From Syntrophorhabdaceae bacterium (GTDB lineage: Bacteria; Desulfobacterota; Syntrophorhabdia; Syntrophorhabdales; Syntrophorhabdaceae): a stretch of DNA of 57,277 bases. The notes under the pieces are model-generated. The model made no database searches. It saw nothing but the letters and a program-made list of their open reading frames with translations, and was not told the DNA's origin. The number at the start of each line of letters is the position of its first letter. Within the stretch, counting starts at the first letter, position 1. Below are positions 1 through 57,277 of this stretch, one piece after another. A program made the translations under genes and the position numbers. The DNA lies in assembly GCA_035541755.1 (NCBI GenBank), contig DATKMQ010000031.1, positions 1 through 57,277 of the forward strand, read 5' to 3'.

Positions 1-41
1 CCGCGAAGTTTAGGGAATTGAAGGGTAAGTAATTTCATAAT

Positions 42-80
42 AAAAATGGCCTGCGGGAGATGACGCAGGCCATTTTTTTA
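42..80 (+). terminator. Rho-independent terminator
   Basis: A GC-rich stem (arms 43-55 and 64-76, 8-nt loop) is followed by a run of T residues at 73-79. It terminates rightward transcription of a gene lying left of the window. The symmetric A-run on the left arm means it could also act on the other strand. Confidence 0.85.
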
Positions 81-400
81 TTTATAGGCCAAGGAGATTT
101 TCGCGCCTTCCTACGTCAGCTTCGACGTCGTGAATCCTCAACATATACACGATATGCTTCCGGTTCCCTCCGCCGCGCTTCCTCGTTATGCATCGAAACT
201 TTCCTCGGCCTAAGAAGACTGGAACACTTGATAGGCGTCAGATTTATTTCACGGCCACTCGTTCCGCTTGCTCTGACGTACAGAATTATCGATTCTTCGA
301 GTCTCGAACACGGCGAGAGAGGGATCGTCCTTGCTCGTAAGGGAAGAGAGTATTGACCATTTCGCATTCATTTCGTCTTGTGACCTGAATAATTCTCTTG
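81..400. other. Non-coding stretch, no gene seen
   Basis: Short open frames on both strands here are rich in Arg and Ser, lack a Shine-Dalgarno sequence and resemble no family I know. I read the stretch as intergenic DNA between the terminator at 42-80 and the promoter-like sequence near 418. Confidence 0.5.
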
Positions 401-417
401 TCTTCCCCTGACGATTG

Positions 418-423
418 TATAAT
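418..423 (+). promoter_or_regulatory. Candidate -10 box for the DUF1003 gene
   Basis: A perfect TATAAT lies about 75 nt upstream of the start at 497. No good -35 is visible at the standard spacing. The position fits a leader of about 65 nt. Confidence 0.4.
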
Positions 424-496
424 ACTTCCCTTAAACGGATACAAATTGTTGGTAATATGAAAGACAAAGAATTGTCATAGGCGAAATGGAGGAAAT

Positions 497-1063
497 ATGA
501 ACCCCGATATCTATGCGGTAGCCAAGCGATTGCTCCACAGGGAATTTGAATCTCTGAGTCCGGCTGAACAGAATGTGATCCGGCGCTTTGCAGAGCGTCT
601 TCATGTCAGCAGGAATGCCCATGAGGAGCGTCAGGCTCAACTCACATTCGGCCAGCGTCTTGCCGATTCCGTGGCGGCGTTTGGTGGCTCCTGGACGTTC
701 ATCGTCTCGTTCGCGATAGTTCTCTGTTTGTGGGTCGCGCTCAATTCCTTTCTTCTCATCAGATGGAAAAGCTCCTTTGATCCATACCCGTACATCCTGT
801 TGAATCTGGTGCTCTCCATGCTTGCAGCTATCCAGGCGCCTGTGATCCTCATGTCACAGAACCGGCAGGCAGCAAACGACAGGGTAGACGCCGAGCATGA
901 TTACGAAGTGAATCTCAAGGCTGAACTCGAGATTATGTCTTTGCACGAGAAGATAGATATCCTGCGGGAGAAACAGTGGGCGGACCTGCTCGCCACGCAA
1001 CAGGAACAGATAGAGATTCTCCATAAGTTGATAGAGTCAACCCGTACCGGTAATCAGGGGTAA
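497..1063 (+). CDS. DUF1003 family membrane protein
   Basis: This 188-aa protein has the DUF1003 layout. A short soluble N-terminus is followed by two hydrophobic segments (about residues 67-89 and 97-120), the second rich in Ala/Leu and leading into a conserved QAPVILMSQNRQ stretch. The C-terminal third is charged and predicted coiled coil, with HEKIDILREKQW and Gln/Glu heptads. The family is widespread in bacteria and has no settled biochemical role; it is thought to sit in the inner membrane. A clear GGAGGAA Shine-Dalgarno sequence lies just upstream of the ATG. The next gene begins 29 nt downstream on the same strand, so the two may be co-transcribed. Confidence 0.85.
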   Translation: MNPDIYAVAKRLLHREFESLSPAEQNVIRRFAERLHVSRNAHEERQAQLTFGQRLADSVAAFGGSWTFIVSFAIVLCLWVALNSFLLIRWKSSFDPYPYILLNLVLSMLAAIQAPVILMSQNRQAANDRVDAEHDYEVNLKAELEIMSLHEKIDILREKQWADLLATQQEQIEILHKLIESTRTGNQG

Positions 1064-1092
1064 TCGAACGGGGAGTGTGAGCCTGAACCACC

Positions 1093-1440
1093 ATGTCTGA
1101 ACGCTTGATCAGCGAACCTATAAGGCCGATCACATCAACCTGCGACACATTACGCATGGCGGCAGGAGAACCCGGCCTGCCCCTTAAGTTCATCTGGCGA
1201 GGGGCTACCATCGAGGTAGCTAATGTGTTGCGCATCTGGCATGAGACAGGCAGGTGCCGTCACGGAAGTGAGGAGCTGTACGTACGAAAACACTGGTATG
1301 AGGTCGGTATGCCAGGAGCGGGCGTCATGAAAATCTATTTCGAGAGACAACCGCGGCGGGGACGTAAGGGCTCACGATGGTGGCTCTTCAGCATTACCGA
1401 ACCGGATGAAGTCACGTGTAATCCCAATTTGCAATTATGA
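1093..1440 (+). CDS. DUF6504-like small protein
   Basis: This 115-aa basic protein has the order of conserved elements I associate with DUF6504: a central WRGATIEVANVLRIW block, a Trp/Arg-rich middle (KHWYEV) and a C-terminal block with KIYFERQ then RWWLFSI. Such proteins often lie near translesion DNA polymerase genes, but none is visible here. The Shine-Dalgarno sequence is weak (GGGAGTG, about 15 nt upstream). Function is unknown and the family name is a motif-level judgement. Confidence 0.6.
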   Translation: MSERLISEPIRPITSTCDTLRMAAGEPGLPLKFIWRGATIEVANVLRIWHETGRCRHGSEELYVRKHWYEVGMPGAGVMKIYFERQPRRGRKGSRWWLFSITEPDEVTCNPNLQL

Positions 1441-1486
1441 CGATATTAATATTAGTCTGATTGGCGGGTTCTTAAGTAACCTCAAC

Positions 1487-2428
1487 CTAAGAACAGATTG
1501 TTCTAATACCTCTTAGACCGCTTTCTGCGAGATATCTTTCGGGGTTCACGCTCACACACCGTTCAACAATCTTCTTTGGAAATCCAAGCCCCACAAGATA
1601 TCGGGCTGATTCGGTAACGGGCGTAGAGCCGCCAAGTAACCTTCCCGCTCTATCTGCGACGCCCAGTGTGCAGGCATCTTTCTTTGCTGCCTTCACAGAA
1701 TCGGACACGATGATGATCCTGTCAGGCTTTTTCGCGCCAAAGATCAATTCAATTGTCTTTGGATGCAGATGAAATGGGTCCGCGATAACCTCTACATAAA
1801 TATGCGGGTTCGTGAGGCCAAAACCTGCTATCCCGGGCTCGCGATGATGCACAGGCCGCATGGCGTTGAAGATATGTGTTATACCTTTTGCGCCGGCATT
1901 GAAGCCCGCTTCAGCCTCGCCGTATGTTGCATCCGAATGACCCATACTCACGATCACGCTGGTATCCGTTATTGTTTTGATAAGCCCTGTGGCGCCTTTA
2001 AGCTCGGGCGCGACGGTTATGATCTTCACGATATCGCCGAATCCCTGGATGAGTTCTTTGTAATGAGATATTCTGGCGGGCAGAAAAGAATGTGCGTCGA
2101 GAGCCCCCGCACGCACGGGATTGAGAAAGGGCCCCTCAAGATGCACGCCCAGAATCGTAGCGGGTTTCATCTTCTTTGTTTGAGGTTTTGAGGACTTTTT
2201 TCTTCCCCATCCCCTGTCCCCGACCCCTGACCCCTGCATTTCCATTGCCTTCTTTACCGCGGCAATGTCAGCCCTCATGCGCTTGATCGAAGATGAATAA
2301 ATCGTCGGAATTACGGCGTCTATCCCGTAAGAGCCGTGGATTTCGGCAATCCGGATAATATCGTCGGGTCCGGCGCCTTTTGTTTCGTACCCACCGACGC
2401 CGTGCGTGTGAACATCAATAACGGGCAT
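1487..2428 (-). CDS. N-acetylglucosamine-6-phosphate deacetylase-like amidohydrolase
   Basis: This 313-aa metal-dependent hydrolase of the NagA type would remove acetate from GlcNAc-6-phosphate during amino-sugar or cell-wall recycling. Visible motifs are the N-terminal metal-binding HTH (residues 7-9), HLEGPF, GHSDAT, HIFNAM and the catalytic Asp in IVSDSV. It is shorter than the usual 380-400 residues. It starts directly at the metal motif, so the N-terminal half of the small beta-sandwich is absent, and it stops before the matching C-terminal strands. Residues about 67-80 are encoded by a C/G-run repeat (2205-2234) that inserts a Gly/Arg/Lys-rich linker. The start overlaps the end of the SfsA fusion gene by 14 nt, so the pair is probably translated from one message. 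Confidence 0.8.
   Translation of the reverse strand: MPVIDVHTHGVGGYETKGAGPDDIIRIAEIHGSYGIDAVIPTIYSSSIKRMRADIAAVKKAMEMQGSGVGDRGWGRKKSSKPQTKKMKPATILGVHLEGPFLNPVRAGALDAHSFLPARISHYKELIQGFGDIVKIITVAPELKGATGLIKTITDTSVIVSMGHSDATYGEAEAGFNAGAKGITHIFNAMRPVHHREPGIAGFGLTNPHIYVEVIADPFHLHPKTIELIFGAKKPDRIIIVSDSVKAAKKDACTLGVADRAGRLLGGSTPVTESARYLVGLGFPKKIVERCVSVNPERYLAESGLRGIRTICS
2205..2234 (-). repeat. G-quadruplex-type repeat inside the nagA-like gene
   Basis: On the + strand there are five CCCC runs (2205-2208, 2211-2214, 2218-2221, 2224-2227, 2231-2234) separated by 2-3 nt. The coding strand and the mRNA therefore carry five GGGG runs with very short loops, a textbook quadruplex motif. The repeat stays in frame with the host gene. 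Confidence 0.85.
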
Positions 2429-3566
2429 GGTCCAACTCTTTTTCTACGGATCTGATTCTGTAATTATACAGTATTTCAATGAAAAGGGGAGATAAAATGG
2501 GGTTATGCTCCATGCCAACGAGATGGCTTTCGCAGGCGCAGTCCGAAGAGCCGAAATCCGCCACGGACCAGTCCGCAATCCTTTGGAGATCCCGGGCCAA
2601 CGCACATTCTATATCGTCCGATGTGCGGATAGCGAGGGCCTTATGGAAAGACGCGCGCGCCCGAAGGTAATCGATGTGCCAGAAAAGTCTCTTGTGAAGG
2701 CGCCGGTGGCGTTCAATCCGTTTCGTTAGAGTCCTTCTTGCAGAACCCACGTAGAGGTAATACCCTTTTCTGAATGAGATGCTCCCGAGCGCCCCTATAA
2801 CGATGTCGGCATCCATTTCAAGGTGAAGCACGACAATATAACACCCACTGTCGCGAACTTTCTCTTCAACGAGCGCCCAGGGTACCGTGAGTTCGGATAC
2901 ACGCGGAACAAGGGAGAGATCTTTCAGCCAGGTGAGCCCTATGGCCTTGAGATAGAGTGCATCACGGCATTTGAGAAAGATCTGGGAGAATTGATAGTCC
3001 GTATGGTACTCAGGCATGAAGTAGCGCGCATAGGGCCACTCAACCACGAAAAGCACACCCGCTTTGTGGCCCTTTTTTGTGAGCTCGAGAAGCCCGTTGA
3101 GGTGACGGCTCGCGCGCTCGGTTACCGCATCGGGAAACATCGCGAGTTCTCGGCCAAAGAGGGTGCAGTTCTTCACCTCAAGGACAAACTCCCGACCGTC
3201 CACCTTTAAGAGAAAATCAAATCTGCTGTGGCCGAAAGAGACTTCCCGTCTGACCATATGGGCACGTTCGAGACCAGGCACGAGATGCTTCTTAAGGAGC
3301 ATCTCAACGACATCGTTGGTTAGGTGTGTATGAAGCATGATCGGCACACCTCGCTTTTCGACAGCCAGAACGGTATAGGAAATCCTTGCGTGCCCCTGGT
3401 TTGGCTTGAGAAGGAGGGTAGCGCCCGGTATGAGAAGCTCCCAGAGCCGGCCAGGATTGGGCAGATACGCCTGTACAACCCTTCCTTTCATTACGCACTC
3501 GACCACAAAGGTGTTTGGTCGTGTAATGAATTCTGCCGTTTGAAGCCTTCCATCGGTGAGCCGCAC
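2415..3566 (-). CDS. sfsA: SfsA nuclease fused to a DUF123 (GIY-YIG-like) domain
   Basis: This is a two-domain protein of 383 aa. Residues 1 to about 225 match SfsA, once called sugar fermentation stimulation protein and now regarded as a DNA/RNA-binding nuclease-like family: YLPNPGRLWELL near the N-terminus, then RFDFLL and FVLEVKNCTLF with the acidic and Lys residues expected of a PD-(D/E)xK fold. Residues about 235-375 match DUF123, a GIY-YIG-related module (GYYLYVGSARRTL, then HIDYLRA). The fusion is known in anaerobes. The start is GTG at 3566. An extended -10 (TGCTATAAT) ends only 7 nt before it, so the message may be leaderless. No upstream Shine-Dalgarno sequence is seen. Confidence 0.87.
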   Translation of the reverse strand: MRLTDGRLQTAEFITRPNTFVVECVMKGRVVQAYLPNPGRLWELLIPGATLLLKPNQGHARISYTVLAVEKRGVPIMLHTHLTNDVVEMLLKKHLVPGLERAHMVRREVSFGHSRFDFLLKVDGREFVLEVKNCTLFGRELAMFPDAVTERASRHLNGLLELTKKGHKAGVLFVVEWPYARYFMPEYHTDYQFSQIFLKCRDALYLKAIGLTWLKDLSLVPRVSELTVPWALVEEKVRDSGCYIVVLHLEMDADIVIGALGSISFRKGYYLYVGSARRTLTKRIERHRRLHKRLFWHIDYLRARASFHKALAIRTSDDIECALARDLQRIADWSVADFGSSDCACESHLVGMEHNPILSPLFIEILYNYRIRSVEKELDHARY

Positions 3567-3573
3567 GGAAGAG

Positions 3574-3582
3574 ATTATAGCA
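3574..3582 (-). promoter_or_regulatory. Extended -10 promoter for sfsA
   Basis: On the minus strand the sequence reads TGC TATAAT, with the last T at 3574. The GTG start codon begins at 3566, which is where transcription would be expected to start. The -35 region is poor, as is usual for extended -10 promoters. Confidence 0.5.
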
Positions 3583-3647
3583 AAAATCTTAACTGAGTTT
3601 CTTGTTTTATATGGTAAGCTTGAGAAAAAAGCGAACGGACTACCCCG

Positions 3648-4391
3648 ATGGCTAACAAATCAGATATGCGCGACTCACTGGTACTGGGAAAATGGACGGG
3701 TCGGGCGATCGACAGGCTCCTCACCCGGGCAACGGAAATGGAGGAGATTGGCGAACGTATCGTTTTTCTCTCTCAGCATTTTCTGGGCGCTCCTTATAAG
3801 GAATCGACCCTCATCGGTGACGTATCCACCCAGGAGGCATTGGTCATTAATCTCACGGCTTTTGACTGCTTCACATTCCTCGACTCGGTAGAGGCGATGC
3901 GTCTGTCTTCTTCGTTTGCCGAAATGAAGGACAGGTTGCGGGCTCTTCGGTACAAGAAGGGTCTCGTCAATTACCTGACGCGAAATCATTTCTTCACAGA
4001 CTGGCGGGAGTACAACAGGGACCTCGTGTCGGATGTTACCGTGCGTGTGGGTCATGCCGGGACTCAGCGCGTTACAAAAACATTAAACGTGAAAGATGAC
4101 GGTTCGCTTTATTTGGCGGGCATCGAACCTTTCGACAGAGAATTAACCTACGTTCCGTCCACGGCCGTGGACGACTCAGTGCTCGTTCGCCTCAAATCCG
4201 GCGATTATGTGGGGTTCTTTTCGGCCTCTGCCGGCCTCGATGTCTCCCACGTAGGCATTATTGTCAGAAAAGGTGCTCAGATATTATTGCGCCACGCTTC
4301 CTCGGCGCCATCCGCGAGAAAGGTTGTGGATCAGGATTTTTCGGGATACATCTCAGATAAACCGGGTATCATTGTGCTGCGACCGCACTGA
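3648..4391 (+). CDS. DUF1460 family NlpC/P60-like amidase
   Basis: This 247-aa protein matches DUF1460, a papain/NlpC-fold family regarded as N-acetylmuramoyl-L-alanine amidase-like. The catalytic Cys lies in NLTAFDCFTF (about residue 76) and the His in DVSHVGIIVR (about residue 202). LVNYLTRNHFFTDW is also typical. No signal peptide is visible at the chosen ATG, which is unusual for a wall-acting enzyme. No convincing Shine-Dalgarno sequence precedes it, so a different start cannot be excluded. It is transcribed divergently from sfsA across an 80-bp gap. Confidence 0.82.
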   Translation: MANKSDMRDSLVLGKWTGRAIDRLLTRATEMEEIGERIVFLSQHFLGAPYKESTLIGDVSTQEALVINLTAFDCFTFLDSVEAMRLSSSFAEMKDRLRALRYKKGLVNYLTRNHFFTDWREYNRDLVSDVTVRVGHAGTQRVTKTLNVKDDGSLYLAGIEPFDRELTYVPSTAVDDSVLVRLKSGDYVGFFSASAGLDVSHVGIIVRKGAQILLRHASSAPSARKVVDQDFSGYISDKPGIIVLRPH

Positions 4392-4454
4392 ACGCAAAAC
4401 CTACCCGTCCTGCGCTTTAGAGCGTTTCGAGGGGGAATATCTTAATGGAGTAAA

Positions 4455-4478
4455 GGGAGTCCGGCACGCCGGGCTCCC
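4455..4478 (-). terminator. Hairpin downstream of the cold-shock gene
   Basis: An 11-bp near-perfect stem (arms 4455-4465 and 4468-4478, one G-T pair) lies 10 nt past the csp stop. On the minus strand it is followed by TTTACTCC, a weak T tail, so termination or mRNA 3'-end protection are both possible. Confidence 0.55.
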
Positions 4479-4487
4479 CGTATCGGC

Positions 4488-4688
4488 TTACGATTTTACG
4501 ACGTTTGTCGCCTGCAGTCCCTTGGGACCCTGAACAACGTCAAAATTCACCTGCTGGCCTTCTGAAAGTGATTTGAATCCGCTGTCCTGAATTGCGGAGT
4601 AGTGGACGAAGACATCAACGCCATCGTCTTTCGTAATAAAACCAAAACCTTTGGCTTCATTAAACCACTTGACAGTTCCTTTCGCCAT
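4488..4688 (-). CDS. csp: Cold-shock protein (CspA family)
   Basis: This 66-aa single cold-shock domain protein is of standard length. RNP1 (KGFGFIT) and RNP2 ([10 protein letters not shown]) are intact, as is the [15 protein letters not shown] start. It binds single-stranded RNA/DNA and acts as an RNA chaperone in the cytoplasm. A strong AAAGGAGG ribosome-binding site precedes the ATG. A promoter at 4799-4827 would give a leader of roughly 100 nt, in keeping with the long regulated leaders of csp genes. Confidence 0.97.
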
Positions 4689-4798
4689 AAAATAAAACCT
4701 CCTTTAAAAAAATGTTGAAGATTACGGAACTGTGTTATGGTGAGGACAGCCAAAAGTTATGCTTCACAAACAACAGCGATTTCCGAAACTTCATGTTA

Positions 4799-4827
4799 AG
4801 TATTTCACAGATAAACACAAAGGTCAA
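4799..4827 (-). promoter_or_regulatory. Sigma-70-type promoter for the cold-shock gene
   Basis: On the minus strand TTGACC (4822-4827) and AATACT (4799-4804) are separated by exactly 17 nt. This places the transcript start near 4792 and gives an AT-rich leader of about 100 nt before the csp ATG. Confidence 0.55.
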
Positions 4828-4856
4828 GATTTTATTAAAAAAATTTATTTTTTCTT

Positions 4857-5045
4857 TCAAGCCTCGGGCTTTTCGGCTTCCGGAGCCGATTCTGACGCGT
4901 CCAAATCGGGGGCCTGCGTGCCTTCGTCCACGGGGCTCTCATCTGCGTTCTCTTTCTTGCCGAAACGCCTGAGCCGTTTCTCCTCCTGCTTCTTTAAGCG
5001 CAAGAGTTCCTTCCTTCTTTTGTCGCTCCTAAATGGTTTTGACAA
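4857..5045 (-). CDS. Small basic/acidic protein of unknown function
   Basis: This 62-aa protein has a strongly basic first half (many Lys/Arg, with KPFRSDKRRKELLRLKKQEE at the start) and an acidic, disordered second half rich in Glu, Asp, Ala and Pro. I have an impression of similar short proteins in deltaproteobacteria, but I cannot name a domain. It lies in a leftward run of genes with PC4 and csp. The basic helix suggests nucleic-acid or ribosome association, which is inference only. Confidence 0.6.
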   Translation of the reverse strand: MSKPFRSDKRRKELLRLKKQEEKRLRRFGKKENADESPVDEGTQAPDLDASESAPEAEKPEA

Positions 5046-5111
5046 GACCGCCTCCTCACGTTTTCATGGTCAGTACGACTAAAAGAAACCGGCGCGCCGA
5101 ATTCGCTCTTC

Positions 5112-5327
5112 TCACGAGGCCAAAATTGTCTTCTGTGCTTGCTTCAAGAGTTCGATGACCGGCTCCACCTTTTCGGGCGGAAGAACAAGGCCGTCTGCCG
5201 TAGGCACCAGTTCTCCATCATTAATAATGTTATAGACCCTGAGGTCTATCACTTTAGCCCCTTTTTGTTCTGTAACCGTTACCATAAGCCGTTCTTTGGA
5301 ATTCTTTATAACCTTTCCTATTAACAC
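5112..5327 (-). CDS. PC4/p15-like single-stranded DNA-binding protein
   Basis: This 71-aa protein matches the bacterial PC4 (transcriptional coactivator p15) domain. It has the KNSKERLMVTVTEQKGAKVIDLRVY beta-sheet core, which binds single-stranded DNA, followed by LPPEKVEPVIELLKQA for the dimerising helix. The start is GTG at 5327, chosen because an AAGGAGG ribosome-binding site sits just upstream. It lies 26 nt after the 212-aa unknown gene on the same strand. Bacterial PC4 proteins are generally linked to genome stability or transcription; the exact role here is unknown. Confidence 0.8.
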   Translation of the reverse strand: MLIGKVIKNSKERLMVTVTEQKGAKVIDLRVYNIINDGELVPTADGLVLPPEKVEPVIELLKQAQKTILAS

Positions 5328-5353
5328 AGGTCCTCCTTATAGAATATTCTCTC

Positions 5354-5992
5354 CTAAACTTCTTCCGAACTGAACTGATACGTCCAAACAAACCCTTCTC
5401 CGTCTCCAAGGGTCACCCTTACGAATCCGGCCCTTCCGAGATAAACGAGAAAATCAGTATCATTCACCATTCTGTGAACGAAGGCCTCAGATAGATGAGG
5501 GCACTCCATTCTCAGATGGGCTTTCTCCGGGCCCGTAAGAACAATGCGTGCATCCATACCTCTTGAGAGATAGAAAAATTCGAACTCGTCCGTCAGCATC
5601 TCGCGTTGTCTTATCATAAGACGCTTAGCCAGAGCCGCGGACACCTTCTCGATTGCCTTTTTCCTGGTGGCTACTACTTTCATAAGGCTTCGAGCTTCCC
5701 CATATGCTTTGGACCTCGAATCAATTGCCCTCAAGTGACGTTCAGCCTGAGCCACCCTGCCCCAGGCGGCCTTCATGGGATCCCTGTTCGGTCTGTATCC
5801 GTCAGCGAGCGCCTTTTTTGCCTCTTTTAAGTGCTCGCGCGGGCCTCTTCGCAGGAATGGCTCGGCCGCATCCGGCAGAGGCTCTGCTTTCAGAATTTCA
5901 TGAGACTCCATAGCGCCATCTTCCTGCCTCAAGCGTTCGGACAAGCGCCGCTTGTCCGGCAGTTCATCGTGAATAAAATATGATGTCTCCAT
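5354..5992 (-). CDS. Hypothetical protein, 212 aa
   Basis: I do not recognise this protein. A charged N-terminus leads into a helical stretch (about residues 55-130) with regularly spaced Ala/Arg/Lys typical of a helical hairpin or TPR-like region. A mixed alpha/beta C-terminal domain with several aromatic residues (EFEFFYLSR, DTDFLVYLGRAGFVRVTL) follows. There is no signal peptide or membrane segment. The ATG has a clean AGGAG seven bases upstream. It heads the leftward series 212-aa protein, PC4-like protein, small basic protein, csp, which hints at a nucleic-acid-related or stress role. Confidence 0.65.
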   Translation of the reverse strand: METSYFIHDELPDKRRLSERLRQEDGAMESHEILKAEPLPDAAEPFLRRGPREHLKEAKKALADGYRPNRDPMKAAWGRVAQAERHLRAIDSRSKAYGEARSLMKVVATRKKAIEKVSAALAKRLMIRQREMLTDEFEFFYLSRGMDARIVLTGPEKAHLRMECPHLSEAFVHRMVNDTDFLVYLGRAGFVRVTLGDGEGFVWTYQFSSEEV

Positions 5993-6267
5993 TTGTGGCT
6001 CCTGATCTTTGCAACCGCAAAAAACCCGTTCAAAACTGTTACGACTGATTCGCCGGCAGGAAGATTATTAGCTATGCAGATTATTATATATCACATTTCT
6101 CGTATAAATACCATGGGGTAAGCAATGGAAAAGATAAGCGCCGGAAAGACCCTCTTTTCTATCACCATACCCCTTAAGCGGGGCGGTGACTTCACAAGAC
6201 TCGCGTAATCATCGCATCTTACATTCCTGGAGACCTTTCGTGTCGCCCGATTTGCCGTGAGAAAGGC
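5993..6267. other. Intergenic stretch, no gene seen
   Basis: This divergent intergenic region separates the 212-aa unknown gene from the M23/bactofilin operon. A 65-codon frame on the minus strand has no ribosome-binding site and no family resemblance, and I reject it. The only signal I see is the promoter at its right end. Confidence 0.5.
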
Positions 6268-6294
6268 TTGACAACACATTTGATTCATTATAGA
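6268..6294 (+). promoter_or_regulatory. Promoter of the M23-bactofilin operon
   Basis: A perfect TTGACA (6268-6273) and TATAGA (6289-6294) are separated by 15 nt, slightly short. They lie about 27 nt upstream of the M23 peptidase start at 6321. Confidence 0.5.
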
Positions 6295-6320
6295 GTGTCA
6301 CGGATAGGGGAGATTTAGGA

Positions 6321-7154
6321 ATGAATTACCGACCTTTTCTCAAGAGGTGTATGACACCTGTTACCATTATGGTCGTCCCTCATTCACGCACAAGACCATT
6401 CAAGCTCAAAGTATCTTTGATAGGGCTCGCTGTCTGCTGCCTTCTTTCGATAACCGGGGCAATCTACGTTATCTCCGTGGGCTTCAAAATGGTTGATTAC
6501 TATGTTATGAGGAATAAGCTCTCCTATTTTTCGAGACAGTTCGGCGACTTGAGATCAACCATAGTATCCCTTAAGGAAACAAACACGGAGCTCTCCAAGC
6601 TGCTCGCCATGAAATCAAAGAAGGACATAATAAACTCGGCAGACTTGCAGGATACGGGCTCTCTGGATATTGAGGCCTTGAAGAAACAGGTGAACGAGAC
6701 CATCGAATCCGTGGCTGCAATAAAGGCCTTCATCGCCGAACAGAAAGATGTCTATATGGCAACCCCTTCGGGCTGGCCGGTCCAGGGTGTGATCAGCTCA
6801 GGGTTTGGAATGAGGGTGCACCCGATCACGGGCGACGTCATAAAGCACACAGGTGTTGACATCAGGATACCGCCGGGCACGAATGTAAAGGCAACGGCGC
6901 CAGGCATCGTAAGTTTTTCAGGCTGGACGAACGGGAGCGGCTATATCGTGGTATTGGAGCACGGACACGGCTTCAGCACCGCCTACGCTCACAATCGAAA
7001 GAACTATGTGATCGTGGGGCAGAAGGTGAAAAAAGGTGAGCAGATCGCCATGTCCGGCTCAACAGGGGCTTCCACGGGTCCCCACGTGCACTACGAGGTT
7101 TGGAAAGAGGGCAAGCAGGTGAATCCCGCTCCCTACCTGGGGGATACCCTGTGA
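6321..7154 (+). CDS. M23 family metallopeptidase (murein endopeptidase)
   Basis: This 277-aa membrane-anchored peptidoglycan hydrolase has an N-terminal transmembrane anchor (about residues 28-52), a coiled-coil linker (about 65-145) and a C-terminal LytM/M23 domain (about 150-277). The zinc and catalytic residues are in place: GFGMRVHPITG, HTGVDI and HVHYEV. M23 enzymes cut peptide cross-links in the cell wall. Its stop overlaps the GTG start of the first bactofilin, so the two are translationally coupled. In other bacteria bactofilins scaffold M23 enzymes to set local wall shape, and this arrangement strongly suggests the same here. Confidence 0.93.
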   Translation: MNYRPFLKRCMTPVTIMVVPHSRTRPFKLKVSLIGLAVCCLLSITGAIYVISVGFKMVDYYVMRNKLSYFSRQFGDLRSTIVSLKETNTELSKLLAMKSKKDIINSADLQDTGSLDIEALKKQVNETIESVAAIKAFIAEQKDVYMATPSGWPVQGVISSGFGMRVHPITGDVIKHTGVDIRIPPGTNVKATAPGIVSFSGWTNGSGYIVVLEHGHGFSTAYAHNRKNYVIVGQKVKKGEQIAMSGSTGASTGPHVHYEVWKEGKQVNPAPYLGDTL

Positions 7155-7546
7155 TACTGAAAAAGAAGCAAACTCCTCTCGAGACGCTCATTGGACCAGA
7201 CTCCACAATCAGGGGCGAATTGACAACCAAAGGGATGTTGCGCGTCGATGGCGTCATCGAGGGAAATGTTGCGGCCGATTCTCTGGTCGTGGGCAAAACG
7301 GGCGCGGTCAAAGGAGATATAACGGTACGGGACATAGAGGTGAACGGGAGTATAGAAGGTAATATCAATGCACATGAATTTGTTGAGATCAGACCGGAAG
7401 GTGCGGTGGAGGGAGATATTCATACGACAAAACTCACCGTATCGGAGGGCGCCTTTTTTGCCGGTCACTCTTATATGCGAAAACACGATGAAGCCCGTGA
7501 AGAAAGCGAGACGGGAGACGAAAAGAAGGTTGAAAGAATCTTTTGA
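7151..7546 (+). CDS. Bactofilin 1
   Basis: This 131-aa bactofilin (polymer-forming cytoskeletal protein) starts at GTG 7151, overlapping the peptidase stop as GTGA. An upstream in-frame ATG at 7100 lies inside the peptidase gene and is unlikely. The core shows the repeating beta-helix pattern: STIRGELTTKGMLRVDGVIEG, then GAVKGDI, then GSIEGNI, then GAVEGDI. A short charged C-terminal tail follows. Bactofilins form non-polar filaments without nucleotide at the inner face of the membrane. Confidence 0.9.
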   Translation: MILKKKQTPLETLIGPDSTIRGELTTKGMLRVDGVIEGNVAADSLVVGKTGAVKGDITVRDIEVNGSIEGNINAHEFVEIRPEGAVEGDIHTTKLTVSEGAFFAGHSYMRKHDEAREESETGDEKKVERIF

Positions 7547-7700
7547 GGGACTTGAACCCAATTGCTCTCTAAATCCCTCATACTATCGGCAAGAACATCG
7601 CAAACAGCAGGATATTGTGTGGCACGTATGTTGCAGCTAAAAATACAATGGATATGCGCAAAGCATGATCCAAATAATTAACTACTAAAGGAGAGGAGCT

Positions 7701-8078
7701 ATGGTAGTCGAGAAAAAAACCAATGGATCAGAAATCGATGAAAAAGACATCACGACAGTTGTTGCTGACGACTTGGAGATCAAGGGCACCATCAGGTTCA
7801 AGTCATCTGTGATGCTGAAAGGTGTTTTTGACGGTGAGATATTCTCAGAAGGACTCCTGGTTGTGGGACCTACAGCCAAGGTGGCGGCGACAATTACGAC
7901 AAAGACCCTGATCTCCCATGGCGAGATCACCGGTAATGTGGTCGCCAACGAGCAGGTAACCCTGAAGAGCACATCTCTCCATAACGGTGATATTTCCACG
8001 CCCAACATCATTATCGAGAATGGGGCCGTATTCAACGGTTCTTGCGCAATGAGAGCAAAAGACATTACCGTGAAATAG
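7701..8078 (+). CDS. Bactofilin 2
   Basis: This 125-aa bactofilin keeps the beta-helix repeats (IKGTIRFKSSVMLKGVFDGEI, GPTAKVAATI, GEITGNV, HNGDIST). It has only a short N-terminal arm and almost no C-terminal tail. An AGGAGAGGAG ribosome-binding site lies just before the ATG. It is closely similar to bactofilin 3 downstream, even at the nucleotide level around VVADDLEI and ENGAVFNG. That points to a tandem duplication, while bactofilin 1 is more distant. Confidence 0.92.
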   Translation: MVVEKKTNGSEIDEKDITTVVADDLEIKGTIRFKSSVMLKGVFDGEIFSEGLLVVGPTAKVAATITTKTLISHGEITGNVVANEQVTLKSTSLHNGDISTPNIIIENGAVFNGSCAMRAKDITVK

Positions 8079-8123
8079 GCGAGGCGAGGTGTGGCTGCAA
8101 AATAACCCAAAGGGGGTAAATGC

Positions 8124-8729
8124 ATGGCAACAGAGATTCCTGTTTTAGAGGAAATTAAAGAAGAAAAGATAACCACAGTTGTTGCTGACGATCTAGAGAT
8201 CAGGGGCGCCATAAAGTTCAAATCCTCTGTCATGCTCAAAGGCATCTTTGAGGGAGAAATCCAATCGGAGGGTCTTCTCGTGGTCGGACCCACCGCTAAA
8301 GTGACGGCGACCATTGCCACAAAAACCCTTGTGTCGCATGGAGAAGTTACCGGTAATGTAACCGCTCAGGACCAGGTCATTCTAAAACAAACGTCCACCC
8401 ATAATGGCGACCTGAAAACTCCCTATCTGACTGTCGAGAATGGGGCCGTATTCAACGGCAAGTCTGTCATGGAAAGGATGCCGACGACTGTGTCGGAGGA
8501 AAAACCATTAGAAATCCAGGTGGAGGCGCCCGAGGAAAAGCCGGCGGCCATATTTGACATTCCGCAGGCCGCGCCTGTCGAAGAGAAGCAGCCGCCCTTT
8601 GTTATACCCAGACAGGACCAAAGAAAAAAGCCGGCACGAGACAAGATCCCTTTTGAAGAATTGGACAAGAAGGAAGAGAGCACGAGCCCGGCAGAGGGTA
8701 CGGAATGGCAGGATAATAAGCCCTATTGA
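8124..8729 (+). CDS. Bactofilin 3 with C-terminal extension
   Basis: This 201-aa bactofilin has a core (about residues 18-120) nearly parallel to bactofilin 2. It then carries an 80-residue Pro/Glu/Lys-rich tail that looks disordered and ends in an acidic patch. The tail could serve as a docking or membrane-recruitment arm, which is inference. Its ribosome-binding site is AAAGGGGG. It is the last gene of the M23-bactofilin unit; the pyrimidine unit starts 91 nt further on. Confidence 0.92.
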   Translation: MATEIPVLEEIKEEKITTVVADDLEIRGAIKFKSSVMLKGIFEGEIQSEGLLVVGPTAKVTATIATKTLVSHGEVTGNVTAQDQVILKQTSTHNGDLKTPYLTVENGAVFNGKSVMERMPTTVSEEKPLEIQVEAPEEKPAAIFDIPQAAPVEEKQPPFVIPRQDQRKKPARDKIPFEELDKKEESTSPAEGTEWQDNKPY

Positions 8730-8754
8730 ACCTTAAGGGTATTGCTTAAGAATC

Positions 8755-8803
8755 AAGGGTTTCGGGAGAGTGGTCTGTTGTTGATTTTTCATCCGAAACC
8801 CTT
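8755..8803 (+). promoter_or_regulatory. Stem-loop upstream of the ferredoxin-pyr operon
   Basis: An 11-bp perfect stem (arms 8755-8765 and 8793-8803) with a 27-nt loop sits between bactofilin 3 and the ferredoxin start at 8821. No T-run follows the right arm, so it is not a plain terminator. It may be a leader element for the pyr operon or a 3' element of the bactofilin message. I cannot fit it securely to the PyrR-binding-loop consensus. Confidence 0.4.
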
Positions 8804-8820
8804 TATAGTAGTATTTCAGA

Positions 8821-9000
8821 GTGCGGCCTTATATCACAAAAAACGTCTGTACCGATTGCGGGGAATGTGTGACGATATGCCCTTACGACGTGCTCTCCAA
8901 CAAGGAGGGTTCCGTGTCGGTCCGTCTGCCGGATGACTGTATCGAATGCGGGGCGTGTATTGATGGCTGTGCACAGAAAGCCATACGTATGGATGACTGA
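8821..9000 (+). CDS. Small 2[4Fe-4S] ferredoxin
   Basis: This 59-aa ferredoxin starts at GTG 8821 and is easily missed because of its size. The first cluster motif is CTDCGECVTICP and the second CIECGACIDGCA, giving eight Cys in two CxxCxxCxxxC sets. The second set ends CA rather than CP. It is a soluble low-potential electron carrier. Its TGA overlaps the ATG of pyrR (TGATG), so it is translationally coupled to the pyrimidine operon. No obvious Shine-Dalgarno sequence precedes the GTG, so the exact start is not certain. Confidence 0.85.
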   Translation: MRPYITKNVCTDCGECVTICPYDVLSNKEGSVSVRLPDDCIECGACIDGCAQKAIRMDD

Positions 9001-9533
9001 TGAGAACAAAGGTTCTTCTTGACCGCAACGCCATAGAACGCACTATCAACAGGATGACCCACGAGATCCTGGAAAAGAACCAGGGCTCTCGGGCGCTCTG
9101 TCTTATCGGCATAAGAACGAGAGGCGTCTACCTCGCAAACCGGATCCAGAACAAAATAAAGGGCATTGAAGGGATAAAGCTCCCCGTCGGAGTGCTCGAC
9201 ATCACCATGTACCGTGATGACATATCGACCATGAAATCACCTGAGGTGAGAAAGACGGAGATAGCCTTTGATGTCAATAATATGACTATTATCCTCGTCG
9301 ATGACGTGATCCACACAGGAAGAACAACACGGGCAGCAATCGACGCCATCATGGACCTCGGCAGACCCAAAAAGATCCAGCTCGCGGTGCTTGTAGACAG
9401 GGGCGACAGGGAACTCCCCATGCATCCCGATTACGCAGGTCTCGCCTATGCGGTGAACGCGAGAGAAGAGGTTCATGTACGACTCGGTGAAGTTGACGGC
9501 AAGGATGAAGTCGTGGTCGAGAAATCATCATGA
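9000..9533 (+). CDS. pyrR: PyrR bifunctional pyrimidine regulator / uracil phosphoribosyltransferase
   Basis: This 177-aa protein has the type I phosphoribosyltransferase fold, with the PRPP-binding motif [16 protein letters not shown] at about residues 100-115 and [10 protein letters not shown] near the N-terminus. PyrR senses UMP/UTP and attenuates pyr messages by binding leader RNA; many homologues also make UMP from uracil and PRPP. It starts within the ferredoxin stop and ends overlapping pyrB by 4 nt (ATGA), so it is part of a tight fdx-pyrR-pyrB-pyrC unit. Confidence 0.95.
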
Positions 9534-10453
9534 AATGGACCAGAAAAGACCTCCTCGGTATTAGGGAACTCTCCAAAGAGGAGATTCTTTTCATCCTCGA
9601 AACCGCCGATTCCTTTAAAGAGGTATCTCGAAGGGACATCAAGAAGGTCCCGACGCTCCGCGGAAAAACTGTAATCACCCTATTCTACGAACCTTCGACC
9701 AGGACGAGGACGTCCTTTGAGATCGCCGCAAAACGTCTTTCCGCTGACACGATCAATATCTCTTCAAGCACAAGCAGCTCGGTAAAAGGGGAAACGCTTC
9801 GGGATACAGCCAGAAACCTCGAGTCCATGCGGCCTGATGCAATTATTATACGCCACAATATGCCGGGTGCGCCTCTCATGCTTGCCAAAATTATGGACTC
9901 GTCGGTGATAAACGGGGGTGACGGCGCCCACGAACACCCGACCCAAGCGCTTCTCGATCTCTATACCATACGTGAAAAGAAGGGGCGGATAGATGGGCTC
10001 AAAGTAGCCATCGTGGGAGATATTGCCCACAGCAGGGTGGCCAGGTCGAATATCTTCGCACTTTCCCGTTTTGACACCGATGTGGTCTGCTCGGGGCCGC
10101 CGACCATGATCCCCCCCGGCATAGAAACACTTAGGGTGCGAAAAGAATACGATATGAATAGGGCGGTAGAGGACGCCGATGTGATTATGATGCTACGGAT
10201 CCAAAAGGAGCGGGGCGGCGCGTCGGTCATCCCCTCCGTGAAGGAATACTCAACATTATTCGGACTCAAGAAAGAACATATCGAGAGGGCAAAGAAAGAT
10301 GTGATTATTATGCATCCGGGGCCCATGAACCGGGGAATCGAGATCGCTGATGAAGTGGCGGATGGTCCCTACTCCGTGATCCTCGACCAGGTTGAGAACG
10401 GTGTGGCGGTTCGGATGGCTGTGCTCTATCTCCTCACCGGGAGGGAATCATGA
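9530..10453 (+). CDS. pyrB: Aspartate carbamoyltransferase catalytic subunit
   Basis: This 307-aa enzyme joins carbamoyl phosphate and aspartate to give N-carbamoyl aspartate, the committed step of de novo pyrimidine synthesis. The carbamoyl-phosphate loop [13 protein letters not shown] is intact at about residues 50-62, together with [11 protein letters not shown] and MHPGPMNRG. Its length is normal. No regulatory pyrI follows; the next gene is pyrC, overlapping by 4 nt. Carbamoyl phosphate is presumably supplied by the carAB pair at 27.9-32.4 kb. Confidence 0.97.
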
Positions 10454-11742
10454 AGATTCTTGTGAAGGGGGGGAGGCTCGTCGATCCCGCGAACGACCTG
10501 GACGGCAGGTTCGATATTTTGATCGATGGGACTACCGTGGAAAAAATTGACAGACATATCAGTGAGACGAACAAGAGAACGAAGGTCATCGATGCGAGAG
10601 GCCACATTGTGGCCCCGGGGCTGATCGACGTCCACGCCCATCTAAGAGAACCGGGATACGAATATAAGGAAACCATCAAAACAGGAACACAGGCGGCGGC
10701 CAAGGGCGGTTTTACGACCGTGGTCTCCATGGCAAATACCATGCCCGTGAACGACAACAAAAGCGTTACCGAATTCATTGTTGAGAAAGCGCGGTCCGGA
10801 GGGGCTTCCAGGGTTTTACCCTGCGGCTCCATTACCCGGGGCTTAGCTGGTGAGGAGCTTTCCGAGATTGGCGAGATGTATGAGGCTGGCATTGTCGCCC
10901 TCTCGGATGACGGAAAATCGGTCAAGAATGCCGGGCTCTTAAGAAGGGCCCTCGAATACGCGAAACTCTTCAATCTTCCGGTCATCTCACACTGTGAGGA
11001 CGAAACCCTTGCGCGGGGATATGTTCATGAGGGTCTTTTCTCTCTGTTAAGCGGTTTAGAGCCAACCCCCTCTATTGCCGAAGAGATCATCGTGGAAAGA
11101 GACATTGCCCTTGCCCGATATGTGGACGCCCCTATGCACCTTACCCATATCTCCACCGCTGGAAGCGTCGAGATCATCGAGAGGGCCAAAAAGAAGTTTG
11201 GAAAGATTACTTGCGACACCTGCCCCCATTACTTCACCCTGACCGATGAAGCAACGCTCGGCTATGACACAAACGCCAAGGTCAATCCGCCCCTTCGGTC
11301 GAAAAATGATCTTAAGGCCATTCGCGACGGCCTGAGAAGCGGCGTGATCGATATCATCGCCACGGACCACGCGCCTCACGAATCCACTTCAAAGGAGGTA
11401 GAATTCGATATCGCGACCTCCGGCATCTCGGGCTTTGAAACCGCGCTGGCCTTATCGCTCGCACTGACCCATGAGGGTCTGCTTCCGTTAAAGGCGCTCA
11501 TCCGAAAATTGACCGTCAATCCGGCCCGGATGCTTAATCTCCCCTCGGGCGAGCTCACGGTCGGGGGACCGGCTGATCTTATCATCTTCAATACAGACAT
11601 CAAATGGACCGTGGACAAAAATGAATTCCTCTCCAGGGGAAAGAATACCCCATTTCACGGATGGAAGCTCAGAGGCAAGAACCTTCTCACCATGGTGGGG
11701 GGAAAGATTGTCTACCGCGATGCGGGCCTGTTTAAGGCCTGA
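10450..11742 (+). CDS. pyrC: Dihydroorotase (class I type)
   Basis: This 430-aa zinc amidohydrolase interconverts carbamoyl aspartate and dihydroorotate. Metal ligands are visible in [10 protein letters not shown] (about residue 59), [15 protein letters not shown] and ATDHAPHE, where the catalytic Asp lies. [11 protein letters not shown] marks the C-terminal return to the small domain. Length and motifs are those of the active enzyme, not of an inactive PyrC' partner. It is the last gene of the operon. Confidence 0.97.
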
Positions 11743-11888
11743 AGTGATAGATATCGTTTCTCAGAAATTAGGCCTCCCCGTGTAATTTCCTGACCCCACC
11801 CCTTATTTTTTCCTGTACTAGTCCGATAAACAATATACGTGCAAGGTGCGTAAGCTGCGGTTGCATCCTGCCTTGTTCAAAAAATAAG

Positions 11889-11918
11889 CCCTGCCGGTAA
11901 GGTGTCTTACCTGCAGGG
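11889..11918 (+). promoter_or_regulatory. Strong leader hairpin just before motA
   Basis: Twelve base pairs with one C-T mismatch close a GTGT loop (arms 11889-11901 and 11906-11918). It ends three bases before the motA Shine-Dalgarno sequence AGGTGGA (11922-11928). No T-run follows, so it is not a terminator. It could stabilise the 5' end, expose the ribosome-binding site or mark a processing site. Confidence 0.5.
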
Positions 11919-11937
11919 GACAGGTGGAAGATAATAT

Positions 11938-12792
11938 ATGATCGTAATCATCGGCGCCATCGTTGTGCTCGGGTCCGTGATCGGAGGGTTCATCATGGAA
12001 GGGGGACCCATGAAGGTCCTCGTGCAACCGGCCGAGCTGATGATCATCGGGGGCGCTGCCCTCGGAGCCCTTGTCATTTCAGCCCCGCAAAAGTTACTTA
12101 TCAAAATCATCCAGAAGGTCATCGGATCCTTGAAAGGGGGGAGCGTTACAAGGCAGCTCCACATGGATCTCTTAAAGCTCATGTATGAGATCTTTCAAGT
12201 GACGCGTAAAGACGGCCTCATCGCCCTGGAATCGCATATCGAGCATCCGGAAAACAGCAAGATCTTTACAAAATACCCCAACATCACTAAAGAGCATCAC
12301 ATCATTTCCTTCATGACCGACACCTTCAGACTGATCGTTCTCGGCGGCATTGCACCGCATGATATCGAAACACTCATGGATCTCGATATCGAGACCCATC
12401 ACGATGAAGGCATGAAGCCCGGCGCCATTCTTCAGAAGATAGGGGATTCCATGCCGGGTCTCGGCATTGTGGCTGCGGTCCTCGGTATTGTTATTACCAT
12501 GCAGGCCATCAATGGGCCACCTGAGGAGATCGGTCACAAGGTAGCCGCCGCGCTCGTCGGCACTTTCCTCGGAATCTTTCTGTCTTACGGCTTCATCCAG
12601 CCCATGGCCACCCATCTCGACCTGGAGGCCGGAGAGGACTCCAAGGTCTATGAATCGATAAAATCCGGCATCATCTCTCTGGCAAAGGGTTTCAACCCCA
12701 TCGTGTCCGTGGAATTCGCCCGGCGCTCCATACCGAGCGACTTTAGGCCCACGTTCCAGGAGATGGAGAACTTCGTGAAAGGAATCAAATAA
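11938..12792 (+). CDS. motA: Flagellar motor stator protein MotA
   Basis: This 284-aa inner-membrane protein has four transmembrane segments. Two are N-terminal (the second around the AELMIIGGAALGALVI region) and two are in the C-terminal third, around GLGIVAAVLGIVITMQAI and the following VAAALVGTFLGIFLSYGF. The large cytoplasmic loop between them carries the charged residues that touch the rotor. With MotB it forms the proton- or sodium-driven stator. motB starts at the last base of the motA stop. No other flagellar genes are in the window. Confidence 0.95.
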   Translation: MIVIIGAIVVLGSVIGGFIMEGGPMKVLVQPAELMIIGGAALGALVISAPQKLLIKIIQKVIGSLKGGSVTRQLHMDLLKLMYEIFQVTRKDGLIALESHIEHPENSKIFTKYPNITKEHHIISFMTDTFRLIVLGGIAPHDIETLMDLDIETHHDEGMKPGAILQKIGDSMPGLGIVAAVLGIVITMQAINGPPEEIGHKVAAALVGTFLGIFLSYGFIQPMATHLDLEAGEDSKVYESIKSGIISLAKGFNPIVSVEFARRSIPSDFRPTFQEMENFVKGIK

Positions 12793-13625
12793 TGGCCGAA
12801 GACCACCAGACCCCCGTACGGATTATCGTCAAGAAGAAAAAGGGGCATGACGGCCACCACGGCGGGGCATGGAAAGTAGCCTATGCTGATTTCGTCACGG
12901 CCATGATGGCCCTTTTTATTGTGCTCTGGATCGTAGGCCAGTCAAACGCCGTAAAACAGGCCATTTCGGCGTATTTTAAGGACCCCGGGGTGTTCGAAAA
13001 CGGCCAGGGCGGAGGTATTTTGGATGGTTCCTCGGGCACAGCGCCCTCGCCTACTTCCGACGCCGCTATAGAGATGGAGCGATTGAAGGCTGAAGCAAAA
13101 AAGCTGGAAGAAGCCATTGCCGCTATCCCCGAATTCGATAAATTCAAGGATAAGATTCAGATTACCGTCACGAAAGAAGGGCTTAGAATAGAGCTTGTGG
13201 AGAACTCTACGGGGCTTTTTTTCGACGTGGGAAGCGCACAGGTCAAGCCCGAGACAGTAAAACTCCTGAAACTCGTCGCCCAGGAGGTCGGTCGCCTGAA
13301 CAACTACATCATGATCGAAGGATTCACCGACGCACGTTCCTACGTGGGAAAAGATTATTCGAACTGGGAATTGAGCTCTGATAGGGCAAATACGGCGCGG
13401 AGAATCCTGGAAGCGAACGGCGTGAGGCAAGATCAGGTCCTGCAGGTCCGCGGCTACGCCGACAGAAACCTCAAGCACCCCGACCAACCTCTGGATTCTG
13501 CCAACAGGCGGGTAAGCATACTCGTCGCAGCCGCTACGGAACAGGCCGTCCAGGGGATCGCTCCTCAAAAACCCGAAGTAGCGGCTCAAAAGCCACAAGT
13601 AGCGCCGGAGATAGGTAAGAAATGA
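12792..13625 (+). CDS. motB: Flagellar motor stator protein MotB
   Basis: This 277-aa protein has an N-terminal cytoplasmic tail rich in Lys and His. A single transmembrane helix carries the ion-binding Asp in YADFVTAMMALFIVLW (about residue 34). A plug/linker follows, then a periplasmic OmpA-like peptidoglycan-binding domain (about residues 135-255) with IEGFTDA and LSSDRANTARRIL. The C-terminus has three short repeats of the type QKP-x-VA. The 4-nt overlap with the next gene ties motor and regulator expression together. Confidence 0.95.
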   Translation: MAEDHQTPVRIIVKKKKGHDGHHGGAWKVAYADFVTAMMALFIVLWIVGQSNAVKQAISAYFKDPGVFENGQGGGILDGSSGTAPSPTSDAAIEMERLKAEAKKLEEAIAAIPEFDKFKDKIQITVTKEGLRIELVENSTGLFFDVGSAQVKPETVKLLKLVAQEVGRLNNYIMIEGFTDARSYVGKDYSNWELSSDRANTARRILEANGVRQDQVLQVRGYADRNLKHPDQPLDSANRRVSILVAAATEQAVQGIAPQKPEVAAQKPQVAPEIGKK

Positions 13626-14842
13626 CCGAGACAGATCAAACGAGCACACCCCCCATCAAGATTCTTCTCGTTGATGCCGAACCCTCCTACCGGAAGATGC
13701 TAAGCGTCTTTTTTTCTAAATATCCCGGGTTTAATACCTTTGAAGCTGAAAACGGCGCGAAGGGCTATCAGATTGCCCTCGAAACCAGGCCCGATCTCAT
13801 CATAAGCGATTATTATATGCCGGTCATGAACGGTATTGACTTCTGCAAGAAGGTTAAAGGCACCCAGGAACTCTCCTCGGTAATCTTCCTTCTTTTGACC
13901 GCGGAAAAAGAGGTCAGCCACCAGACTGAGGCATTCGAGCACGGCGCCGACGACTATATAGTTAAGACCACTACCCCCGTGATCCTGACGAGCAAGATCA
14001 GGGCTTTTCTCAGGATTAAACTGCTTCAAAAGGAATTACAGCTTGAGAAGGAAAAACTCGCCGAAGCAAACGCAGTTCTTGAGCGTAATTTCACGGAACT
14101 CACGGCGATCCTGCTCAAAACTATCGACTTCAGGCTTCCAGGGGCTTCCGATCGGGCTGAGATAGCAAAACAGATTGCCGAACATATCTGCAAAACCATG
14201 AAGCTATCCATCGACGAAAAGCAAAAGATCATATTCGGCGCACAGCTACATGAAATCGGGAAAATCGGGCTGCCCGATAATATTGCAAATAAGCTCCTCG
14301 GGACGATAAGCCCTGACGAAAAGACGGTTTTCAATCAATATCCGGCCATCGGGGCATTCATCGTTTCCGCTATCTCCGGGTTCAAGGCCGCGGCCGATTC
14401 CATACATTATCAGCTGGAGAACTATGACGGCTCAGGCGTTCCCGACGGGCTTATTGCCAAGGAAATATCGGCCGGCGCTACCATTTTAAGGTCCATCGTA
14501 CTCCAGGAAGAGCTTACCAAGGCCGGTCATACCAAGGAAGAGATACTCCAGCAAATACGCCAATCGTCGAACAAAATCCTGGACCCTGCCGTGGCTATGT
14601 CTCTCGCGGAGTTTATCATTGAGAGCGATAAGGATTTTTCACATAATAAATACAAGATCCATGTAGAAGAACTTCAAGCAGGCATGGTTATCGCCGAAGA
14701 TGTGTACGCGATCAGCGGGGTAAAATTGATCCCCAAAGGTATCAAGCTACAGGAGCACACATTGAAGATTCTTCTGGAAAGACACGACCGCGATCCGATT
14801 ATCGGCGGGGTCTATGTTTTTAAGGCCGGTAGCGGGGAGTAG
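13622..14842 (+). CDS. Response regulator with a degenerate HD-GYP-like output domain
   Basis: This 406-aa protein has an N-terminal receiver domain (about residues 12-130). The phospho-acceptor Asp lies in IISDYYMPVMNG and the conserved Lys in YIVK; one of the usual acidic pair near the start is kept (VDAEPS). A coiled coil leads to an HD-GYP-shaped domain (about 165-320). The HD pair reads HEIGKIGLPD (Asp to Glu), the first metal His is missing (ASDRAEIAKQIA), and the later HHE motif is HYQLENYDGSGVPDGL. It is therefore probably weak or inactive as a c-di-GMP phosphodiesterase and may act as a sensor or adaptor. The overlap with motB suggests a role in motor control. A C-terminal domain of about 70 residues follows. 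Confidence 0.85.
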   Translation: MTETDQTSTPPIKILLVDAEPSYRKMLSVFFSKYPGFNTFEAENGAKGYQIALETRPDLIISDYYMPVMNGIDFCKKVKGTQELSSVIFLLLTAEKEVSHQTEAFEHGADDYIVKTTTPVILTSKIRAFLRIKLLQKELQLEKEKLAEANAVLERNFTELTAILLKTIDFRLPGASDRAEIAKQIAEHICKTMKLSIDEKQKIIFGAQLHEIGKIGLPDNIANKLLGTISPDEKTVFNQYPAIGAFIVSAISGFKAAADSIHYQLENYDGSGVPDGLIAKEISAGATILRSIVLQEELTKAGHTKEEILQQIRQSSNKILDPAVAMSLAEFIIESDKDFSHNKYKIHVEELQAGMVIAEDVYAISGVKLIPKGIKLQEHTLKILLERHDRDPIIGGVYVFKAGSGE

Positions 14843-14862
14843 GCTCGTCCTGAGCGGACTCT

Positions 14863-15798
14863 TTAGTCTCCCGTCTTCACCGACTGAAATCGGCTCCGCG
14901 TGACTTCAACATCTTTGGCTATCCTCTCTTTCAGCGCATCCATGCTTTCAAACTTGATTTCGTCCCGTATGCGTTCGTGAAAATGGATCGCCACCTCTCT
15001 GCCGTAAAGGTCGCCGGAAAAATCGAGAATGTAGGTTTCCACCAGGAGTTTTGTCCCGTCAAAGGTGGGATTAAATCCGATATTCGTCACGGCAGGCAGC
15101 CGTATGTTGTCAACCTCAACTTCCGTCACATATACGCCGTTCTTGGGAACCAGCTCGGAAATGGTTTCGAGATTGATCGTGGGGAATCCCATGTCTCTGC
15201 CCCTTTTTTCTCCCTTCACCACGATGCCTTCTATCACGTGGGGCCGCCCAAGACAGATCGCCGCCCGGCCTACCTCGCCGTTCATGATCAATTTTCGGAT
15301 CATGTTGCTTCCCACTTTTTCACCCTCTATGGTCACCGCGTCGACCACGTCAACGGAAAAACCATTTTCACCCGCCAGTCTCTTGAGCATTGCGATATCT
15401 CCGGCCCCGGCCTTTCCGAATCTGAAATCATATCCGATGACCACGGCTTTCACGCCCACCTTGCTCACGAGAACGTCTTTTACGAAGCTCTCAGGGCCTA
15501 CATTCCTGAAGGTTTCGTCAAAGGAAACGATCACCAAGACCTCAATACCTGATGTCTCTATGAGCTTCTTCTTGAGATGGAGCGGCGTTACAAGACGGGT
15601 ATACGCCTCGGGATTCAGAACGCTCTGGGGGTGAGGATAGAAAGTCATGAGCATCGGCGTGCCCGATATTTGCCGGGCCTTTTGAACGACCTCCGCGATG
15701 ATTCTCCGATGGCCTATATGTATGCCGTCATAATTACCGATGGTGACAACCGGATTTGGAAAGCGCTCAAGCGCACCCAGCGATTCGAAAATTTTCAT
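14863..15798 (-). CDS. ribF: Bifunctional riboflavin kinase / FAD synthetase
   Basis: This 311-aa enzyme converts riboflavin to FMN and then FAD. The N-terminal nucleotidyltransferase domain shows VTIGNYDGIHIGHR and IGYDFRFGKAG. The C-terminal riboflavin-kinase domain shows GRDMGFPTINLE and GVYVTEVEV. The start at 15798 is preferred over an in-frame ATG at 15819 because AGAGGTGG sits five bases upstream and the protein then begins MKIFESLG, as in relatives. It converges with the REC/HD gene across a 20-bp gap. Confidence 0.95.
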   Translation of the reverse strand: MKIFESLGALERFPNPVVTIGNYDGIHIGHRRIIAEVVQKARQISGTPMLMTFYPHPQSVLNPEAYTRLVTPLHLKKKLIETSGIEVLVIVSFDETFRNVGPESFVKDVLVSKVGVKAVVIGYDFRFGKAGAGDIAMLKRLAGENGFSVDVVDAVTIEGEKVGSNMIRKLIMNGEVGRAAICLGRPHVIEGIVVKGEKRGRDMGFPTINLETISELVPKNGVYVTEVEVDNIRLPAVTNIGFNPTFDGTKLLVETYILDFSGDLYGREVAIHFHERIRDEIKFESMDALKERIAKDVEVTRSRFQSVKTGD

Positions 15799-15851
15799 AT
15801 CCACCTCTTGACTTATCAATCATATCCATATAGTTTAATATAACAACAGAT

Positions 15852-15936
15852 GCCGAAGTGGCGGAATTGGCAGACGCGCTAGATTCAGGGTCTAGTAGGC
15901 ATTTTGCCTGTGTGGGTTCAAGTCCCGTCTTCGGCA
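15852..15936 (+). tRNA. tRNA-Leu (anticodon CAG)
   Basis: An 85-nt tRNA whose acceptor arms GCCGAAG (15852-15858) and CTTCGGC (15929-15935) pair fully. The D-loop has GGAATTGGCAGACGC, the anticodon CAG is at 15886-15888, and a long variable arm typical of tRNA-Leu is present. The T-loop is GTTCAAGTC. CCA is not encoded. It reads CUG codons. Confidence 0.97.
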
Positions 15937-16128
15937 TTTACTTTCTCCCGGCTTATCATACCGGGGGCTTTGGTAGCCCTCCTGGCTTCACTCAGAAAGC
16001 ATTTTCTCTGATACTTCAAATTCCCGCATTTCACGCTCCTCTCTTACGGCCACTCTACTGTCCAAAAATGCCTCGGCACGGTTACCCGCAAACCAATCCG
16101 AGGGGCGAAAGGGTCTTCTTTTCGATAC

Positions 16129-17157
16129 TTACGCCACTTTCAAGACCTTGGCGCCCCGAATATGCTTCTGTTTGAGCTCTAAAAGGGCCCGGTTCGCCTG
16201 TTTAAGCCCGAACACCTCCACCTCCGGTCTGATGGGAATCTGCGCCGCCAGGGTTAAGAATTCGGCCACGTCCTGGCTTGCCACATTTGCCACGCTCTTG
16301 ATCTCTTTCTCGAGCCAGAGATGCCTGGCGTAGTCGATGGCAAGAAGCGCTTTTTTGTCCGTCTCTTCCTTTCTGATGGCGTTAATGACAAGCCTGCCTC
16401 CCTTCTCAAGATTCTTCAAAGCATGGACAATACTTCCCCACACCGGCGTGGTATCGATGGCGCAATCGAGTCTTTCAGGCGGATCATCAACGGTATCCCC
16501 CGTCCAATAAGCTCCAAGTTTCTCTGCGAAGGCCCTCTCTTCAGCGCTACGGGCAAAGACAAGAACCTTAGACGAGGGGAACTTGTACCGTACCATCTGA
16601 ATAACGAGGTGGGCCGATGCCCCGAATCCGACAAGCCCTATGGTCTTGCCATCGCTCATATCGGCAAGCCGAAGCGATCGGTAGCCGATAGTGCCCGCAC
16701 AGAGGAGCGGCGCAGCCTGAATGTCATCAAATGAGGCGGGTACGGGGTAGGCAAATCTCTCCGGCACAACGGTAAACTCGGCGTAGCCGCCGTCCGCGTC
16801 TCTGCCCGTGGCTTCGAAGCACTCGCAGAGGTTCTCGTTTCCTTCCAGGCAAAACCTGCACTTTCCGCAGCAGGAATGTATCCATGCGATGCCGACCCTG
16901 TCGCCTGGCCTGAATTTTGTAACCCCCTTCCCGGTTAAAGAAACGTGGCCGACCACCTGGTGCCCCGGTACCACAGGGAATCTTGGGGGTGGGGTCCTTC
17001 CCTCGATCTCATCCAACTCCGTGTGACAGACACCACACGCTGATACCTTTACGAGAACTTCCCCATCATGCGGCACTGGGACCGGCATATCAACAAGTCG
17101 CAGAGGTTCAACCTCTTTCTCAAGATTGCAAATCCTGTCTATAACCATTGCCTTCAT
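16129..17157 (-). CDS. Zinc-dependent alcohol dehydrogenase (CAD2-like MDR family)
   Basis: This 342-aa medium-chain dehydrogenase/reductase has the catalytic zinc ligands around ACGVCHTELDE and GHQVVGHV (the Gln variant typical of the CAD2-like subgroup). Four Cys for the structural zinc lie in CGKCRFCLEGNENLC. The Rossmann motif is GLVGFGASAHL, and the end (IPIRPEVEVF, IRGAKVLKV) fits the subgroup. The substrate is unknown. An in-frame GTG at 17205 overlaps the larE stop (GTGA), but family alignment favours ATG 17157, which begins MKAMVID. It lies directly behind larE, probably in one transcript. Confidence 0.85.
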   Translation of the reverse strand: MKAMVIDRICNLEKEVEPLRLVDMPVPVPHDGEVLVKVSACGVCHTELDEIEGRTPPPRFPVVPGHQVVGHVSLTGKGVTKFRPGDRVGIAWIHSCCGKCRFCLEGNENLCECFEATGRDADGGYAEFTVVPERFAYPVPASFDDIQAAPLLCAGTIGYRSLRLADMSDGKTIGLVGFGASAHLVIQMVRYKFPSSKVLVFARSAEERAFAEKLGAYWTGDTVDDPPERLDCAIDTTPVWGSIVHALKNLEKGGRLVINAIRKEETDKKALLAIDYARHLWLEKEIKSVANVASQDVAEFLTLAAQIPIRPEVEVFGLKQANRALLELKQKHIRGAKVLKVA

Positions 17158-17201
17158 AGGGGACAGATCCTTCTTAAGGTTTAAGACCGACTGAACGATG
17201 T

Positions 17202-17999
17202 TCACGTCTCGTTCATACTGCCCGTTCGGTACCCTTCCAGGTCCAGGGTAACATAGATAAAACCGTACCGTTTCAACGCATCCACGATAACCTCCCGCTG
17301 TTCCAGGAGCGCCGCGAAATCCTGCCCTGTCACTTCGATCCGAGCCGTATGTCCGTGATAGCGCACCCGCACCTGCGGTATGCCCGCATTTTTAATGAAC
17401 TCCTCGGACGATTCGATTCTTCTTAACAGATCCCTGCTAATGGGGGTTCCGTAAGGGATGCGCGTGGAAAGACAGGCGTAAGAAGGTTTCTTGCGCGTGG
17501 GAAGAGAGAATCTTTCGGACAGAACCCGGATGTCGTCTTTGGTCAGCTGAGCCTCAAGAAGCGGCGAGCGAACGCTCATTTCGCGTAACGCCCTGGCTCC
17601 CGGTCTGAAGTCACCCACATCATCGAAGTTTGTTCCGTCGAGGACGTATGTCAGATTTCTCTTGACTGCAACGCTCACCGCTCTGGCAAGAAGATTCTTT
17701 TTGCAATGATAGCAACGCTCTCTTGTATTCTCAATGAAAGATCGATTCTCTAAAATCGCCGTGTCGAAAAACAGGCAGGCTGCGCCGATCTCGCTCGCGG
17801 TACGTTTGGCTTCCTCAATCTCTTTGGCCGGAAATATGGGCGCGGTGCCCATAAGAGCAAGGACGTTCTCGGTTCCCAGCACATCAATGCAGGTCTTTAG
17901 AAGCAGCGTGCTGTCCACGCCGCCGGAATAGGCCACGAGCGCGCTCCCCAGTCTTCCAATAACGTCTCTCAGCGCCTCATATTTCGCCTGAACGTCCAC
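17202..17999 (-). CDS. larE: LarE-type ATP-dependent sacrificial sulfur transferase
   Basis: This 265-aa PP-loop enzyme has the ATP motif AYSGGVDSTLLLK at about residues 23-35 and RCYHCKKNL. The Cys corresponding to the sulfur donor of characterised LarE proteins lies in YACLSTRIPYG. LarE thiolates the pyridinium cofactor precursor during synthesis of the nickel-pincer nucleotide of lactate racemase-type enzymes. The usual partners larB and larC are not in this window, so they are either elsewhere or the protein serves another thiolation. It sits between an FKBP isomerase and an alcohol dehydrogenase on the same strand. Confidence 0.9.
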   Translation of the reverse strand: MDVQAKYEALRDVIGRLGSALVAYSGGVDSTLLLKTCIDVLGTENVLALMGTAPIFPAKEIEEAKRTASEIGAACLFFDTAILENRSFIENTRERCYHCKKNLLARAVSVAVKRNLTYVLDGTNFDDVGDFRPGARALREMSVRSPLLEAQLTKDDIRVLSERFSLPTRKKPSYACLSTRIPYGTPISRDLLRRIESSEEFIKNAGIPQVRVRYHGHTARIEVTGQDFAALLEQREVIVDALKRYGFIYVTLDLEGYRTGSMNET

Positions 18000-18008
18000 C
18001 CTCGAACC

Positions 18009-18719
18009 TTACTTGATCGCGAGAAGCTCGACGTCAAATACGAGAACCGCATTCGGTCCGATGGGGCCGGAACCTCTGTCTCCGTAGGCAAGATTCGAGG
18101 GGATAAAGATCTGATACCTGGACCCTACCTTCATCTTCTGGAGAATTTCGGTCCAGCCGGGGATAACGCTATTCACCTTGAATTCCGCGGGCTGGTTGCG
18201 TTTGTACGAGCTGTCAAACTCGGTGCCGTCAATGAACGTGCCCTTATAGTGCACAACAACCGTATCGTCGGCTTTGGGCGTTTTTCCGCTGCCCTCTTTA
18301 TACACCTTGTATTGGAGGCCGCTCGGCAGTTTCACTACCCCGCTCGCCTTCTCGTTCTGGGTGAGGAAAAGCTCTCCATCCTTTTTGTTCTTTTCGGAGA
18401 TGGCTTTGATCTTGTCTGTCTGCTTGGCTCGTATCTCCTGGTTCACGTCATCCATAGCGGCCTTTATTTCCTCGTCTCTCAGCTTGACCTTTCCGGCAAA
18501 TGCGTCCTTTATGCCCTGAGCGACCATGTCAGGATCAATTTCTATAGAAAAATTCTTCATGTCCGTACCGATTTGCGCCCCGATGCTGTAACCGAGTTTT
18601 TCCTTGGGCTCTTTCGGGATCCTCTCCTCTGCCTCTACATGGCTCGCAAGGATTAAAACGCTGACGGCGGCAATCGCCGTGAGCCCCGTATTTCTCAGAA
18701 ATCTTGTCATAAAGGACAT
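18009..18719 (-). CDS. Exported FKBP-type peptidyl-prolyl cis-trans isomerase
   Basis: This 236-aa protein has a signal peptide (hydrophobic stretch about residues 9-26, cleavage after SHVEA). An FKBP_N dimerisation region of helices (about 30-125) precedes a C-terminal FKBP domain (about 130-236) with VVVHYKGTFIDGTEFDSSY and the final VLVFDVELLAIK. It belongs to the FkpA/Mip class of periplasmic folding helpers. The start at 18719 is chosen over 18776 because GGGAGG lies seven bases upstream and it places the signal peptide at the N-terminus. Confidence 0.93.
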   Translation of the reverse strand: MSFMTRFLRNTGLTAIAAVSVLILASHVEAEERIPKEPKEKLGYSIGAQIGTDMKNFSIEIDPDMVAQGIKDAFAGKVKLRDEEIKAAMDDVNQEIRAKQTDKIKAISEKNKKDGELFLTQNEKASGVVKLPSGLQYKVYKEGSGKTPKADDTVVVHYKGTFIDGTEFDSSYKRNQPAEFKVNSVIPGWTEILQKMKVGSRYQIFIPSNLAYGDRGSGPIGPNAVLVFDVELLAIK

Positions 18720-18912
18720 TGCCTTTTCCTCCCTTTTTTGCCACCATAGTGGCGAAATGAAATGGTGAAAAACCAAAATATGTTATGCCATACCCTGATG
18801 ATTGTCAAATGGGTCATCCACAACCGGACTGGACATCGTTCGCAAGAAAGTGTACATTACTGAAAACATCATACAATAATCGCAGAGCGTAAAAGGAGAG
18901 AAACAAGTAATC

Positions 18913-20391
18913 ATGGATCAACAACCCCAGAAAGAGATCGTGCAGGAAGAATCGTATAATGATGCAAGCGCCGAGCAGGAAGAGAATTTCGCCGCACTTT
19001 TCGAAAGATCCTCAAAAACCTCCCAGAGATACGAACCCGGTCAAAAGGTAAAATCCAGAGTAGCGGGCATCTCGGGGGATTTTGTGTATCTCGATCTTGG
19101 AGGAAAAAGCGAGGCCGTTGTGGACCTCAAAGAGTTCCTTGATGAGAGTGGACAAAAAAGCATCGAAGAGGGAGATGAGATTGAAGCCTTTTTCGTCTCC
19201 TTCGCCAACGGCATGAGAAAGTTTACCACGCTTATCCGCGGTTACTCGACAATAGACCTCGGCGGTATTCGAGACGCCTATGAGGCGGGGTTGCCGGTAA
19301 ATGGCAGGGTGAGCGCCGAGCTTAAAGGAGGATACGAGGTCATGGCGGGTAAGATCCGTTGCTTCTGTCCTTTTTCGCAGATAGATCTCAGAGGCAGCCG
19401 CGAAGCAAATTCGTATATCGGCCAGACTTTTCCCTTCAAGATCATCGAGTACAAGGAAAACGGGCGAAATGTTGTCCTGTCAAGGAGAGTCCTGCTTGAA
19501 GAGGAGCAAGAGGTTAAGCGCAAACGTTTTAAAGAGAGCCTGCAGCCGGGCATGGATGTGACCGGGAAAGTGCGGTCCATACAGAACTTCGGAGTCTTCG
19601 TGGACCTGGGGGGTGTCGACGGTTTGATACCCTTGAGCGAGATGTCCTGGAGCAGAGGAGAAAAACCATCCGACCTTTTCGCCGTCGGCGACGAGGTGAC
19701 CGTAAGAATTATCGATATCGACTGGGGACGTGAACGAATAACACTCTCTTTCAAGGCCGTCCTTCCCGATCCCTTCTTGAACAGTCTCACGAAATACCCA
19801 CCTGATAGTCTCGTACATGGCGCCGTTGTCAGGCTCGAAAGCTTCGGTGCTTTCGTCAACCTCGAACCGGGGATAGACGGTCTCATCCCTGTGTCAAAAC
19901 TGGGCGCAGGCAGACGCATCAACCACCCGAAAGAGGTGCTCACAGTGGGGCAGCTCGTTGAGGCTCGAGTTCTTGAAGTGAACCCGGAAAAGCGGAGGAT
20001 CTCGCTCTCCATGGAACAAAAGATAGCCCCCGAAGATATCACGTTTCCCTCTATCGGTGAACTCGTAAACGGGATCGTTGAAAGGGTCATCTCCGCAGGA
20101 ATCCTGGTGAAAATTAGCGACGGTCTCACCGGGTTCATTCCAAATTCAGAAATGGGAACCTTGAAGGGCACAAACCATAGCCGCATGTTTCCTTCCGGAG
20201 CCCCGATGCAGGCCGTTGTCATCGAGATTGACGAGAAACGCGGCCGCGTGGTGTTAAGCAGAAGCAAGGTTGATGAAAAGGTTGAGCGCGACACCTACAC
20301 GCAGTATAGGGAGAAGACGCATGAAGAAGAGCAATCCTCAAATGGTCTCGGTAGCCTCGGCGAACTTCTCAAGGCAAAGCTGAATCTGTAG
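18913..20391 (+). CDS. S1 RNA-binding repeat protein (ribosomal protein S1-like)
   Basis: This 492-aa cytoplasmic protein has an acidic, Gln-rich N-terminal arm (1-35) followed by five S1 domains at about residues 42-105, 125-195, 205-275, 290-365 and 375-450. Domains 3 and 4 carry the clearest motifs (VDLGGVDGLIPLSEMSW and LEPGIDGLIPVSKL). Canonical S1 in proteobacteria has six domains, so this may be the shorter S1 of this lineage or a second S1-type protein acting on mRNA or transcription elongation. A GGAGAG ribosome-binding site precedes the ATG. Two DUF2939-like genes follow closely on the same strand. Confidence 0.88.
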   Translation: MDQQPQKEIVQEESYNDASAEQEENFAALFERSSKTSQRYEPGQKVKSRVAGISGDFVYLDLGGKSEAVVDLKEFLDESGQKSIEEGDEIEAFFVSFANGMRKFTTLIRGYSTIDLGGIRDAYEAGLPVNGRVSAELKGGYEVMAGKIRCFCPFSQIDLRGSREANSYIGQTFPFKIIEYKENGRNVVLSRRVLLEEEQEVKRKRFKESLQPGMDVTGKVRSIQNFGVFVDLGGVDGLIPLSEMSWSRGEKPSDLFAVGDEVTVRIIDIDWGRERITLSFKAVLPDPFLNSLTKYPPDSLVHGAVVRLESFGAFVNLEPGIDGLIPVSKLGAGRRINHPKEVLTVGQLVEARVLEVNPEKRRISLSMEQKIAPEDITFPSIGELVNGIVERVISAGILVKISDGLTGFIPNSEMGTLKGTNHSRMFPSGAPMQAVVIEIDEKRGRVVLSRSKVDEKVERDTYTQYREKTHEEEQSSNGLGSLGELLKAKLNL

Positions 20392-20425
20392 GAGAGCTTG
20401 AATTGAGCATAGACGGGAGGGGGCC

Positions 20426-20881
20426 ATGAGATGCGGGATGGCGAGAAATCAGGAAGGTGCAATATCAAAGCTTCTTCTTTTTGCCGTGGTCGTGGGCATT
20501 CTGTGTTACGGATATTATTACTTTAAAGGCACGCCGCGGTACGCCTTGATCGAGTTCAAAAAAGCCGTGGTTTTCTCGAGCGGTGAGACCGCCGAAAAAT
20601 TTTTGGATCTGGATAGTGTTGTAAGCTATCTGCCCGATGAGATCACCCGAATGAGCGACAAAGAGGCGCTCAAGAAACGCATTATCCACGAAATCGATTC
20701 CCCTGAGGAAAAGGTTCTGTTCAAGCCTGTAACCAAATGGAACGTTTTTACCGTGCCAATCAACATTGAGGGGGAAACCGCCATGGTAGAACAGGAGGAT
20801 GGAACCACCATCACCCTTCAAAAGACCGACGAGAGGTACTGGGTAATCACATCAATCCGGTTTCAGAAGACATCGCGCTGA
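20426..20881 (+). CDS. DUF2939-like membrane-anchored protein (copy 1)
   Basis: This 151-aa protein has one N-terminal membrane segment (about residues 13-31) followed by TPRYALIEFKKAV, which matches the opening of DUF2939. A small extracytoplasmic alpha/beta domain follows. ATG 20426 is chosen because a GGGAGGGG ribosome-binding site is close upstream; ATG 20438 is an alternative. It is a diverged paralogue of the next gene: both have a basic start, one helix, a PRY-D/A-L-FK block and a final beta segment (RYWVITSI, NWKVIAVNI). Function is unknown. Confidence 0.75.
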   Translation: MRCGMARNQEGAISKLLLFAVVVGILCYGYYYFKGTPRYALIEFKKAVVFSSGETAEKFLDLDSVVSYLPDEITRMSDKEALKKRIIHEIDSPEEKVLFKPVTKWNVFTVPINIEGETAMVEQEDGTTITLQKTDERYWVITSIRFQKTSR

Positions 20882-20904
20882 AATACCGAAGCCAAGGCGG
20901 GGAT

Positions 20905-21444
20905 GTGGCTCAATCATCGCGTGCACACAAGCAAAGCACCACGTATCTCACGGTGATGATACTCGCGGGCATCCTTGTCGGGTCAGCCATAGGCTATGTG
21001 CGTATAAAGGAAGCCCCCCGTTACGACCTCTACCAGTTCAAAAGGGCACTCTTAAGACATGACGCCCAGGGCGCTCTCAGATACCTTGACACAGACGCGC
21101 TCATCGAGAATGCATTCACGGAGACATTCAACAAGGCGGATCCCACAGAAAAAAATACCGTCGCAAGACGGATAATCACGCAAAACCTTCCGTCCTTAAA
21201 AAAGCAGTTGCGGGACCAGATTGTTTCGTACATCTCCTCCCCGGATCACAGTGCTCTCTTCGATAATGTGAGCCAGGTAAGCATCTTTGGCCTGAGCATC
21301 ACCCAACGGGGCGACAGTGCGGCCGTGAAGGTCCGCGGCAGCGACACGGTGGCTTTCAGAATGGCCAAGTCACCACAGGGGAACTGGAAAGTTATTGCTG
21401 TCAACATCGACATGCTTCAAGCTCTGACCGGAATGAACAAATAG
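20905..21444 (+). CDS. DUF2939-like membrane-anchored protein (copy 2)
   Basis: This 179-aa protein starts at GTG 20905 after an AAGGCGGGG stretch. It has an N-terminal transmembrane helix (about residues 13-31), then APRYDLYQFKRALLRHD and ALRYLDTDALIENAF, the DUF2939 pattern. Compared with copy 1 it has about 30 extra residues in the middle helical region. The tandem, 23 nt apart, argues for duplication and a shared function at the outer face of the inner membrane. No catalytic motif is seen. Confidence 0.75.
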   Translation: MAQSSRAHKQSTTYLTVMILAGILVGSAIGYVRIKEAPRYDLYQFKRALLRHDAQGALRYLDTDALIENAFTETFNKADPTEKNTVARRIITQNLPSLKKQLRDQIVSYISSPDHSALFDNVSQVSIFGLSITQRGDSAAVKVRGSDTVAFRMAKSPQGNWKVIAVNIDMLQALTGMNK

Positions 21445-21588
21445 ACCAAAAAGGGCAGCCTCTCACGCTTCATTTCTCTGTATCAGATTTTGGCGCGATG
21501 TCCCGACAGTCAGTCTTGCATAACCTTTTGGTAGGCGAGCGAGCCCGCGACGTGGGTGTCTTCCTTACCCGCATGTACCATGCAGGTT

Positions 21589-22650
21589 TCAGCGCTCCGA
21601 CAAACGTTTGAAGGCGTCAAGCTTGTCTCGATCGCCCATCTTCGCCTTGTCCAGACAGGACTTAAGGAATTCTATGGAATGTTCATAGGTCTTTTTATCC
21701 ACAGGGAAGGGGTGGCCGTCTTTGCCTCCGTGCGCAAAACTGAAACGCGCCGGATCCTCAAAACTCGGCGGAGTCTTGTAGACAAGCTCTGAGACGAGGG
21801 CCAACGCTGAGACCGTTCGCGGTCCCACGCCGCGAATCTCAATGAGATCCTTGAAAGTCTCCGGCCCGGATTCATGGATCGTACGAAACATGCTGAAAAG
21901 GCGCTTTTCGTTAAAATCTCCCGAGCTAATATAATGCCTTGAGGGCATGGAAAGGGCAATATCCTTCCAGACCTTTACCATGGTGTCGGGGTCTTCTCGC
22001 GCAAAATCGACGGCAGACTTGCGTGCTGCCGAGCTTTGGCTCGCCGTATAGTCAAGAACCGGGCCTCGTCCGTCGCAGGTGATACCTGTGTGAGGATCTG
22101 AAAGAAGATCGAGGTTGTCTCGTGAGAGCCACTGATAACGACGGGCGTCCTTCTTTTCTGTGTTCATACCTTGCTGGACGATCGCCCACTCGCCGCTTCT
22201 GGTAAAGACAAATGTATGGTGATAGAGATTGTAGCCGTCCTGGATCGCCGTATTATCTATCTTGGCGCAGAGGCGACTTAATGACACGAGATGTTCCGTA
22301 TCCACTGCCCATTTCTCACCATAAAGCATGATGTCCCTCGGCGTCTCAATAGCTCGCTTTGCCTTTCCGCCGCAAATCGCAATGGGCATTTCATCGCCCA
22401 GGGTCAGAAGTCCTTCCTTCAATGCACCGCAGAGTGTTGTGGTGACACCGCTTGAATGCCAATCGAACCCGACAACACATCCCATGGCTTGAAACCAGAC
22501 CGGATCCGCTATACGGCGCAAGAACTCTTCCGGCCCGAATTCGAGGACGATGACTTCTATCAGGGCCGCAGAGAGTCGCTTCATCTTTGCGAAGAGCCAT
22601 GCCGGGGCTTTGCCGCCATGCAGGGGTAATGACGTAATCTGTCTCTTCAT
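21589..22650 (-). CDS. DUF763 family protein
   Basis: This 353-aa protein matches DUF763, a family shared by archaea and anaerobic bacteria. LPLHGGKAPAWLFAKM is at the N-terminus, then FGPEEFLRRIADPVWFQAMG and GFDWHSSGVTTTLCGALKE. A helix-hairpin-helix-like segment (IRGVGPRTVSALALVSELVY, about residue 265) suggests DNA or RNA contact. The role is unknown. It begins 2 nt after the stop of the tRNA nucleotidyltransferase gene upstream on the same strand, so the two are co-transcribed. That is suggestive of a nucleic-acid repair or RNA-processing role. Confidence 0.88.
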   Translation of the reverse strand: MKRQITSLPLHGGKAPAWLFAKMKRLSAALIEVIVLEFGPEEFLRRIADPVWFQAMGCVVGFDWHSSGVTTTLCGALKEGLLTLGDEMPIAICGGKAKRAIETPRDIMLYGEKWAVDTEHLVSLSRLCAKIDNTAIQDGYNLYHHTFVFTRSGEWAIVQQGMNTEKKDARRYQWLSRDNLDLLSDPHTGITCDGRGPVLDYTASQSSAARKSAVDFAREDPDTMVKVWKDIALSMPSRHYISSGDFNEKRLFSMFRTIHESGPETFKDLIEIRGVGPRTVSALALVSELVYKTPPSFEDPARFSFAHGGKDGHPFPVDKKTYEHSIEFLKSCLDKAKMGDRDKLDAFKRLSER

Positions 22651-22652
22651 TG

Positions 22653-24020
22653 TTACGATCCTGTCTCGCTAAGGAAAGTCTTGGCGTAAACGAGCGCTGC
22701 ATCCCTGTCTACGATTTCTCCCCCGATCTGCCTCTCCCACACCTCATTGAGGCATCTGCCGACCAAAGGGCCCTGAGCAAAACCAAGAGAGATAAGATCA
22801 TCCCCGGAAATGAGCCTCGGAAGGGGCGCCTTTAAGGATTCATCATAGGCGTGAAGGATCTCCTTTGAGCATCGTCTGACGGCCTCAGTCGAATCGTTAT
22901 CCGCCCCACCCGAGCTGCCATACATATCGCAGAGCGTATGGACGATGAGTGCCGGGGTCATATCCTTCATTTTATAGATGAGCCGTCTTATGGCCTTTTC
23001 CGTGGTCTGGTCGTTGCTGATCAAAAATATGCGCATATGACTTTGAATAAGGGCGAGCACTGCCCTCATCTCGTGTAGACTGAATCTGAGCCTTTCCATA
23101 ATGCGACCTGCTATCTCCTGAGAAAAACGTTCATGATGGAAAAAATGAACCGCACCCTTATTCTCGTCGTAAGAGAAGGTCTGCGCTTTGCCCAGATCGT
23201 GAAAGAGAAAGGCGTAACCCACATTTCGTAGCATAAGGTCGTCAAGACCCACCTCCATATTCAGGTGGTGGAGAAAACGGAAACCATCGAGGGTGTGGCC
23301 CAGCGTTTCAAGGAGGAATCCCTTTTCGACGTCGAGCTCTCTCAACGCAAACAATTCAGGCACTATCTCAAAGAGTAGCCCTGTCTCATCAAGCGTTTTT
23401 ATGCCTTGCGCCACATTCGGGGCCACAATAATCCGGTCCATTTCGTACTTGATCCGCTCTGCTGCCACCCTGAGTATCAGCTGTTTGGACTGAGCAATTG
23501 ATCGGAGAAGCTCTCCATCCAGGGTAAAATCCTTAAGCGTCGAGAAATGGCGAATGGCCTTGAGCATTCTCAACGGATCGCTGGCTATCGATTCCCTTTG
23601 CGGGTAGCGGATGACCCTTTTTTTGATATCCGCAATGCCGCCCACCGCATCAATAACCAGATCATTGCCTATATCATAGGCGATAGCGTTCATGGTAAAA
23701 TCCCGTCGCCTCAAGTCATCCTCGATGGCGCCTTCGACCACGGTAACATCGAAACATGCGCTGTCAGCCATTATCCTGTAGGTTCTGATCGGCTTTCGAC
23801 CCAACATGAAACACGGCCTTTTGAACAGAGCTTCGAGCCTGGTCAGGTCTTCTTGACGGGTCAATGCGAGGTCATAGTCTTCGGGCGACCTGTCGAGCAG
23901 AATCTCCCGGATTGCCCCACCCACGAGATACACACTGCCTGAAAAGGGGTACGCAGCTATTTGCTTGATTATGGTCTGTTCTTTGAGGGCCCCTCTCAGG
24001 GCGTCGCGACGTACTTCCAA
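22653..24020 (-). CDS. tRNA nucleotidyltransferase / poly(A) polymerase with HD domain
   Basis: This class II nucleotidyltransferase either adds or repairs the CCA end of tRNA or polyadenylates RNA. The N-terminal head shows VYLVGGAIREILLDRSPEDYDLAL with the catalytic DYD, then RRDFTMNAIAYD and DPLRMLKAIRHFSTL. An HD domain follows (FHDLGKAQTF, HHERFSQE), then a helical tail. The encoded tRNA-Leu lacks CCA, so such an enzyme is needed. The longest frame starts at 24119, inside the upstream gene. I prefer TTG 24020, just after the upstream stop with GAAAAGG ahead of it, giving 455 aa. The start is uncertain. Confidence 0.88.
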   Translation of the reverse strand: MEVRRDALRGALKEQTIIKQIAAYPFSGSVYLVGGAIREILLDRSPEDYDLALTRQEDLTRLEALFKRPCFMLGRKPIRTYRIMADSACFDVTVVEGAIEDDLRRRDFTMNAIAYDIGNDLVIDAVGGIADIKKRVIRYPQRESIASDPLRMLKAIRHFSTLKDFTLDGELLRSIAQSKQLILRVAAERIKYEMDRIIVAPNVAQGIKTLDETGLLFEIVPELFALRELDVEKGFLLETLGHTLDGFRFLHHLNMEVGLDDLMLRNVGYAFLFHDLGKAQTFSYDENKGAVHFFHHERFSQEIAGRIMERLRFSLHEMRAVLALIQSHMRIFLISNDQTTEKAIRRLIYKMKDMTPALIVHTLCDMYGSSGGADNDSTEAVRRCSKEILHAYDESLKAPLPRLISGDDLISLGFAQGPLVGRCLNEVWERQIGGEIVDRDAALVYAKTFLSETGS

Positions 24021-24025
24021 AGATG

Positions 24026-24622
24026 CTAAACCTTTTCCGAAAACTCGCTCAACCCCCGTGCGATCCGTTTGATGGAATCGATGATATCGAGGTAGAGATA
24101 GGATGCCGTGGGCATGCACACACCGATAATAAGCCTGTTTTGATGGATCACGGCGTATTCGTCAGTCAACTTGAATATCTTTTCCCAGCTCGCCTTGATG
24201 TTTGCCTTGAGCCTCGGATTCCCCGTGATTACGTAATCCCTGGTATCGCGGAACTGCTCCTCCACGATTGAAAAGATTTCTTCGATTTCGGCAAGGGCTT
24301 TTTCACTGAAAAGGATGCTGAGCTCTACCTTGGTCTCCATTTTATTCATCAGGTTCTCGATGGCTAAAGCCATTGTCTGAAACATGGGGAGAAGAAGCAA
24401 ATATTCCTTCTGCGCGGCGCTCTTTTCCTTTTGCTCTATGATGTCCTGCACGTAACCGACCCGTGATTTGAGCAAATCCCTGAATTCCCTCTTGCTCCGC
24501 TTAAGCATGTCCAGTTTTAGCGCAAAGAACCCTTTCTTTATGTCTTCGAAAATTGGCACAGTTTTTACGAATACGTCGTTAAACCTTTCCACCAATCGTT
24601 TCTCTTCCATTTGTTCCTCCAT
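24026..24622 (-). CDS. PhoU-like helical protein
   Basis: This 198-aa all-helical protein has no signal or membrane segment. The spacing of charged and hydrophobic residues, and a last helix reading LYLDIIDSIKRIARGLSEF, resemble PhoU-domain proteins, which bind metal clusters and modulate phosphate transport. The metal-binding (E/D)xxxD motifs are partly recognisable. No phosphate transporter lies nearby. The assignment is tentative. The stop lies immediately before the proposed start of the nucleotidyltransferase, so the two are probably co-transcribed. Confidence 0.55.
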   Translation of the reverse strand: MEEQMEEKRLVERFNDVFVKTVPIFEDIKKGFFALKLDMLKRSKREFRDLLKSRVGYVQDIIEQKEKSAAQKEYLLLLPMFQTMALAIENLMNKMETKVELSILFSEKALAEIEEIFSIVEEQFRDTRDYVITGNPRLKANIKASWEKIFKLTDEYAVIHQNRLIIGVCMPTASYLYLDIIDSIKRIARGLSEFSEKV

Positions 24623-24659
24623 TTATGGGGCTCGCGTCGCCCCCTCCGCCAGCGGAGCT

Positions 24660-24725
24660 GTCGGAGCCTCCCCTTCTCGCCCACGTTGTGAGCTAAGAGG
24701 CTTCGCCTCACACGTTCGGGGCATA
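24660..24725. repeat. Intergenic inverted-repeat cluster
   Basis: Several short stems lie side by side: GAGGC-TTC-GCCTC near 24700, a GTGAG/CTCAC pair flanking it, and a CTCCGC/GGAG stem near 24650. Two alternative foldings share the same arms. It looks like a degraded REP-type element, but no second copy is seen in the window. Confidence 0.35.
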
Positions 24726-24844
24726 CCGGAGACGATGTCAAGGCTTAAAGCCCAACGCCGGCGGACAATGCCTCCTATTTAAGTTTTATAGCACACAAAC
24801 GGCGATCTGTCAGCTACCAACTGCCGCCCTTCGGTGGCCTCACC

Positions 24845-25099
24845 TTACCTCACCACATATACGATATCGTGCTCTCTAACCTTCTCCTTTACTTTAATTC
24901 CCACATCGGAACCGGCCTCTGCTTTGTCCACATTTTCGTGTTCCGCCTGCATTGATTCCACTTCCTGTTCAAAATCCGTCACATGGCCCTTAATCTTTAT
25001 TCTATCGCCCACTTTTAGTTCCTTGTCGGTAACCTGAATCGCCGCAACCCCTATTTTTGCAAAATATCCCACCACTTTACCAATCGCTATTTCTTCCAT
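24845..25099 (-). CDS. Solitary EF-Tu domain-II-like protein
   Basis: This 84-aa beta-barrel protein resembles domain II of translational GTPases: IGKVVGYFAKIGVAAIQV, then LKVGDRIKIKGHVTDF, VESMQAEHENVDKA, and GIKVKEKVREHDIVYVV. Annotations usually call it translation elongation factor-like protein; it has no GTPase domain. The start is ATG 25099, with AAGGAGGGG just upstream, rather than 25186. It is transcribed divergently from mnmG. Function is unknown; binding of RNA or of a charged ligand is possible. Confidence 0.85.
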   Translation of the reverse strand: MEEIAIGKVVGYFAKIGVAAIQVTDKELKVGDRIKIKGHVTDFEQEVESMQAEHENVDKAEAGSDVGIKVKEKVREHDIVYVVR

Positions 25100-25277
25100 A
25101 TGGGCCCCTCCTTTTTTGGATTTCAATACATGGTAACATGCGGCCAGGAAAAATTGAACCGGAACGTGTGGAACGCCCTCCATCACCGGTCCTTATGCAG
25201 CAACCCTCCACGAAGCTCTTGAAAATACAGCCTATTCTTGTTATAATGTAGCACCGTTTATCCGGTACGACAAGACC

Positions 25278-27140
25278 ATGGAAAACTTCGACGTCATCGT
25301 CATTGGAGCAGGTCACGCGGGCTGCGAAGCCGCCCTTGCGGCGTCACGCCTTAAAGCCAAAACGCTTATCTTGACGATCAATCTCGATCATATCGCTTAC
25401 ATGTCCTGTAACCCTGCTGTGGGCGGCCTTGGGAAAGGACACCTTGTGAAGGAGATCGACGCCCTTGGCGGTGAAATGGGGATCAACACGGATGCAACCG
25501 GTATCCAATTTCGCGTGCTCAATATGAAGAAGGGGCCGGCTGTCCGGGCTACCCGTATCCAGACCGATAAGGCCCAGTATGCCCTGAAAATGAAGAAACG
25601 TCTGGAGAGGCAGGAAAACCTCCTTATCAGACAGGCTGTGGTGGAAAGGCTTGTTGTAAAAAACGACAGGGTGATCGGCGTTGAAACGAGCTGGGGCGAG
25701 AAATTTTCCGGAAAAGCGGTCGTCGTCACCACGGGTACATTTCTTAGGGGACTGATTCACGTCGGGCTCGAACAATTTGAAGCGGGAAGAATGGGCGATT
25801 TCCCCTCTTTCGGGCTGGCACAGAGCTTGAAAGACCTTGGCCTCGAATTGGGAAGGCTCAAGACCGGTACCTGCCCGAGACTCGACGGCAGGACCATCGA
25901 TTTTTCAAAGATGGAGGCCCAGCCGAGCGATGATCCACCCTCGCCCTTCTCCTTCCTCACGGACAAGATCACCGGCAGGCTTGTGCCATGCTGGCTCGCC
26001 TATACCAACGGAAAAACCCATGAGGTGATTCGCGCAGCTTTTGACAGATCGCCCTTGTATACGGGAAAGATAAAGGGCACGGGTGTGCGGTACTGCCCCT
26101 CAATCGAAGACAAGCTCGTCAAGTTCGCCGATAAGGAACGCCATCGCGTCTTCATAGAACCTGAGGGGCTCGATACGGTGGAGTATTATCCAAACGGTCT
26201 TTCAACGAGTCTCCCCCTCGATATTCAGATCGCCATGGTGAGAACCGTAGAGGGCCTCGAGCGTGCGGAAATCACACGTCCCGGCTACGCCATCGAGTAT
26301 GATTTTGTCTTTCCTACACAACTCTACCCAACGCTCGAGACAAAAGGCATCGCGGGTCTGTTCCTTGCCGGCCAGATAAACGGCACCACCGGATATGAAG
26401 AAGCAGGCGCCCAGGGCCTTATGGCAGGGGTCAATGCGGCTTTGAGGGTGAGCGGTAGAAAAGATTTCGTCCTCGGCAGGGACGAAGCTTATATCGGCGT
26501 CATGATCGATGACCTCGTTACCCGAGGGGTAGACGAGCCTTATAGAATGTTTACGTCCCGCGCTGAGCACAGACTCCTTCTCAGGGAAGATAACGCCGAT
26601 TTGAGGCTGACCGAAAAAGGATACCGTCTGGGTTTGGTCGACGAGGCGCGCGTAAGAAGGGTTTCGGACAAAAGGTCTAAGATAGAGAGAACACATCAGA
26701 TGCTGCGTTCCGTACGTTTAAAACCCACGAAAGAAACGAATGAGATGCTCAAGGCTAAAGAGATGCAAGCGATTAAGAACCCCACGACCCTTGAAGAACT
26801 CCTGAAAAAACCGGAAGTTACCATTGAAGAGATCAAGCGCATCGAATCAGGGTTCGATGATCTTGAAGAAGATATTGCATATCAGGTCGAGTTGAATGTA
26901 AAATACCGTGGCTACACGGACAGACAGATGGACATGGTGCTGAGGACCAAGAAACTCGAAGACAGGAAAATCCCTCCGGACACAGAATACAGGGAAATAT
27001 CGGGTCTGTCCAGAGAAGTGGTGGAGCGATTCACGAAAATAAGGCCCTTCACGCTTGGCCAGGCTTCCCGCATTCCCGGTGTTACGCCTGCCTCCATCAC
27101 AGCCTTACTGGTCCATTTTAAGAAGAAGGGAGTGCTGTAG
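25278..27140 (+). CDS. mnmG: tRNA uridine-5-carboxymethylaminomethyl modification enzyme MnmG
   Basis: This 620-aa FAD enzyme works with the GTPase MnmE to modify U34 of several tRNAs. The FAD-binding GAGHAGCEAALAASRL is at about residues 11-26, YMSCNPAVGGLGKGHLVKE follows, and the conserved Cys region RLKTGTCPRL is at about 195. The C-terminal helical domain (FTLGQASRIPGVTPASI) that contacts tRNA is complete. mnmE is not in the window. Length is normal. Confidence 0.97.
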   Translation: MENFDVIVIGAGHAGCEAALAASRLKAKTLILTINLDHIAYMSCNPAVGGLGKGHLVKEIDALGGEMGINTDATGIQFRVLNMKKGPAVRATRIQTDKAQYALKMKKRLERQENLLIRQAVVERLVVKNDRVIGVETSWGEKFSGKAVVVTTGTFLRGLIHVGLEQFEAGRMGDFPSFGLAQSLKDLGLELGRLKTGTCPRLDGRTIDFSKMEAQPSDDPPSPFSFLTDKITGRLVPCWLAYTNGKTHEVIRAAFDRSPLYTGKIKGTGVRYCPSIEDKLVKFADKERHRVFIEPEGLDTVEYYPNGLSTSLPLDIQIAMVRTVEGLERAEITRPGYAIEYDFVFPTQLYPTLETKGIAGLFLAGQINGTTGYEEAGAQGLMAGVNAALRVSGRKDFVLGRDEAYIGVMIDDLVTRGVDEPYRMFTSRAEHRLLLREDNADLRLTEKGYRLGLVDEARVRRVSDKRSKIERTHQMLRSVRLKPTKETNEMLKAKEMQAIKNPTTLEELLKKPEVTIEEIKRIESGFDDLEEDIAYQVELNVKYRGYTDRQMDMVLRTKKLEDRKIPPDTEYREISGLSREVVERFTKIRPFTLGQASRIPGVTPASITALLVHFKKKGVL

Positions 27141-27266
27141 GTACGGCCGCATAGCCGTGCATGTTGAGTCCGGTAGAGTGAAGCCGAAAATACGAAGGAT
27201 ACGACGTCGTTTCCGCCTCGCAGTTTCAAACGCAACGATGCGAATTACAGCTGGTAGCCAGGATTA

Positions 27267-27944
27267 TTGAAAAATATGGAGAACCGCACCAAGGAAATAG
27301 CGGCCTGTCTTAAGGAGTACAAGGTAGACGTCTTTGGCTTCGGTGATATGTCCTTTTATGACAAAGAGCTTACGGATCTCGATAACCAGATTAAGGGAAT
27401 GTTACCCTTCGCCATTTCATTCGGGATCATCCTGTCGAGGGGCGTCATGGACACCCTCACCCATGGGCCGACACAGCTATACCTCCATCATTACCGGCAG
27501 CTCAACTACAGGCTCGATATGATAGGGTATCAACTTTCAAGGGAGATCGAAAACAGGGGTTACCGTGCCCTGCCCTTTGCCGCTTCTCAGGTGATCGACT
27601 GGCAAAATCAGCGCGGGCATATCTCCCACAAACACATCGGGGTCATCGCCGGCCTGGGCTTTATAGGCCGGAACAACCTGCTCGTTCATCCGGTCTTCGG
27701 CGCTTACGTGAGGTACAATACGGTCCTCACCGATATGCCGGTCTTAACGGGGAAACCGACTGAGAAGAACTGCGGAGCGTGCGTTGCCTGTCTCGCCGTT
27801 TGTCCCGCATCCGCCATAAAAGAGACGGCAGGCCACTTTGATCACAAAGGATGTTATGAAATGTTGAACCGCTTTAGAAAAGAGAGAAATATAGGTCACC
27901 ACATATGCGGCATATGCGTGGCGGCATGCAAGGGGGAGAAATGA
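27267..27944 (+). CDS. Short QueG-like iron-sulfur protein
   Basis: This 225-aa protein resembles epoxyqueuosine reductase QueG but lacks about 130 residues, including the C-terminal HEAT region. It retains HKHIGVIAGLGFIGRNNLLVHP and two cluster motifs, CGACVACLAVCPASAI and CGICVAAC. QueG uses cobalamin and 4Fe-4S clusters for the last step of queuosine synthesis. The truncated form may be a related reductase of other substrate. A TTG start at 27267 and an ATG at 27276 are both possible. The stop overlaps the carA start (ATGA). Confidence 0.75.
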   Translation: MKNMENRTKEIAACLKEYKVDVFGFGDMSFYDKELTDLDNQIKGMLPFAISFGIILSRGVMDTLTHGPTQLYLHHYRQLNYRLDMIGYQLSREIENRGYRALPFAASQVIDWQNQRGHISHKHIGVIAGLGFIGRNNLLVHPVFGAYVRYNTVLTDMPVLTGKPTEKNCGACVACLAVCPASAIKETAGHFDHKGCYEMLNRFRKERNIGHHICGICVAACKGEK

Positions 27945-29113
27945 AAGCGCTCATCGCCCTCGAAGATGGGACGGTATTCGAAGGGAAGGGTTTCGGTATA
28001 GAGGGCGAAAAACAAGGAGAGATCGTCTTCAACACGAGCATGACAGGGTATCAGGAGATCATGACTGATCCTTCCTACAAAGGACAGATCGTGACCATGA
28101 CGTACCCTCTCATCGGGAATTACGGGGTAAACGATGAAGACGTGGAATCGGGGGGACCAAAAGTTGAAGGCTTCGTTGCCCGTGAGTTCAGCAAGGTCAC
28201 GAGTAATTTCCGGGCGAGCGGCGACCTCAAGAACTACTTTGCCAAACATAACATCATTGCCGTAGAGGAGGTCGACACCAGGGCGCTTACAAAGCATCTC
28301 AGGGTGCGCGGCGCCATGAAAGCCATCATATCCACGAAAGACCTGAATCCCGAAAGCCTGATTCGGAAGGCGCGAGACTGGCAGGGCATCATCGGGGTGG
28401 ACCTTGTCAGAGAGGTCACCTGTTCAAAGGCATATGAATACACGGAAGGAATGGAATCTGGGGTCGGCCATAAGACGCAAGCGAGCAAGACCGCAAATAA
28501 AGGACGCAAGGCTAAAAACCTTGAGGCCCGGTTGCCCAACCTCCGTGCCGTGGTCATGGATTTCGGGGTCAAGATGAATATACCGAGGATGTTAAGAAAA
28601 GTCGGATGCGCTGTCACAGTCGTGCCCGCTTACGAGAAGGCTGAAACGATTCTCGCCATGAAACCGGACGGCGTACTGCTCAGTAATGGGCCTGGAGACC
28701 CGGAAGGCGTGCCGTACGCGATTACAGAAATACGACAACTTTTTGGACGCGTGCCCATCTTCGGTATCTGTCTCGGACAACAGCTTTTGGGTCTAGCCTT
28801 TGCGGGAAAAACATATAAACTGAAGTTTGGCCACAGGGGCGCCAACCAGCCCATTCAGGAAGTCTCCACGGGAAAGGTATACATAACATCCGAAAATCAC
28901 GGTTTCGCCGTGGATGTAGATTCGATCAAGGAACACCCGATTCGGGTGACGCACGTGAACCTCAACGATCGAACCGTAGAAGGGATAGAACACGAGAAGC
29001 TCCCCATATTTTCCGTTCAATTCCATCCTGAGGCATCCCCCGGCCCCCACGATTCCTATGGGCTATTTGAAAAATTTAAGAATATGATGCTGACAAACAG
29101 AGAGAAGGGATAA
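27941..29113 (+). CDS. carA: Carbamoyl-phosphate synthase small subunit
   Basis: This 390-aa glutaminase subunit feeds ammonia to CarB. The N-terminal domain begins [19 protein letters not shown]. The class I amidotransferase domain shows [14 protein letters not shown], the Cys nucleophile in [13 protein letters not shown], and [10 protein letters not shown]. The start at 27941 is chosen because AGGGGGAG is directly upstream and the codon overlaps the previous stop. Between the domains there is a Lys/Ala-rich linker of about 20 residues ([17 protein letters not shown]) that is not usual. Together with carB it supplies pyrB. Confidence 0.95.
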
Positions 29114-32100
29114 TGCCGAAAAGAACCGACATCGAGAGCGTAATGCTGATAGGGTCAGGGCCCATCGTCATCGGCCAGGCTTGCGAATTTGATTACTCTG
29201 GAAGTCAGGCCTGTAAGGCCATCAGGGAAGAAGGGTACAAAGTCATCCTCGTGAACAGCAACCCTGCGACAATCATGACCGATCCCGATATGGCTGACAG
29301 GGTCTACATCGAACCTCTCGTGCCTGAAATCCTTGAAGAGATTATAAAGGCAGAAAGGCCCCACACGCTCCTTCCTACGCTCGGTGGCCAGACAGGGCTC
29401 AATCTTGCCACTATTCTCTCGGAACGTGGCGTCCTCGACAAATACAACGTGGAGCTCATCGGCGCCAATTACAAGGCCATAAAGAAGGCCGAAGACCGGG
29501 AAGAGTTCAAAGCCGCTATGGAGAAAATCGGTCTCGATATACCGAAAAGCGGGCTTGCATACAATATTGAAGACGCGCGGAAGGTGGCAAAGGAGATCGG
29601 TTTCCCCCTTATCATACGACCAAGCTATACCTTAGGCGGCACCGGGGCGTCCCTGGCCTACAATATCGAGGAGTTCGAAATCCTGGCTCAGCGAGGACTT
29701 GAGAGCAGTCTCATCAGCGAAATCCTCATCGAAGAATCGGTCATCGGATGGAAGGAATATGAGCTGGAAGTAATGAGAGACAGGAAAGACAACGTGGTCA
29801 TCATCTGCTCCATCGAAAACTTCGATCCTATGGGTGTGCACACAGGGGACTCCATTACCGTGGCCCCGGCCCAGACTTTGACCGATAAAGAGTACCAGGC
29901 CATGAGGGATGCATCCATTCGCATCATCAGAGAGATTGGCGTTGAGACGGGCGGCTCCAACATCCAGTTTGGCGTCAACCAGTATACCGGCAGAATGGTC
30001 GTCATAGAGATGAACCCCCGTGTCTCCCGTAGCTCCGCGCTCGCGTCAAAGGCGACGGGCTTTCCCATCGCCAAGATAGCGGCAAAACTCGCCATAGGCT
30101 ACACGCTCGACGAGATACCCAATGACATTACAAAAATGACACCCGCCTCATTCGAGCCCACGATCGATTATTGTGTGGTCAAGATCCCACGGTTCACTTT
30201 CGAAAAATTCAAAGGAGCTGATGAAACCCTCACCGTTTCTATGAAATCAGTGGGCGAGGCCATGTCGATCGGCAGGACATTCAAAGAATCTCTCCAGAAA
30301 GGCTTAAGATCGCTTGAGATCGGCCGATTCGGCATCACCAACGACAGGTTGCCCTCGAAGAGCGATCCCGAATATGTGAAACAAAAACTCGCCATCCCCA
30401 ACAGCGATCGCATATTTTATATCCGCCACGCTCTGCGGCTTGGCATGAGCACCGACGAGATTTACGACCTCTCCCGCATTGACCCCTGGTTTTTGAAAAA
30501 CATCGAAGAGATTGTCTCTTTTGAAAAGGAGTTGGAAGCTCACAAGAGGGAGCTGCCCATCCTCAACAACGAGCCGGACGGTTTACCGCAGGAGATGCTG
30601 GTACGGGCCAAACGATACGGTTTCTCAGACAGACAGATGGCCGATATCATCGGCGTAAGTGAAGATGAGATACGGGCCGACCGGCTGAAGAAAGGGATCA
30701 AGAGTGTTTTCAAGCTTGTCGATACCTGCGCCGCCGAATTCGAGGCATATACGCCCTACTATTATTCGACCTATGAATCCGAAGACGAATCGCGCAGATC
30801 CGACAAGAAGAAGATCATGATCTTAGGCGGCGGACCGAACAGGATAGGACAGGGTATCGAATTTGATTATTGTTGCGTGCACGCCGCCTTCGCGCTCAAG
30901 GAACTGGGGTATGAGACAATCATGGTGAACAGTAACCCCGAAACGGTGAGCACCGATTACGATACATCCGACAAGCTCTACTTCGAGCCTCTCACCCTGG
31001 AGAATGTGCTCGACATAGCCGAGAGCGAAAAACCCGACGGCGTCATCGTCCAGTTCGGCGGCCAGACTCCCCTCAATCTCGCCGTGCCGCTCAAGCGGGC
31101 CGGCGTCACGATTATCGGCACCACGCCGGAGAGTATCGACGTGGCCGAAGACAGGGACAAGTTCAAATCGCTTCTAAAAAAACTGCACCTCACACAACCG
31201 GAGAACGGTATCGCCGAGTCATTTCCTGAAGCCAAGAACATTGCGGCCACTATAGGCTATCCGGTGGTCGTGAGGCCATCTTATGTGCTTGGCGGCAGGG
31301 CCATGGAGATCGTCTACAACGAGACCGACCTTGAATCGTTCATGGAGAAAGCGGCTGAGGCATCCCCGGAGAGGCCCATCCTCATCGATAAATTTCTCGA
31401 AGATGCCATTGAGATCGATGTGGACGCCGTGGCGGACGGCGACAGGTGCGTTGTCGCGGGCATCATGGAACACATCGAAGAGGCGGGGATTCACTCGGGC
31501 GACAGCGCCTGCGCCCTCCCACCCTATTCTCTTGATGACGATGTGATCGAGCGCATCAAGGCCGACACATATAAGCTTGCACAGGGACTCAACGTCATCG
31601 GTCTCATGAACATCCAGTATGCAGTGAAAGACGATGTAATCTACGTTCTCGAGGTGAACCCCAGGGCGAGCCGGACCGTGCCTTTTGTGAGCAAGGCCAC
31701 GGGTATCCAGTGGGCAAAGGTTGCCGCCAAACTCATGACGGGTTTGAAGCTCTCCGAGCTCGGCATTACAAAGGAGTTCGAGATCGATCATGTTGCGGTC
31801 AAGGAATCAGTCTTCCCCTTCAATCGTTTTGGGGCGATCGATACGATCCTCGGCCCGGAAATGAAGTCTACAGGCGAAGTCATGGGTATTGACGGCAATT
31901 TCGGCGCGGCCTTCTGGAAATCTCAGCTTAGCGCAGGTCAAAACCTCCCTTCCAAGGGAAACGTTCTTCTCAGCGTAAAGAACAGGGATAAACGAAATGT
32001 GGTTTTTATCGCCAAGAAACTCTCCGATCTCGGCTTTAAGATTTGCGCCACGAAAGGGACTGCAAAGGTCCTCGCCAACAACGGCATTGAAGTCCAGCCT

Positions 32101-32355
32101 GTTAACAAGGTTTCGGAAGGGCGGCCTCACATCGTGGACATGATCAAAAACGGGGAGATCCACTTTATCATCAACACACCGAGCGGAAGAAACCCCAAGG
32201 CCGATGAGGTCCTCATCAGATCAGGGGCAGTGCAGTACAAAATACCCTACACCACTACTCTGTCCGGCGCTCAGGCCGTGGTCAATGCCATTGAGATTAT
32301 GAGGAAGGGATCGATTAAAGTCAAAGCCCTCCAGGACTACTATGGCTCACGCTAA
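29113..32355 (+). CDS. carB: Carbamoyl-phosphate synthase large subunit
   Basis: This 1080-aa enzyme makes carbamoyl phosphate from bicarbonate, ATP and ammonia. Two homologous ATP-grasp halves are visible: [16 protein letters not shown] opens the first, and [17 protein letters not shown] near residue 575 the second. [18 protein letters not shown] and [18 protein letters not shown] mark the corresponding metal-binding strands. The C-terminal allosteric MGS-like domain (about 940-1080) is present. It starts at the last base of carA. Full length, no oddities. Confidence 0.98.
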
Positions 32356-32534
32356 TCCGCGCTGTTTTCTCCCCGCCATGATCGCTCACTAATGTCAGTG
32401 CAGGAAGAAGCAGGCGAGGAAACGGAAATGTGTTGGGATCCCGTAATCCCCGCCCTCTCTTCGTGAAGCCGTCCAGTCACAACGAATGCGGCCCGTCTAC
32501 CGGGTGATCTTCTTGCAAACCACCCTCACAGGTG

Positions 32535-32936
32535 TCACAGGGGGTATTCCATCGATGGATGGCCGAGCAGGTCGCCAAGAAACGCTCTTCCATTCGTAAA
32601 ATAGAAAACCTCAAAGTCCGGATTATCAGCGGACCTGTAAATCGACCTGACAAGCTGGTTCGACTCAATCACCTTGTTCTTCGTCTCTGCGTCCGTCACG
32701 AACTTTACGCTTCCCCATATCCTGGCGTACTGCGTTTGAGGACCGGAACAACTGAAGCAGGCATTGGGGTTGGCTTTGAGCTCCGCGAACACATTCTTTT
32801 TGTTCGAGGTGCAAAAACAAAGTTTCCCGCCATCCTCCAGCATAAATTGAAATGGTCGAGCGTTGGGTTTGTCCCCCTTAGTTGTCGCCAGGCAACCAAG
32901 CGGATTCGCTTTGAGAAAATCGACAAGTTCTTTCAT
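32535..32936 (-). CDS. Pyridoxamine 5'-phosphate oxidase-like flavin-binding protein
   Basis: This 133-aa protein has the split-barrel fold of the PPOX/FMN-binding family: LGCLATTKGDKPNARPFQFM, then LCFCTSNKKNVFAELKANP and YARIWGSVKF. Related small proteins bind FMN or F420 and reduce or sense small molecules. The start is ATG 32936, with AAGGAGG upstream; the in-frame codon at 32975 would lie inside the operator. A perfect 18-bp palindrome at 32958-32975 covers the promoter region. It matches the operator of the adjacent marR gene, so this gene is almost certainly a target of that regulator. Confidence 0.88.
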   Translation of the reverse strand: MKELVDFLKANPLGCLATTKGDKPNARPFQFMLEDGGKLCFCTSNKKNVFAELKANPNACFSCSGPQTQYARIWGSVKFVTDAETKNKVIESNQLVRSIYRSADNPDFEVFYFTNGRAFLGDLLGHPSMEYPL

Positions 32937-32957
32937 GACTACCTCCTTTTTTGTATA

Positions 32958-32975
32958 TTGTTCTATATAGAACAA
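32958..32975. promoter_or_regulatory. MarR operator O1 (PPOX-like gene)
   Basis: A perfect 18-bp inverted repeat, TTGTTCTAT-ATAGAACAA, lies 22 nt upstream of the PPOX-like start and just behind the marR stop. A TTTACA box lies upstream of it on the minus strand, so bound repressor would cover the promoter. Its core GTTCTA-N2-TAGAAC is shared with O2. Confidence 0.75.
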
Positions 32976-32989
32976 GTAGTGTAAAAAAA

Positions 32990-33415
32990 TTATCTCAGAT
33001 TATTTTCTATCCTTTCCAAAAACGCCATCAGTATATCCTGTTCCGCACGCGAGAAGCCTCTATAGGTTCTTCTTATGAGCTTCGATGAGACTTCGCGGAA
33101 AGTCGTCTCCAGGGCCCTGCCCTTTTCTGTCAGGAAGATCCGCGTGGAGCGCTTATCTGTCGTATCATCCTCCTTACGCACGTAGCCAAGCGTAACCAGC
33201 TTATCGGTGAGTACGGTAACCGTGTTTTTCTTCTTCCTTATGCCCCTGGCAATCTCTTTCATAGGGACACCATCGGTAAGATAGAGCGTATGCAAAATAT
33301 CGCCGTGAGAAGGAGCGATGTCCGCAGTGCCTGACCCTTTGAGCTCTCTCGCGATAAACTCATGGGATAGACTCCGTATGAGAGATATGGCTGCGATTAC
33401 ACCACCCGGTTTCAT
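32990..33415 (-). CDS. MarR family transcriptional regulator
   Basis: This 141-aa winged-helix repressor shows PSHGDILHTLYLTDG and PMKEIARGIRKKKNTVTVLTD (recognition helix), then the wing RKEDDTTDKRSTRIFLTEKG. The start is ATG 33415; the long upstream extension to 33649 would run through its own promoter and is rejected. The promoter on the minus strand is TTGACA-N17-TATATT, with a palindromic operator filling the spacer, so autorepression is very likely. The ligand is unknown. It sits directly upstream of the PPOX-like gene. Confidence 0.93.
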   Translation of the reverse strand: MKPGGVIAAISLIRSLSHEFIARELKGSGTADIAPSHGDILHTLYLTDGVPMKEIARGIRKKKNTVTVLTDKLVTLGYVRKEDDTTDKRSTRIFLTEKGRALETTFREVSSKLIRRTYRGFSRAEQDILMAFLERIENNLR

Positions 33416-33422
33416 GATAGGT

Positions 33423-33451
33423 AATATAGTTCTAGTTAGAACTATTGTCAA
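33423..33451 (-). promoter_or_regulatory. marR promoter with embedded operator O2
   Basis: On the minus strand TTGACA (33446-33451) and TATATT (33423-33428) are exactly 17 nt apart. The palindrome TAGTTCTA-GT-TAGAACTA (33427-33444) fills the spacer and reaches into the -10. The core matches operator O1 at 32958-32975. Confidence 0.85.
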
Positions 33452-33477
33452 GCAAAATTTCTGCAAATAATATTCAG

Positions 33478-33507
33478 TTGCATTTTCTTCAAATCCCACA
33501 GTAAAAT
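33478..33507 (+). promoter_or_regulatory. Candidate kup promoter
   Basis: TTGCAT (33478-33483) and TAAAAT (33502-33507) are separated by 18 nt, about 65 nt before the kup start. It lies divergent to the marR promoter. Confidence 0.4.
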
Positions 33508-33572
33508 AGCTCAATAAACAAGCAACGGGACGTGAAGATTCAACCGAATACAGTCGGCTCCGCGACAATATC

Positions 33573-35396
33573 ATGACAAAGAACTCATTCGTTGCAGACA
33601 ATAAAGAGGTCATAAAGTCACTGGGGCTTGTTTTCGGGGACATAGGCACAAGCCCGATCTACACCGTCACCGTCATCTTTCTTCTCACAAAACCGACCAC
33701 AGACAATGTCATGGGGGTCATTTCTCTCGTCATATGGACTTTAACAATCCTCGTCTCGATTGAGTACGCTTGGCTCGCCATGAGCCTCGGAGAAAAGGGA
33801 GAGGGAGGCACTATTGTCTTGCGCAGCATTCTCATTCGCCTTCTTAAGAAAACGAGGCATATCGTATTTGTCACGATTCTCACATTCATAGGGGTTTCAC
33901 TCCTCATAGGTGACGGGGTCATAACGCCCGCGATAAGTATACTGAGCGCCGTGGAAGGTATTGTGCTCATCCCCGGTTTCAAGGACACGGGACAGATCAC
34001 GCTCACGGTTCTGGCCGGTATTATAGCCATTATTCTCTTCATTTTTCAGAAAAAGGGGACTGAAAAGGTGGCGGGCGCCTTTGGACCCATCATGCTTATC
34101 TGGTTCTTCACTATCGGGATTTTCGGTCTTATCTCATGCATACACGTTCCGTTCGTTTTCAAAGCCGTAAATCCCTACTATGCCTTCGTGTTTCTCTCAC
34201 ATAACGGGATTCCTGGGTTTTTTGTGTTGTCAGAGGTAATCCTCTGTGCAACCGGCGGTGAAGCGCTTTATGCGGACATGGGACATCTTGGCCGTAAGCC
34301 TATCATAAGGGCTTGGTATTTCGTTTTTGTGGGACTTGCATTCAATTATCTGGGCCAGGGTGCATTTCTCATAAGAAACGGGGGTTCCTCCACGAACGTA
34401 CTCTTTGACATGGTCTTTCACCAATCGCTTCTTCTCTACATACCTTTTCTCATCTTGAGTATAATCGCCACGATCATCGCGTCTCAGGCCATGATCAGCG
34501 GCATGTTCTCCGTGGTCTACCAGGGCATCAATACGCGTCTGATGCCCATGTTCAAGGTAGACTACACCTCCAAAAAGTTGCGGTCGCAGATCTATATCGG
34601 CTTTGTCAACTGGTTCCTTTTAATCTCCGTTCTGTTCATTATGTTTCTCTTCAGGGAATCGAGTCGACTGGCCGCTGCTTACGGACTCGCCGTCACGGGC
34701 ACCATGACGCTCACGGGCGTAATCATGACGATGATATTTTATCTGCGGAAGGAAAAGCTCAAAACCTGCGTCGCGGTTTTTGTTACCGTTGTTGATCTGG
34801 CCTTTCTTTTGTCCAACTCTTATAAGATTCCCCACGGAGGATACTGGTCTCTCGTCATAGCCGCCATTCCTCTTTCCATCATACTGATCTATACGGGCGG
34901 ACAACGCAAACTCTATCGTTCCATGAGCCCTCTGAAACTCAATGTTTTTCTCGAAAGCTACAACCAGTTGTACCGGGAATTGAACAGGATACGAGGGACA
35001 GCCCTGTTCTTCGCGCGGAGCACCCAGAAGATACCGGCATATATTGTCCATACCATGTTCATGAATAACATCATTTACGAAGACAATATTATCGTCTCAA
35101 TAGTCACGCTGGATGAGCCCTACGGGGTCGCGAGTTCTTTTAAAGAGAATCTCGCAGACGGGCTAAGGGCTTTTGAGATAAAGATGGGCTACACGGAGGT
35201 CGTCAACATCGAGGGCATACTCAAACAAGCCGGAATAGAAGAAAAAGGGATCTTTTACGGTCTGGAGGAAATATCTACCCATAACGGTTTCTGGAAAATC
35301 TTTTCCATCATGAAGAGACTCGCGCCTCCTTTCGTTCAGTTTCATGACCTTCCGCCCAATAAGCTTCACGGTGTGGTCACGAGAGTAGAACTATAA
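33573..35396 (+). CDS. kup: Kup-type potassium transporter
   Basis: This 607-aa inner-membrane protein has about 12 transmembrane helices in the first 440 residues and a cytoplasmic C-terminal domain. The family signature GLVFGDIGTSPIYT is at about residue 17. GDGVITPAISILSAVEG and GGEALYADMGHLG also match. Kup proteins take up K+ with protons and are constitutive, low-affinity systems. The ATG has no clear Shine-Dalgarno sequence, so translation may be modest or the start slightly off. Full length for the family. Confidence 0.96.
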   Translation: MTKNSFVADNKEVIKSLGLVFGDIGTSPIYTVTVIFLLTKPTTDNVMGVISLVIWTLTILVSIEYAWLAMSLGEKGEGGTIVLRSILIRLLKKTRHIVFVTILTFIGVSLLIGDGVITPAISILSAVEGIVLIPGFKDTGQITLTVLAGIIAIILFIFQKKGTEKVAGAFGPIMLIWFFTIGIFGLISCIHVPFVFKAVNPYYAFVFLSHNGIPGFFVLSEVILCATGGEALYADMGHLGRKPIIRAWYFVFVGLAFNYLGQGAFLIRNGGSSTNVLFDMVFHQSLLLYIPFLILSIIATIIASQAMISGMFSVVYQGINTRLMPMFKVDYTSKKLRSQIYIGFVNWFLLISVLFIMFLFRESSRLAAAYGLAVTGTMTLTGVIMTMIFYLRKEKLKTCVAVFVTVVDLAFLLSNSYKIPHGGYWSLVIAAIPLSIILIYTGGQRKLYRSMSPLKLNVFLESYNQLYRELNRIRGTALFFARSTQKIPAYIVHTMFMNNIIYEDNIIVSIVTLDEPYGVASSFKENLADGLRAFEIKMGYTEVVNIEGILKQAGIEEKGIFYGLEEISTHNGFWKIFSIMKRLAPPFVQFHDLPPNKLHGVVTRVEL

Positions 35397-35504
35397 TCGT
35401 AGCTTACTTCTTGGAGGTCCTCCATTGCATCACACTTCCAAAGGTCCTCATAGATGCTGCACTCGCGCACTTTCCTTATTTGTCTTCTCGACCAAGCGCG
35501 AAGG

Positions 35505-36038
35505 CTACAGCGTAAATCGCCATTTGCAGAAACAGTCGGAAGGATGCTCAGGAGGCGCGAAGACACATTCCACATTGATGTCCTTGTTAAGGGCATGTGC
35601 AAAGGATTCAAATTCCCTTTGATGCATGTCACGACAATGGAATTCCGGCAAGCCGCGCTTCACACGAGCTATTTGCGTTACGCACTCGGGGACGGTAATT
35701 GTCACCTCATCGTCTTTCTCTTCAATCTTGAAGCCTACGATCATGGTCCACGGACAGAGCGCCATGGCTTGGGCGAACCCCTGAAGACCTTTGTCTTTGA
35801 TGCGGAACCTTTTTACAAGGTCCTTTGCCGACATGCCCGCTATCTTGCCCCAGACTACTTCGTCGAGATGTTCGGCCGAGGCGCGGTCATATTTCTCTTC
35901 CACCGAAAGAAACCAGAAACCGTCCACAACACGGTAGTGCCAGAGAAGAAACTTGAGGTAATCTCTCAGATGATCCGCGTCGAAACTCTCAAGCGCGCCT
36001 AAATTGATACGGTCCGTCACGGCCAATAGGCTACCCAA
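35505..36038 (-). CDS. DUF6125-like cytosolic protein
   Basis: This 177-aa protein has [21 protein letters not shown] near the start and [14 protein letters not shown] in the middle. A Cys-bearing C-terminal half follows, with [28 protein letters not shown] and CFCKWRF. This pattern belongs to a family common in anaerobic deltaproteobacteria and clostridia that I know as DUF6125. The spaced Cys/His suggest metal or cofactor binding. No function is established. It converges with kup and is followed by aquaporin on the same strand. Confidence 0.65.
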
Positions 36039-36111
36039 AATTCAGGCGGGCTGTCAAGAGTTCATCGGGCATCTTCGAATGGCTTATCAAAAGACGCTTT
36101 CTTTCTATCGA

Positions 36112-36801
36112 TCAATCTTCGGTCTTGCCCACCAATCGATAGACAAGCGCCCCAAGGAGGCCGCCGATGATAGGAGCGACCCAGAAAAGCCATAACTGAG
36201 ACAGGGCCGGCGCGCCGACGTATAACGCTACCCCTGTGCTCCTTGCGGGGTTGACCGAGGTGTTAGTCACAGGAATGCTGATGAGGTGGATCAGGGTAAG
36301 GCCCAAACCTATTGCGATGGGAGCAAACCCTTGAGGCGCCCGTTTGTCGGTGGAACCGAGAATGATGACGAGAAACATCATGGTCATAATGATCTCGGTA
36401 ACCAGGGCAGCGAGTAGAGAATAGCCTCCGGGGGAACGGACCCCGTAGCCGTTTGAGGCGAAACCCGCAGATACATCAAAGCCGGCCTTGCCGCTGGCTA
36501 TGACATAGAGCACGCCACCCGCTACAATAGCGCCCAGCACCTGGGCGACGATATAGGGCAGGACTTCGCTTCCCGGAAAACGGCCGCCGGCCCAAAGCCC
36601 CACGGAGACTGCCGGATTCAGGTGACAGCCGGATATGTGTCCGATGGCGTAGGCCATTGTCAATACAGTCAGACCAAAGGCCAGGGCAACGCCAAAAAGA
36701 CCGATGCCCACGTGAGGAAATGTAGCGGCCAGCACGGCACTGCCGCACCCGCCAAGCACAAGCCAGAAGGTCCCGAAAAACTCTGCGCCATATTTCTTCA
36801 T
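36112..36801 (-). CDS. aqpZ: Aquaporin Z-type water channel
   Basis: This 229-aa MIP-family channel has six transmembrane helices and both NPA motifs ([10 protein letters not shown] and [11 protein letters not shown]). The residues around them are of the narrow, water-selective type ([11 protein letters not shown], small residues before the second NPA). The start at 36801 is used because AAGGAGG is directly upstream and it gives the standard [15 protein letters not shown] opening; an upstream frame to 36933 has no support. It probably moves water, possibly other small solutes, across the inner membrane. Confidence 0.95.
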
Positions 36802-37003
36802 ATTGTCCTCCTTTGGCTCTTGGTTATAAGCAATCGACATGCGTCCCCATGCCCCTCTGCTTACTCGATAAACATATGCGCCGTATACAAAAAAAGCAAT
36901 ACATATATTGCGCCGAAACCAGCCGCACCTCACGTTCTCGAACCCGTTAGGTGCCCAGGAGGCTTTCGGGCCGTCTAGGAATTGAAGAGCGGGATAAAAA
37001 ACC
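36802..37003. other. Intergenic stretch left of the selenoprotein operon
   Basis: Frames on both strands here lack ribosome-binding sites and family resemblance. The region must hold the aqpZ promoter (minus strand) and the left part of the control region of the 37.2-kb operon. Confidence 0.5.
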
Positions 37004-37032
37004 TTGACAACAAGGTGGTTTGGCAGTAGTTA
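37004..37032 (+). promoter_or_regulatory. Candidate promoter of the selenoprotein operon
   Basis: A perfect TTGACA (37004-37009) is followed after 17 nt by TAGTTA (37027-37032), a poor -10. It lies 170 nt upstream of the UGSC gene. The leader between them has no evident gene. An activator would be expected with so weak a -10. Confidence 0.35.
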
Positions 37033-37201
37033 TCTAAGCACGATAGGATCTCTTTCGGGGGCGCGGTGCGACAAGCGCACACCACGGCTCAAGACCGCTA
37101 CCAGAGGGGAGCCTGTCCGCATCAAGAGGCAATAGGCGATCGGCATGTAACAACTTATGAGCAGCCGTTCAAAAATTCAAAGGGCAACAGGAGGAAACCA
37201 T

Positions 37202-39058
37202 ATGGGAACCGGATCTATTCGCTTTGTTCTGACGAGGACCGCCGCACTATGCATGTGTATTGCCTGCTTTCTGTCTGTTGCGGGGGTAACGCACGCCGCG
37301 GTTACGCTTGCGGTACTCAATCCCCAGGGAGAAATAGCCCCACCGCCCGTCTTCGTGCCTACGGCCCGTGTGGCAAGCCTTGACGGCAAGAAAATAGGCA
37401 TCTACTGGAACGGCAAACAAGGCGGAGAGAACTTTTGGGACGTGGTGGAAGAACAACTCAAGACCAGGTATCCTTCGGCTGAGGTTATACGATACAAAGG
37501 CCCTTTTGACCTCGGGCAAGCCATGGCGGAAAAGATCGCCAAGGAGTGCGACGTCTTCATGTACGGCGTGGGTGACTGAGGCTCCTGCAGCTGGGCCGGC
37601 GTGTCCGGTGCCATCAGGTTAGAGAAGCTTGGAAAACCGGTTGTCTATATCGTAGCAGACAATTTTTCCCATGATGCCGAACTATCCGCTGAAGATAATG
37701 GAATGCCCACACTTCGAAGGGTGGCGGTGCCGGGAGAAGAATTCTTTCAGCGGCGGATAAGCCGTGATCAGATAAAGCCTGTCGCAAATAGCGCGGTACA
37801 GGTCCTCATCGCGGGCTTGACCCGTCCGCTCACCAGAGAGGAACTGAATCCCAAACCAAAAAAGACCGCCATGGACAGGATAATCAAGATCACGGCGGAA
37901 AATTACGGAGCAGCCCTGGAGAAATTCAACGCCCTCTTCCTGGCCAATCATTGGGGCAGCGGGCTTCCGCTTATCCCGCCGACGCCAGAGCGGGTCAAAT
38001 GGATGCTCTCCGGTACAAGCCGGTCTAAAGACGAGGTGGTCGGCATCGTCGCTCCGAAGAACGGTAAAGCGACCGTAGAGAAGATCGCAATCAACGCAGT
38101 AATGGCTGGGGCCAAACCCGAGTATCTGCCCGTGATCATAGCGGCTATGGAAGGTTTTACCGCCAAAGATTACGACCTTGTGCACGTGCTCACCTCCTCG
38201 GGCTCCTTTTTTCCTGCCGTCATCGTACACGGGCCCATAGCTAAAGAGATCGGCATGAATTCAGGAACCGGCCTCATTGGCCACGGATTCAGGGCAAACA
38301 ACACCATCGGTCATGCCCTTCGTTTGAGTCTTTTAAATATCGGTCATCTCTGGCCCGGGGAGAACGATATGGCGCTCATAGGGCGCGTTTCCTCCCACAC
38401 ATTTTTCACCTTTGCCGAAAATGAACAGTTCAGTCCCTGGGAACCCTACCATGTGAGCATCGGTTTCAAGAAGGACGAGAGCGCGGTCACCGTTTCGACC
38501 GTGGGCGGATACACGGCAACAACCGGTATGACCGTGTACGGAGGAGGAGCTGTGGCGGTCTGGAGCGCCGATTCAATCCTCGATGCGATCGTCGCCGATA
38601 TAAGCCACGATCGGCGCATATTCACCCTGTTCAAGCGAGGGCAGGCAATACCGTCCGCGCACCCGTCCAAACACATCCTGGTGCTTGCGCCTGAGTTTGC
38701 CAGAGAACTGAACAGAAGAGGTTACACCAGGGCAAGTCTGCAGAAATATCTCTACGAAAAAACGAGCATACCGTTCGAAGAGTTGACCGCACAGGAAGTA
38801 AAGGCGGTTAGGGACAGGATCGAAGGCAGCAAGGCCCGCGACATGCTGCACTACGATATTATGCCTACTGACAGGATACCTGCCTATGAAGAAGTATTGA
38901 AGCCTGGCGGAAAGGTTCCGGTCGTTATCGCCCCCAGGGATATCACAATCCTTGTATCGGGCGGCATACCGGCTTATACGTTCGGCATGTCCTATTTCAG
39001 GGTTTCGCAGGAGACGAAACTCGTGCACGGCGCCACACTCACGAAAAGCGGGCGTTGA
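37202..39058 (+). CDS. Exported UGSC-family selenoprotein
   Basis: Two open frames, 37202-37579 and 37601-39058, lie in the same frame and are joined by one TGA at 37577-37579. Reading it as selenocysteine gives a 618-aa protein with Sec at residue 126 in the motif D-U-G-S-C-S-W, the signature of the UGSC (seleno)protein family. A signal peptide (about residues 1-32, ending THA) sends it to the periplasm. The first 190 residues form the UGSC domain. The remaining 430, with NHWGSGLPLIPPTPERV and SGTGLIGHGFRANNTIGHA, form a second conserved domain of unknown function. A SECIS-like hairpin follows the UGA. The ribosome-binding site is AGGAGGAAACC. It is the first gene of an exported redox operon. 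Confidence 0.9.
37580..37618 (+). promoter_or_regulatory. SECIS-like element of the UGSC gene
   Basis: A hairpin pairs CCTG (37584-37587) with CAGG (37615-37618) and, after internal loops, CCGG (37596-37599) with CCGG (37605-37608). The apical loop CGTGT is about 20 nt past the UGA and has G in its second position. This fits the bacterial SECIS layout read by SelB. Confidence 0.6.
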
Positions 39059-39157
39059 CGACTTATGGGACTCAGGTCCCGCTCCAAGGTATTGAGGGAA
39101 TCCGGTGGCGGCCACTCTTGTCTTAGGCTGCTGCCTTGTGAAGAGGAGGGATACAGG

Positions 39158-39580
39158 GTGTTATCACTAAAAAAGCTCGCATTCATTCTGGTTGTCATGA
39201 TAGCTATGACGCCTTACGCAGCTAGGATATGTAAAGCAAGCCACGAAGAGATTCCGCGCATTACCATCGAGGAACTTAAACGCCTTATCGACTCCGGAAC
39301 TGACGTGGTGATAATTGATGCCCAGGTAAAGAGTCTCTACAATAGAGGGCATATCAGGAAGGCGATAAATCTTCCCTGGAAGACAAGAGTCACGCTCACC
39401 GACGTCGAGAATATTCCGCCGGACAAACTCGTCGTGGTCTATTGCGATTGCGGACCAGGCGAATCGGACAGTTCCGATATAGCCGCTCAGCTATCTTCCC
39501 TCGGATATTTCGACGTCAAGGTGTTGGCGGATCCCTCCATACGGGGCTGGATTGAGGCAGGTTATCCCGTAGAGAAATAG
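39158..39580 (+). CDS. Exported rhodanese-like sulfurtransferase
   Basis: This 140-aa protein starts at GTG 39158, preceded by GAGGAGGGA, and opens with a signal peptide (about residues 1-27). The longer frame to 39065 would bury that signal. The single rhodanese domain shows VVIIDAQVKSLYNRGHI with the N-terminal Asp, GHIRKAINLPW, and an active-site loop beginning at VVYCDCGPGES. The catalytic Cys is thus part of a CDC pair. It would carry or transfer sulfur (or selenium) in the periplasm. It ends 2 nt before the cytochrome gene, inside the selenoprotein operon. Confidence 0.88.
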   Translation: MLSLKKLAFILVVMIAMTPYAARICKASHEEIPRITIEELKRLIDSGTDVVIIDAQVKSLYNRGHIRKAINLPWKTRVTLTDVENIPPDKLVVVYCDCGPGESDSSDIAAQLSSLGYFDVKVLADPSIRGWIEAGYPVEK

Positions 39581-39582
39581 AA

Positions 39583-40068
39583 ATGCGCATGTTCTCCTAT
39601 CCCGCGGTTATGGCCTTGCTGATCTTCTGTTGTGTGCGTATCGGACAAGAAAGTCCCGCGTATGCCCAGGATGCCTCAGGAAATTACGTGGGCTTTAAGG
39701 CCTGTTCCTCATGCCATCAAACCCTCACAGAAGGCTGGCTCACCACAAGGCACGCCAGGACATTCGAGAGTCTCAAGAAATCCTCCCAGGAGAATCTGCC
39801 CGGGTGCGTGAAATGCCATGTAACGGGCTACGGGGAGGACGGCGGATTTATCGATTACGATCTCACCCCTGAGATGGCCGGTGTCCAATGCGAGCAGTGC
39901 CACGGCGCAGGGCGTAAACACGTCGAAACGGGCGGGGAAGTGGGGCTTCCGGTCCGCTCAATGGGACAAGCCGCTTGCAGAAGATGCCATACGCCTGGTC
40001 AGGATGCAAACTTCGACTACCAAAAAAAGGTCCGGTCTGTTCACGGGTCTCAAGTCCTGAATAAATGA
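39583..40068 (+). CDS. Periplasmic four-heme cytochrome c (c554-like)
   Basis: This 161-aa secreted protein has a signal peptide ending around PAYA (about residue 29). Four CxxCH heme sites follow: CSSCH, CVKCH, CEQCH and CRRCH. His residues that could serve as distal ligands are present (TTRHARTFESL, GRKHVETGG). The layout resembles the cytochrome c554/NapC-independent small multiheme group. It could deliver or accept electrons for the neighbouring selenoproteins; this is inference from position only. Confidence 0.9.
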   Translation: MRMFSYPAVMALLIFCCVRIGQESPAYAQDASGNYVGFKACSSCHQTLTEGWLTTRHARTFESLKKSSQENLPGCVKCHVTGYGEDGGFIDYDLTPEMAGVQCEQCHGAGRKHVETGGEVGLPVRSMGQAACRRCHTPGQDANFDYQKKVRSVHGSQVLNK

Positions 40069-40084
40069 CAGGGGAGAATACGAA

Positions 40085-40795
40085 ATGAAGAAGAAACAGA
40101 GAAGACTGGGTGCTATCTTTATGGGACTTCTTTTTCTTGCCTGCCTTACGGGGTCGGCTTACGGCGGCGCTGGAAGACTGAGCGCCGAGCCTCTCTCTCA
40201 CGACTTCGGTGTCATCGACGAAGGAGCTACGGCCCGCGTGTCGGTCACGCTCACAAACGTAGGAGATGCCGATCTCACCATAACGGAAGTGAGGACCAAC
40301 TGAGCGTGCACCGAGGGCGCGCTTGGTAAGCGCGTGTTGAAACCGAAAGAAACGACTGCCCTCATTATCACTTACGCCACATCGGGACTCCCGGGTCCCT
40401 TCAAAAAAACTATCGACATATCTACGGATGCCGATACCCAAGAAACTGAGATCGTAATGACGGGAGAGGTGCGAGAAGCCCCCAGTGCAAAGATTCAGGT
40501 GGATCCGCGGAGGATTGACATCACAGTCCCCCAGGGTACGGAGCAGAGACAGATAATTACCATAAGAAATACGGGAAACCTTCCGCTCGTCATCAAAAAG
40601 ATTTACTCGCAGGAAACCGGAAAAGTCTACTTAGAGCCGAGGCCGGAACTTGTGATCGAACCGGGTAAATCGGTCACGAGCGAAATAAACATCATCCGGC
40701 GAGTGCAAGGGATGTTCAGAGAAATGATCGTGGTCGAGACTAACGCACGAAATGCTTTAAACGGCCGATTCATGATCATGGCTACCGGGAAATAG
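40085..40795 (+). CDS. Exported DUF1573-domain selenoprotein (UxC motif)
   Basis: Two same-frame segments, 40085-40303 and 40304-40795, are split by TGA at 40301-40303. Readthrough gives 236 aa with Sec at residue 73. The N-terminal signal peptide ends near SAYG. The first domain is DUF1573, an ASH/PapD-like beta fold: HDFGVIDEGATARVSVTLTN, then VRTN-U-A-C-T, then LKPKETTALIITY. In the family this spot normally reads SCGCT, so Sec replaces the first Cys of the CxC. A second similar beta domain follows (about 135-236). A 7-bp perfect hairpin with a GGT loop begins 15 nt after the UGA. The ribosome-binding site is GGGGAG. It lies 16 nt after the cytochrome. Confidence 0.85.
40304..40338 (+). 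promoter_or_regulatory. SECIS-like element of the DUF1573 gene
   Basis: A perfect stem CGCGCTT (40318-40324) / AAGCGCG (40328-40334) closes the loop GGT (40325-40327). The loop starts about 21 nt after the UGA and its first two bases are G. Both values lie inside the accepted bacterial SECIS window (roughly 16-37 nt, G in the first two loop positions). Confidence 0.75.
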
Positions 40796-40810
40796 GAGAC
40801 ACCATAAGCT

Positions 40811-41992
40811 ATGAGAATCTCCTTTCGGCATATCACCCGCGCGCCGCGGGAACTCAGATTATTTATTGCCGCGATATTCGCCATGGGCATGGGCTCCAGC
40901 ATCTTCGATTCCATATTCAACAATTTTCTGGACCAGAGGTTCGCGCTCACAGGTTTTGGCCGCTCATTTCTTGAGTTCCCACGAGAGTTCCCCGGGTTCC
41001 TCACGGTCTTCGTGTCTGCCTCGCTCTGGTTTCTCTGTAGCCGTCGGCTCGGCGCTGTAACCATGCTTATGAGCGCCGCTGGCTCGCTGCTTATGGGTTT
41101 TGTTTCGCCTGTCTACGCGATCATGATAGCCTGGCTCTTCGTCTACAGCCTTGGACAGCACCTCTTCATACCCCTGTCCTCAACGATCGGCATGGACCTC
41201 GCCGGAGAAGGCCAGGCCGGCCGCCGTCTCGGACAATTGAACGCAGTAAGGAACCTCTCGGCCATTCTCGGGAGCGCCATTGTATATCTCGGATTCAGGC
41301 TTCTTCATTTCACCTTTCCCTGCACCTTTTTCTTTGCCGCCACGGCCTTCGGTCTCGCGGCCGTTTTCATGTTCTCCATGAAGCGAGACAAGACCCATAT
41401 GCCCGCTATGTACCTCAACCTTCACCGCGAATACCGCCTCTACTATGTGCTGGCCGTGCTCTATGGCTCCAGGAAACAACTGTTTTTGACTTTCGCCCCC
41501 TGGGTACTCGTCACGATCTTTCATCAGCCAACACAGAGCATAGCTACGCTTCTCACCATCGGAGGCGTCATCGGCGTGGTATTTCAACCGTTCTTAGGCA
41601 GGGCCGTAGACAACTTCGGGGAACGGCTCGTTCTTATATCGGAGGCAGTGCTGCTCGTGTTTGTCTGCCTCGGATACGGTTTCTCCAGGTCCTTTTTTGC
41701 GGAGAGGACGGCGTTTCTCGTCGCATGCGCATGTTTTCTTTTGGATCAGATGCTCATGTCCGTCAACATGGCCCGCTCTACCTATATGAAAAAGATCGCC
41801 CTTCATCCCGATCATCTTCAGCCGGCGCTCACGAGTTCCGTAACTATCGACCACATCTTTTCCATTACCGTGGCCATTCTGGGTGGGATAATCTGGAACG
41901 CCTTCGGATTCCAGTACGTCTTTCTTATGGGCGCAATCATTGCCCTCTGCAATCTCTTCGCGGCAGCAATGATAAGAATTCCTGAGCGGTGA
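40811..41992 (+). CDS. MFS family transporter
   Basis: This 393-aa integral membrane protein has about 12 hydrophobic segments of the major facilitator type. Typical signs are Gly/Phe-rich helices, a charged central loop near residues 195-210 (MKRDKTHMPAMYL) and the loop FLGRAVDNFGER between later helices, matching the MFS 2-3 loop pattern of the second half. The substrate is not evident. It follows the DUF1573 gene by 15 nt, so it belongs to the selenoprotein operon and may import or export the small molecule on which that system acts. Confidence 0.85.
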   Translation: MRISFRHITRAPRELRLFIAAIFAMGMGSSIFDSIFNNFLDQRFALTGFGRSFLEFPREFPGFLTVFVSASLWFLCSRRLGAVTMLMSAAGSLLMGFVSPVYAIMIAWLFVYSLGQHLFIPLSSTIGMDLAGEGQAGRRLGQLNAVRNLSAILGSAIVYLGFRLLHFTFPCTFFFAATAFGLAAVFMFSMKRDKTHMPAMYLNLHREYRLYYVLAVLYGSRKQLFLTFAPWVLVTIFHQPTQSIATLLTIGGVIGVVFQPFLGRAVDNFGERLVLISEAVLLVFVCLGYGFSRSFFAERTAFLVACACFLLDQMLMSVNMARSTYMKKIALHPDHLQPALTSSVTIDHIFSITVAILGGIIWNAFGFQYVFLMGAIIALCNLFAAAMIRIPER

Positions 41993-42031
41993 AAAGAGGT
42001 AATAGGGGGGATCGAGATTGTGTGAGCGACG

Positions 42032-43639
42032 CTACTCGGACGAAGACGGCTTACCGTCGTCCCGGCGGGTAAAAAGCGAATAGTCGAGCGCCGGCCAGCA
42101 ATAATCAATGTCCTCTATTTCTGCAAGCTCCGCCTCCGAGAGTCTGCCCGCATCGCTTAATTTGCCTGCGGCCCAGATGAGTTTACGGAATCGCTGGTGG
42201 TGATGGTGGAAACGCTGGTTGGCATACTCCCTGGCCTGGGCGGTAAAGAGCAGGAATGGCCAGTCACTGCCCTGCATGAGGAGGAGCTCCCGGGCCATCT
42301 GTTTGAAGATGCGTTCTCCCCTCTGGTCTGTGGGTTTGGTTCCGGCAAAAACCTGTTCAGCCTCCAACACGCTCGCGTTGATGTAAGGCCAGATCCAGCC
42401 ATGCTCGGGGTTTTTCCAGACCGTGAAATCGGCGTTCAAACCCCAACTGCTCGGTTGCATGGCGATCGTGGAGAACTCCTGCCGGTGCCGATCGATATAG
42501 TCTCCCAGGCTCTGACTCACAACGTCAGGGGTATCCGCGAGCAGGCGATAGATAGTTTCCAACCAAGACACCCCTTCGTGCCACCAGTGACCGAAAAGTT
42601 CACAATCATAGGGGCAAACTACGATCGGTTCTGTCTTACAGGTCGTGGCCTCGCCCAAAAGACTTAAGACAAGGGACACAAAGTGGTGAGCGTGGTTTTT
42701 AGTCGAACGTGAGGCCGCCTCCGGGTCGTAGTATTCCTTGTCCGTTTGTCCCGTGACCCGCCAATAGCGCAATCCCGATTCGTGGTCCTTTCTGTGAAAC
42801 TCAAGATAGTTCCAATCGCCGGGATAACCTTCATCCGGGGACCAGACCTGCCTTCCTGTGGCCTCGTTCCGCCCGAATACGGCGCAGCCGGAGGCAAGTC
42901 CATAACCCTGATAAGTGGTAGGACCCGTGTCGTCATGCCGCCTCTGCACAAAGGAAGCGCCGGTGATACCCACCCCCTCCACAAAAAAATACTCGATGCC
43001 ATGATCCGCGAGCCACTCATCGAGGGCACGACGCATCCGTCCCTCTTTTTGAGACCACTCGGCAGGCCGATAGGCGCATTCCGGCAGCCAGAATCCGCGG
43101 GGACTACGGCCGAAGTATGTCTTGTAGGTTTCTACGCCCACTCGCACTTGCGCGAACACAGCGCTGTCGTGTTCGAGAAGAGGCAAGAATCCATGTGTCG
43201 CCGCCGATGTGAGCACCTCCACAGCGCCTTCATCTTGAAGCCACCTGAAAGTTCCCAGGATATCCTCGTGAAAATCGACCCTGTACGCATGATAATTGCG
43301 CTCGTAAAGATCGAACCAATAGTGAGAAATGGCCTGTCTCGTCTTGTCTTCACGGAAACGCTCCGCGTCCCGTCTCGCCCGCTCTATTTTGTCTTCCATG
43401 TAGGCGCGAAAACGTTCTTTCATGTAGACATCGGCAAGCTGTTCCATAAGCACGGGTACAAAGCCGACCATTATCCGGGGCTTGATACCGTCCAAATAAA
43501 GGGCTTTGAGCGCCCTGAGTAGAGGGATATACGTCTCGTTCATGGCTTCGAAAAGCCACTCTTCTCCCGCAGGCCACACCCCTGACTTACGGCAATAGGG
43601 AATGTGGCTATGGAGCATAAGCGCGAAAACACCTGGCAT
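42032..43639 (-). CDS. GH57 family 1,4-alpha-glucan branching enzyme-like protein
   Basis: This 535-aa protein has the GH57 branching-enzyme layout. FALMLHSHIPYCRKSG opens the barrel, the nucleophile Glu is in FWLPECAYRP (about residue 190), and the acid Asp is in CPYDCELFGHWWHEG (about residue 350). A C-terminal helical domain with SSWGLNADFTVWKNPEHGW and LLLMQGSDWPFLL completes it. It would introduce alpha-1,6 branches into glycogen. The start at 43639 has AAGGAG eight bases upstream; the GTG at 43648 lacks one. It converges with the selenoprotein operon. Confidence 0.92.
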   Translation of the reverse strand: MPGVFALMLHSHIPYCRKSGVWPAGEEWLFEAMNETYIPLLRALKALYLDGIKPRIMVGFVPVLMEQLADVYMKERFRAYMEDKIERARRDAERFREDKTRQAISHYWFDLYERNYHAYRVDFHEDILGTFRWLQDEGAVEVLTSAATHGFLPLLEHDSAVFAQVRVGVETYKTYFGRSPRGFWLPECAYRPAEWSQKEGRMRRALDEWLADHGIEYFFVEGVGITGASFVQRRHDDTGPTTYQGYGLASGCAVFGRNEATGRQVWSPDEGYPGDWNYLEFHRKDHESGLRYWRVTGQTDKEYYDPEAASRSTKNHAHHFVSLVLSLLGEATTCKTEPIVVCPYDCELFGHWWHEGVSWLETIYRLLADTPDVVSQSLGDYIDRHRQEFSTIAMQPSSWGLNADFTVWKNPEHGWIWPYINASVLEAEQVFAGTKPTDQRGERIFKQMARELLLMQGSDWPFLLFTAQAREYANQRFHHHHQRFRKLIWAAGKLSDAGRLSEAELAEIEDIDYCWPALDYSLFTRRDDGKPSSSE

Positions 43640-43939
43640 GTGCCTCACTCCTTGTCCTGGCCGTTACGCTCGCGGCCAGCATACCATTATAGCATCACGG
43701 GAAACCCTTGGCTACACTGATTCGCCACACATCCAAAGTTTTTTTAACTGATGGGGGTCGGCTGCCTGTCCGTGTGATGCCAATCACTTAGATATAGCCA
43801 GGAGTATGTTATACTCTCTTGTGCCAATGTTGTTATCTTGTTCCCCCCGTGGTTCCCGCGCTATCACACGCACGCTTATTGTCTGTTTGAGCCTCTTTCC
43901 TGGAGGCCACTAAAAATGGTATCGTGAAGGAGTGCTATC
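43640..43939. other. Intergenic stretch with a candidate promoter
   Basis: No gene is seen. An extended -10 (TG-T-TATACT, with TATACT at 43810-43815) points rightward to the protease remnant 125 nt on. The -35 region is poor. Confidence 0.4.
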
Positions 43940-44754
43940 ATGGCGGAGAGATTAGTGAGCAGGTTCATACGGACATTAGCCGCGATTGCGGCCATCCTAA
44001 TTTTCACGGGATCGTTGGCCAATTCTACGCCATTAGACGACATACGCGCCGCGATTGCGCATAAAAGGGCAAGATGGATTGCTGATGAAACATCGATTTC
44101 ACGATTATCGGACCACGAAAAAAGGCAGCGGCTGGGGCTCGTCAAGGAGGTAGCGACCGGCAACGAACCTGTACTTCAAGTCGCCGCGCCTCTCTCGACG
44201 CTTACGACACAGTTTGACTGGAGGCTAAACGGCCGCGTCACCGCGGTTAGAGACCAGGGGAGTTGCGGAAGCTGCAACGGAGGTTATATCAACCGGGCAG
44301 CGGACTATGTCCGCGATACGGGATTGCCCCCTGAGACCTACTTTCCCTACACCGCTTCATCGTCGGATGATGTGTGTGGCAATGCTACTCAAGGATGGCA
44401 GGGTAGCGTCAGAAAAATCATCTCCTGGTCATATGTCAACACCACGACCGTCTCAGTACAAGATCTCAAAAACGCACTGGCCACGTACGGGCCGCTCGTT
44501 ACAACCATGGACGTCTATTATGACTTCTTCTCATACATGAGCGGGGTCTATGAATATGTGAACGGCGCCTATCAGGGTGGTCATGCCATTCTTATCGTGG
44601 GGTACACAGTTGGGGGACCGGGTGGGGCGAGAGTGGATACTTCAACATCGCGTATTCCCAAACCGCATCTCCTGTCTATTTCGGCCAATGGACTATTGCC
44701 TATTATCCGTCGATTGTGTTTCCTGCGCCGCCCTCTGGCCTGCGCGTAAGGTAA
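43940..44754 (+). pseudogene. Broken papain-like (C1A) cysteine protease
   Basis: The N-terminus is a signal peptide and a short propeptide. The mature domain begins FDWRLNGRVTAVRDQGSCGSC, the usual papain opening with the catalytic Cys. It then jumps straight to NGGYINRAADYV, a block normally about 40 residues further on, so an in-frame segment is deleted. Later GGHAILIVGY (catalytic His) is followed by nonsense. The +1 shifted frame reads NSWGTGWGESGYFNIAYSQ, the normal next block, so a second deletion has joined GY to NSWG with a frameshift. The shifted frame ends at 44754, just at PPSGLRVR, the kind of sequence that starts an Fn3 domain. The unshifted frame stops at 44749. It is probably non-functional. 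Confidence 0.8.
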
Positions 44755-44940
44755 GAGGAAGTTAGGCGGCGCATACGTTAGGACTCGAAATCAGTCATCT
44801 CTGTGTTAGTCAAGCGTGAGTACGTTCATTTAAGGGCGGTACGTCCAAAACCTGCCTAAGCCGCCATAGCTCTGCTATCTTCTATCCTGTGACATACATC
44901 ATTACACTTGTTCAGCATTTGTGTCAGTATATAAAAGAAG

Positions 44941-46713
44941 GTGGGTGGGTTGAAGTTGATAGTTGACGACTTAGGCGAGACAGCCCGAATCTTGAGCAAC
45001 GAGCATGATCTGCACGATCCATCGGATGCGGGCCAGATAGAAACAATCGAGCACGCTGCCCGGCGCTATCAGGACCATACGTGCGATAGTGCAACGGGCG
45101 CGTCCGGGGGCATTGCCGGCATAGTCTATGACAGATTGACCTACCGGCCGATCGAGAACGCCTCGGTAGCCCTGAAAAATGCTTCATCGACAACAACGGA
45201 TGAAGAGGGAGAATTCTCTATCGTCGATATGGAGCCAGGCGTATACAGAATCACAGTCTCCCATGCCGGATACGTCGAGCAGACCTATAGAATCATCGTA
45301 GCCGCCGGGGAGACCATTGAGTTGGATCCCGTTCACCTTATACCGTTCTGTCTTTCGAGCACTAAGCCCAACAATACGTGGGTGGAAGAGACCGAGACAG
45401 AGCCCGAGACGCCTGCACAAGACGATTCGACGAGCCGTCCTGCGGCTTTTGTTCAAGAGCCTGTCTCTTCCCTTGAAGAGGAGGGTTCGTTCCTGGCTAA
45501 GATGGGATTAGGGCAGAATGAGCCCACCCCAGGGGAGCCGTGGAACGAGACGATCATAGCCGAGACTCAAGCCGATGAGATCGGCTGTCAGGCGATTTCA
45601 GCCGAAAGCATCTGCGAGAACATTGATCCCGGTACGGTTGAGGAGCCTCAAGCAGACATATGTTCCGAGCCTGACAACCTCGAGATCATGGCCCGAGAGG
45701 AACCCCTTTACGACACGTCCTCAGTTTTCGCTGAGGCAGCAATCACAGCCGAACATTATTCTTTGAACGATCAAATTTCCGTTGAGATATTCTCGTCCCC
45801 AACAACAAATGCGCCGCAAGAGGAGGTTGAAGTGCCGACCGTTACCGTTCACGCTGATCCTGTTACAACTGATGCAGCCGAGCCTATTAAAGACCAGGAA
45901 ACTGCCCCGTGGGATTTCCCGGAAGCATCCACCGCTGAGCCCGACGAACCGGAAGCTGCCATCTGTGGGCAAGACTGGGGCCTTTGGCAGGGTCAAGCCC
46001 CGGCTTTAGGGCCAGCCGATTCTCAGGTCACTATCCGTGCGCAGGACGAGGAGGAAGTCCGTAGTGAAGAGGCATTCTGGCAAGCCTCTGTGGAAGAGAT
46101 GGGAGCGTATCCTCCACAGGAGGCTGTGACGGAGGAGTCCTCCGCTACGGATAGCCGGGAAGAGCCGGCTTGTATGACGACCGAGTCTCTAACGGAGGAG
46201 CAAGGTATCTTTGATGTTGCGCTGCAGGAAAGTCTCATTGCCTGCCCCGCAAACGAGACTCTCCCTCAGGGTGAAGCAATTGCGGGAAAGAGCGATGAGA
46301 CCGAATCGATGAGCGAGATGTTCTGTCTTTCCGACCACGAGATGCAAGCCATAGCATTAGGCAGCGAGGCCCTCGAGGTGTCGGGGCTCACCGGATTTGT
46401 CAGGGCGCAGCCAAATCCCGTGTACCTGGGACTGCCCGTAACTCTGGCCTACACCTTAACGAATGTGTCATGCGACGATCCGGACGATCTGCTTCTACAG
46501 ATCGTCGTTGCTAATCCGGACAAGAGTACGGCCCAGGAACTATTTGAGATCCCGACGGACTGTCCCAGGGGAAGGTCTTCGATAGGTGGCTTCATCATTT
46601 CTACAATCCCTTATGAAGCACGCCTTTACAGAATAAACATGCAGGTCGTTTCGAAGAAAACAAGAACATCGAAACTCTTGCTCAGCACACACCTCGAAAC
46701 CAAAGCCTTTTGA
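44941..46713 (+). CDS. Acidic multidomain protein with a carboxypeptidase-regulatory-like domain
   Basis: This 590-aa protein has three parts. Residues about 56-138 form a CarboxypepD_reg-like beta domain (GIAGIVYDRLTYRPIENASV, DMEPGVYRITVSHAGYVEQTY). Residues about 140-475 are a long acidic spacer rich in Glu, Ala, Thr and Pro with no evident fold. Residues about 478-590 look like an Ig-type beta domain (GFVRAQPNPVYLGLPVTLAYTLTN). No signal peptide is visible from the GTG at 44941 or the TTG at 44950, which is odd for a protein built from domains that are usually extracytoplasmic. I do not know its function. Its position after the protease remnant may be incidental. Confidence 0.6.
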   Translation: MGGLKLIVDDLGETARILSNEHDLHDPSDAGQIETIEHAARRYQDHTCDSATGASGGIAGIVYDRLTYRPIENASVALKNASSTTTDEEGEFSIVDMEPGVYRITVSHAGYVEQTYRIIVAAGETIELDPVHLIPFCLSSTKPNNTWVEETETEPETPAQDDSTSRPAAFVQEPVSSLEEEGSFLAKMGLGQNEPTPGEPWNETIIAETQADEIGCQAISAESICENIDPGTVEEPQADICSEPDNLEIMAREEPLYDTSSVFAEAAITAEHYSLNDQISVEIFSSPTTNAPQEEVEVPTVTVHADPVTTDAAEPIKDQETAPWDFPEASTAEPDEPEAAICGQDWGLWQGQAPALGPADSQVTIRAQDEEEVRSEEAFWQASVEEMGAYPPQEAVTEESSATDSREEPACMTTESLTEEQGIFDVALQESLIACPANETLPQGEAIAGKSDETESMSEMFCLSDHEMQAIALGSEALEVSGLTGFVRAQPNPVYLGLPVTLAYTLTNVSCDDPDDLLLQIVVANPDKSTAQELFEIPTDCPRGRSSIGGFIISTIPYEARLYRINMQVVSKKTRTSKLLLSTHLETKAF

Positions 46714-47186
46714 CATCTATTTCTTCGATACAACTGCTTGATCTGGGCCTCTTCAACTTTTAGGATGATGTCGGCTTCCGTTTTTGAATTTCCATTCTCA
46801 GGTCCCAGGTTCACGATTGCAGTACCACCTCCTGGCAATTAGATACCTTTAACTATTGCAAGACCTTGAGAATGGAAGATACGGTGAGAATGGGTTCGTC
46901 GCGTATCGCATCGTAGCCGTTTGAAAGGCGCTGTCCGCCCCATAGTCAAGTCCAATAGGTGCGCCTTTTGTCGTAGCGCACCACCCCATTCATAGACTAT
47001 ATTCTGATACGAATGATAAATCAAGGCAAGAAGTGTGACATGCGCACGGTGGACGGCCGGTAACCCTTCTCTCTCAGCACACTATTGCAACGGTGTGGAA
47101 AGATGGGTGATCGGGGGGTTAGCCGACCAAGCCCCAATAAACCCAAATCCTGTGATGGAAGGTAGCCAGGCGTGGTAGGATATATG
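46714..47186. other. Intergenic stretch, no secure gene
   Basis: A 70-codon minus-strand frame (46626-46838) contains an AGGAGG and a plausible soluble stretch, but it overlaps the 590-aa gene and resembles nothing I know. A 7-bp perfect stem (46958-46964 / 46976-46982) is the only structure noticed. Base composition is mixed. Confidence 0.4.
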
Positions 47187-48767
47187 CTACCTTGACCAGT
47201 CTTCCACCATAGCGATGAAAGCCTTCTCGCCGCCGGACAGCGCGCCACCGTACCCTCCGCCGGGAGTTGCCCAGGCGCCCGCTAGGTAGAGTCCTTTTAT
47301 CGGCGTTCTGCAATCAAGCCTGTTCATGAAGGCGTTGTCCACGGTCTGATTGAACCCGTAAATGGCGCCTTCCGGGTTGCCGGTAAAACGCCAGTTGGTG
47401 AGCGGTGTGGCCGATTCTTTCGTCTCAATCATGGAAGCAAGCCCCGGGAACATATCCTTTTGCGCCCGTGAGATAAGGATGTCGGTCCATCTCTTTTTTT
47501 CTTTATAATAGTCGCTCTTGCGTCCGGCCCGGTAATCGGCCTCGAACCTGCGCCACGGCTCATAGCCGCTCAAGCAGAGCAGTGTGATCGTCGATTTTCC
47601 TCGCCTGGAATATCCATCAAACAGATGGTCGTAAACTGTCATGCTGTAGGATACCTTCTCAGCTTCACCCTTCATACACGCCCCGCAGTCGGCCTCAATG
47701 CCGCGACCGGTTCTAAATCCCTGACGATAAGATTTGATGGTCTGTCTCGCATCCCCGTTCAGTCCGAGCCACACGATGAAGCTCGAAATACTCGGTACCA
47801 ACCCGTCAAGCCTCTTGAGGTAACCATCAGGGACTACCCCTGGGGACAGCATGTTTTTGAATGTGGTGATCGCACTGGCGTTACTCACTACGGCCACAGC
47901 AGGAAGAACTCTGCCGTCCTCCAATAGGACGCCCTGAACAGCGCCGTCCCCGGTCTTGATTTTTTGTGCCCGGGCGCCGTAAAGGATCTTACCTCCGTGG
48001 CTTGTAACCGCCTCAGCGATCAGATCACTCAGTTTCTGGGATCTGGGTCGGATATAGCACGATCCATTCCTCAAACTGCCGCCGCGGGCAACGGCGAAAT
48101 AAAAGGCAGAGAGCTTTGAAGGCGGCAAACCGTAGGCACCCCAGCCGTAAGCGAGACGATCTTTGAGTTCCGGATCTTTCACATAGGCGTTGAGTATATC
48201 TGCGAGTGTTTTGCCCTGTATGTTGCGTATCCCTGGATAGTTGAGAACGGAAACGCGCTGAGATTTCTCCCTGTTCGTTGAAAGGTCGGATATCTCGTCT
48301 GCGACTCTTGTGATCTCTTTTATAAACCCTGCTATCCCATCCTTTTCTGCCGGAAAGTCTCGGGCGAGCCTCTCTATCAGCGACTTTTCATCCTCACGCC
48401 CGGGCAGGGGCACAAGATCGAGCTTGTCAAGTATTCCCAGTTCTTTGAGAACCGCGGCCGTGCCGGCGCTCAAGGAAATCTGGTGCAACGACACATCGAA
48501 GGTAAAATCCCCCCTTAAAAAGGCGGTGGCGTATCCTCCGGGGATCGCATGCTGCTCAATGACGGTCACGGGTACGCCCAATCGTGTAAGATGCGCGGCA
48601 GCGCTGAGCCCGCCCAGGCCAGCCCCTATTACTACAACCGGGCGATCCGCGTTGCTACCCGTTGCCGCTAACACAGCACCCGCCTTTGACCGGCCGAGGC
48701 TAAGGGAGGCTGCTTCTAGCACTGACAATGCCAGAAAAGCACGTCTCGACATTTTCTGCTCAAACAA
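47187..48767 (-). CDS. Tat-exported CrtI-like FAD oxidoreductase
   Basis: This 526-aa protein has a twin-arginine signal (MSRRAFLALSVLEAASLSL, near residue 6) and then the dinucleotide-binding VVVIGAGLGGLSAAAHLTRLG. HAIPGGYATAF follows, as in phytoene desaturase/carotenoid isomerase proteins. The C-terminal FAD contact GLYLAGAWATPGGGYGGALSGG is intact. Such enzymes desaturate or isomerise polyenes or saturate related lipids with FAD. Export through Tat suggests the cofactor is loaded before transport and the substrate lies at the periplasmic side. The MarR gene directly upstream, on the same strand, probably regulates it. The start may be the second Met at residue 6. Confidence 0.87.
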   Translation of the reverse strand: MFEQKMSRRAFLALSVLEAASLSLGRSKAGAVLAATGSNADRPVVVIGAGLGGLSAAAHLTRLGVPVTVIEQHAIPGGYATAFLRGDFTFDVSLHQISLSAGTAAVLKELGILDKLDLVPLPGREDEKSLIERLARDFPAEKDGIAGFIKEITRVADEISDLSTNREKSQRVSVLNYPGIRNIQGKTLADILNAYVKDPELKDRLAYGWGAYGLPPSKLSAFYFAVARGGSLRNGSCYIRPRSQKLSDLIAEAVTSHGGKILYGARAQKIKTGDGAVQGVLLEDGRVLPAVAVVSNASAITTFKNMLSPGVVPDGYLKRLDGLVPSISSFIVWLGLNGDARQTIKSYRQGFRTGRGIEADCGACMKGEAEKVSYSMTVYDHLFDGYSRRGKSTITLLCLSGYEPWRRFEADYRAGRKSDYYKEKKRWTDILISRAQKDMFPGLASMIETKESATPLTNWRFTGNPEGAIYGFNQTVDNAFMNRLDCRTPIKGLYLAGAWATPGGGYGGALSGGEKAFIAMVEDWSR

Positions 48768-48816
48768 GATTTACCTCCTTCAGCGATATCTCAGCACGGT
48801 TCATCATGACCTTCTA

Positions 48817-49272
48817 TTATTCCAGTTTACGCACGATGGTCCGTATGATCTCAAAGGCTAAACCGAGTGATTCGACGTCTTCATGGCTCAACCTAGCCAG
48901 GTTTGCTTCAACAATTTCCTTCAAACCGAGTGTCAATGCCTCCAAAGACTTTCTTCCGCCTTTCGTTATGGTGATCTCTACTATTCTTCTATCCACGGCA
49001 TGATCCTTGCGTTCGACCAGACCGTCATTCATGAGCCTGTCGATCAAGGTGGTCATGTTCTGTTTGGCGATGAAGAGCTGTCTGCCTATAGCGGACACAG
49101 GAAGAGGCCCCTTCCTTTCCAATATGCGGAGTATGTGGTAGGTTTGATTTCTGAGCGATGTAAGCGCCGGATCGCCCGGATCACCGTTAAACAGGCGTTT
49201 CACCAACGGGAAAAGCAGAAGCGCACTTTGAGAGACCTTATCTACTTGCATCTTTTTCACGACTGACTCCAT
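48817..49272 (-). CDS. MarR family transcriptional regulator (second)
   Basis: This 151-aa winged-helix protein has YHILRILERKGPLPVSAIGR, then RQLFIAKQNMTTLIDRLMNDG (recognition helix), and the wing VERKDHAVDRRIVEITITKGG. Only 49 nt separate it from the Tat-exported oxidoreductase downstream, so the two likely form an operon. An imperfect inverted repeat, ATAGTTATG with CATACTAT 12 nt away, straddles the area just upstream of the start (about 49273-49302) and may be its operator. It is not close in sequence to the MarR at 33 kb. Confidence 0.92.
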   Translation of the reverse strand: MESVVKKMQVDKVSQSALLLFPLVKRLFNGDPGDPALTSLRNQTYHILRILERKGPLPVSAIGRQLFIAKQNMTTLIDRLMNDGLVERKDHAVDRRIVEITITKGGRKSLEALTLGLKEIVEANLARLSHEDVESLGLAFEIIRTIVRKLE

Positions 49273-49617
49273 TATAGTTATGTTGCATGATCGTCATACT
49301 ATATTACCTCTCTCCGAAAAGAAAGTCAAGCAAATTATGCGGCGGGTATCAACTGAGCTTACTGGTCTCAGAAAGGCATGCGCAATCGCATCGGATGCGT
49401 CCCCCGCCTGTGTGCTTCACGGATGATGGTGAGATTGCTGTGAGAAACAACTCATATTTCTTTCGCAAGGATTAGCGAACCCTGATACGGGGATACCTTG
49501 GCTCCCGTTAAATACACGAACAGAAGGAGTAGAACGGCCTGGTGTCTAGTTCACTTCTCTAATTCCAGACAATATTGAATATCAAGGCTGTATGGGAGTA
49601 ACTGTCTCAGACGCTGG
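49273..49617. other. Intergenic stretch, no gene seen
   Basis: This is the upstream control region of the second MarR gene plus unassigned DNA. It contains the imperfect inverted repeat noted for that gene. Short frames here have no ribosome-binding site or recognisable product. Confidence 0.45.
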
Positions 49618-49806
49618 CTATGCCAACGACCCATCCGCAGGAGAACGGGGTTCGATTTGTTTCTTGAATATCGCAATTTCGTCGTAGTCGGGATTGAAGT
49701 TTTTGAGCAACTCCCTCTTTCTCTTTCTGGCTTCAAATGGATTGTCGAAGATTTCCGGTTCTCTGATGAACCCTCGTTTTACCGAACTCAATATCCAAAG
49801 CTTCAT
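49618..49806 (-). CDS. Small hypothetical protein coupled to the nuclease-like gene
   Basis: This 62-aa protein starts at ATG 49806, which overlaps the stop of the upstream nuclease-like frame (ATGA). It begins MKLWILSSVKRGFIREPEIF and continues with a Lys/Arg/Asn-rich stretch, ARKRKRELLKNFNPDYDEIA. I do not recognise it. Translational coupling suggests it belongs to the same functional unit as the nuclease-like gene, perhaps an accessory or antidote to it, which is speculation. Confidence 0.5.
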   Translation of the reverse strand: MKLWILSSVKRGFIREPEIFDNPFEARKRKRELLKNFNPDYDEIAIFKKQIEPRSPADGSLA

Positions 49807-50759
49807 GTGCTCACCCCTTTTACTCGGTTGAACCAACTATGCACATCTCTATATTCCAAAAAATTGCAGACCTCTGCCAAACCGCTGAGTCTGAAAGTGG
49901 GTCTACTGATCTGTCGAAGAAAAAGAGTTCGCCGCACATCGTTCGCCACAATACTGAATTTCGGCTTGAGATTTGGTTCTGCCAAGTGAAGATCGTTAAA
50001 CCTCAAAAGACCCGAATAGATCTGGGTGGAATGCTCAATTTCAAACATCGCTCGCATTTCGCTTGAACCCCTTTGCAACCATGTAACGTCTACTTCACTC
50101 ACGACACCACTAATTGGCTTATATCTTGTAGGGAGCTCATCCATGCAAACAAACTTTTCAGCCACATTCCAATCGAGTTTGTTTCTATCATTCACAGGTA
50201 TCCAAACGCTGTATCCCTTAATCGCGCCAATAGAGCCTATCAATGTCTGAATTTGTGAATGACTAAATTCGGGCATGGCCACAATTTTGCCCTTTTCCAC
50301 ACGATCATCTATTATTTTTCAACCGTAGAAACTTTCTATTGAGAAACGTCCGGCATTCGCGATGTAAAGTTCTAGTCCATCCTCGTGATAAATCTGACAC
50401 TTAAATTGACCGTCCGAGGCCGGAGTTAAAGAACGGAACACATCCTCGAAATCTGAAAATGGAATGAAGACCGGCTCCGTTTGATTATCCCACAAAAAAC
50501 AGATAAAAGAGTCGAAACCCTCAAGCTGCTTTAAGTCATCCTCCCTCAACCCATACCAAGATCGATTTCCCGGGTGTACTTTGGAATATCTTATATATAT
50601 CCGTGATAGACCATCCCCTATATCGAATAGCGACAAACTACCAGACAGCTGTTTGGCCTTACCGAATCTTCTTGTCAGTTCCTTTAGAAATCTTATCTTG
50701 ATTGCGTTTGCCATAATCAATTTATTATAAATCGACCACTCGTCCCCTTTATTCTCCAC
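49803..50759 (-). pseudogene. Nuclease-like gene interrupted by an in-frame TGA
   Basis: Two frames, 50319-50759 (146 aa) and 49803-50300 (165 aa), are in the same reading frame and separated only by TGA at 50319-50321 plus six sense codons. Together they would encode about 318 aa. The C-terminal half has EVDVTWLQRGSSEMRAMFEIEHSTQIYSGLLRF, in which Asp and the E-x-E pair are spaced like a PD-(D/E)xK nuclease centre, and IVANDVRRTLFLRQISRPTF. The N-terminal half is an unrecognised alpha/beta domain. One base change (TGG to TGA) would explain the break. Alternatively the downstream frame is re-initiated at GTG 50300. The region is visibly AT-richer than its neighbours, which points to acquisition. 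Confidence 0.6.
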
Positions 50760-50971
50760 CTATTGAACATTTTCTTTATGATAACAAGATGCCCAACGGT
50801 AGTCAACGAACAATATTACGTCTTCGGATCCTTCAGGCCGAAGCTATTTTCGATGGATAATGCCGATGGCAAGGGGCTGCCGAGCGCAGGCGTATCGAGT
50901 ATACGTTGAGCATCGCGCGGCCCCGCAGTCAGCGGTATTAGGCGCGAAAAGAGCGAGGCCAGATGCAACAT

Positions 50972-51020
50972 TGGCGATAAAAAAGGCGGGAACGTAAGTC
51001 CCCGCCTGTCGTTATCGCCA
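50972..51020 (-). terminator. Composite terminator of the flx-hdr operon
   Basis: An inner stem GGCGGG (50985-50990) / CCCGCC (51001-51006) is followed on the minus strand by a T-run of six. An outer 9-bp stem (TGGCGATAA at 50972-50980 with TTATCGCCA at 51012-51020) encloses it. It lies 14 nt beyond the flxA stop. Confidence 0.9.
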
Positions 51021-51033
51021 ATATATTTACAGA

Positions 51034-51876
51034 TCAAATCTCAGGCAGCTCATTAAGCTCTTTGAGACTGAAGACCGGTCCATCCTTACAAATATACTTG
51101 TGCCCCATATTACATCTGCCGCATATGCCTATACCGCACTTCATCCTCGCTTCCAGCGTGGTCAGGATATTCTCTGCGGGGAAATTGAGTCCCGCCAGAC
51201 CCTCAAGCACGAACTTGATCATGATGGGCGGTCCGCACGTGATAGCCACCGTGTTATCCGGCTTGGGCGCCACTTCCTTAAGCACCGTGGGCACAAAGCC
51301 AATCCTTTTGTCCCAGCCGGGAAATTCATTATCAACGGTGAGGATGAGGTTCACATCAGATCGTTCTTCCCACTCTTTCAGGTCGTCCTTGTAGCACAGG
51401 TCGGGGGGCGTCCTCGATCCGTAGATAATGGTAATATCTTTGTAGTCAGCCCGATTATCGAGCATGTAGAGGATGAGCGTGCGAAGGGGCGCAAGGCCTA
51501 TGCCTCCGCCGATGAAGAGGATGTTCTTTCCTTTCATTTCGTTGTACGGGAACCAGTTGCCGAGCGGCGCTCTCACGCCGATCTGGTCGCCTTCGTAAAT
51601 CTGGTGGAGTGCAGCGGTAACCTCGCCTGCCTTCATAACAGAAAACTGGAGGTATCCCATGCGCGTGGGCGGAGAATTGATCACGAAGGTTGATTCGCCT
51701 ACACCGAAGACAGAGAGTTGTCCCACTTGGCCCGGCTCGAATTTGAAGGTCTTCATCTTCTCGGGATCGTTCAATACGACTTGAAAAGACTTGATGTTCG
51801 GCGTCTCTTCGATGATCCGTGTGACCGTTGCGATCTCCGGCAGGTACGGGTTCTTGCACTGGCAATTCTCTGACAT
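51034..51876 (-). CDS. flxA: FlxA-like FAD/NAD(P)H oxidoreductase subunit
   Basis: This 280-aa protein of the ferredoxin-NADP reductase fold has an FAD-binding barrel (FKFEPGQVGQLSVFGVGEST), a nucleotide-binding half (ILFIGGGIGLAPLRTLILYML), then TCGPPIMIKFVLEGL. A C-terminal 2Fe-2S Cys set, CGIGICGRCNMGHKYIC, completes it. It is the NADH-oxidising entry of the FlxABCD-HdrABC complex known from sulfate reducers, and also resembles the gamma subunit of sulfhydrogenases. It is the last gene of the leftward operon, 18 nt after flxB. Confidence 0.9.
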   Translation of the reverse strand: MSENCQCKNPYLPEIATVTRIIEETPNIKSFQVVLNDPEKMKTFKFEPGQVGQLSVFGVGESTFVINSPPTRMGYLQFSVMKAGEVTAALHQIYEGDQIGVRAPLGNWFPYNEMKGKNILFIGGGIGLAPLRTLILYMLDNRADYKDITIIYGSRTPPDLCYKDDLKEWEERSDVNLILTVDNEFPGWDKRIGFVPTVLKEVAPKPDNTVAITCGPPIMIKFVLEGLAGLNFPAENILTTLEARMKCGIGICGRCNMGHKYICKDGPVFSLKELNELPEI

Positions 51877-51894
51877 ATGACAAACTCCGCCTTT

Positions 51895-52977
51895 TTAGGC
51901 CTTTGTGTTTCTTTCAACCCACTTCTTGGGGTCTTGTTTCGGGTCCTTGAGATAACCCGCAATCTCGCTAATATCAACGGAAACCGGGCAGTGCCTGATG
52001 CACCGTCCGCAACCGCAGCAGGCGATAGCGCCGCTATATTTTTCAGGGTAATACGAGAACTTGTGGCCCACACGGTTCCTTAAGCGCCGGGACTTAGCCG
52101 GTCTCGGATTATGGCCACTCGCCTCAAGCGTGAAGTGCTGAAACATGCAGGCATCCCAGGTCCTCAAGCGCTCCCCCTTGTCACGGGCCTGTTCATCGGT
52201 AATGTTAAAACAGTAACAGGTCGGGCACAGATAGGTGCATGCACCGCAGCTCACACACTTGGCCGCTACCTGCTGCCAGAATTCATCGGTATCGAAGAGT
52301 GTGGCGTTGACCGTGGCCGTGGCGTCCGCCGGAAATGGGTTCTTCACCTTTGGTATTGCTTCTTTCTGTATCTTGTGCGCCTCTTTTTCATACGGCGCGC
52401 CGCTTTCGATCATGGGGAGGTTAAGCAGGGCGTCACCCTTTTCGCTTCCCGATTCAAGATAGTATCCTTTGCCCGTATCGGTCATCAGCACATCGGAGCC
52501 TGTTTTGTCCACGGGTCCGCCGTTCACGGCCACGCAGAAACATCCGGCAAAAGGCGTCTCACAGGCAAGCGATACGATGGTTGTCTTTTCCCTGTGTTCC
52601 TGATAGTAGGGATCGGCCGTGTCGGTTTCAATAAAGACCCTGTCGAATATGGTGAATCCCTTGGCATCGCAGGGACGGCATCCGAAGATGACCGCCTTTG
52701 AATAATCCCTTGCGTCGCTCACAGCTACGCTCGATTTCTTCGGGTCTTCAGGATCTTTGGTATACGTAAAGGAAATGAGTCTGTCGCACTGCGGATAGAT
52801 GACTGATTTAGGGGACGTATTGGCCGGTCTGGAAAGACATATCTCGGTGTCTGTCCTGTAGGGTTTGAAGGAGACGACCTCGCCTTCGGCCACGGGTACA
52901 TGGACCACGGCATCTTTACTCAATGCATCGAGAAATGCCCGTACCTTCTCCTTTGGAAGAAATCCTGTCTTGGCCAT
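51895..52977 (-). CDS. flxB: FlxB-like iron-sulfur subunit
   Basis: This 360-aa protein has an N-terminal domain like the beta subunit of sulfhydrogenase or anaerobic sulfite reductase A (SKDAVVHVPVAEGEVVSFKPY, KAVIFGCRPCDAKGF). Two 4Fe-4S sets follow, CVSCGACTYLCPTCYCF and CCGCGRCIRHCPV. It passes electrons between FlxA and the Hdr side of the complex. The start overlaps the last base of flxC. Length is normal for the family. Confidence 0.9.
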   Translation of the reverse strand: MAKTGFLPKEKVRAFLDALSKDAVVHVPVAEGEVVSFKPYRTDTEICLSRPANTSPKSVIYPQCDRLISFTYTKDPEDPKKSSVAVSDARDYSKAVIFGCRPCDAKGFTIFDRVFIETDTADPYYQEHREKTTIVSLACETPFAGCFCVAVNGGPVDKTGSDVLMTDTGKGYYLESGSEKGDALLNLPMIESGAPYEKEAHKIQKEAIPKVKNPFPADATATVNATLFDTDEFWQQVAAKCVSCGACTYLCPTCYCFNITDEQARDKGERLRTWDACMFQHFTLEASGHNPRPAKSRRLRNRVGHKFSYYPEKYSGAIACCGCGRCIRHCPVSVDISEIAGYLKDPKQDPKKWVERNTKA

Positions 52978-53927
52978 TAGAGTTTGTGCTCCTTGATTTT
53001 TGCTTCGTCCACATTGAATGTATACATAGGTGGTTTATCGTCGGGATTGACCCCCGTCGAATAATCGAAAAGGTCCTTCATTTCGGCATTGATTTTCTTC
53101 TTGATCTTGGCCACAGGGATATCCATGGGGCACACCCGCTCGCACTCGCCGCATTCCACACATCGTCCGGCGAGGTGGATCGAGTGGATCATATGGAACA
53201 TGGTCTTCTCGGTAAGGCTCATTCTCTGTGTGATCCAATGGGGGTCCCGCGTCTCGGCGATGCAGCTGTCCTGACAGACGCACATGGGACATGCGTTGCG
53301 GCAGGCGTAGCAGCGGATGCATTTTGAAAACTGTTCTTCGAAATAGGCTTTGCGCTCCTGAAGCGATTTGGCGTCGAAGTCACGTACATCATCGTACACG
53401 CTTACGGCAGGCTTATCGGATTCGATGACATCACCAACGAGCACGTCGTATATGACCGGCGTGGGATACCGGCAGGTCTTACACTTGTCGGGCCACACGT
53501 CGGAAACATTGAGGGTCGTTTCACCCTTTGCGGTCTTCACCACCACCTTGCCGCCCTCTATAGTCACAGACTCGATGGGCTGATAATCGATCGCCTTCAA
53601 AACCTTCTTGATATTTACCACCCCTTTGCAGGGGATGCCGATGATGATCACATTATTTCTGTCGATAAGCCCTTCCTGCATAAACTGGACAATAGTCCTG
53701 GAGTCGCACCCTTTAACCGCCACGGCAACTTTCTTCTTCTGCGAGGGGAGGTAAGCAGCTAGGTTCTGAACACAGAGCGCGTTCCATACGGCCTTGTCCG
53801 CATCATCTGCCCTGGTCATAAACAAGGGTGTGGTGTGGATCTTATCAAAGCCCTCCTGCCAGCAGATGACCGTTTCAACATCGGGAAATACTTTGCGTAT
53901 GGCTTCTTTCAGTTTTTCCGTACTCAC
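52977..53927 (-). CDS. flxC: FlxC-like iron-sulfur subunit with FrhB-type N-terminus
   Basis: This 316-aa protein has an N-terminal half resembling the FrhB/FdhB module (VAVKGCDSRTIVQFMQEGL, IIIGIPCKGV). The C-terminal half has Cys sets CIRCYACRNACPMCVCQDSC and CVECGECERVCPMDIP. An additional CKTCRYP lies between. It is an electron-transfer subunit of the Flx-Hdr complex in the cytoplasm. It overlaps flxD by 4 nt. Confidence 0.87.
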   Translation of the reverse strand: MSTEKLKEAIRKVFPDVETVICWQEGFDKIHTTPLFMTRADDADKAVWNALCVQNLAAYLPSQKKKVAVAVKGCDSRTIVQFMQEGLIDRNNVIIIGIPCKGVVNIKKVLKAIDYQPIESVTIEGGKVVVKTAKGETTLNVSDVWPDKCKTCRYPTPVIYDVLVGDVIESDKPAVSVYDDVRDFDAKSLQERKAYFEEQFSKCIRCYACRNACPMCVCQDSCIAETRDPHWITQRMSLTEKTMFHMIHSIHLAGRCVECGECERVCPMDIPVAKIKKKINAEMKDLFDYSTGVNPDDKPPMYTFNVDEAKIKEHKL

Positions 53928-54355
53928 TCTGCCTTCTCCTTGTTCTCGTGGAGCGGACCAAGCTCATGCACCTGTTTCGTAAAATTAGTCACGACCTGCT
54001 GCCACCTCTGGCCTTCCGAGGCGGAAACCCAGGTGTAATGGAACCTCTTATCGTCAATGCCCACGAAGGGAAGCATTCTTTTCAGCATCTCAAGACGCCT
54101 GCGTGCATAGAAATTGCCGTCGGAGTAATGGCAATCGCGGGGATGGCAACCGGAGACAAGCACGCCGTCAGCGCCGGTGAGTAGCGCTCTTACCACGAAG
54201 AGCGGGTCTACGCGTCCGGAGCACGGCACCCGGATAATGCGCAAATCCGTGGGCTGTTTGAACCGCCCCACTCCGGCAGTATCGGCTCCGCCGTAGGAGC
54301 ACCAGTTACAGAGAAAGCCGACGATGCGCAGTTCCTTTGATGCTACGTCTGACAT
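53924..54355 (-). CDS. flxD: FlxD / MvhD-type hydrogenase iron-sulfur subunit
   Basis: This 143-aa MvhD-like protein contains LCNWCSYGGADTAGVGR, RVPCSGRVDPLFVVRAL and GADGVLVSGCHPRDCHYSDGN, the Cys pattern that holds a 2Fe-2S cluster. It couples HdrA to its electron donor. In some relatives one of these Cys positions is Sec, but here all are Cys. It overlaps hdrA by 13 nt and flxC by 4 nt, consistent with one polycistronic message. Confidence 0.9.
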   Translation of the reverse strand: MSDVASKELRIVGFLCNWCSYGGADTAGVGRFKQPTDLRIIRVPCSGRVDPLFVVRALLTGADGVLVSGCHPRDCHYSDGNFYARRRLEMLKRMLPFVGIDDKRFHYTWVSASEGQRWQQVVTNFTKQVHELGPLHENKEKAE

Positions 54356-56304
54356 ATGGCATTAACCTCCGAGAGGAGCTGATTATCCGTAAAATGCTGC
54401 AACTGAATAGCGCCGCAGGGACAAGTAGATGTGCAGACGCCGCATCCGGCGCAGACAGTCTCGATGACTTTGGCGACCTTCTTGCCACTCCGTAGCGTGT
54501 CTTCAACGATGGCGCCGAAGGGGCAGGTCTTGAGGCACTTAAGACAGCCCACGCAGGTATTCATATTGACTTGAGCAATGGCTGGATCCGACTCAAGCAT
54601 GTCCTTGGAGAAGAGCGAGAGCACCTTACTCGCCGCCGCACTCCCCTGGGTCACCGATGCGGGAATGTCTTTTAGCCCCTGGCATGCGCCCGCGAGGAAG
54701 ACCCCCGATGTATTCGTCTCCACAGGTCTCAGTTTAGGGTGACTTTCAACGTAGAACCCGAATGTGTCATAGGAGATATGGAGCTTCTCTGCCATCTGCG
54801 GCGCACCTTCAGCCGCTGTAGCGGCAGTGGCGAGGACCACAAGGTCGGCTTCCACTTCGACCCTCGTGCCGAGGAGCGTATCCACGCCCTGGACCACCAT
54901 CTTTTTGCCCTTTGGGTAGATCCTCGATACGCGGCCGCGAATGTATTTTACCCCATAGTCTTCCTGGGCCCGACGCGTGAACTCGTCATAGCCTTTGCCC
55001 GGCGAACGAATATCCATATAGAAGACGTAGGACTGTGAATCGGGGATATGGTCTTTGGTAAGGATCGCCTGCTTGGCGATATACATGCAACAGAAGTTGG
55101 AACAGTAAGGCACGCCGATGGACTTGTCACGGGAGCCCGCACAGGCGACAAAGACGACCGTCTTGGGTTCCTCATGATCCGAGGGCCTGATAATGTGCCC
55201 CGAGGTGGGGCCCGACGCATTGAGATAGCGCTCATACTGGATGCCGGTGATCACATCGGGATATCTGCCCCCGCCGTATTCAGGAAGCCTTTCCTGATCG
55301 ATGAGCCCGTAGCCTGTGGCTACAATGATGGCGCCCACTTCTTCCGTCACGATCTCGTCCTGTTGCTCGTAGCTGATGGCGCCGGTAGGACAGACCTTGG
55401 CACAGACGCCGCATTTGCCTTTGGTGAACTGACGGCAGTATTTCGGGTCTATCTTGGCCTTTTTCGGAATCGCCTGTGGAAATGGGATATTAATGGCCCG
55501 CGTCGGCGCGGCGCCGAAATTGAAATAGTCATAGGCGTTCTTGGTAGGGCATTTCTCCATGCAGAGGCCGCAACCGGTGCATTTGGACCAATCCACATAG
55601 GCCGCCTTCTTTCTGATCTTGATCTGGTAGTTGCCCACATATCCCTTGATCTCTTCGATCTCAGAGTAAGCGTAAAGCTTTATCTTCTCGTGCTGTCCCA
55701 CATCGACCATCTTAGGCCCAAGGATGCAAATGGAGCAATCGATTGTGGGGAAGGTCTTGTCGAGACGGGCCATCATGCCGCCGATGGCCGGGCTTTTCTC
55801 CACCATGACCACATCCAGACCGCCGTCTGCACAGTCAAGGGCTGCCTGCATACCTGCCACACCGCCGCCCAGTACCATGACCCGTTTGTTGATCTTGAAG
55901 GATGCCGCGTACAGAGGCTTATTCTGCTGCACTTTGGCCACGGCCATGGCCACTTCGTCGAGCGCCTTTCTCGTGTTTGATTCTTTATCGAGGCCTATCC
56001 AGGAAACATGCTCCCTGATGTTGGCCATCTCGAGGAAATACCGGTTAAGCCCTGCCTTCTCGATGGTCTTACGAAAGGTATTCTCATGCATGCGGGGCGA
56101 ACATGCCGCCACCACGATCCGGTCGAGTTTCTCCCGCTTGATAGCGGCCTTGATCTCGTCCTGGCCCGGCTCCGAACAGGTGTACATATAGTTCGTTGCA
56201 AAGGCAACACCGGGGAGTTTTCTCGCTTCGGCTGCTACCCTGGCCACGTCGACAGTGCCCGCGATATTGCTTCCACAATGGCAAATAAATACACCAACCC
56301 GCAT
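54343..56304 (-). CDS. hdrA: Heterodisulfide reductase subunit A (HdrA)
   Basis: This 653-aa FAD- and iron-sulfur protein carries the bifurcating flavin. In order: VGVFICHCGSNIAGTVD, AACSPRMHENTF, the FAD site VMVLGGGVAGMQAALDCADGG (about residue 145), cluster motifs CTGCGLCMEKCP and CGVCAKVCP, the NCCMYIAKQA segment with the conserved Cys, and two C-terminal ferredoxin sets, CVGCLKCLKTCP and CAGCGVCTSTCP. All ligands are Cys. HdrA splits electrons between a high-potential disulfide route (HdrBC) and ferredoxin. It begins 3 nt after hdrB ends. Confidence 0.96.
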   Translation of the reverse strand: MRVGVFICHCGSNIAGTVDVARVAAEARKLPGVAFATNYMYTCSEPGQDEIKAAIKREKLDRIVVAACSPRMHENTFRKTIEKAGLNRYFLEMANIREHVSWIGLDKESNTRKALDEVAMAVAKVQQNKPLYAASFKINKRVMVLGGGVAGMQAALDCADGGLDVVMVEKSPAIGGMMARLDKTFPTIDCSICILGPKMVDVGQHEKIKLYAYSEIEEIKGYVGNYQIKIRKKAAYVDWSKCTGCGLCMEKCPTKNAYDYFNFGAAPTRAINIPFPQAIPKKAKIDPKYCRQFTKGKCGVCAKVCPTGAISYEQQDEIVTEEVGAIIVATGYGLIDQERLPEYGGGRYPDVITGIQYERYLNASGPTSGHIIRPSDHEEPKTVVFVACAGSRDKSIGVPYCSNFCCMYIAKQAILTKDHIPDSQSYVFYMDIRSPGKGYDEFTRRAQEDYGVKYIRGRVSRIYPKGKKMVVQGVDTLLGTRVEVEADLVVLATAATAAEGAPQMAEKLHISYDTFGFYVESHPKLRPVETNTSGVFLAGACQGLKDIPASVTQGSAAASKVLSLFSKDMLESDPAIAQVNMNTCVGCLKCLKTCPFGAIVEDTLRSGKKVAKVIETVCAGCGVCTSTCPCGAIQLQHFTDNQLLSEVNAICQT

Positions 56305-56307
56305 GGA

Positions 56308-57277
56308 TCAGGTCTCCTCTGGTTTGGTTTCTTCTGATGCGCCCTTTGCTTTGGTTTTGGACGCTTTCTTAGCTGCCTCTTCTGCCGCTTTCTCAACTTC
56401 GAATTCTTTCTTGGTCACGCGCCTGATCACGTGATCGGCGCTCACAAATATCTTATCGAGACCGAGTTCTTTGGGGGAATATCCGTACGCAAGACCCATG
56501 ACCTGAGTAAAGTAGAGTACAGGAAGCTTGAAATTCGATTTCATGAGACTGTTCACCTGGCCCTGCCTCAGATCAAGGTTCTGCTGGCAGAGCGGACATG
56601 CCACAACCACACAGTTCGCGCCGGCCTCTACGGCCATTAAAAGAACCTTGTAGGTGAGCTCGTTCACCATCTCACGTTTGGGCATACTGAAAGCCGCACC
56701 GCAACATTCCGTCTTAAACGCGAAGTCACGAACCTCGACCCCGAGGGCGGCAAGGAGCTTATCCATGGCTGTCGGATTCTCCGGGTCGTCAAACCGGGCG
56801 ATGTCCGGGGGTCTGTTCAGGATACATCCATAATAAGGAACGGCTTTGAGATCAGGCAATATATGGGTCACCCTTGCCGCAATGGCGTCAAGGCCGATAT
56901 CTTCGTAGATCACCTGGAGCGATGACTTTGCCTCCACACCACAGTTATAAGGTTCGTCGAGGAGCTCATTGACTTCATCCTTGAAGGCTTCGTCTGCCAT
57001 ATTATGGTTCGCCTTCTTAAACGCCATGAGACACGACGGACACGGCGTGGTGATCGTCGTGAGTCCCATCTTCTCCACGATGGCGAGGTTACGGGCGGCC
57101 AGCGCCGCAGCGAACACGTGGTCCACGGTGTGGGCCGGTGTGGAACCGCAACAGCTCCAGTCATCGGGCTCGATAAGCTCGACGCCCAAGGCCTTCATAA
57201 CCACCTTTAAGGAATCGTCGTATTCTTTGGCAGTGCCTTCCAGCGAACATCCGCAGAAATGGGCATATCGTGTCTCA
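56308..57277 (-). CDS. hdrB: Heterodisulfide reductase subunit B (HdrB), 5' end outside the window
   Basis: The frame stays open to the right edge, where it reads ETRYAHFCGCSLEGTAKEYD, so only the first few residues are missing. An ATG at 57204 is internal. Cys-rich CCG domains are clear: CCGSTPAH, CPSCLMAFKK, CGVEAKSS, CCGAAFSM and CPLCQQNLDLRQGQ. These hold the noncubane 4Fe-4S clusters that reduce disulfides. The last 40 residues are an unusual Lys/Ala/Glu-rich tail. hdrC is expected just outside the window. Confidence 0.93.
   Translation of the reverse strand, partial: ETRYAHFCGCSLEGTAKEYDDSLKVVMKALGVELIEPDDWSCCGSTPAHTVDHVFAAALAARNLAIVEKMGLTTITTPCPSCLMAFKKANHNMADEAFKDEVNELLDEPYNCGVEAKSSLQVIYEDIGLDAIAARVTHILPDLKAVPYYGCILNRPPDIARFDDPENPTAMDKLLAALGVEVRDFAFKTECCGAAFSMPKREMVNELTYKVLLMAVEAGANCVVVACPLCQQNLDLRQGQVNSLMKSNFKLPVLYFTQVMGLAYGYSPKELGLDKIFVSADHVIRRVTKKEFEVEKAAEEAAKKASKTKAKGASEETKPEET

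Follow-up and report, generated by a model that had tools for sequence, protein, structure and literature searches.

A locus in a Syntrophorhabdaceae bacterium places two predicted selenoproteins beside a rhodanese, a multiheme cytochrome and a transporter, and raises the question of which reaction such an assembly might carry out. The window analyzed here comprises positions 1-57,277 of contig DATKMQ010000031.1, and the first gene of the locus encodes a member of the UGSC family. According to PMC2398784, UGSC is among the most abundant uncharacterized selenoprotein families of aquatic metagenomes, with 255 sequences in the GOS table. No assigned chemistry for UGSC was found in the literature.

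Organization of the Locus

Five rightward genes at 37202-41992 are separated by gaps of 99, 2, 16, and 15 nt (Table 1), in agreement with the co-directional arrangement and spacing described in an earlier note on this DNA. The five family names it gave are borne out by hmmscan (UGSC, Rhodanese, Cytochrome_C554, DUF1573, and MFS_1), and the signal peptides it proposed for the first four proteins are consistent with basic/hydrophobic N-termini that appear Sec-signal-like by hydropathy. The rhodanese is read from the GTG at 39158, which has GAGGAGG upstream, within a longer ORF that opens at 39065. The 99-nt gap contains a weak terminator-like match (39104-39116), and a single transcript is therefore not proven. 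A PHROGs search gave no match, and a search of a plasmid collection returned distant rhodaneses only.

Table 1. Features of the locus, in window coordinates.
Feature	Position	Strand	Evidence
UGSC selenoprotein, predicted exported, 618 aa; coordinates with stop codon TGA	37202..39058	+	PF24696 3.7e-30, 105.7 bits; alignment A1 n=26
UGSC N-terminal domain, residues 31-222, GrdB-like Sec domain	37292..37867	+	hhalign to PF07355 members
UGSC Sec codon TGA, U126, motif UGSC	37577..37579	+	TGA in 17/26 aligned homologues, Cys in 0/9 others
Candidate SECIS hairpin of UGSC (CCGG-loop-CCGG), weak	37595..37609	+	By eye in close orthologues
UGSC C-terminal domain, residues 223-618, without confident known family/fold	37868..39055	+	Pfam, Foldseek, VIA
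Rhodanese-domain protein, predicted exported, CxC loop YCDCGPGESDS	39158..39580	+	PF00581 3.4e-12
Tetraheme cytochrome c, predicted exported; CxxCH at residues 41, 75, 103, 132	39583..40068	+	PF13435 (Cytochrome_C554) 9.7e-20; CxxCH scan
DUF1573 selenoprotein, predicted exported, UACT motif	40085..40795	+	PF07610 9.6e-28; TGA column 4/4
DUF1573 Sec codon TGA, U73	40301..40303	+	Alignment, in-frame TGA
DUF1573 SECIS-like stem, 7 bp, 5-nt loop	40317..40335	+	Pairing and covariation in 4 homologues
MFS transporter, co-directional, not conserved with others	40811..41992	+	PF07690 (MFS_1) 3.2e-15

Selenocysteine Decoding

As far as sequence can show, both in-frame TGAs are genuine Sec codons, and the two selenoproteins of the earlier note stand. 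The genome encodes tRNASec (76 bits) and SelB (378 bits). TGA occupies the Sec column in 16 of 25 UGSC homologues (17 of 26 with the window), while the nine others carry N, S, L, A, T, I, or Q, and never Cys. Since Sec is never replaced by Cys, the site would be either selenium-reactive or lost, and this all-or-none use of Sec suggests a selenium requirement for the reaction.

In DUF1573, TGA is present in all four aligned proteins, including that of the window. The stem downstream is paired in 28 of 28 cells across the four homologues, with four pairs changed on both sides; its covariation of 0.714 was reached in none of 500 shuffles, and the null maximum over 182 offsets was 0.75 paired. Folded each alone, the UGSC and DUF1573 Sec sites were not significant (z 0.87 and -0.62, respectively), and no common stem register was found over the 17 UGSC genes with TGA (best 0.62 paired, against a null maximum of 0.64). 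Across 21 genes, the stability of the windows downstream of Sec exceeds on average that of the remaining windows in those genes (mean z -0.84, Wilcoxon p 1e-4).

The UGSC Domain Is Remotely Related to GrdB and PrdB

The main new result, drawn from profile comparison, is homology between the UGSC domain and the Sec domain of GrdB. Computation shows the former to be a remote homologue of the Sec-bearing GrdB/PrdB domain (PF07355), with U-x-x-C aligned on U-x-x-C. Comparison with PF07355 members by hhalign gave 97.1 % (E 6.2e-11) and still 94.8 % when the Sec motif was masked, while the best of 100 column-shuffled controls reached 0.8 %. Among eight other families, the maximum was 16.1 % (GrdE), followed by TrxR at 2.7 % and the remaining six at no more than 2.0 %. 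A direct PF07355 match was found neither for the window UGSC nor among the 10 families listed for the 26 members, and the UGSC alignment, searched against PDB sequences, returned chance matches only (best E 0.045).

GrdB (glycine/sarcosine/betaine reductase) and PrdB (D-proline reductase) share with UGSC this Sec domain, in which UGxCT is followed by an (I/L)EK-x-G-x-P stretch, and the Grd/Prd operons, like that of the window, contain more than one selenoprotein. Unlike GrdB and PrdB, the window UGSC is predicted to be exported, lacks a GrdE/PrdA partner, and carries an unrelated second domain; its neighbors are a cytochrome and a rhodanese, whereas those of GrdB/PrdB are thioredoxin or PrdC. 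Neither GRDB (PF07355) nor the pyruvoyl partner GrdE/PrdA (PF09338) was found in this genome at E<=1e-10. One PF09338 match among the 26 UGSC members (E 0.085) was discarded, as profile comparison gave no support.

A thioredoxin-like fold was proposed for the UGSC domain in PMC2398784. The window protein differs from the family as presented there in its operon context and in its model, where residues 58-222 align with chains of flavodoxin/Rossmann-like fold (best Z 10.7, rmsd 4.3, 131 aligned) in a search that was not Trx-specific. With the full model, Foldseek gave no sensible match (best E 9.8e-4, TM 0.16), and the N-terminal domain dominates the VIA match list.

Family Membership and the C-Terminal Domain

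The window UGSC scores well above the Pfam gathering threshold (PF24696, 105.7 vs 25 bits) and below the NF041046 equivalog cut-off (87.9 vs 125 bits), which another UGSC copy of this genome passes (C180, 136.2 bits). Ten UGSC homologues are encoded in the genome. NF041198 (UshA-like selenoprotein), a model of full-length UshA plus cytochrome, was matched at model positions 400-519 only, with 120 of the 275 bits called for.

The C-terminal domain is conserved and is also found as a separate protein. The UGSC/Unknown_1 fusion described in PMC2398784 likewise joins a Sec motif to a conserved second domain, which may or may not be that of the window protein. No further Pfam family is common to all 26 members, and the domain has no confident Pfam or PDB match; a new fold is not claimed. 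Folded alone, it is predicted with a pLDDT of 90.4, and Foldseek returned 0 matches for this model at E<=1e-3. A weak resemblance to class I fumarase may be seen in the model (Foldseek E 0.02, prob 0.30; VIA best Z 4.6, rmsd 5.5, 191 aligned), unsupported by the sequence profile (0.1 %). Profile comparison matched the domain neither to GRDB (0.4 %) nor to GrdE/PrdA (PF09338, 0.1 %). The L072 protein carries a CxxC extension that hinted at fusion with thioredoxin, but Pfam gave no match and the idea was set aside.

The Rhodanese and the DUF1573 Selenoprotein

The classical rhodanese loop features a single Cys. The window rhodanese scores 58.2 bits against NF041203 (rhodanese_LYCAU; cut-off 115). 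Both have a signal-peptide-like start; where rhodanese_LYCAU has CxU, the window type has CxC, in nine of ten aligned loops, with CxU in the tenth (L090), and it forms a UGSC-linked side branch in which Cys prevails. The DUF1573 protein, with its UxC Sec and SECIS-like stem, passes PF07610 (96.5 vs 26.1 bits) and falls below NF041425 (OS_HP2; 53.5 bits, cut-off 100). It resembles the OS_HP2/DUF1573 selenoproteins in its Sec within UxC, its DUF1573 domain, and its signal-peptide-like start, and is set apart by a tetraheme cytochrome that is encoded in the same operon or joined to it in one polypeptide. Cytochrome and DUF1573 selenoprotein form one polypeptide in G045, and the pair is present without UGSC in L115.

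Gene Neighborhood Across Genomes

In 395 genomes, all eight close matches of the rhodanese adjoin a UGSC-family gene, and the same adjacency occurs additionally in an Acidobacteria MAG (L077). Rhodanese, cytochrome, and DUF1573 are found together with UGSC in only two other genomes, G045 and G019, in different gene order; the UGSC of G019 is ~29 % identical to that of the window. Window-type UGSC, defined by at least 42 % identity, is present at eight loci (the window, L055, L075, L056, L057, L058, L077, and L078), two of which (L057 and L058) end near the UGSC gene. The earlier note had named scattered genes at homologous loci as grounds for abandoning its proposal, and the outcome is mixed: the trio is found at two of the eight loci and the rhodanese at three, and cytochrome and DUF1573 are absent beside most close UGSC orthologues. 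Its view of the MFS protein as the import or export part of the system fares poorly, as the transporter lies outside the conserved unit and has no tblastn match at 1e-4 in 24 loci.

At large, the rhodanese and DUF1573 families live without UGSC (found in 121, 111, and 30 of 297 genomes, respectively). The LYCAU rhodanese and OS_HP2 families were rejected as whole-family partners of UGSC; among the rhodanese matches listed, only G000:C31, G000:C81, G288:C78, and G246:C102 adjoin UGSC by eye. Pyr_redox_2 disulfide reductases adjoin or lie near UGSC in L062, L063, L074, L078, and L119. Numerous UGSC paralogues lack a neighboring rhodanese, and paralogues occur among genes read by eye as organic-acid importers. 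The association of the genes exceeds chance, but is loose.

Proposed Function and Alternatives

The reading preferred here, with a probability of roughly 45 %, is that the locus encodes an exported Sec enzyme of the glycine/proline reductase type that draws its electrons from a dedicated periplasmic supply. Cytochrome, Sec-DUF1573, and CxC-rhodanese would form the feeding relay; the substrate of the enzyme and the direction of electron flow are inferred. This reading is favored by the UGSC-GrdB homology, the Sec-or-non-Cys pattern, the rhodanese-UGSC adjacency, the trio in G045 and G019, the cytochrome-DUF1573 fusion, and the Pyr_redox_2 neighbors. In the periplasm, the C-terminal domain would bind and activate a small organic molecule, which the U126 selenolate would then attack, leading to reductive cleavage of a C-N, C-S, or similar bond. 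DUF1573 (UxC), the CxC rhodanese, or both could return the resulting U126/C129 selenenyl-sulfide to its reduced state and would in turn be reduced by the tetraheme cytochrome, with the quinol pool as the presumed ultimate source. In cytoplasmic UGSC paralogues, NAD(P)H disulfide reductases may take the place of the cytochrome relay. Co-operonic Sec proteins that share a pathway have precedent, grdA-grdB and prdB-prdC among them (PMC13188914).

Counted against the reductase-type reading are the lack of GRDB and GrdE/PrdA matches in the genome and of a C-terminal domain matching either, the close UGSC orthologues that mostly stand without cytochrome and DUF1573, the L115 pair without UGSC, and the predominantly UGSC-independent distribution of the rhodanese and DUF1573 families. 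Of the periplasmic relay in the earlier note, the relay with two selenoproteins is strengthened by the recurrence of rhodanese type, cytochrome, and Sec-DUF1573 with UGSC of two divergent lineages and by the G045 fusion, while selenium/sulfur handling as its purpose loses ground, as the UGSC domain groups with the Sec domain of the glycine/proline reductases and UGSC paralogues neighbor disulfide reductases and genes read as organic-acid importers.

Such handling, with persulfide or perselenide carried on the rhodanese and reduced or transferred by the two Sec proteins, is unlikely. It could account for the invariable adjoining of window-type rhodanese and UGSC (8/8), and the available text of PMC5877670 offers a parallel in the Geobacter extHIJKLMNOPQS cluster, which likewise combines a rhodanese-like protein with multiheme cytochromes, one of these a selenoprotein, and is implicated in selenite/tellurite reduction. 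However, the gene list in that text has no UGSC or DUF1573, includes a porin and bc-type parts, and differs in rhodanese size, ExtH being a different protein of 49.0 kDa. The loop of the window-type rhodanese is CxC or CxU, not the classical single-Cys form, and persulfide or selenide handling by the rhodanese, as the earlier note had it, found no positive support; UGSC aligns with amino-acid reductases, and its many paralogues without a nearby rhodanese also argue against this explanation.

The same relay might instead run oxidatively, with UGSC oxidizing an organic substrate and electrons passing outward via DUF1573 and cytochrome. A cytochrome can carry electrons in either direction, and UGSC paralogues lie, by eye, near catabolic-looking genes and importers. 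This direction is nevertheless quite improbable: the known Grd/Prd relatives are reductases, Sec at UxxC favors reduction, and no dehydrogenase cofactor site was recognized. Chance or loose co-location, with DUF1573-cytochrome as a general periplasmic redox/repair pair and rhodanese-UGSC alone functional, would suit the L115 pair and the trio at two of eight loci, but merits little credence given that the trio reappears beside UGSC genes from two lineages ~29 % identical, in differing gene orders.

Biological Significance

Placing the UGSC Sec domain with GrdB/PrdB gives UGSC its first testable reaction class. A further extension of the reductase-type reading is possible though doubtful: the locus may be a respiratory counterpart of glycine/proline reductase. 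Its GrdB-type selenoenzyme, located in the periplasm and equipped with a new substrate domain, would use quinol electrons, delivered via the tetraheme cytochrome and the second selenoprotein, to reduce an organic compound from outside the cell, and would belong to a large and diversified family (ten homologues here) acting on different organic acids. If the relay is true, a GrdB-type selenoenzyme would have been moved outside the cell and wired to cytochromes, and anaerobic respiration would gain an extra type of organic electron acceptor.

Relationship of the UGSC Domain to GrdB and PrdB

The UGSC selenoprotein is a two-domain fusion with a confident AlphaFold2 model (pLDDT 88.6, pTM 0.88). 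Its N-terminal domain, which carries the Sec and Cys of the UGSC motif (U126 and C129), is modeled as alternating beta-alpha, and residues 58-222 superpose on flavodoxin/Rossmann-like chains (best VIA match Z 10.7, rmsd 4.3, 131 aligned), with closely scoring rows of mixed families beneath the best match. In profile comparison, residues 31-222 match 15 GRDB (PF07355) proteins of relatives, the family of the Sec subunits of glycine and proline reductase (GrdB and PrdB), at a probability of 97.1% (E 6.2e-11, score 80). The alignment places Sec on Sec, with the next segment, (I/L)EK-x-G-x-P, in register, and the probability is 94.8% after masking ten motif columns. Among controls, 100 column-shuffled GRDB alignments gave a maximum score of 19.5 (0.8%), profiles of TrxR, TRAP, TctC, ABC permease, SDR, and ABC ATPase gave at most 2.7%, fumarase gave 0.3%, and the GrdE/PrdA family (PF09338) gave 16.1%. 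This evidence argues for a relationship of the UGSC domain to GrdB/PrdB over the thioredoxin-like fold suggested previously (PMC2398784). The relationship was not found stated in the literature searched, including passages of PMC13188914, PMC2398784, PMC9312934, and PMC5877670, a scope outside which most subscription journals and bioRxiv preprints fall.

The C-terminal domain (residues 223-618) also gives a good model when folded alone (pLDDT 90.4), with a best VIA Z of 4.6. Foldseek returned no match at E 1e-3 and weak matches to class I fumarases (E 0.02, probability 0.30), a likeness unsupported by profile comparison (0.1%). Besides UGSC, no Pfam family matched more than one of 26 members, and the single matches cover the domain unconvincingly. 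A PT pair, MAG, E, and W are among the residues invariant over 30 such domains. The domain also stands alone: on contig 180 of the genome holding the window (G000), UGSC forms a 187-aa frame of its own, with the C-terminal domain in another frame after it, and comparable split pairs occur in two other loci (L074 and L119). The L072 protein (see the table) has a CxxC extension, and Pfam detected no thioredoxin domain in this protein.

Selenocysteine Sites

The genome encodes tRNA-Sec and SelB. In the DUF1573 gene of the window and its counterparts in three relatives (L055, L069, and L115), TGA aligns at one column in the motif UACT, and a stem of 7 bp closing a 5-nt loop begins 16 nt past the first TGA base in all four. 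This stem is paired in 28/28 cells, with four of its seven pairs altered on both sides; its covariation score of 0.714 was equalled by none of 500 shuffles, and slid versions pair 57% at most. In UGSC, a single in-frame TGA occupies the Sec column in 17 of 26 aligned proteins, and the remaining nine carry N, S, L, A, T, A, I, A, and Q (Cys in 0/9). RNA-level (SECIS) support for UGSC is weak: a group-wise stability shift was found for the windows downstream of Sec, folding of sites taken singly was not significant, and no common stem register was found across the 17 genes.

Gene Layout and Neighborhood

The window makes up contig 31 in a genome of 3.85 Mb and 180 contigs. The five rightward genes lie where the earlier note placed them, with re-measured gaps of 99, 2, 16, and 15 nt. 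All five of its family assignments were borne out. In hmmscan against NCBIfam, three genes come near NCBI-named (seleno)protein families, each below the cut-off: UGSC_fam (87.9/125), rhodanese_LYCAU (58.2/115), and OS_HP2 for the DUF1573 gene (53.5/100). The cytochrome matches the C-terminal part of UshA_like_PCGU (120/275).

Coordinates of the operon, its flanking genes, and related loci
Feature	Location	Position	Strand	Remark
MIP (aquaporin-family) gene	window	36112-36801	leftward	left flank of operon
Five-gene candidate operon	window	37202-41992	rightward
U126 codon (TGA)	window	37577-37579	rightward
GH57 gene	window	42032-43648	leftward	right flank of operon
Papain-family (C1) peptidase ORF	window	43940-44749		past GH57; no sign of tie to operon
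Cytochrome-DUF1573 single frame	L055 (G045)	5575-6732
Cytochrome remnant	L065 (G000 contig 81)	7905-8027		40 residues, one CxxCH then stop; 3' of second UGSC-rhodanese pair
C-terminal-domain protein	L072 (G054)	6985-8424		N-terminal extension with CxxC; then separate UGSC-domain match
UGSC copy beside rhodanese	L088 (G246)	8260-9178		looks broken; open in similar G288 neighborhood (L087)
UGSC array	L089 (G397 contig 12)	7767-18001		two rhodaneses, several UGSC-domain and fusion genes, DoxX-like protein (by eye), DUF6282 protein, stand-alone C-terminal-domain protein
Cytochrome and Sec-DUF1573 pair	L115 (G091 contig 201)	7584-8785		without UGSC or rhodanese; arylsulfotransferase-like (by eye) and helix-hairpin proteins nearby
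Ten UGSC homologues	G000 contigs 31, 81, 100, 122, 129, 137, 180			loci L001-L008, L062-L068

The proposal that these genes travel together held in part across the phylum. The window rhodanese has eight matches in six of 395 genomes at 1e-15, and all eight adjoin a UGSC-family gene (the window, G019, G288, G246, G000 contig 81, G397 twice, and G077); in an Acidobacteria MAG (L077), the rhodanese lies 36 nt past UGSC. Rhodanese, cytochrome, and DUF1573 occur with UGSC in the window, G045, and G019 (L069), in the order rhodanese-cytochrome-DUF1573-UGSC in the latter two; in G045, a single frame spans cytochrome and DUF1573. Because the G019 UGSC is only about 29% identical to that of the window, versus 61% in G045, this association spans two UGSC lineages. 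On the other hand, cytochrome and DUF1573 are absent from six of eight loci with close UGSC genes (two of the six cut near the gene), and the MFS gene is not common to the compared UGSC loci. Taken as wholes, the families are far commoner than UGSC (cytochrome query 99/297 genomes, NF041203 121/297, NF041425 111/297, against 30/297 for UGSC). The remnant on contig 81 suggests that the module copy there may be decaying.

The UGSC Family and a Possible Relay

Six of the ten UGSC homologues in G000 have TGA. At least 11 homologues each occur in G077, G237, G246, and G288 among the matches listed, and no homologue reached 1e-20 in G001, a genome of the same genus. Several G000 paralogues sit among transport genes (by eye TRAP, TctC, and dipeptide systems). 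Pyr_redox_2 disulfide reductases adjoin UGSC genes or lie close to them in L062, L063, L074, L078, and L119, as does a DUF6282 protein in L061 and L089. This setting fits a family whose enzymes would break down small organic compounds and whose cytoplasmic forms would take electrons from NAD(P)H.

For the putatively exported system, domain homology, the Sec sites, co-location, and the cytochrome-DUF1573 fusion are observed, and a relay can be proposed from them. The C-terminal domain of the UGSC protein would bind a substrate for attack by U126, and the resulting mixed selenide, or selenenyl-sulfide with C129, would be resolved by the exported DUF1573 protein (UxC) and the CxC rhodanese, both fed by the tetraheme cytochrome. 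Substrate class, electron direction, carrier order, and quinol origin are putative, and hydropathy points to a periplasmic location. The persulfide or selenide handling envisaged in the earlier note is possible but found no positive evidence; the rhodanese loop is CxC or CxU in 10/10 aligned. LYCAU-type rhodanese genes with in-frame TGA also occur on G000 contigs 126, 20, and 167, away from the listed UGSC genes.

The gene group is real and consists mostly of known families, newly connected. The generally useful result is the GrdB/PrdB-like character for which the evidence on the UGSC domain argues.

Follow-up and report, generated by a model that had tools for sequence, protein, structure and literature searches.

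A UGSC selenoprotein fused to a near-constant partner domain, its remote kinship with GrdB and a putatively exported module with a second selenoprotein

On the forward strand of a Syntrophorhabdaceae contig of 57,277 nucleotides (the whole stretch analysed, hereafter the window), a coding frame between positions 37,202 and 39,058 is interrupted by a single in-frame TGA. Do two short genes lie here or one selenoprotein and, if the latter, what might such a protein do?

One gene read through an in-frame TGA

The frame is open from ATG 37,202 to a TGA at 39,056–39,058 and holds one internal TGA, at 37,577–37,579, within the string G-V-G-D-U-G-S-C-S-W; read through, it specifies 618 residues, with selenocysteine (Sec) at position 126 and a candidate resolving cysteine at position 129. 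A Shine-Dalgarno-like AGGAGG (37,189–37,194) stands 7 nt upstream of the ATG. Residues 1–32 (37,202–37,297, ending in VTHA before AVTL) form a probable signal peptide as judged by eye, and by the same judgement a hydrophobic leader starts three orthologues introduced below (L050–L052). Residues 38–207 (37,313–37,822) match the UGSC domain PF24696 at 105.7 bits against a Pfam gathering cut-off of 25, an assignment joined by a profile alignment and a structural model described below; as the score on the NCBIfam UGSC equivalog NF041046 is 87.9, under its cut-off of 125, the protein is filed under PF24696 only. Positions 37,910–39,055 encode a C-terminal domain (CTD), recognised from its homologues and as a partner of UGSC domains, and without a match in Pfam or NCBIfam. 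A mechanical list of open reading frames cuts the gene into 37,157–37,579 (140 aa) and 37,601–39,058 (485 aa). Judged from the sequence, 37,202–39,058 is one two-domain selenoprotein, probably exported, and not two genes; its identity as a Sec-encoding fusion is close to certain. A sequence-only reading of this DNA had anticipated much of this: the same-frame continuation beyond D-U-G-S-C-S-W, membership of the UGSC family and the two false genes of automated calling are all borne out, and the secreted form agrees with the leader seen by eye. The second domain that it proposed is indeed fused on the same chain, in the orthologues as here, but is about 385–410 residues long rather than 430.

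The capacity to insert Sec is encoded in the same genome (an assembly of 3.85 Mb in 180 contigs, 95.8% complete), where SelA (583.5 bits), SelB (377.6 bits) and tRNA-Sec (76.3 bits) each score above cut-off; a missing SelB was what the sequence-only reading had named as fatal to its proposal. A scan of GTDB contigs returned 18 candidate stretches, four of which encode relatives of the full-length protein: L049, L050, L051 and L052, from metagenome-assembled genomes titled Deltaproteobacteria, Syntrophaceae, Acidobacteria and Gammaproteobacteria, with BLASTP identities to the fusion protein of 59%, 59%, 50% and 42–43%, respectively. Each has a TGA at the corresponding codon and reads on into the second domain, and a TGA shared by four orthologues with coding sequence on both sides is not chance. 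Close homologues that stop at the TGA and lack the second domain, also named in advance as telling against a selenoprotein, were not seen. The comparison with UGSC homologues suggested at the time recovered both kinds, with Sec in all four orthologues and cysteine at the Sec site in Natrinema (GDCGSCT), Roseovarius (GDCGSCC), Variovorax (GACGSCS and MCGSCT), Neorhizobium (GHCSTCA) and Arthrobacter (GDCGSCS). In a 75-domain UGSC tree, a single clade (98/95), made up wholly of Sec carriers, groups the window protein with L049, L051, L052 and L033, the last being the same gene as L050.

The hairpin that the sequence-only reading had seen about 20 nt downstream of the TGA is present at approximately 37,592–37,613, 15–36 nt past the first TGA base, with its apical loop about 23–27 nt past. 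Taken by itself the window copy is not distinguishable from background, as 151 of 300 synonymous-codon shuffles are equally stable; its support comes from the family. For most Sec members folding likewise predicts a loop, about 21–27 nt past the TGA, and hairpins are more stable relative to shuffles in 18 Sec members (mean z -1.28) than in 10 non-Sec members (-0.27; one-sided p 0.006). Across 16 of those 18 Sec members, pairing holds in 65.2% of helix cells, against 52.5 when shuffled and at most 47.3 when the helix is slid along the alignment. The covariation score is 0.414, whereas no slid helix exceeds 0.218; the slid versions are the fairer comparison, the helix register having been chosen after the predicted hairpins were viewed and some members, including the window, using a shifted one. 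A bacterial SECIS hairpin after the TGA is thus supported as a predicted feature across the UGSC family. A genuine stop at the TGA, or an error in sequencing, leaving a pseudogene or two genes, would account for the TGA itself and for a window hairpin no better than its shuffles; such a reading must also contend with a TGA kept in four other assemblies amid sequence conserved on both sides, with the encoded SelA, SelB and tRNA-Sec and with the family covariation, and is highly improbable.

Kinship of the UGSC domain with GrdB, and the partner domain

GrdB is the subunit of glycine reductase that carries Sec. A UGSC profile (27 rows) aligned with a 30-row profile of its C-terminal half at an hhalign score of 81.0 (Prob 97.7, P 1.5e-12), with Sec on Sec and with the flanking strand and helix likewise aligned. 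Twenty column shuffles reached at most 21.2, reversed profiles gave 15.3 and 16.8, and the CTD scored 16.1 against the UGSC profile and 16.8 against that of GrdB. The larger 75-row UGSC alignment scored 74.9 against GrdB and 58.9 (Prob 93) with six motif columns masked; at least one of its rows extends into the CTD, and both scores come from UGSC columns 75–172. UGSC and GrdB (PF07355) thereby share Sec in a U-G-T/S-C-T/S context as well as its structural surroundings. A direct PF07355 match was absent from the fusion protein in a Pfam scan at E up to 1, as it was from the window genome, so that the kinship is one of remote homology and not of membership. On these profile alignments, UGSC and the C-terminal half of GrdB are very probably remotely homologous. 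As a side observation, the many short PF07355 matches in a sample of genomes from the phylum include two short GrdB-like proteins (L090 and L093) with Sec in GUGICNQ or AUGICNQ.

A PDB sequence search with GrdB gave nothing credible, which leaves no direct structural comparison between UGSC and GrdB. An AlphaFold2 model of the whole protein has a modest pLDDT of 61.5, with most of the UGSC part good; in that part strands and helices alternate, and Sec (model residue 95) falls between the strand at 87–93 and the helix at 96–111. Its fold matches are Rossmann- or receiver-like (lumazine synthase, receiver and cobalamin-domain-like folds, with Z of 8.2–9.7 among the best matches listed). Thioredoxins were absent among the matches listed, an absence that carries no weight.

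These results bear on a simpler explanation, in which UGSC is an ordinary thiol or selenol oxidoreductase that reduces peroxides or disulfides through its UxxC motif, with the CTD as an accessory. The motif itself invites such a view, as do the trxB or trxA genes that adjoin several members, and a thioredoxin-like fold was guessed for UGSC in an analysis of the GOS metagenome (PMC2398784). The predicted Rossmann-like fold speaks against that guess, without excluding thioredoxins; the GrdB alignment persists with the motif masked; and a Sec site taken over by Ala, Ile or Gln in proteins that retain the CTD, as described below, would be odd for a purely redox protein. We regard this explanation as possible but improbable.

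Across 33 homologues of the CTD, G254, P260, T261, T291, N298, M301, G303, P306, G344, N366, L375, E406, W413, G507 and G587 are invariant or nearly so, and no cysteine or histidine is invariant in the 33 rows. Eight homologous CTDs scanned against Pfam matched no family, the NCBIfam scan gave one chance-like row only, and a PDB sequence search with the CTD found nothing credible. GrdE, the partner of GrdB, was considered as a relative and rejected, its profile scoring 16.4 against the CTD, which amounts to no similarity; the UGSC-CTD architecture therefore lacks the pyruvoyl part of the Grd system. UGSC thus departs from GrdB in two respects, having no direct HMM hit and having the CTD in place of GrdE. 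A fumarase-like fold was also rejected: class I fumarase came first in Foldseek/VIA-align (best Z 6.2, rmsd 5.3, 189 aligned), but the CTD model, built with six sequences, is poor (pLDDT 62.4) and the profile score of 11.4 was exceeded by 14 of 15 column shuffles. Elsewhere, a stretch that looks thioredoxin-like by eye, with a CATC motif, is fused ahead of a CTD (L037, 1000–2808), with a Sec-type UGSC gene after it.

A union of UGSC with a second domain has been met before. The GOS report, from 2008, describes a fusion of UGSC with a domain called "Unknown_1", like the window gene a UGSC selenoprotein joined to an uncharacterised conserved domain (PMC2398784). The domains fused there have a conserved cysteine as a rule, whereas the CTD has no invariant one, a comparison made from the text of that report alone (PMC2398784).

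Family distribution, loss of selenocysteine and gene neighbourhoods

How particular is this fusion to the window? UGSC occurs in 37 of 395 genomes of the phylum sample, at no fewer than 89 places, the counts being lower bounds for copy-rich genomes, which were scored with at most eight candidates. Fusion-length frames, defined solely by a length of at least 500 aa, make up at least 57 of the 89 listed places, and at least 51 contain just one TGA; shorter frames make up at least 32, at least 29 of them with a single TGA. On these counts the fusion is the usual form of UGSC in the phylum sample. The sequence-only reading had located the interest of the gene in its fusion; the fusion is real but is not special to 37,202–39,058. 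In the class, UGSC was found in six of 46 genomes at 22 places (14 with a TGA, eight without), and the window genome has ten such places, six with one TGA and four without. Of the 28 new phylum loci, 27 had a CTD match within the locus, as did 20 of the 22 class loci, L058 and L061 being the class exceptions. Nearly every UGSC thus has the CTD as its partner, fused or as an adjacent gene. Those two loci (L058, 1021–2040; L061, reverse strand) hold lipoprotein-like UGSC proteins with the motif SGUGHC, and a CTD was not found nearby. In viral contigs, 111 stretches fitted a pattern and none was a UGSC relative.

The Sec site itself is variable. Among the 75 distinct UGSC domains it is U in 60, C in seven and another residue in eight; the four TGA-less paralogues of the window genome have A, A, I and Q, keep the CTD, and divide in the tree between two clades, next to relatives that do carry Sec. 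Some UGSC-CTD paralogues have lost Sec, and since they keep the CTD, that domain may act without Sec; no other observation speaks so strongly against an indispensable Sec. It raises another reading, in which enzymatic action or binding belongs to the CTD, with UGSC serving as a redox switch or a structural half and its Sec being dispensable. Besides the Sec-less paralogues, with their whole CTDs and two clades alongside copies from their own genome, a second CTD gene beside a fusion at locus L183 (3792–4616) points that way. The prevalence of U (60 of 75, with seven C), the near-constant company of UGSC and CTD and the want of any invariant Cys or His in the 33 CTD rows make it rather unlikely. 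Two further fused genes, from Sporomusa termitida (L108, 6719–8188) and Vibrio europaeus (L109, 6680–8119), have Met at the Sec site (DMGTS), and in both, genes for aconitase X and DUF126 lie near.

Neighbouring genes hint at substrates and electron donors. Among 42 scanned loci, ten contain a gene resembling thioredoxin reductase (TrxR; E below 1e-5), one of them being the source of the query. In Arthrobacter the order is ABC transporter, hydrolase, trxB, trxA, CTD, UGSC; in Roseovarius, CTD, UGSC, trxB; and in Variovorax, trxB, transporter, SDR, CTD. Other UGSC-CTD loci show, by eye and from annotation, TRAP or tripartite carboxylate transporters, an MFS transporter and enzymes of organic-acid breakdown. 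With such transporter, enzyme and thioredoxin neighbours, the setting looks like small-molecule catabolism with NADPH electrons passed through thioredoxin (Trx). Glycine reductase is fed by the trxB-trxA of its own operon, and this Trx/TrxR source of electrons is a likeness between grd operons and the TrxR-flanked UGSC-CTD relatives. That just ten loci in 42 have a TrxR-like gene counts against the GrdB-like mechanism proposed below.

A putatively exported module and its possible chemistry

In the window the fusion gene opens a run of four genes. A putatively exported rhodanese with a YCDCGPGESD loop is encoded at 39,158–39,580; its frame is open from ATG 39,065, and GTG 39,158 is preferred, having AGGAGG before it and leader-like sequence after. 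A putatively exported tetrahaem c-type cytochrome of the c554 family follows at 39,583–40,068, with four CxxCH motifs, and then a DUF1573 protein, likewise putatively exported, at 40,085–40,795 (PF07610, 96.5 against a Pfam cut-off of 26.1). The DUF1573 gene is a second with an in-frame TGA, at 40,301–40,303 (U73, in TN-U-ACT), and has a SECIS-like hairpin of eight pairs with a GGT loop at 40,317–40,335. In four genes (the window copy and those of L183, L184 and L231) this hairpin is 96.9% paired, four of its eight pairs having changed on both sides, and slid helices reach at most 62.5%. All lie on the forward strand, as does a gene for an MFS transporter (40,811–41,992) that begins 15 nt downstream and may, from its spacing, belong to the operon. 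Leader-like N-termini are visible by eye on the rhodanese, cytochrome and DUF1573 products, from which we infer that the fusion gene opens an exported module of rhodanese, tetrahaem cytochrome and second selenoprotein. Amongst NCBIfam models, the nearest to the module partners are OS_HP2/DUF1573 NF041425 and LYCAU rhodanese NF041203, at 53.5 and 58.2 bits (below cut-offs of 100 and 115), together with the C-terminal part of a UshA-like selenoprotein, also below cut-off; these nearest families themselves include selenoproteins. The sequence-only reading had missed the DUF1573 gene with its TGA, in company with the rhodanese and cytochrome, just as it had missed the kinship of UGSC with GrdB.

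The four genes recur as a set. A homologue of the DUF1573 gene with its TGA (E up to 1e-8) occurs in three of 46 class genomes, and in all three the four genes are together, in the order UGSC-CTD, rhodanese, cytochrome, DUF1573 in the window and with UGSC-CTD last in L183 and L184. The L183 UGSC-CTD protein is a distant relative (34%) of the window protein and not its orthologue, so that the association goes beyond common ancestry of a single locus. DUF1573 matches at E up to 1e-10 occur in 25 of the 395 genomes sampled from the phylum; of these, only G000, G019 and G091 fall below 1e-30, each with one TGA, whilst a weak match in G417 also has a TGA and the remaining matches have none. G091 has cytochrome and DUF1573 without an adjoining rhodanese or UGSC. 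The orthologues L049 and L052 have no module and L051 has the rhodanese only, showing that the partners are not obligatory. Behind a paralogous UGSC-CTD gene (L015) stand a rhodanese and then a broken cytochrome remnant (7908–8078, one CxxCH).

A published parallel is the Geobacter extHIJKLMNOPQS cluster (PMC5877670), in which a rhodanese and c-type cytochromes are likewise clustered with a selenoprotein, the Sec-cytochrome ExtKL; the module differs in its cytochrome and selenoproteins, and no ExtI-type porin was seen. The putatively exported module might act beyond the cytoplasm on a compound of sulfur, selenium or tellurium and reduce it, as suggested for the ext cluster. Its rhodanese, tetrahaem cytochrome and two selenoproteins in one place fit such a role, and the ext cluster too pairs a rhodanese with a selenoprotein, loss of ExtI impairing selenite and tellurite reduction (PMC5877670). 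The window cytochrome, however, scores 12.9 against 250 bits on the ExtKL model, the adjoining window genes scanned include no porin, and most UGSC-CTD genes examined lie in other neighbourhoods without the module; a reduction of this kind by the module is unlikely.

We give about even chances to a different mechanism as a whole, in which a GrdB-like Sec nucleophile reduces a substrate held by the CTD; GrdB-like substrate reduction by UGSC-CTD, estimated separately, falls somewhat short of even. UGSC would be an alpha/beta domain with Sec126 between a strand and the next helix and Cys129 three residues on, and the CTD would most likely bind or activate the substrate. The Sec126 selenolate would attack an electrophilic centre of a small CTD-held molecule, giving a selenoether or seleno-sulfur adduct on Sec; Cys129 would then free the product by forming an Se-S bond, which an electron donor would reduce. 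In cytosolic relatives that donor would probably be the TrxR and Trx encoded beside some of them, and in the exported version the path probably runs through the co-encoded CxC rhodanese, tetrahaem cytochrome c and DUF1573 selenoprotein. Homology and conservation point to Sec126 as probable nucleophile, Cys129 as probable resolver and the CTD as probable substrate site; gene order suggests the electron path.

Firstly, then, set against the UGSC family as defined (PF24696; NF041046), the window gene shares a domain match above the Pfam cut-off, a UxxC motif with Sec and an in-frame TGA, and differs in falling under the NF041046 cut-off, in its CTD fusion, in its probable export and in its place in a module with a second selenoprotein. 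Secondly, what is new beyond the sequence-only reading is the GrdB kinship, the near-constant CTD partner and the two-selenoprotein, putatively exported module, the fusion being less unusual than it had seemed. UGSC is among the commonest bacterial selenoproteins of aquatic metagenomes (PMC2398784) and, in a 2026 review, among selenoproteins with largely uncharacterised functions (PMC13188914). Passages on operons in a 2026 review list grdAB, prdBC, frh/hdr, SAO and Tso, with the UGSC-CTD module not among them, and neither the UGSC-GrdB link nor the four-gene module was found in passages from openly available papers on UGSC selenoproteins. Tentatively, and with a good deal of doubt, UGSC-CTD proteins may be widespread, unrecognised selenium-dependent reductases that share the catalytic half of GrdB and have a new partner domain in place of GrdE, the window protein being an extracytoplasmic version in which rhodanese, c-type cytochrome and second selenoprotein replace thioredoxin as the electron path. 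If this is true, the window version would couple a selenoenzyme of the GrdB type to the pool of periplasmic cytochromes. The GrdB link, near-constant partner and compact, putatively exported two-selenoprotein module together turn an orphan family into a testable enzyme.

There is also a concrete case for gene finders, as deposited plasmid records either divide UGSC genes or annotate nothing over the second part. On plasmid p2-T1 of Acidovorax sp. T1 (L106), a Sec-type UGSC-CTD fusion (GDUGSCT) at 6923–8350 is annotated as a short CDS ending at 7213, the remainder carrying no annotation. On a Paracoccus ferrooxidans plasmid (L113), a Sec-type UGSC gene (ANUGSCT) at 6387–6956 is annotated as two hypothetical proteins, and a selB gene lies about 4.4 kb beyond it.

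Follow-up and report, generated by a model that had tools for sequence, protein, structure and literature searches.

Does the TGA codon that lies in frame within a DUF1573 gene of a Syntrophorhabdaceae bacterium mark the end of a protein, or is it read as selenocysteine, and which role could a selenium-containing form of this domain play? We know DUF1573 as a domain of wide distribution whose CxC motif is invariant, and know of no chemistry assigned to it. The gene is found in a stretch of 57,277 nucleotides (contig DATKMQ010000031.1), here called the window, whose relevant features are collected in Table 1. With a GAGG-like ribosome site ahead of its ATG, the frame from 40085 to 40795, which terminates with TAG, is interrupted only by the TGA at 40301-40303. 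A first-pass annotation had seen this codon split two segments of one frame, had placed it where the CxC has its first Cys and had assigned the downstream half to the same fold, and all three observations were borne out. The 236-residue protein obtained by read-through matched PF07610 (DUF1573) with 96.5 bits (cut-off 26.1), as well as PF22544, and its first DUF1573 domain runs across the TGA (67.1 bits, Pfam). In an alignment of 13 DUF1573 homologues the CxC is invariant, and the TGA of the window gene sits on its first Cys. The N-terminus, judged by eye, looks like a Sec-type signal peptide.

Table 1. Features of the DUF1573 locus in the window.
Feature	Positions	Strand	Remarks
Long UGSC-family predicted selenoprotein	37202..39058	+	618 aa with TGA as Sec; profile matches
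In-frame TGA of the UGSC gene (VGD-U-GSC)	37577..37579	+	Many one-TGA homologues
Rhodanese-like protein, Cys in active loop (CDCGPGE)	39065..39580	+	N-terminus looks exported
Exported tetraheme c554-like cytochrome, 4 CXXCH	39583..40068	+	Directly 5' of the DUF1573 gene
DUF1573 predicted selenoprotein gene	40085..40795	+	236 aa with TGA as Sec; two Ig-like domains
In-frame TGA, predicted Sec73 of VRTN-U-ACT	40301..40303	+	Falls at first Cys of CxC
SECIS-like hairpin, 8 bp (7 Watson-Crick pairs and a terminal G-U), GGT loop	40317..40335	+	Covariation over four sequences
Second Ig-like domain (choice-of-anchor D / ASH-like)	40493..40792	+	Profile matches and structure model

A search for homologues with TGA at the first Cys, which the first-pass annotation had proposed, found them with TGA in the same column in a genome of the same family (G019, VKTNUACT), in a Syntrophaceae MAG of the same order (G043, VRTSUACT) and in a further genome of the same phylum (G089, VTTSUACT), so that the TGA of the window aligns with the Cys of other homologues and stays TGA in relatives. 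More distant homologues carry UGC at this site (e.g. L018, L020, L021, L066, L077 and L080-L087). Among the 78 DUF1573 matches listed for a phylum sample of 395 genomes, 21 contain exactly one TGA, while no stop of any kind was found in 36 matches from nine Bacteroidota genomes lacking selA (Fisher p = 1.6e-4). These Bacteroidota were used as the control since, within the phylum sample, a genome with a DUF1573 match nearly always has selB as well, so that co-occurrence barely discriminates there; selB scored above its cut-off in all genomes bearing a DUF1573 gene with TGA, with the exception of G052, a MAG that is 85% complete. The genome of the window itself (3.85 Mb) contains selA (583.5 bits), selB (377.6 bits) and a tRNA-Sec with UCA anticodon (76.3 bits); selA and selB are among the genes that the first-pass annotation had named as a check. 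An Rfam scan of the window returned a single tRNA and nothing else.

The hairpin that had been described as a perfect 7-bp stem closed by a GGT loop is indeed present, closely 3' of the TGA, with its core (CGCGCTT-GGT-AAGCGCG) at 40318-40334, extended by a terminal G-U pair (40317/40335) and with G in the apical loop. In all four genes with the U-A-C motif the GG of the loop lies at +22/+23 from the TGA, inside an 8-bp stem in which four of the eight pairs show compensatory changes and 96.9% of the cells are paired, these values being based on four sequences, which are all the known members of the clade; when one partner was slid by 1-3 columns, at most 62.5% were paired. Positions +9 to +38 (30 bases) fold with a median of -9.9 kcal/mol in 23 TGA genes vs -4.6 kcal/mol in 37 Cys genes (Mann-Whitney p = 5e-9), and the shuffle z of the same stretch is -2.3 after TGA vs 0.0 in Cys genes (p = 3e-8), p-values that overstate independence since the genes compared are kin. 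On a window stretch of 48 bases the lowest-energy fold is an alternative pairing, the expected hairpin being the best one on 30 bases. Taken together, the Sec machinery, the conserved TGA column and the covarying SECIS-like hairpin strongly support selenocysteine as the residue in this first CxC position. As far as can be judged from sequence, the UGA at 40301 is almost certainly decoded as selenocysteine, and the product of the gene is almost certainly an exported selenocysteine protein.

Selenocysteine in this domain has a history. DUF1573 proteins with Sec entered the literature in 2007-2008, and the original report is said to be a study of Olavius symbionts from 2007. DUF1573 selenoproteins with a UxC site are in the literature as OS_HP2 (pfam07610; PMC2398784), and a "DUF1573 domain-containing protein" with UGC is listed in PMC9312934 and PMC13188914, where it is credited to the 2007 Olavius symbiont study; the carriers are mostly Deltaproteobacteria-type bacteria (PMC2398784, PMC9312934, PMC13188914). 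The first-pass reading of this residue as Sec is strongly supported; its supposition that the family is absent from published selenoproteomes is wrong, and the same three papers rule out that Sec is in itself new to DUF1573.

The window protein shares with OS_HP2 (NCBIfam model NF041425) the DUF1573 domain, the UxC site within it and the replacement of the first CxC cysteine by Sec. It differs in its U-A-C motif, in belonging to a separate, supported clade and in its tetraheme cytochrome partner. Against NF041425, with a cut-off of 100, several UGC members of the same phylum scored 100-114 bits, whereas the window protein reached 53.5 bits and two other members of the UAC clade 60 bits, which places it on a branch of its own among the DUF1573 selenoproteins. 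The Cys DUF1573 proteins with SCGCT, for their part, resemble the window protein in fold, in the position of the CxC and, by look, in the export signal; they have Cys for Sec, and no stable hairpin follows the codon.

A tree built from 62 domains (one row, L077, is labelled CUG though its motif is UGC) unites the four UAC genes in a single clade with support 99/92, all of them with Sec. The gene is sporadic, to judge from the three carriers found among the 46 genomes of the window's class; the one other genome of the window's genus lacks it, and searches of the window's class and of that of G089 added none to the four UAC genes. A second group, seen in one family of the phylum (f34), has the site C-U-G (L065, L070, L074, L075, L078, L079, L088 and L094), as KPCUGV or KPCUGA and in L078 as HTUGV; the second Cys has disappeared, and most members have a Cys ahead of the Sec. 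Its hairpin is conserved, with a CGGG-type loop and compensatory changes in five of seven pairs (eight genes), and the one member tested against NF041425 scored 72.5 bits, under the cut-off. Both this sister group and the UAC branch, with its second Ig domain and its location in a cytochrome/rhodanese/UGSC module, are apparently new; in the open-licence literature, no paper was found on a module of cytochrome, rhodanese, UGSC and DUF1573. One genome, G377, has a Sec DUF1573 (L074) and two Cys paralogues (L095, L096) adjacent on the tree, a natural set for comparing the Sec and Cys forms.

An AlphaFold2 model of the window protein (pLDDT 88) consists of two beta sandwiches; in its first Ig domain, residues 72-75, which include the UxC, lie in the loop that connects strands 64-71 and 76-80. 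Foldseek matched it to HYDIN/CEP192-type Ig domains and to 2qsv, a Porphyromonas protein of unknown function, and neither a thioredoxin fold nor an enzyme domain was found in the model or by Foldseek; a PDB sequence search gave no meaningful match. The likeness to HYDIN/ASH/CEP192 SPD-2 Ig-like domains, seen by Foldseek and by Pfam PF22544, is one of fold. These domains are eukaryotic ciliary and centrosomal scaffolds, in which we know of no UxC or CxC redox site.

The genes around it offer a context for function. The same cytochrome lies immediately 5' of the DUF1573 gene with Sec in G000, G019 and G089, and in G043 (L033, 5497-6654) the tetraheme c554-like cytochrome and the DUF1573 selenoprotein form one open frame of 385-392 codons. 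DUF1573 with a CxC or UxC site repeatedly partners c-type cytochromes. In two Cys-type genes (L014, L038) the frame continues into cytochrome-like sequence bearing CXXCH motifs (CTSCH...CAYCH/CAMCH). Rhodanese and UGSC neighbours are common to G000, G019 and G043, and the gene order in G019 and G043 is rhodanese, cytochrome, DUF1573-Sec, UGSC-Sec. The UGSC gene of the window, 3 kb 5' of the DUF1573 gene in the same gene run, is a member of its family (NF041046, PF24696), to which it adds a long C-terminal region; it scored 105.7 bits against PF24696 (cut-off 25) and 87.9 bits against NF041046, under the cut-off of 125. Two further long UGSC paralogues with one TGA each are located on another contig of the same genome. 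The cytochrome also resembles the C-terminal part of NF041198, a UshA-like (seleno)protein (120 bits, positions 400-519), hinting at a wider link between such cytochromes and selenoproteins.

The product is seen, with high confidence as regards the Sec protein itself, as an exported two-domain Ig-fold selenoprotein, for which a relay with the cytochrome would be the most likely role. SelB and tRNA-Sec would decode the UGA at 40301, the hairpin just 3' acting as SECIS. The Sec and Cys of the U-A-C could form a pair that cycles between selenenylsulfide and selenol-thiol, and this pair would pass electrons between a substrate and the adjacent cytochrome; an in-frame fusion with a tetraheme cytochrome speaks for electron transfer, and the rhodanese neighbour suggests sulfur compounds as the substrate, perhaps a sulfur compound or persulfide handled by that protein. 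The relay would sit in a module with one more exported selenoprotein, a member of the UGSC family. To such a proposed periplasmic Sec/Cys redox relay we would give about an even chance. The wider proposal, that UAC DUF1573, cytochrome, rhodanese and UGSC constitute an exported respiratory or detoxification module with two selenoproteins and one periplasmic selenium-dependent electron-transfer pathway, is put forward tentatively.

It could also be the case that the UxC is a high-affinity ligand for soft metals or metalloids (Cu, Hg, As), the protein being a periplasmic metal chaperone or sink. A rigid Ig fold that has no enzyme domain and holds two soft ligands at a spacing of two residues would suit this role, and Sec has been suggested to act as a metal ligand in some other selenoproteins that are exported, SaoB and SaoC among them (PMC13188914). 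However, the genes next to it code for a c-type cytochrome, a rhodanese and a UGSC selenoprotein, with neither efflux pumps nor metal regulators among them, the MFS transporter 3' of the DUF1573 gene is limited to the window, and the fusion points to electron transfer, so that metal binding is considered rather unlikely. A function in cytochrome c maturation, either in heme delivery or with the Sec/Cys pair reducing the CXXCH thiols of the neighbour before attachment, would account for an exported thiol/selenol protein being encoded beside, or fused to, a cytochrome with four CXXCH motifs; it is improbable, since only one cytochrome partner is seen, a fused protein would stay with its cytochrome after maturation and the window protein has no thioredoxin fold.

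Two other alternatives concern the codon itself. The frame does contain a TGA, and this could be a dead stop in a pseudogene, but the same column is TGA in diverged homologues, none of the 78 matches listed for the phylum sample has TAA or TAG, GC3 is 0.597 5' of the TGA and 0.595 3' of it, which gives no sign of decay downstream, and the hairpin is conserved and covarying; a pseudogene, rejected on these grounds, is very hard to credit. General recoding of UGA to another amino acid in this organism, for which no support was found, is more remote still, since the genome has canonical Sec machinery with tRNA-Sec(UCA) and TGA terminates both the UGSC gene (39056-39058) and the cytochrome gene (40066-40068).

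The selenoprotein reading bears on how the family is annotated and understood. The UAC clade falls under the cut-off of the OS_HP2 model, and standard annotation may therefore end these genes at the UGA. On the 62-domain tree the Cys label changes seven times, at least five of these changes being forced by well supported branches, which indicates that Sec and Cys have been swapped several times; a repeated exchange exactly at the first Cys implies that this residue does chemistry worth the cost of selenium. The cytochrome partnership, together with the fusion, gives DUF1573 a concrete, testable partner, and if the proposed module is true, the domain would gain its first defined biochemical role.
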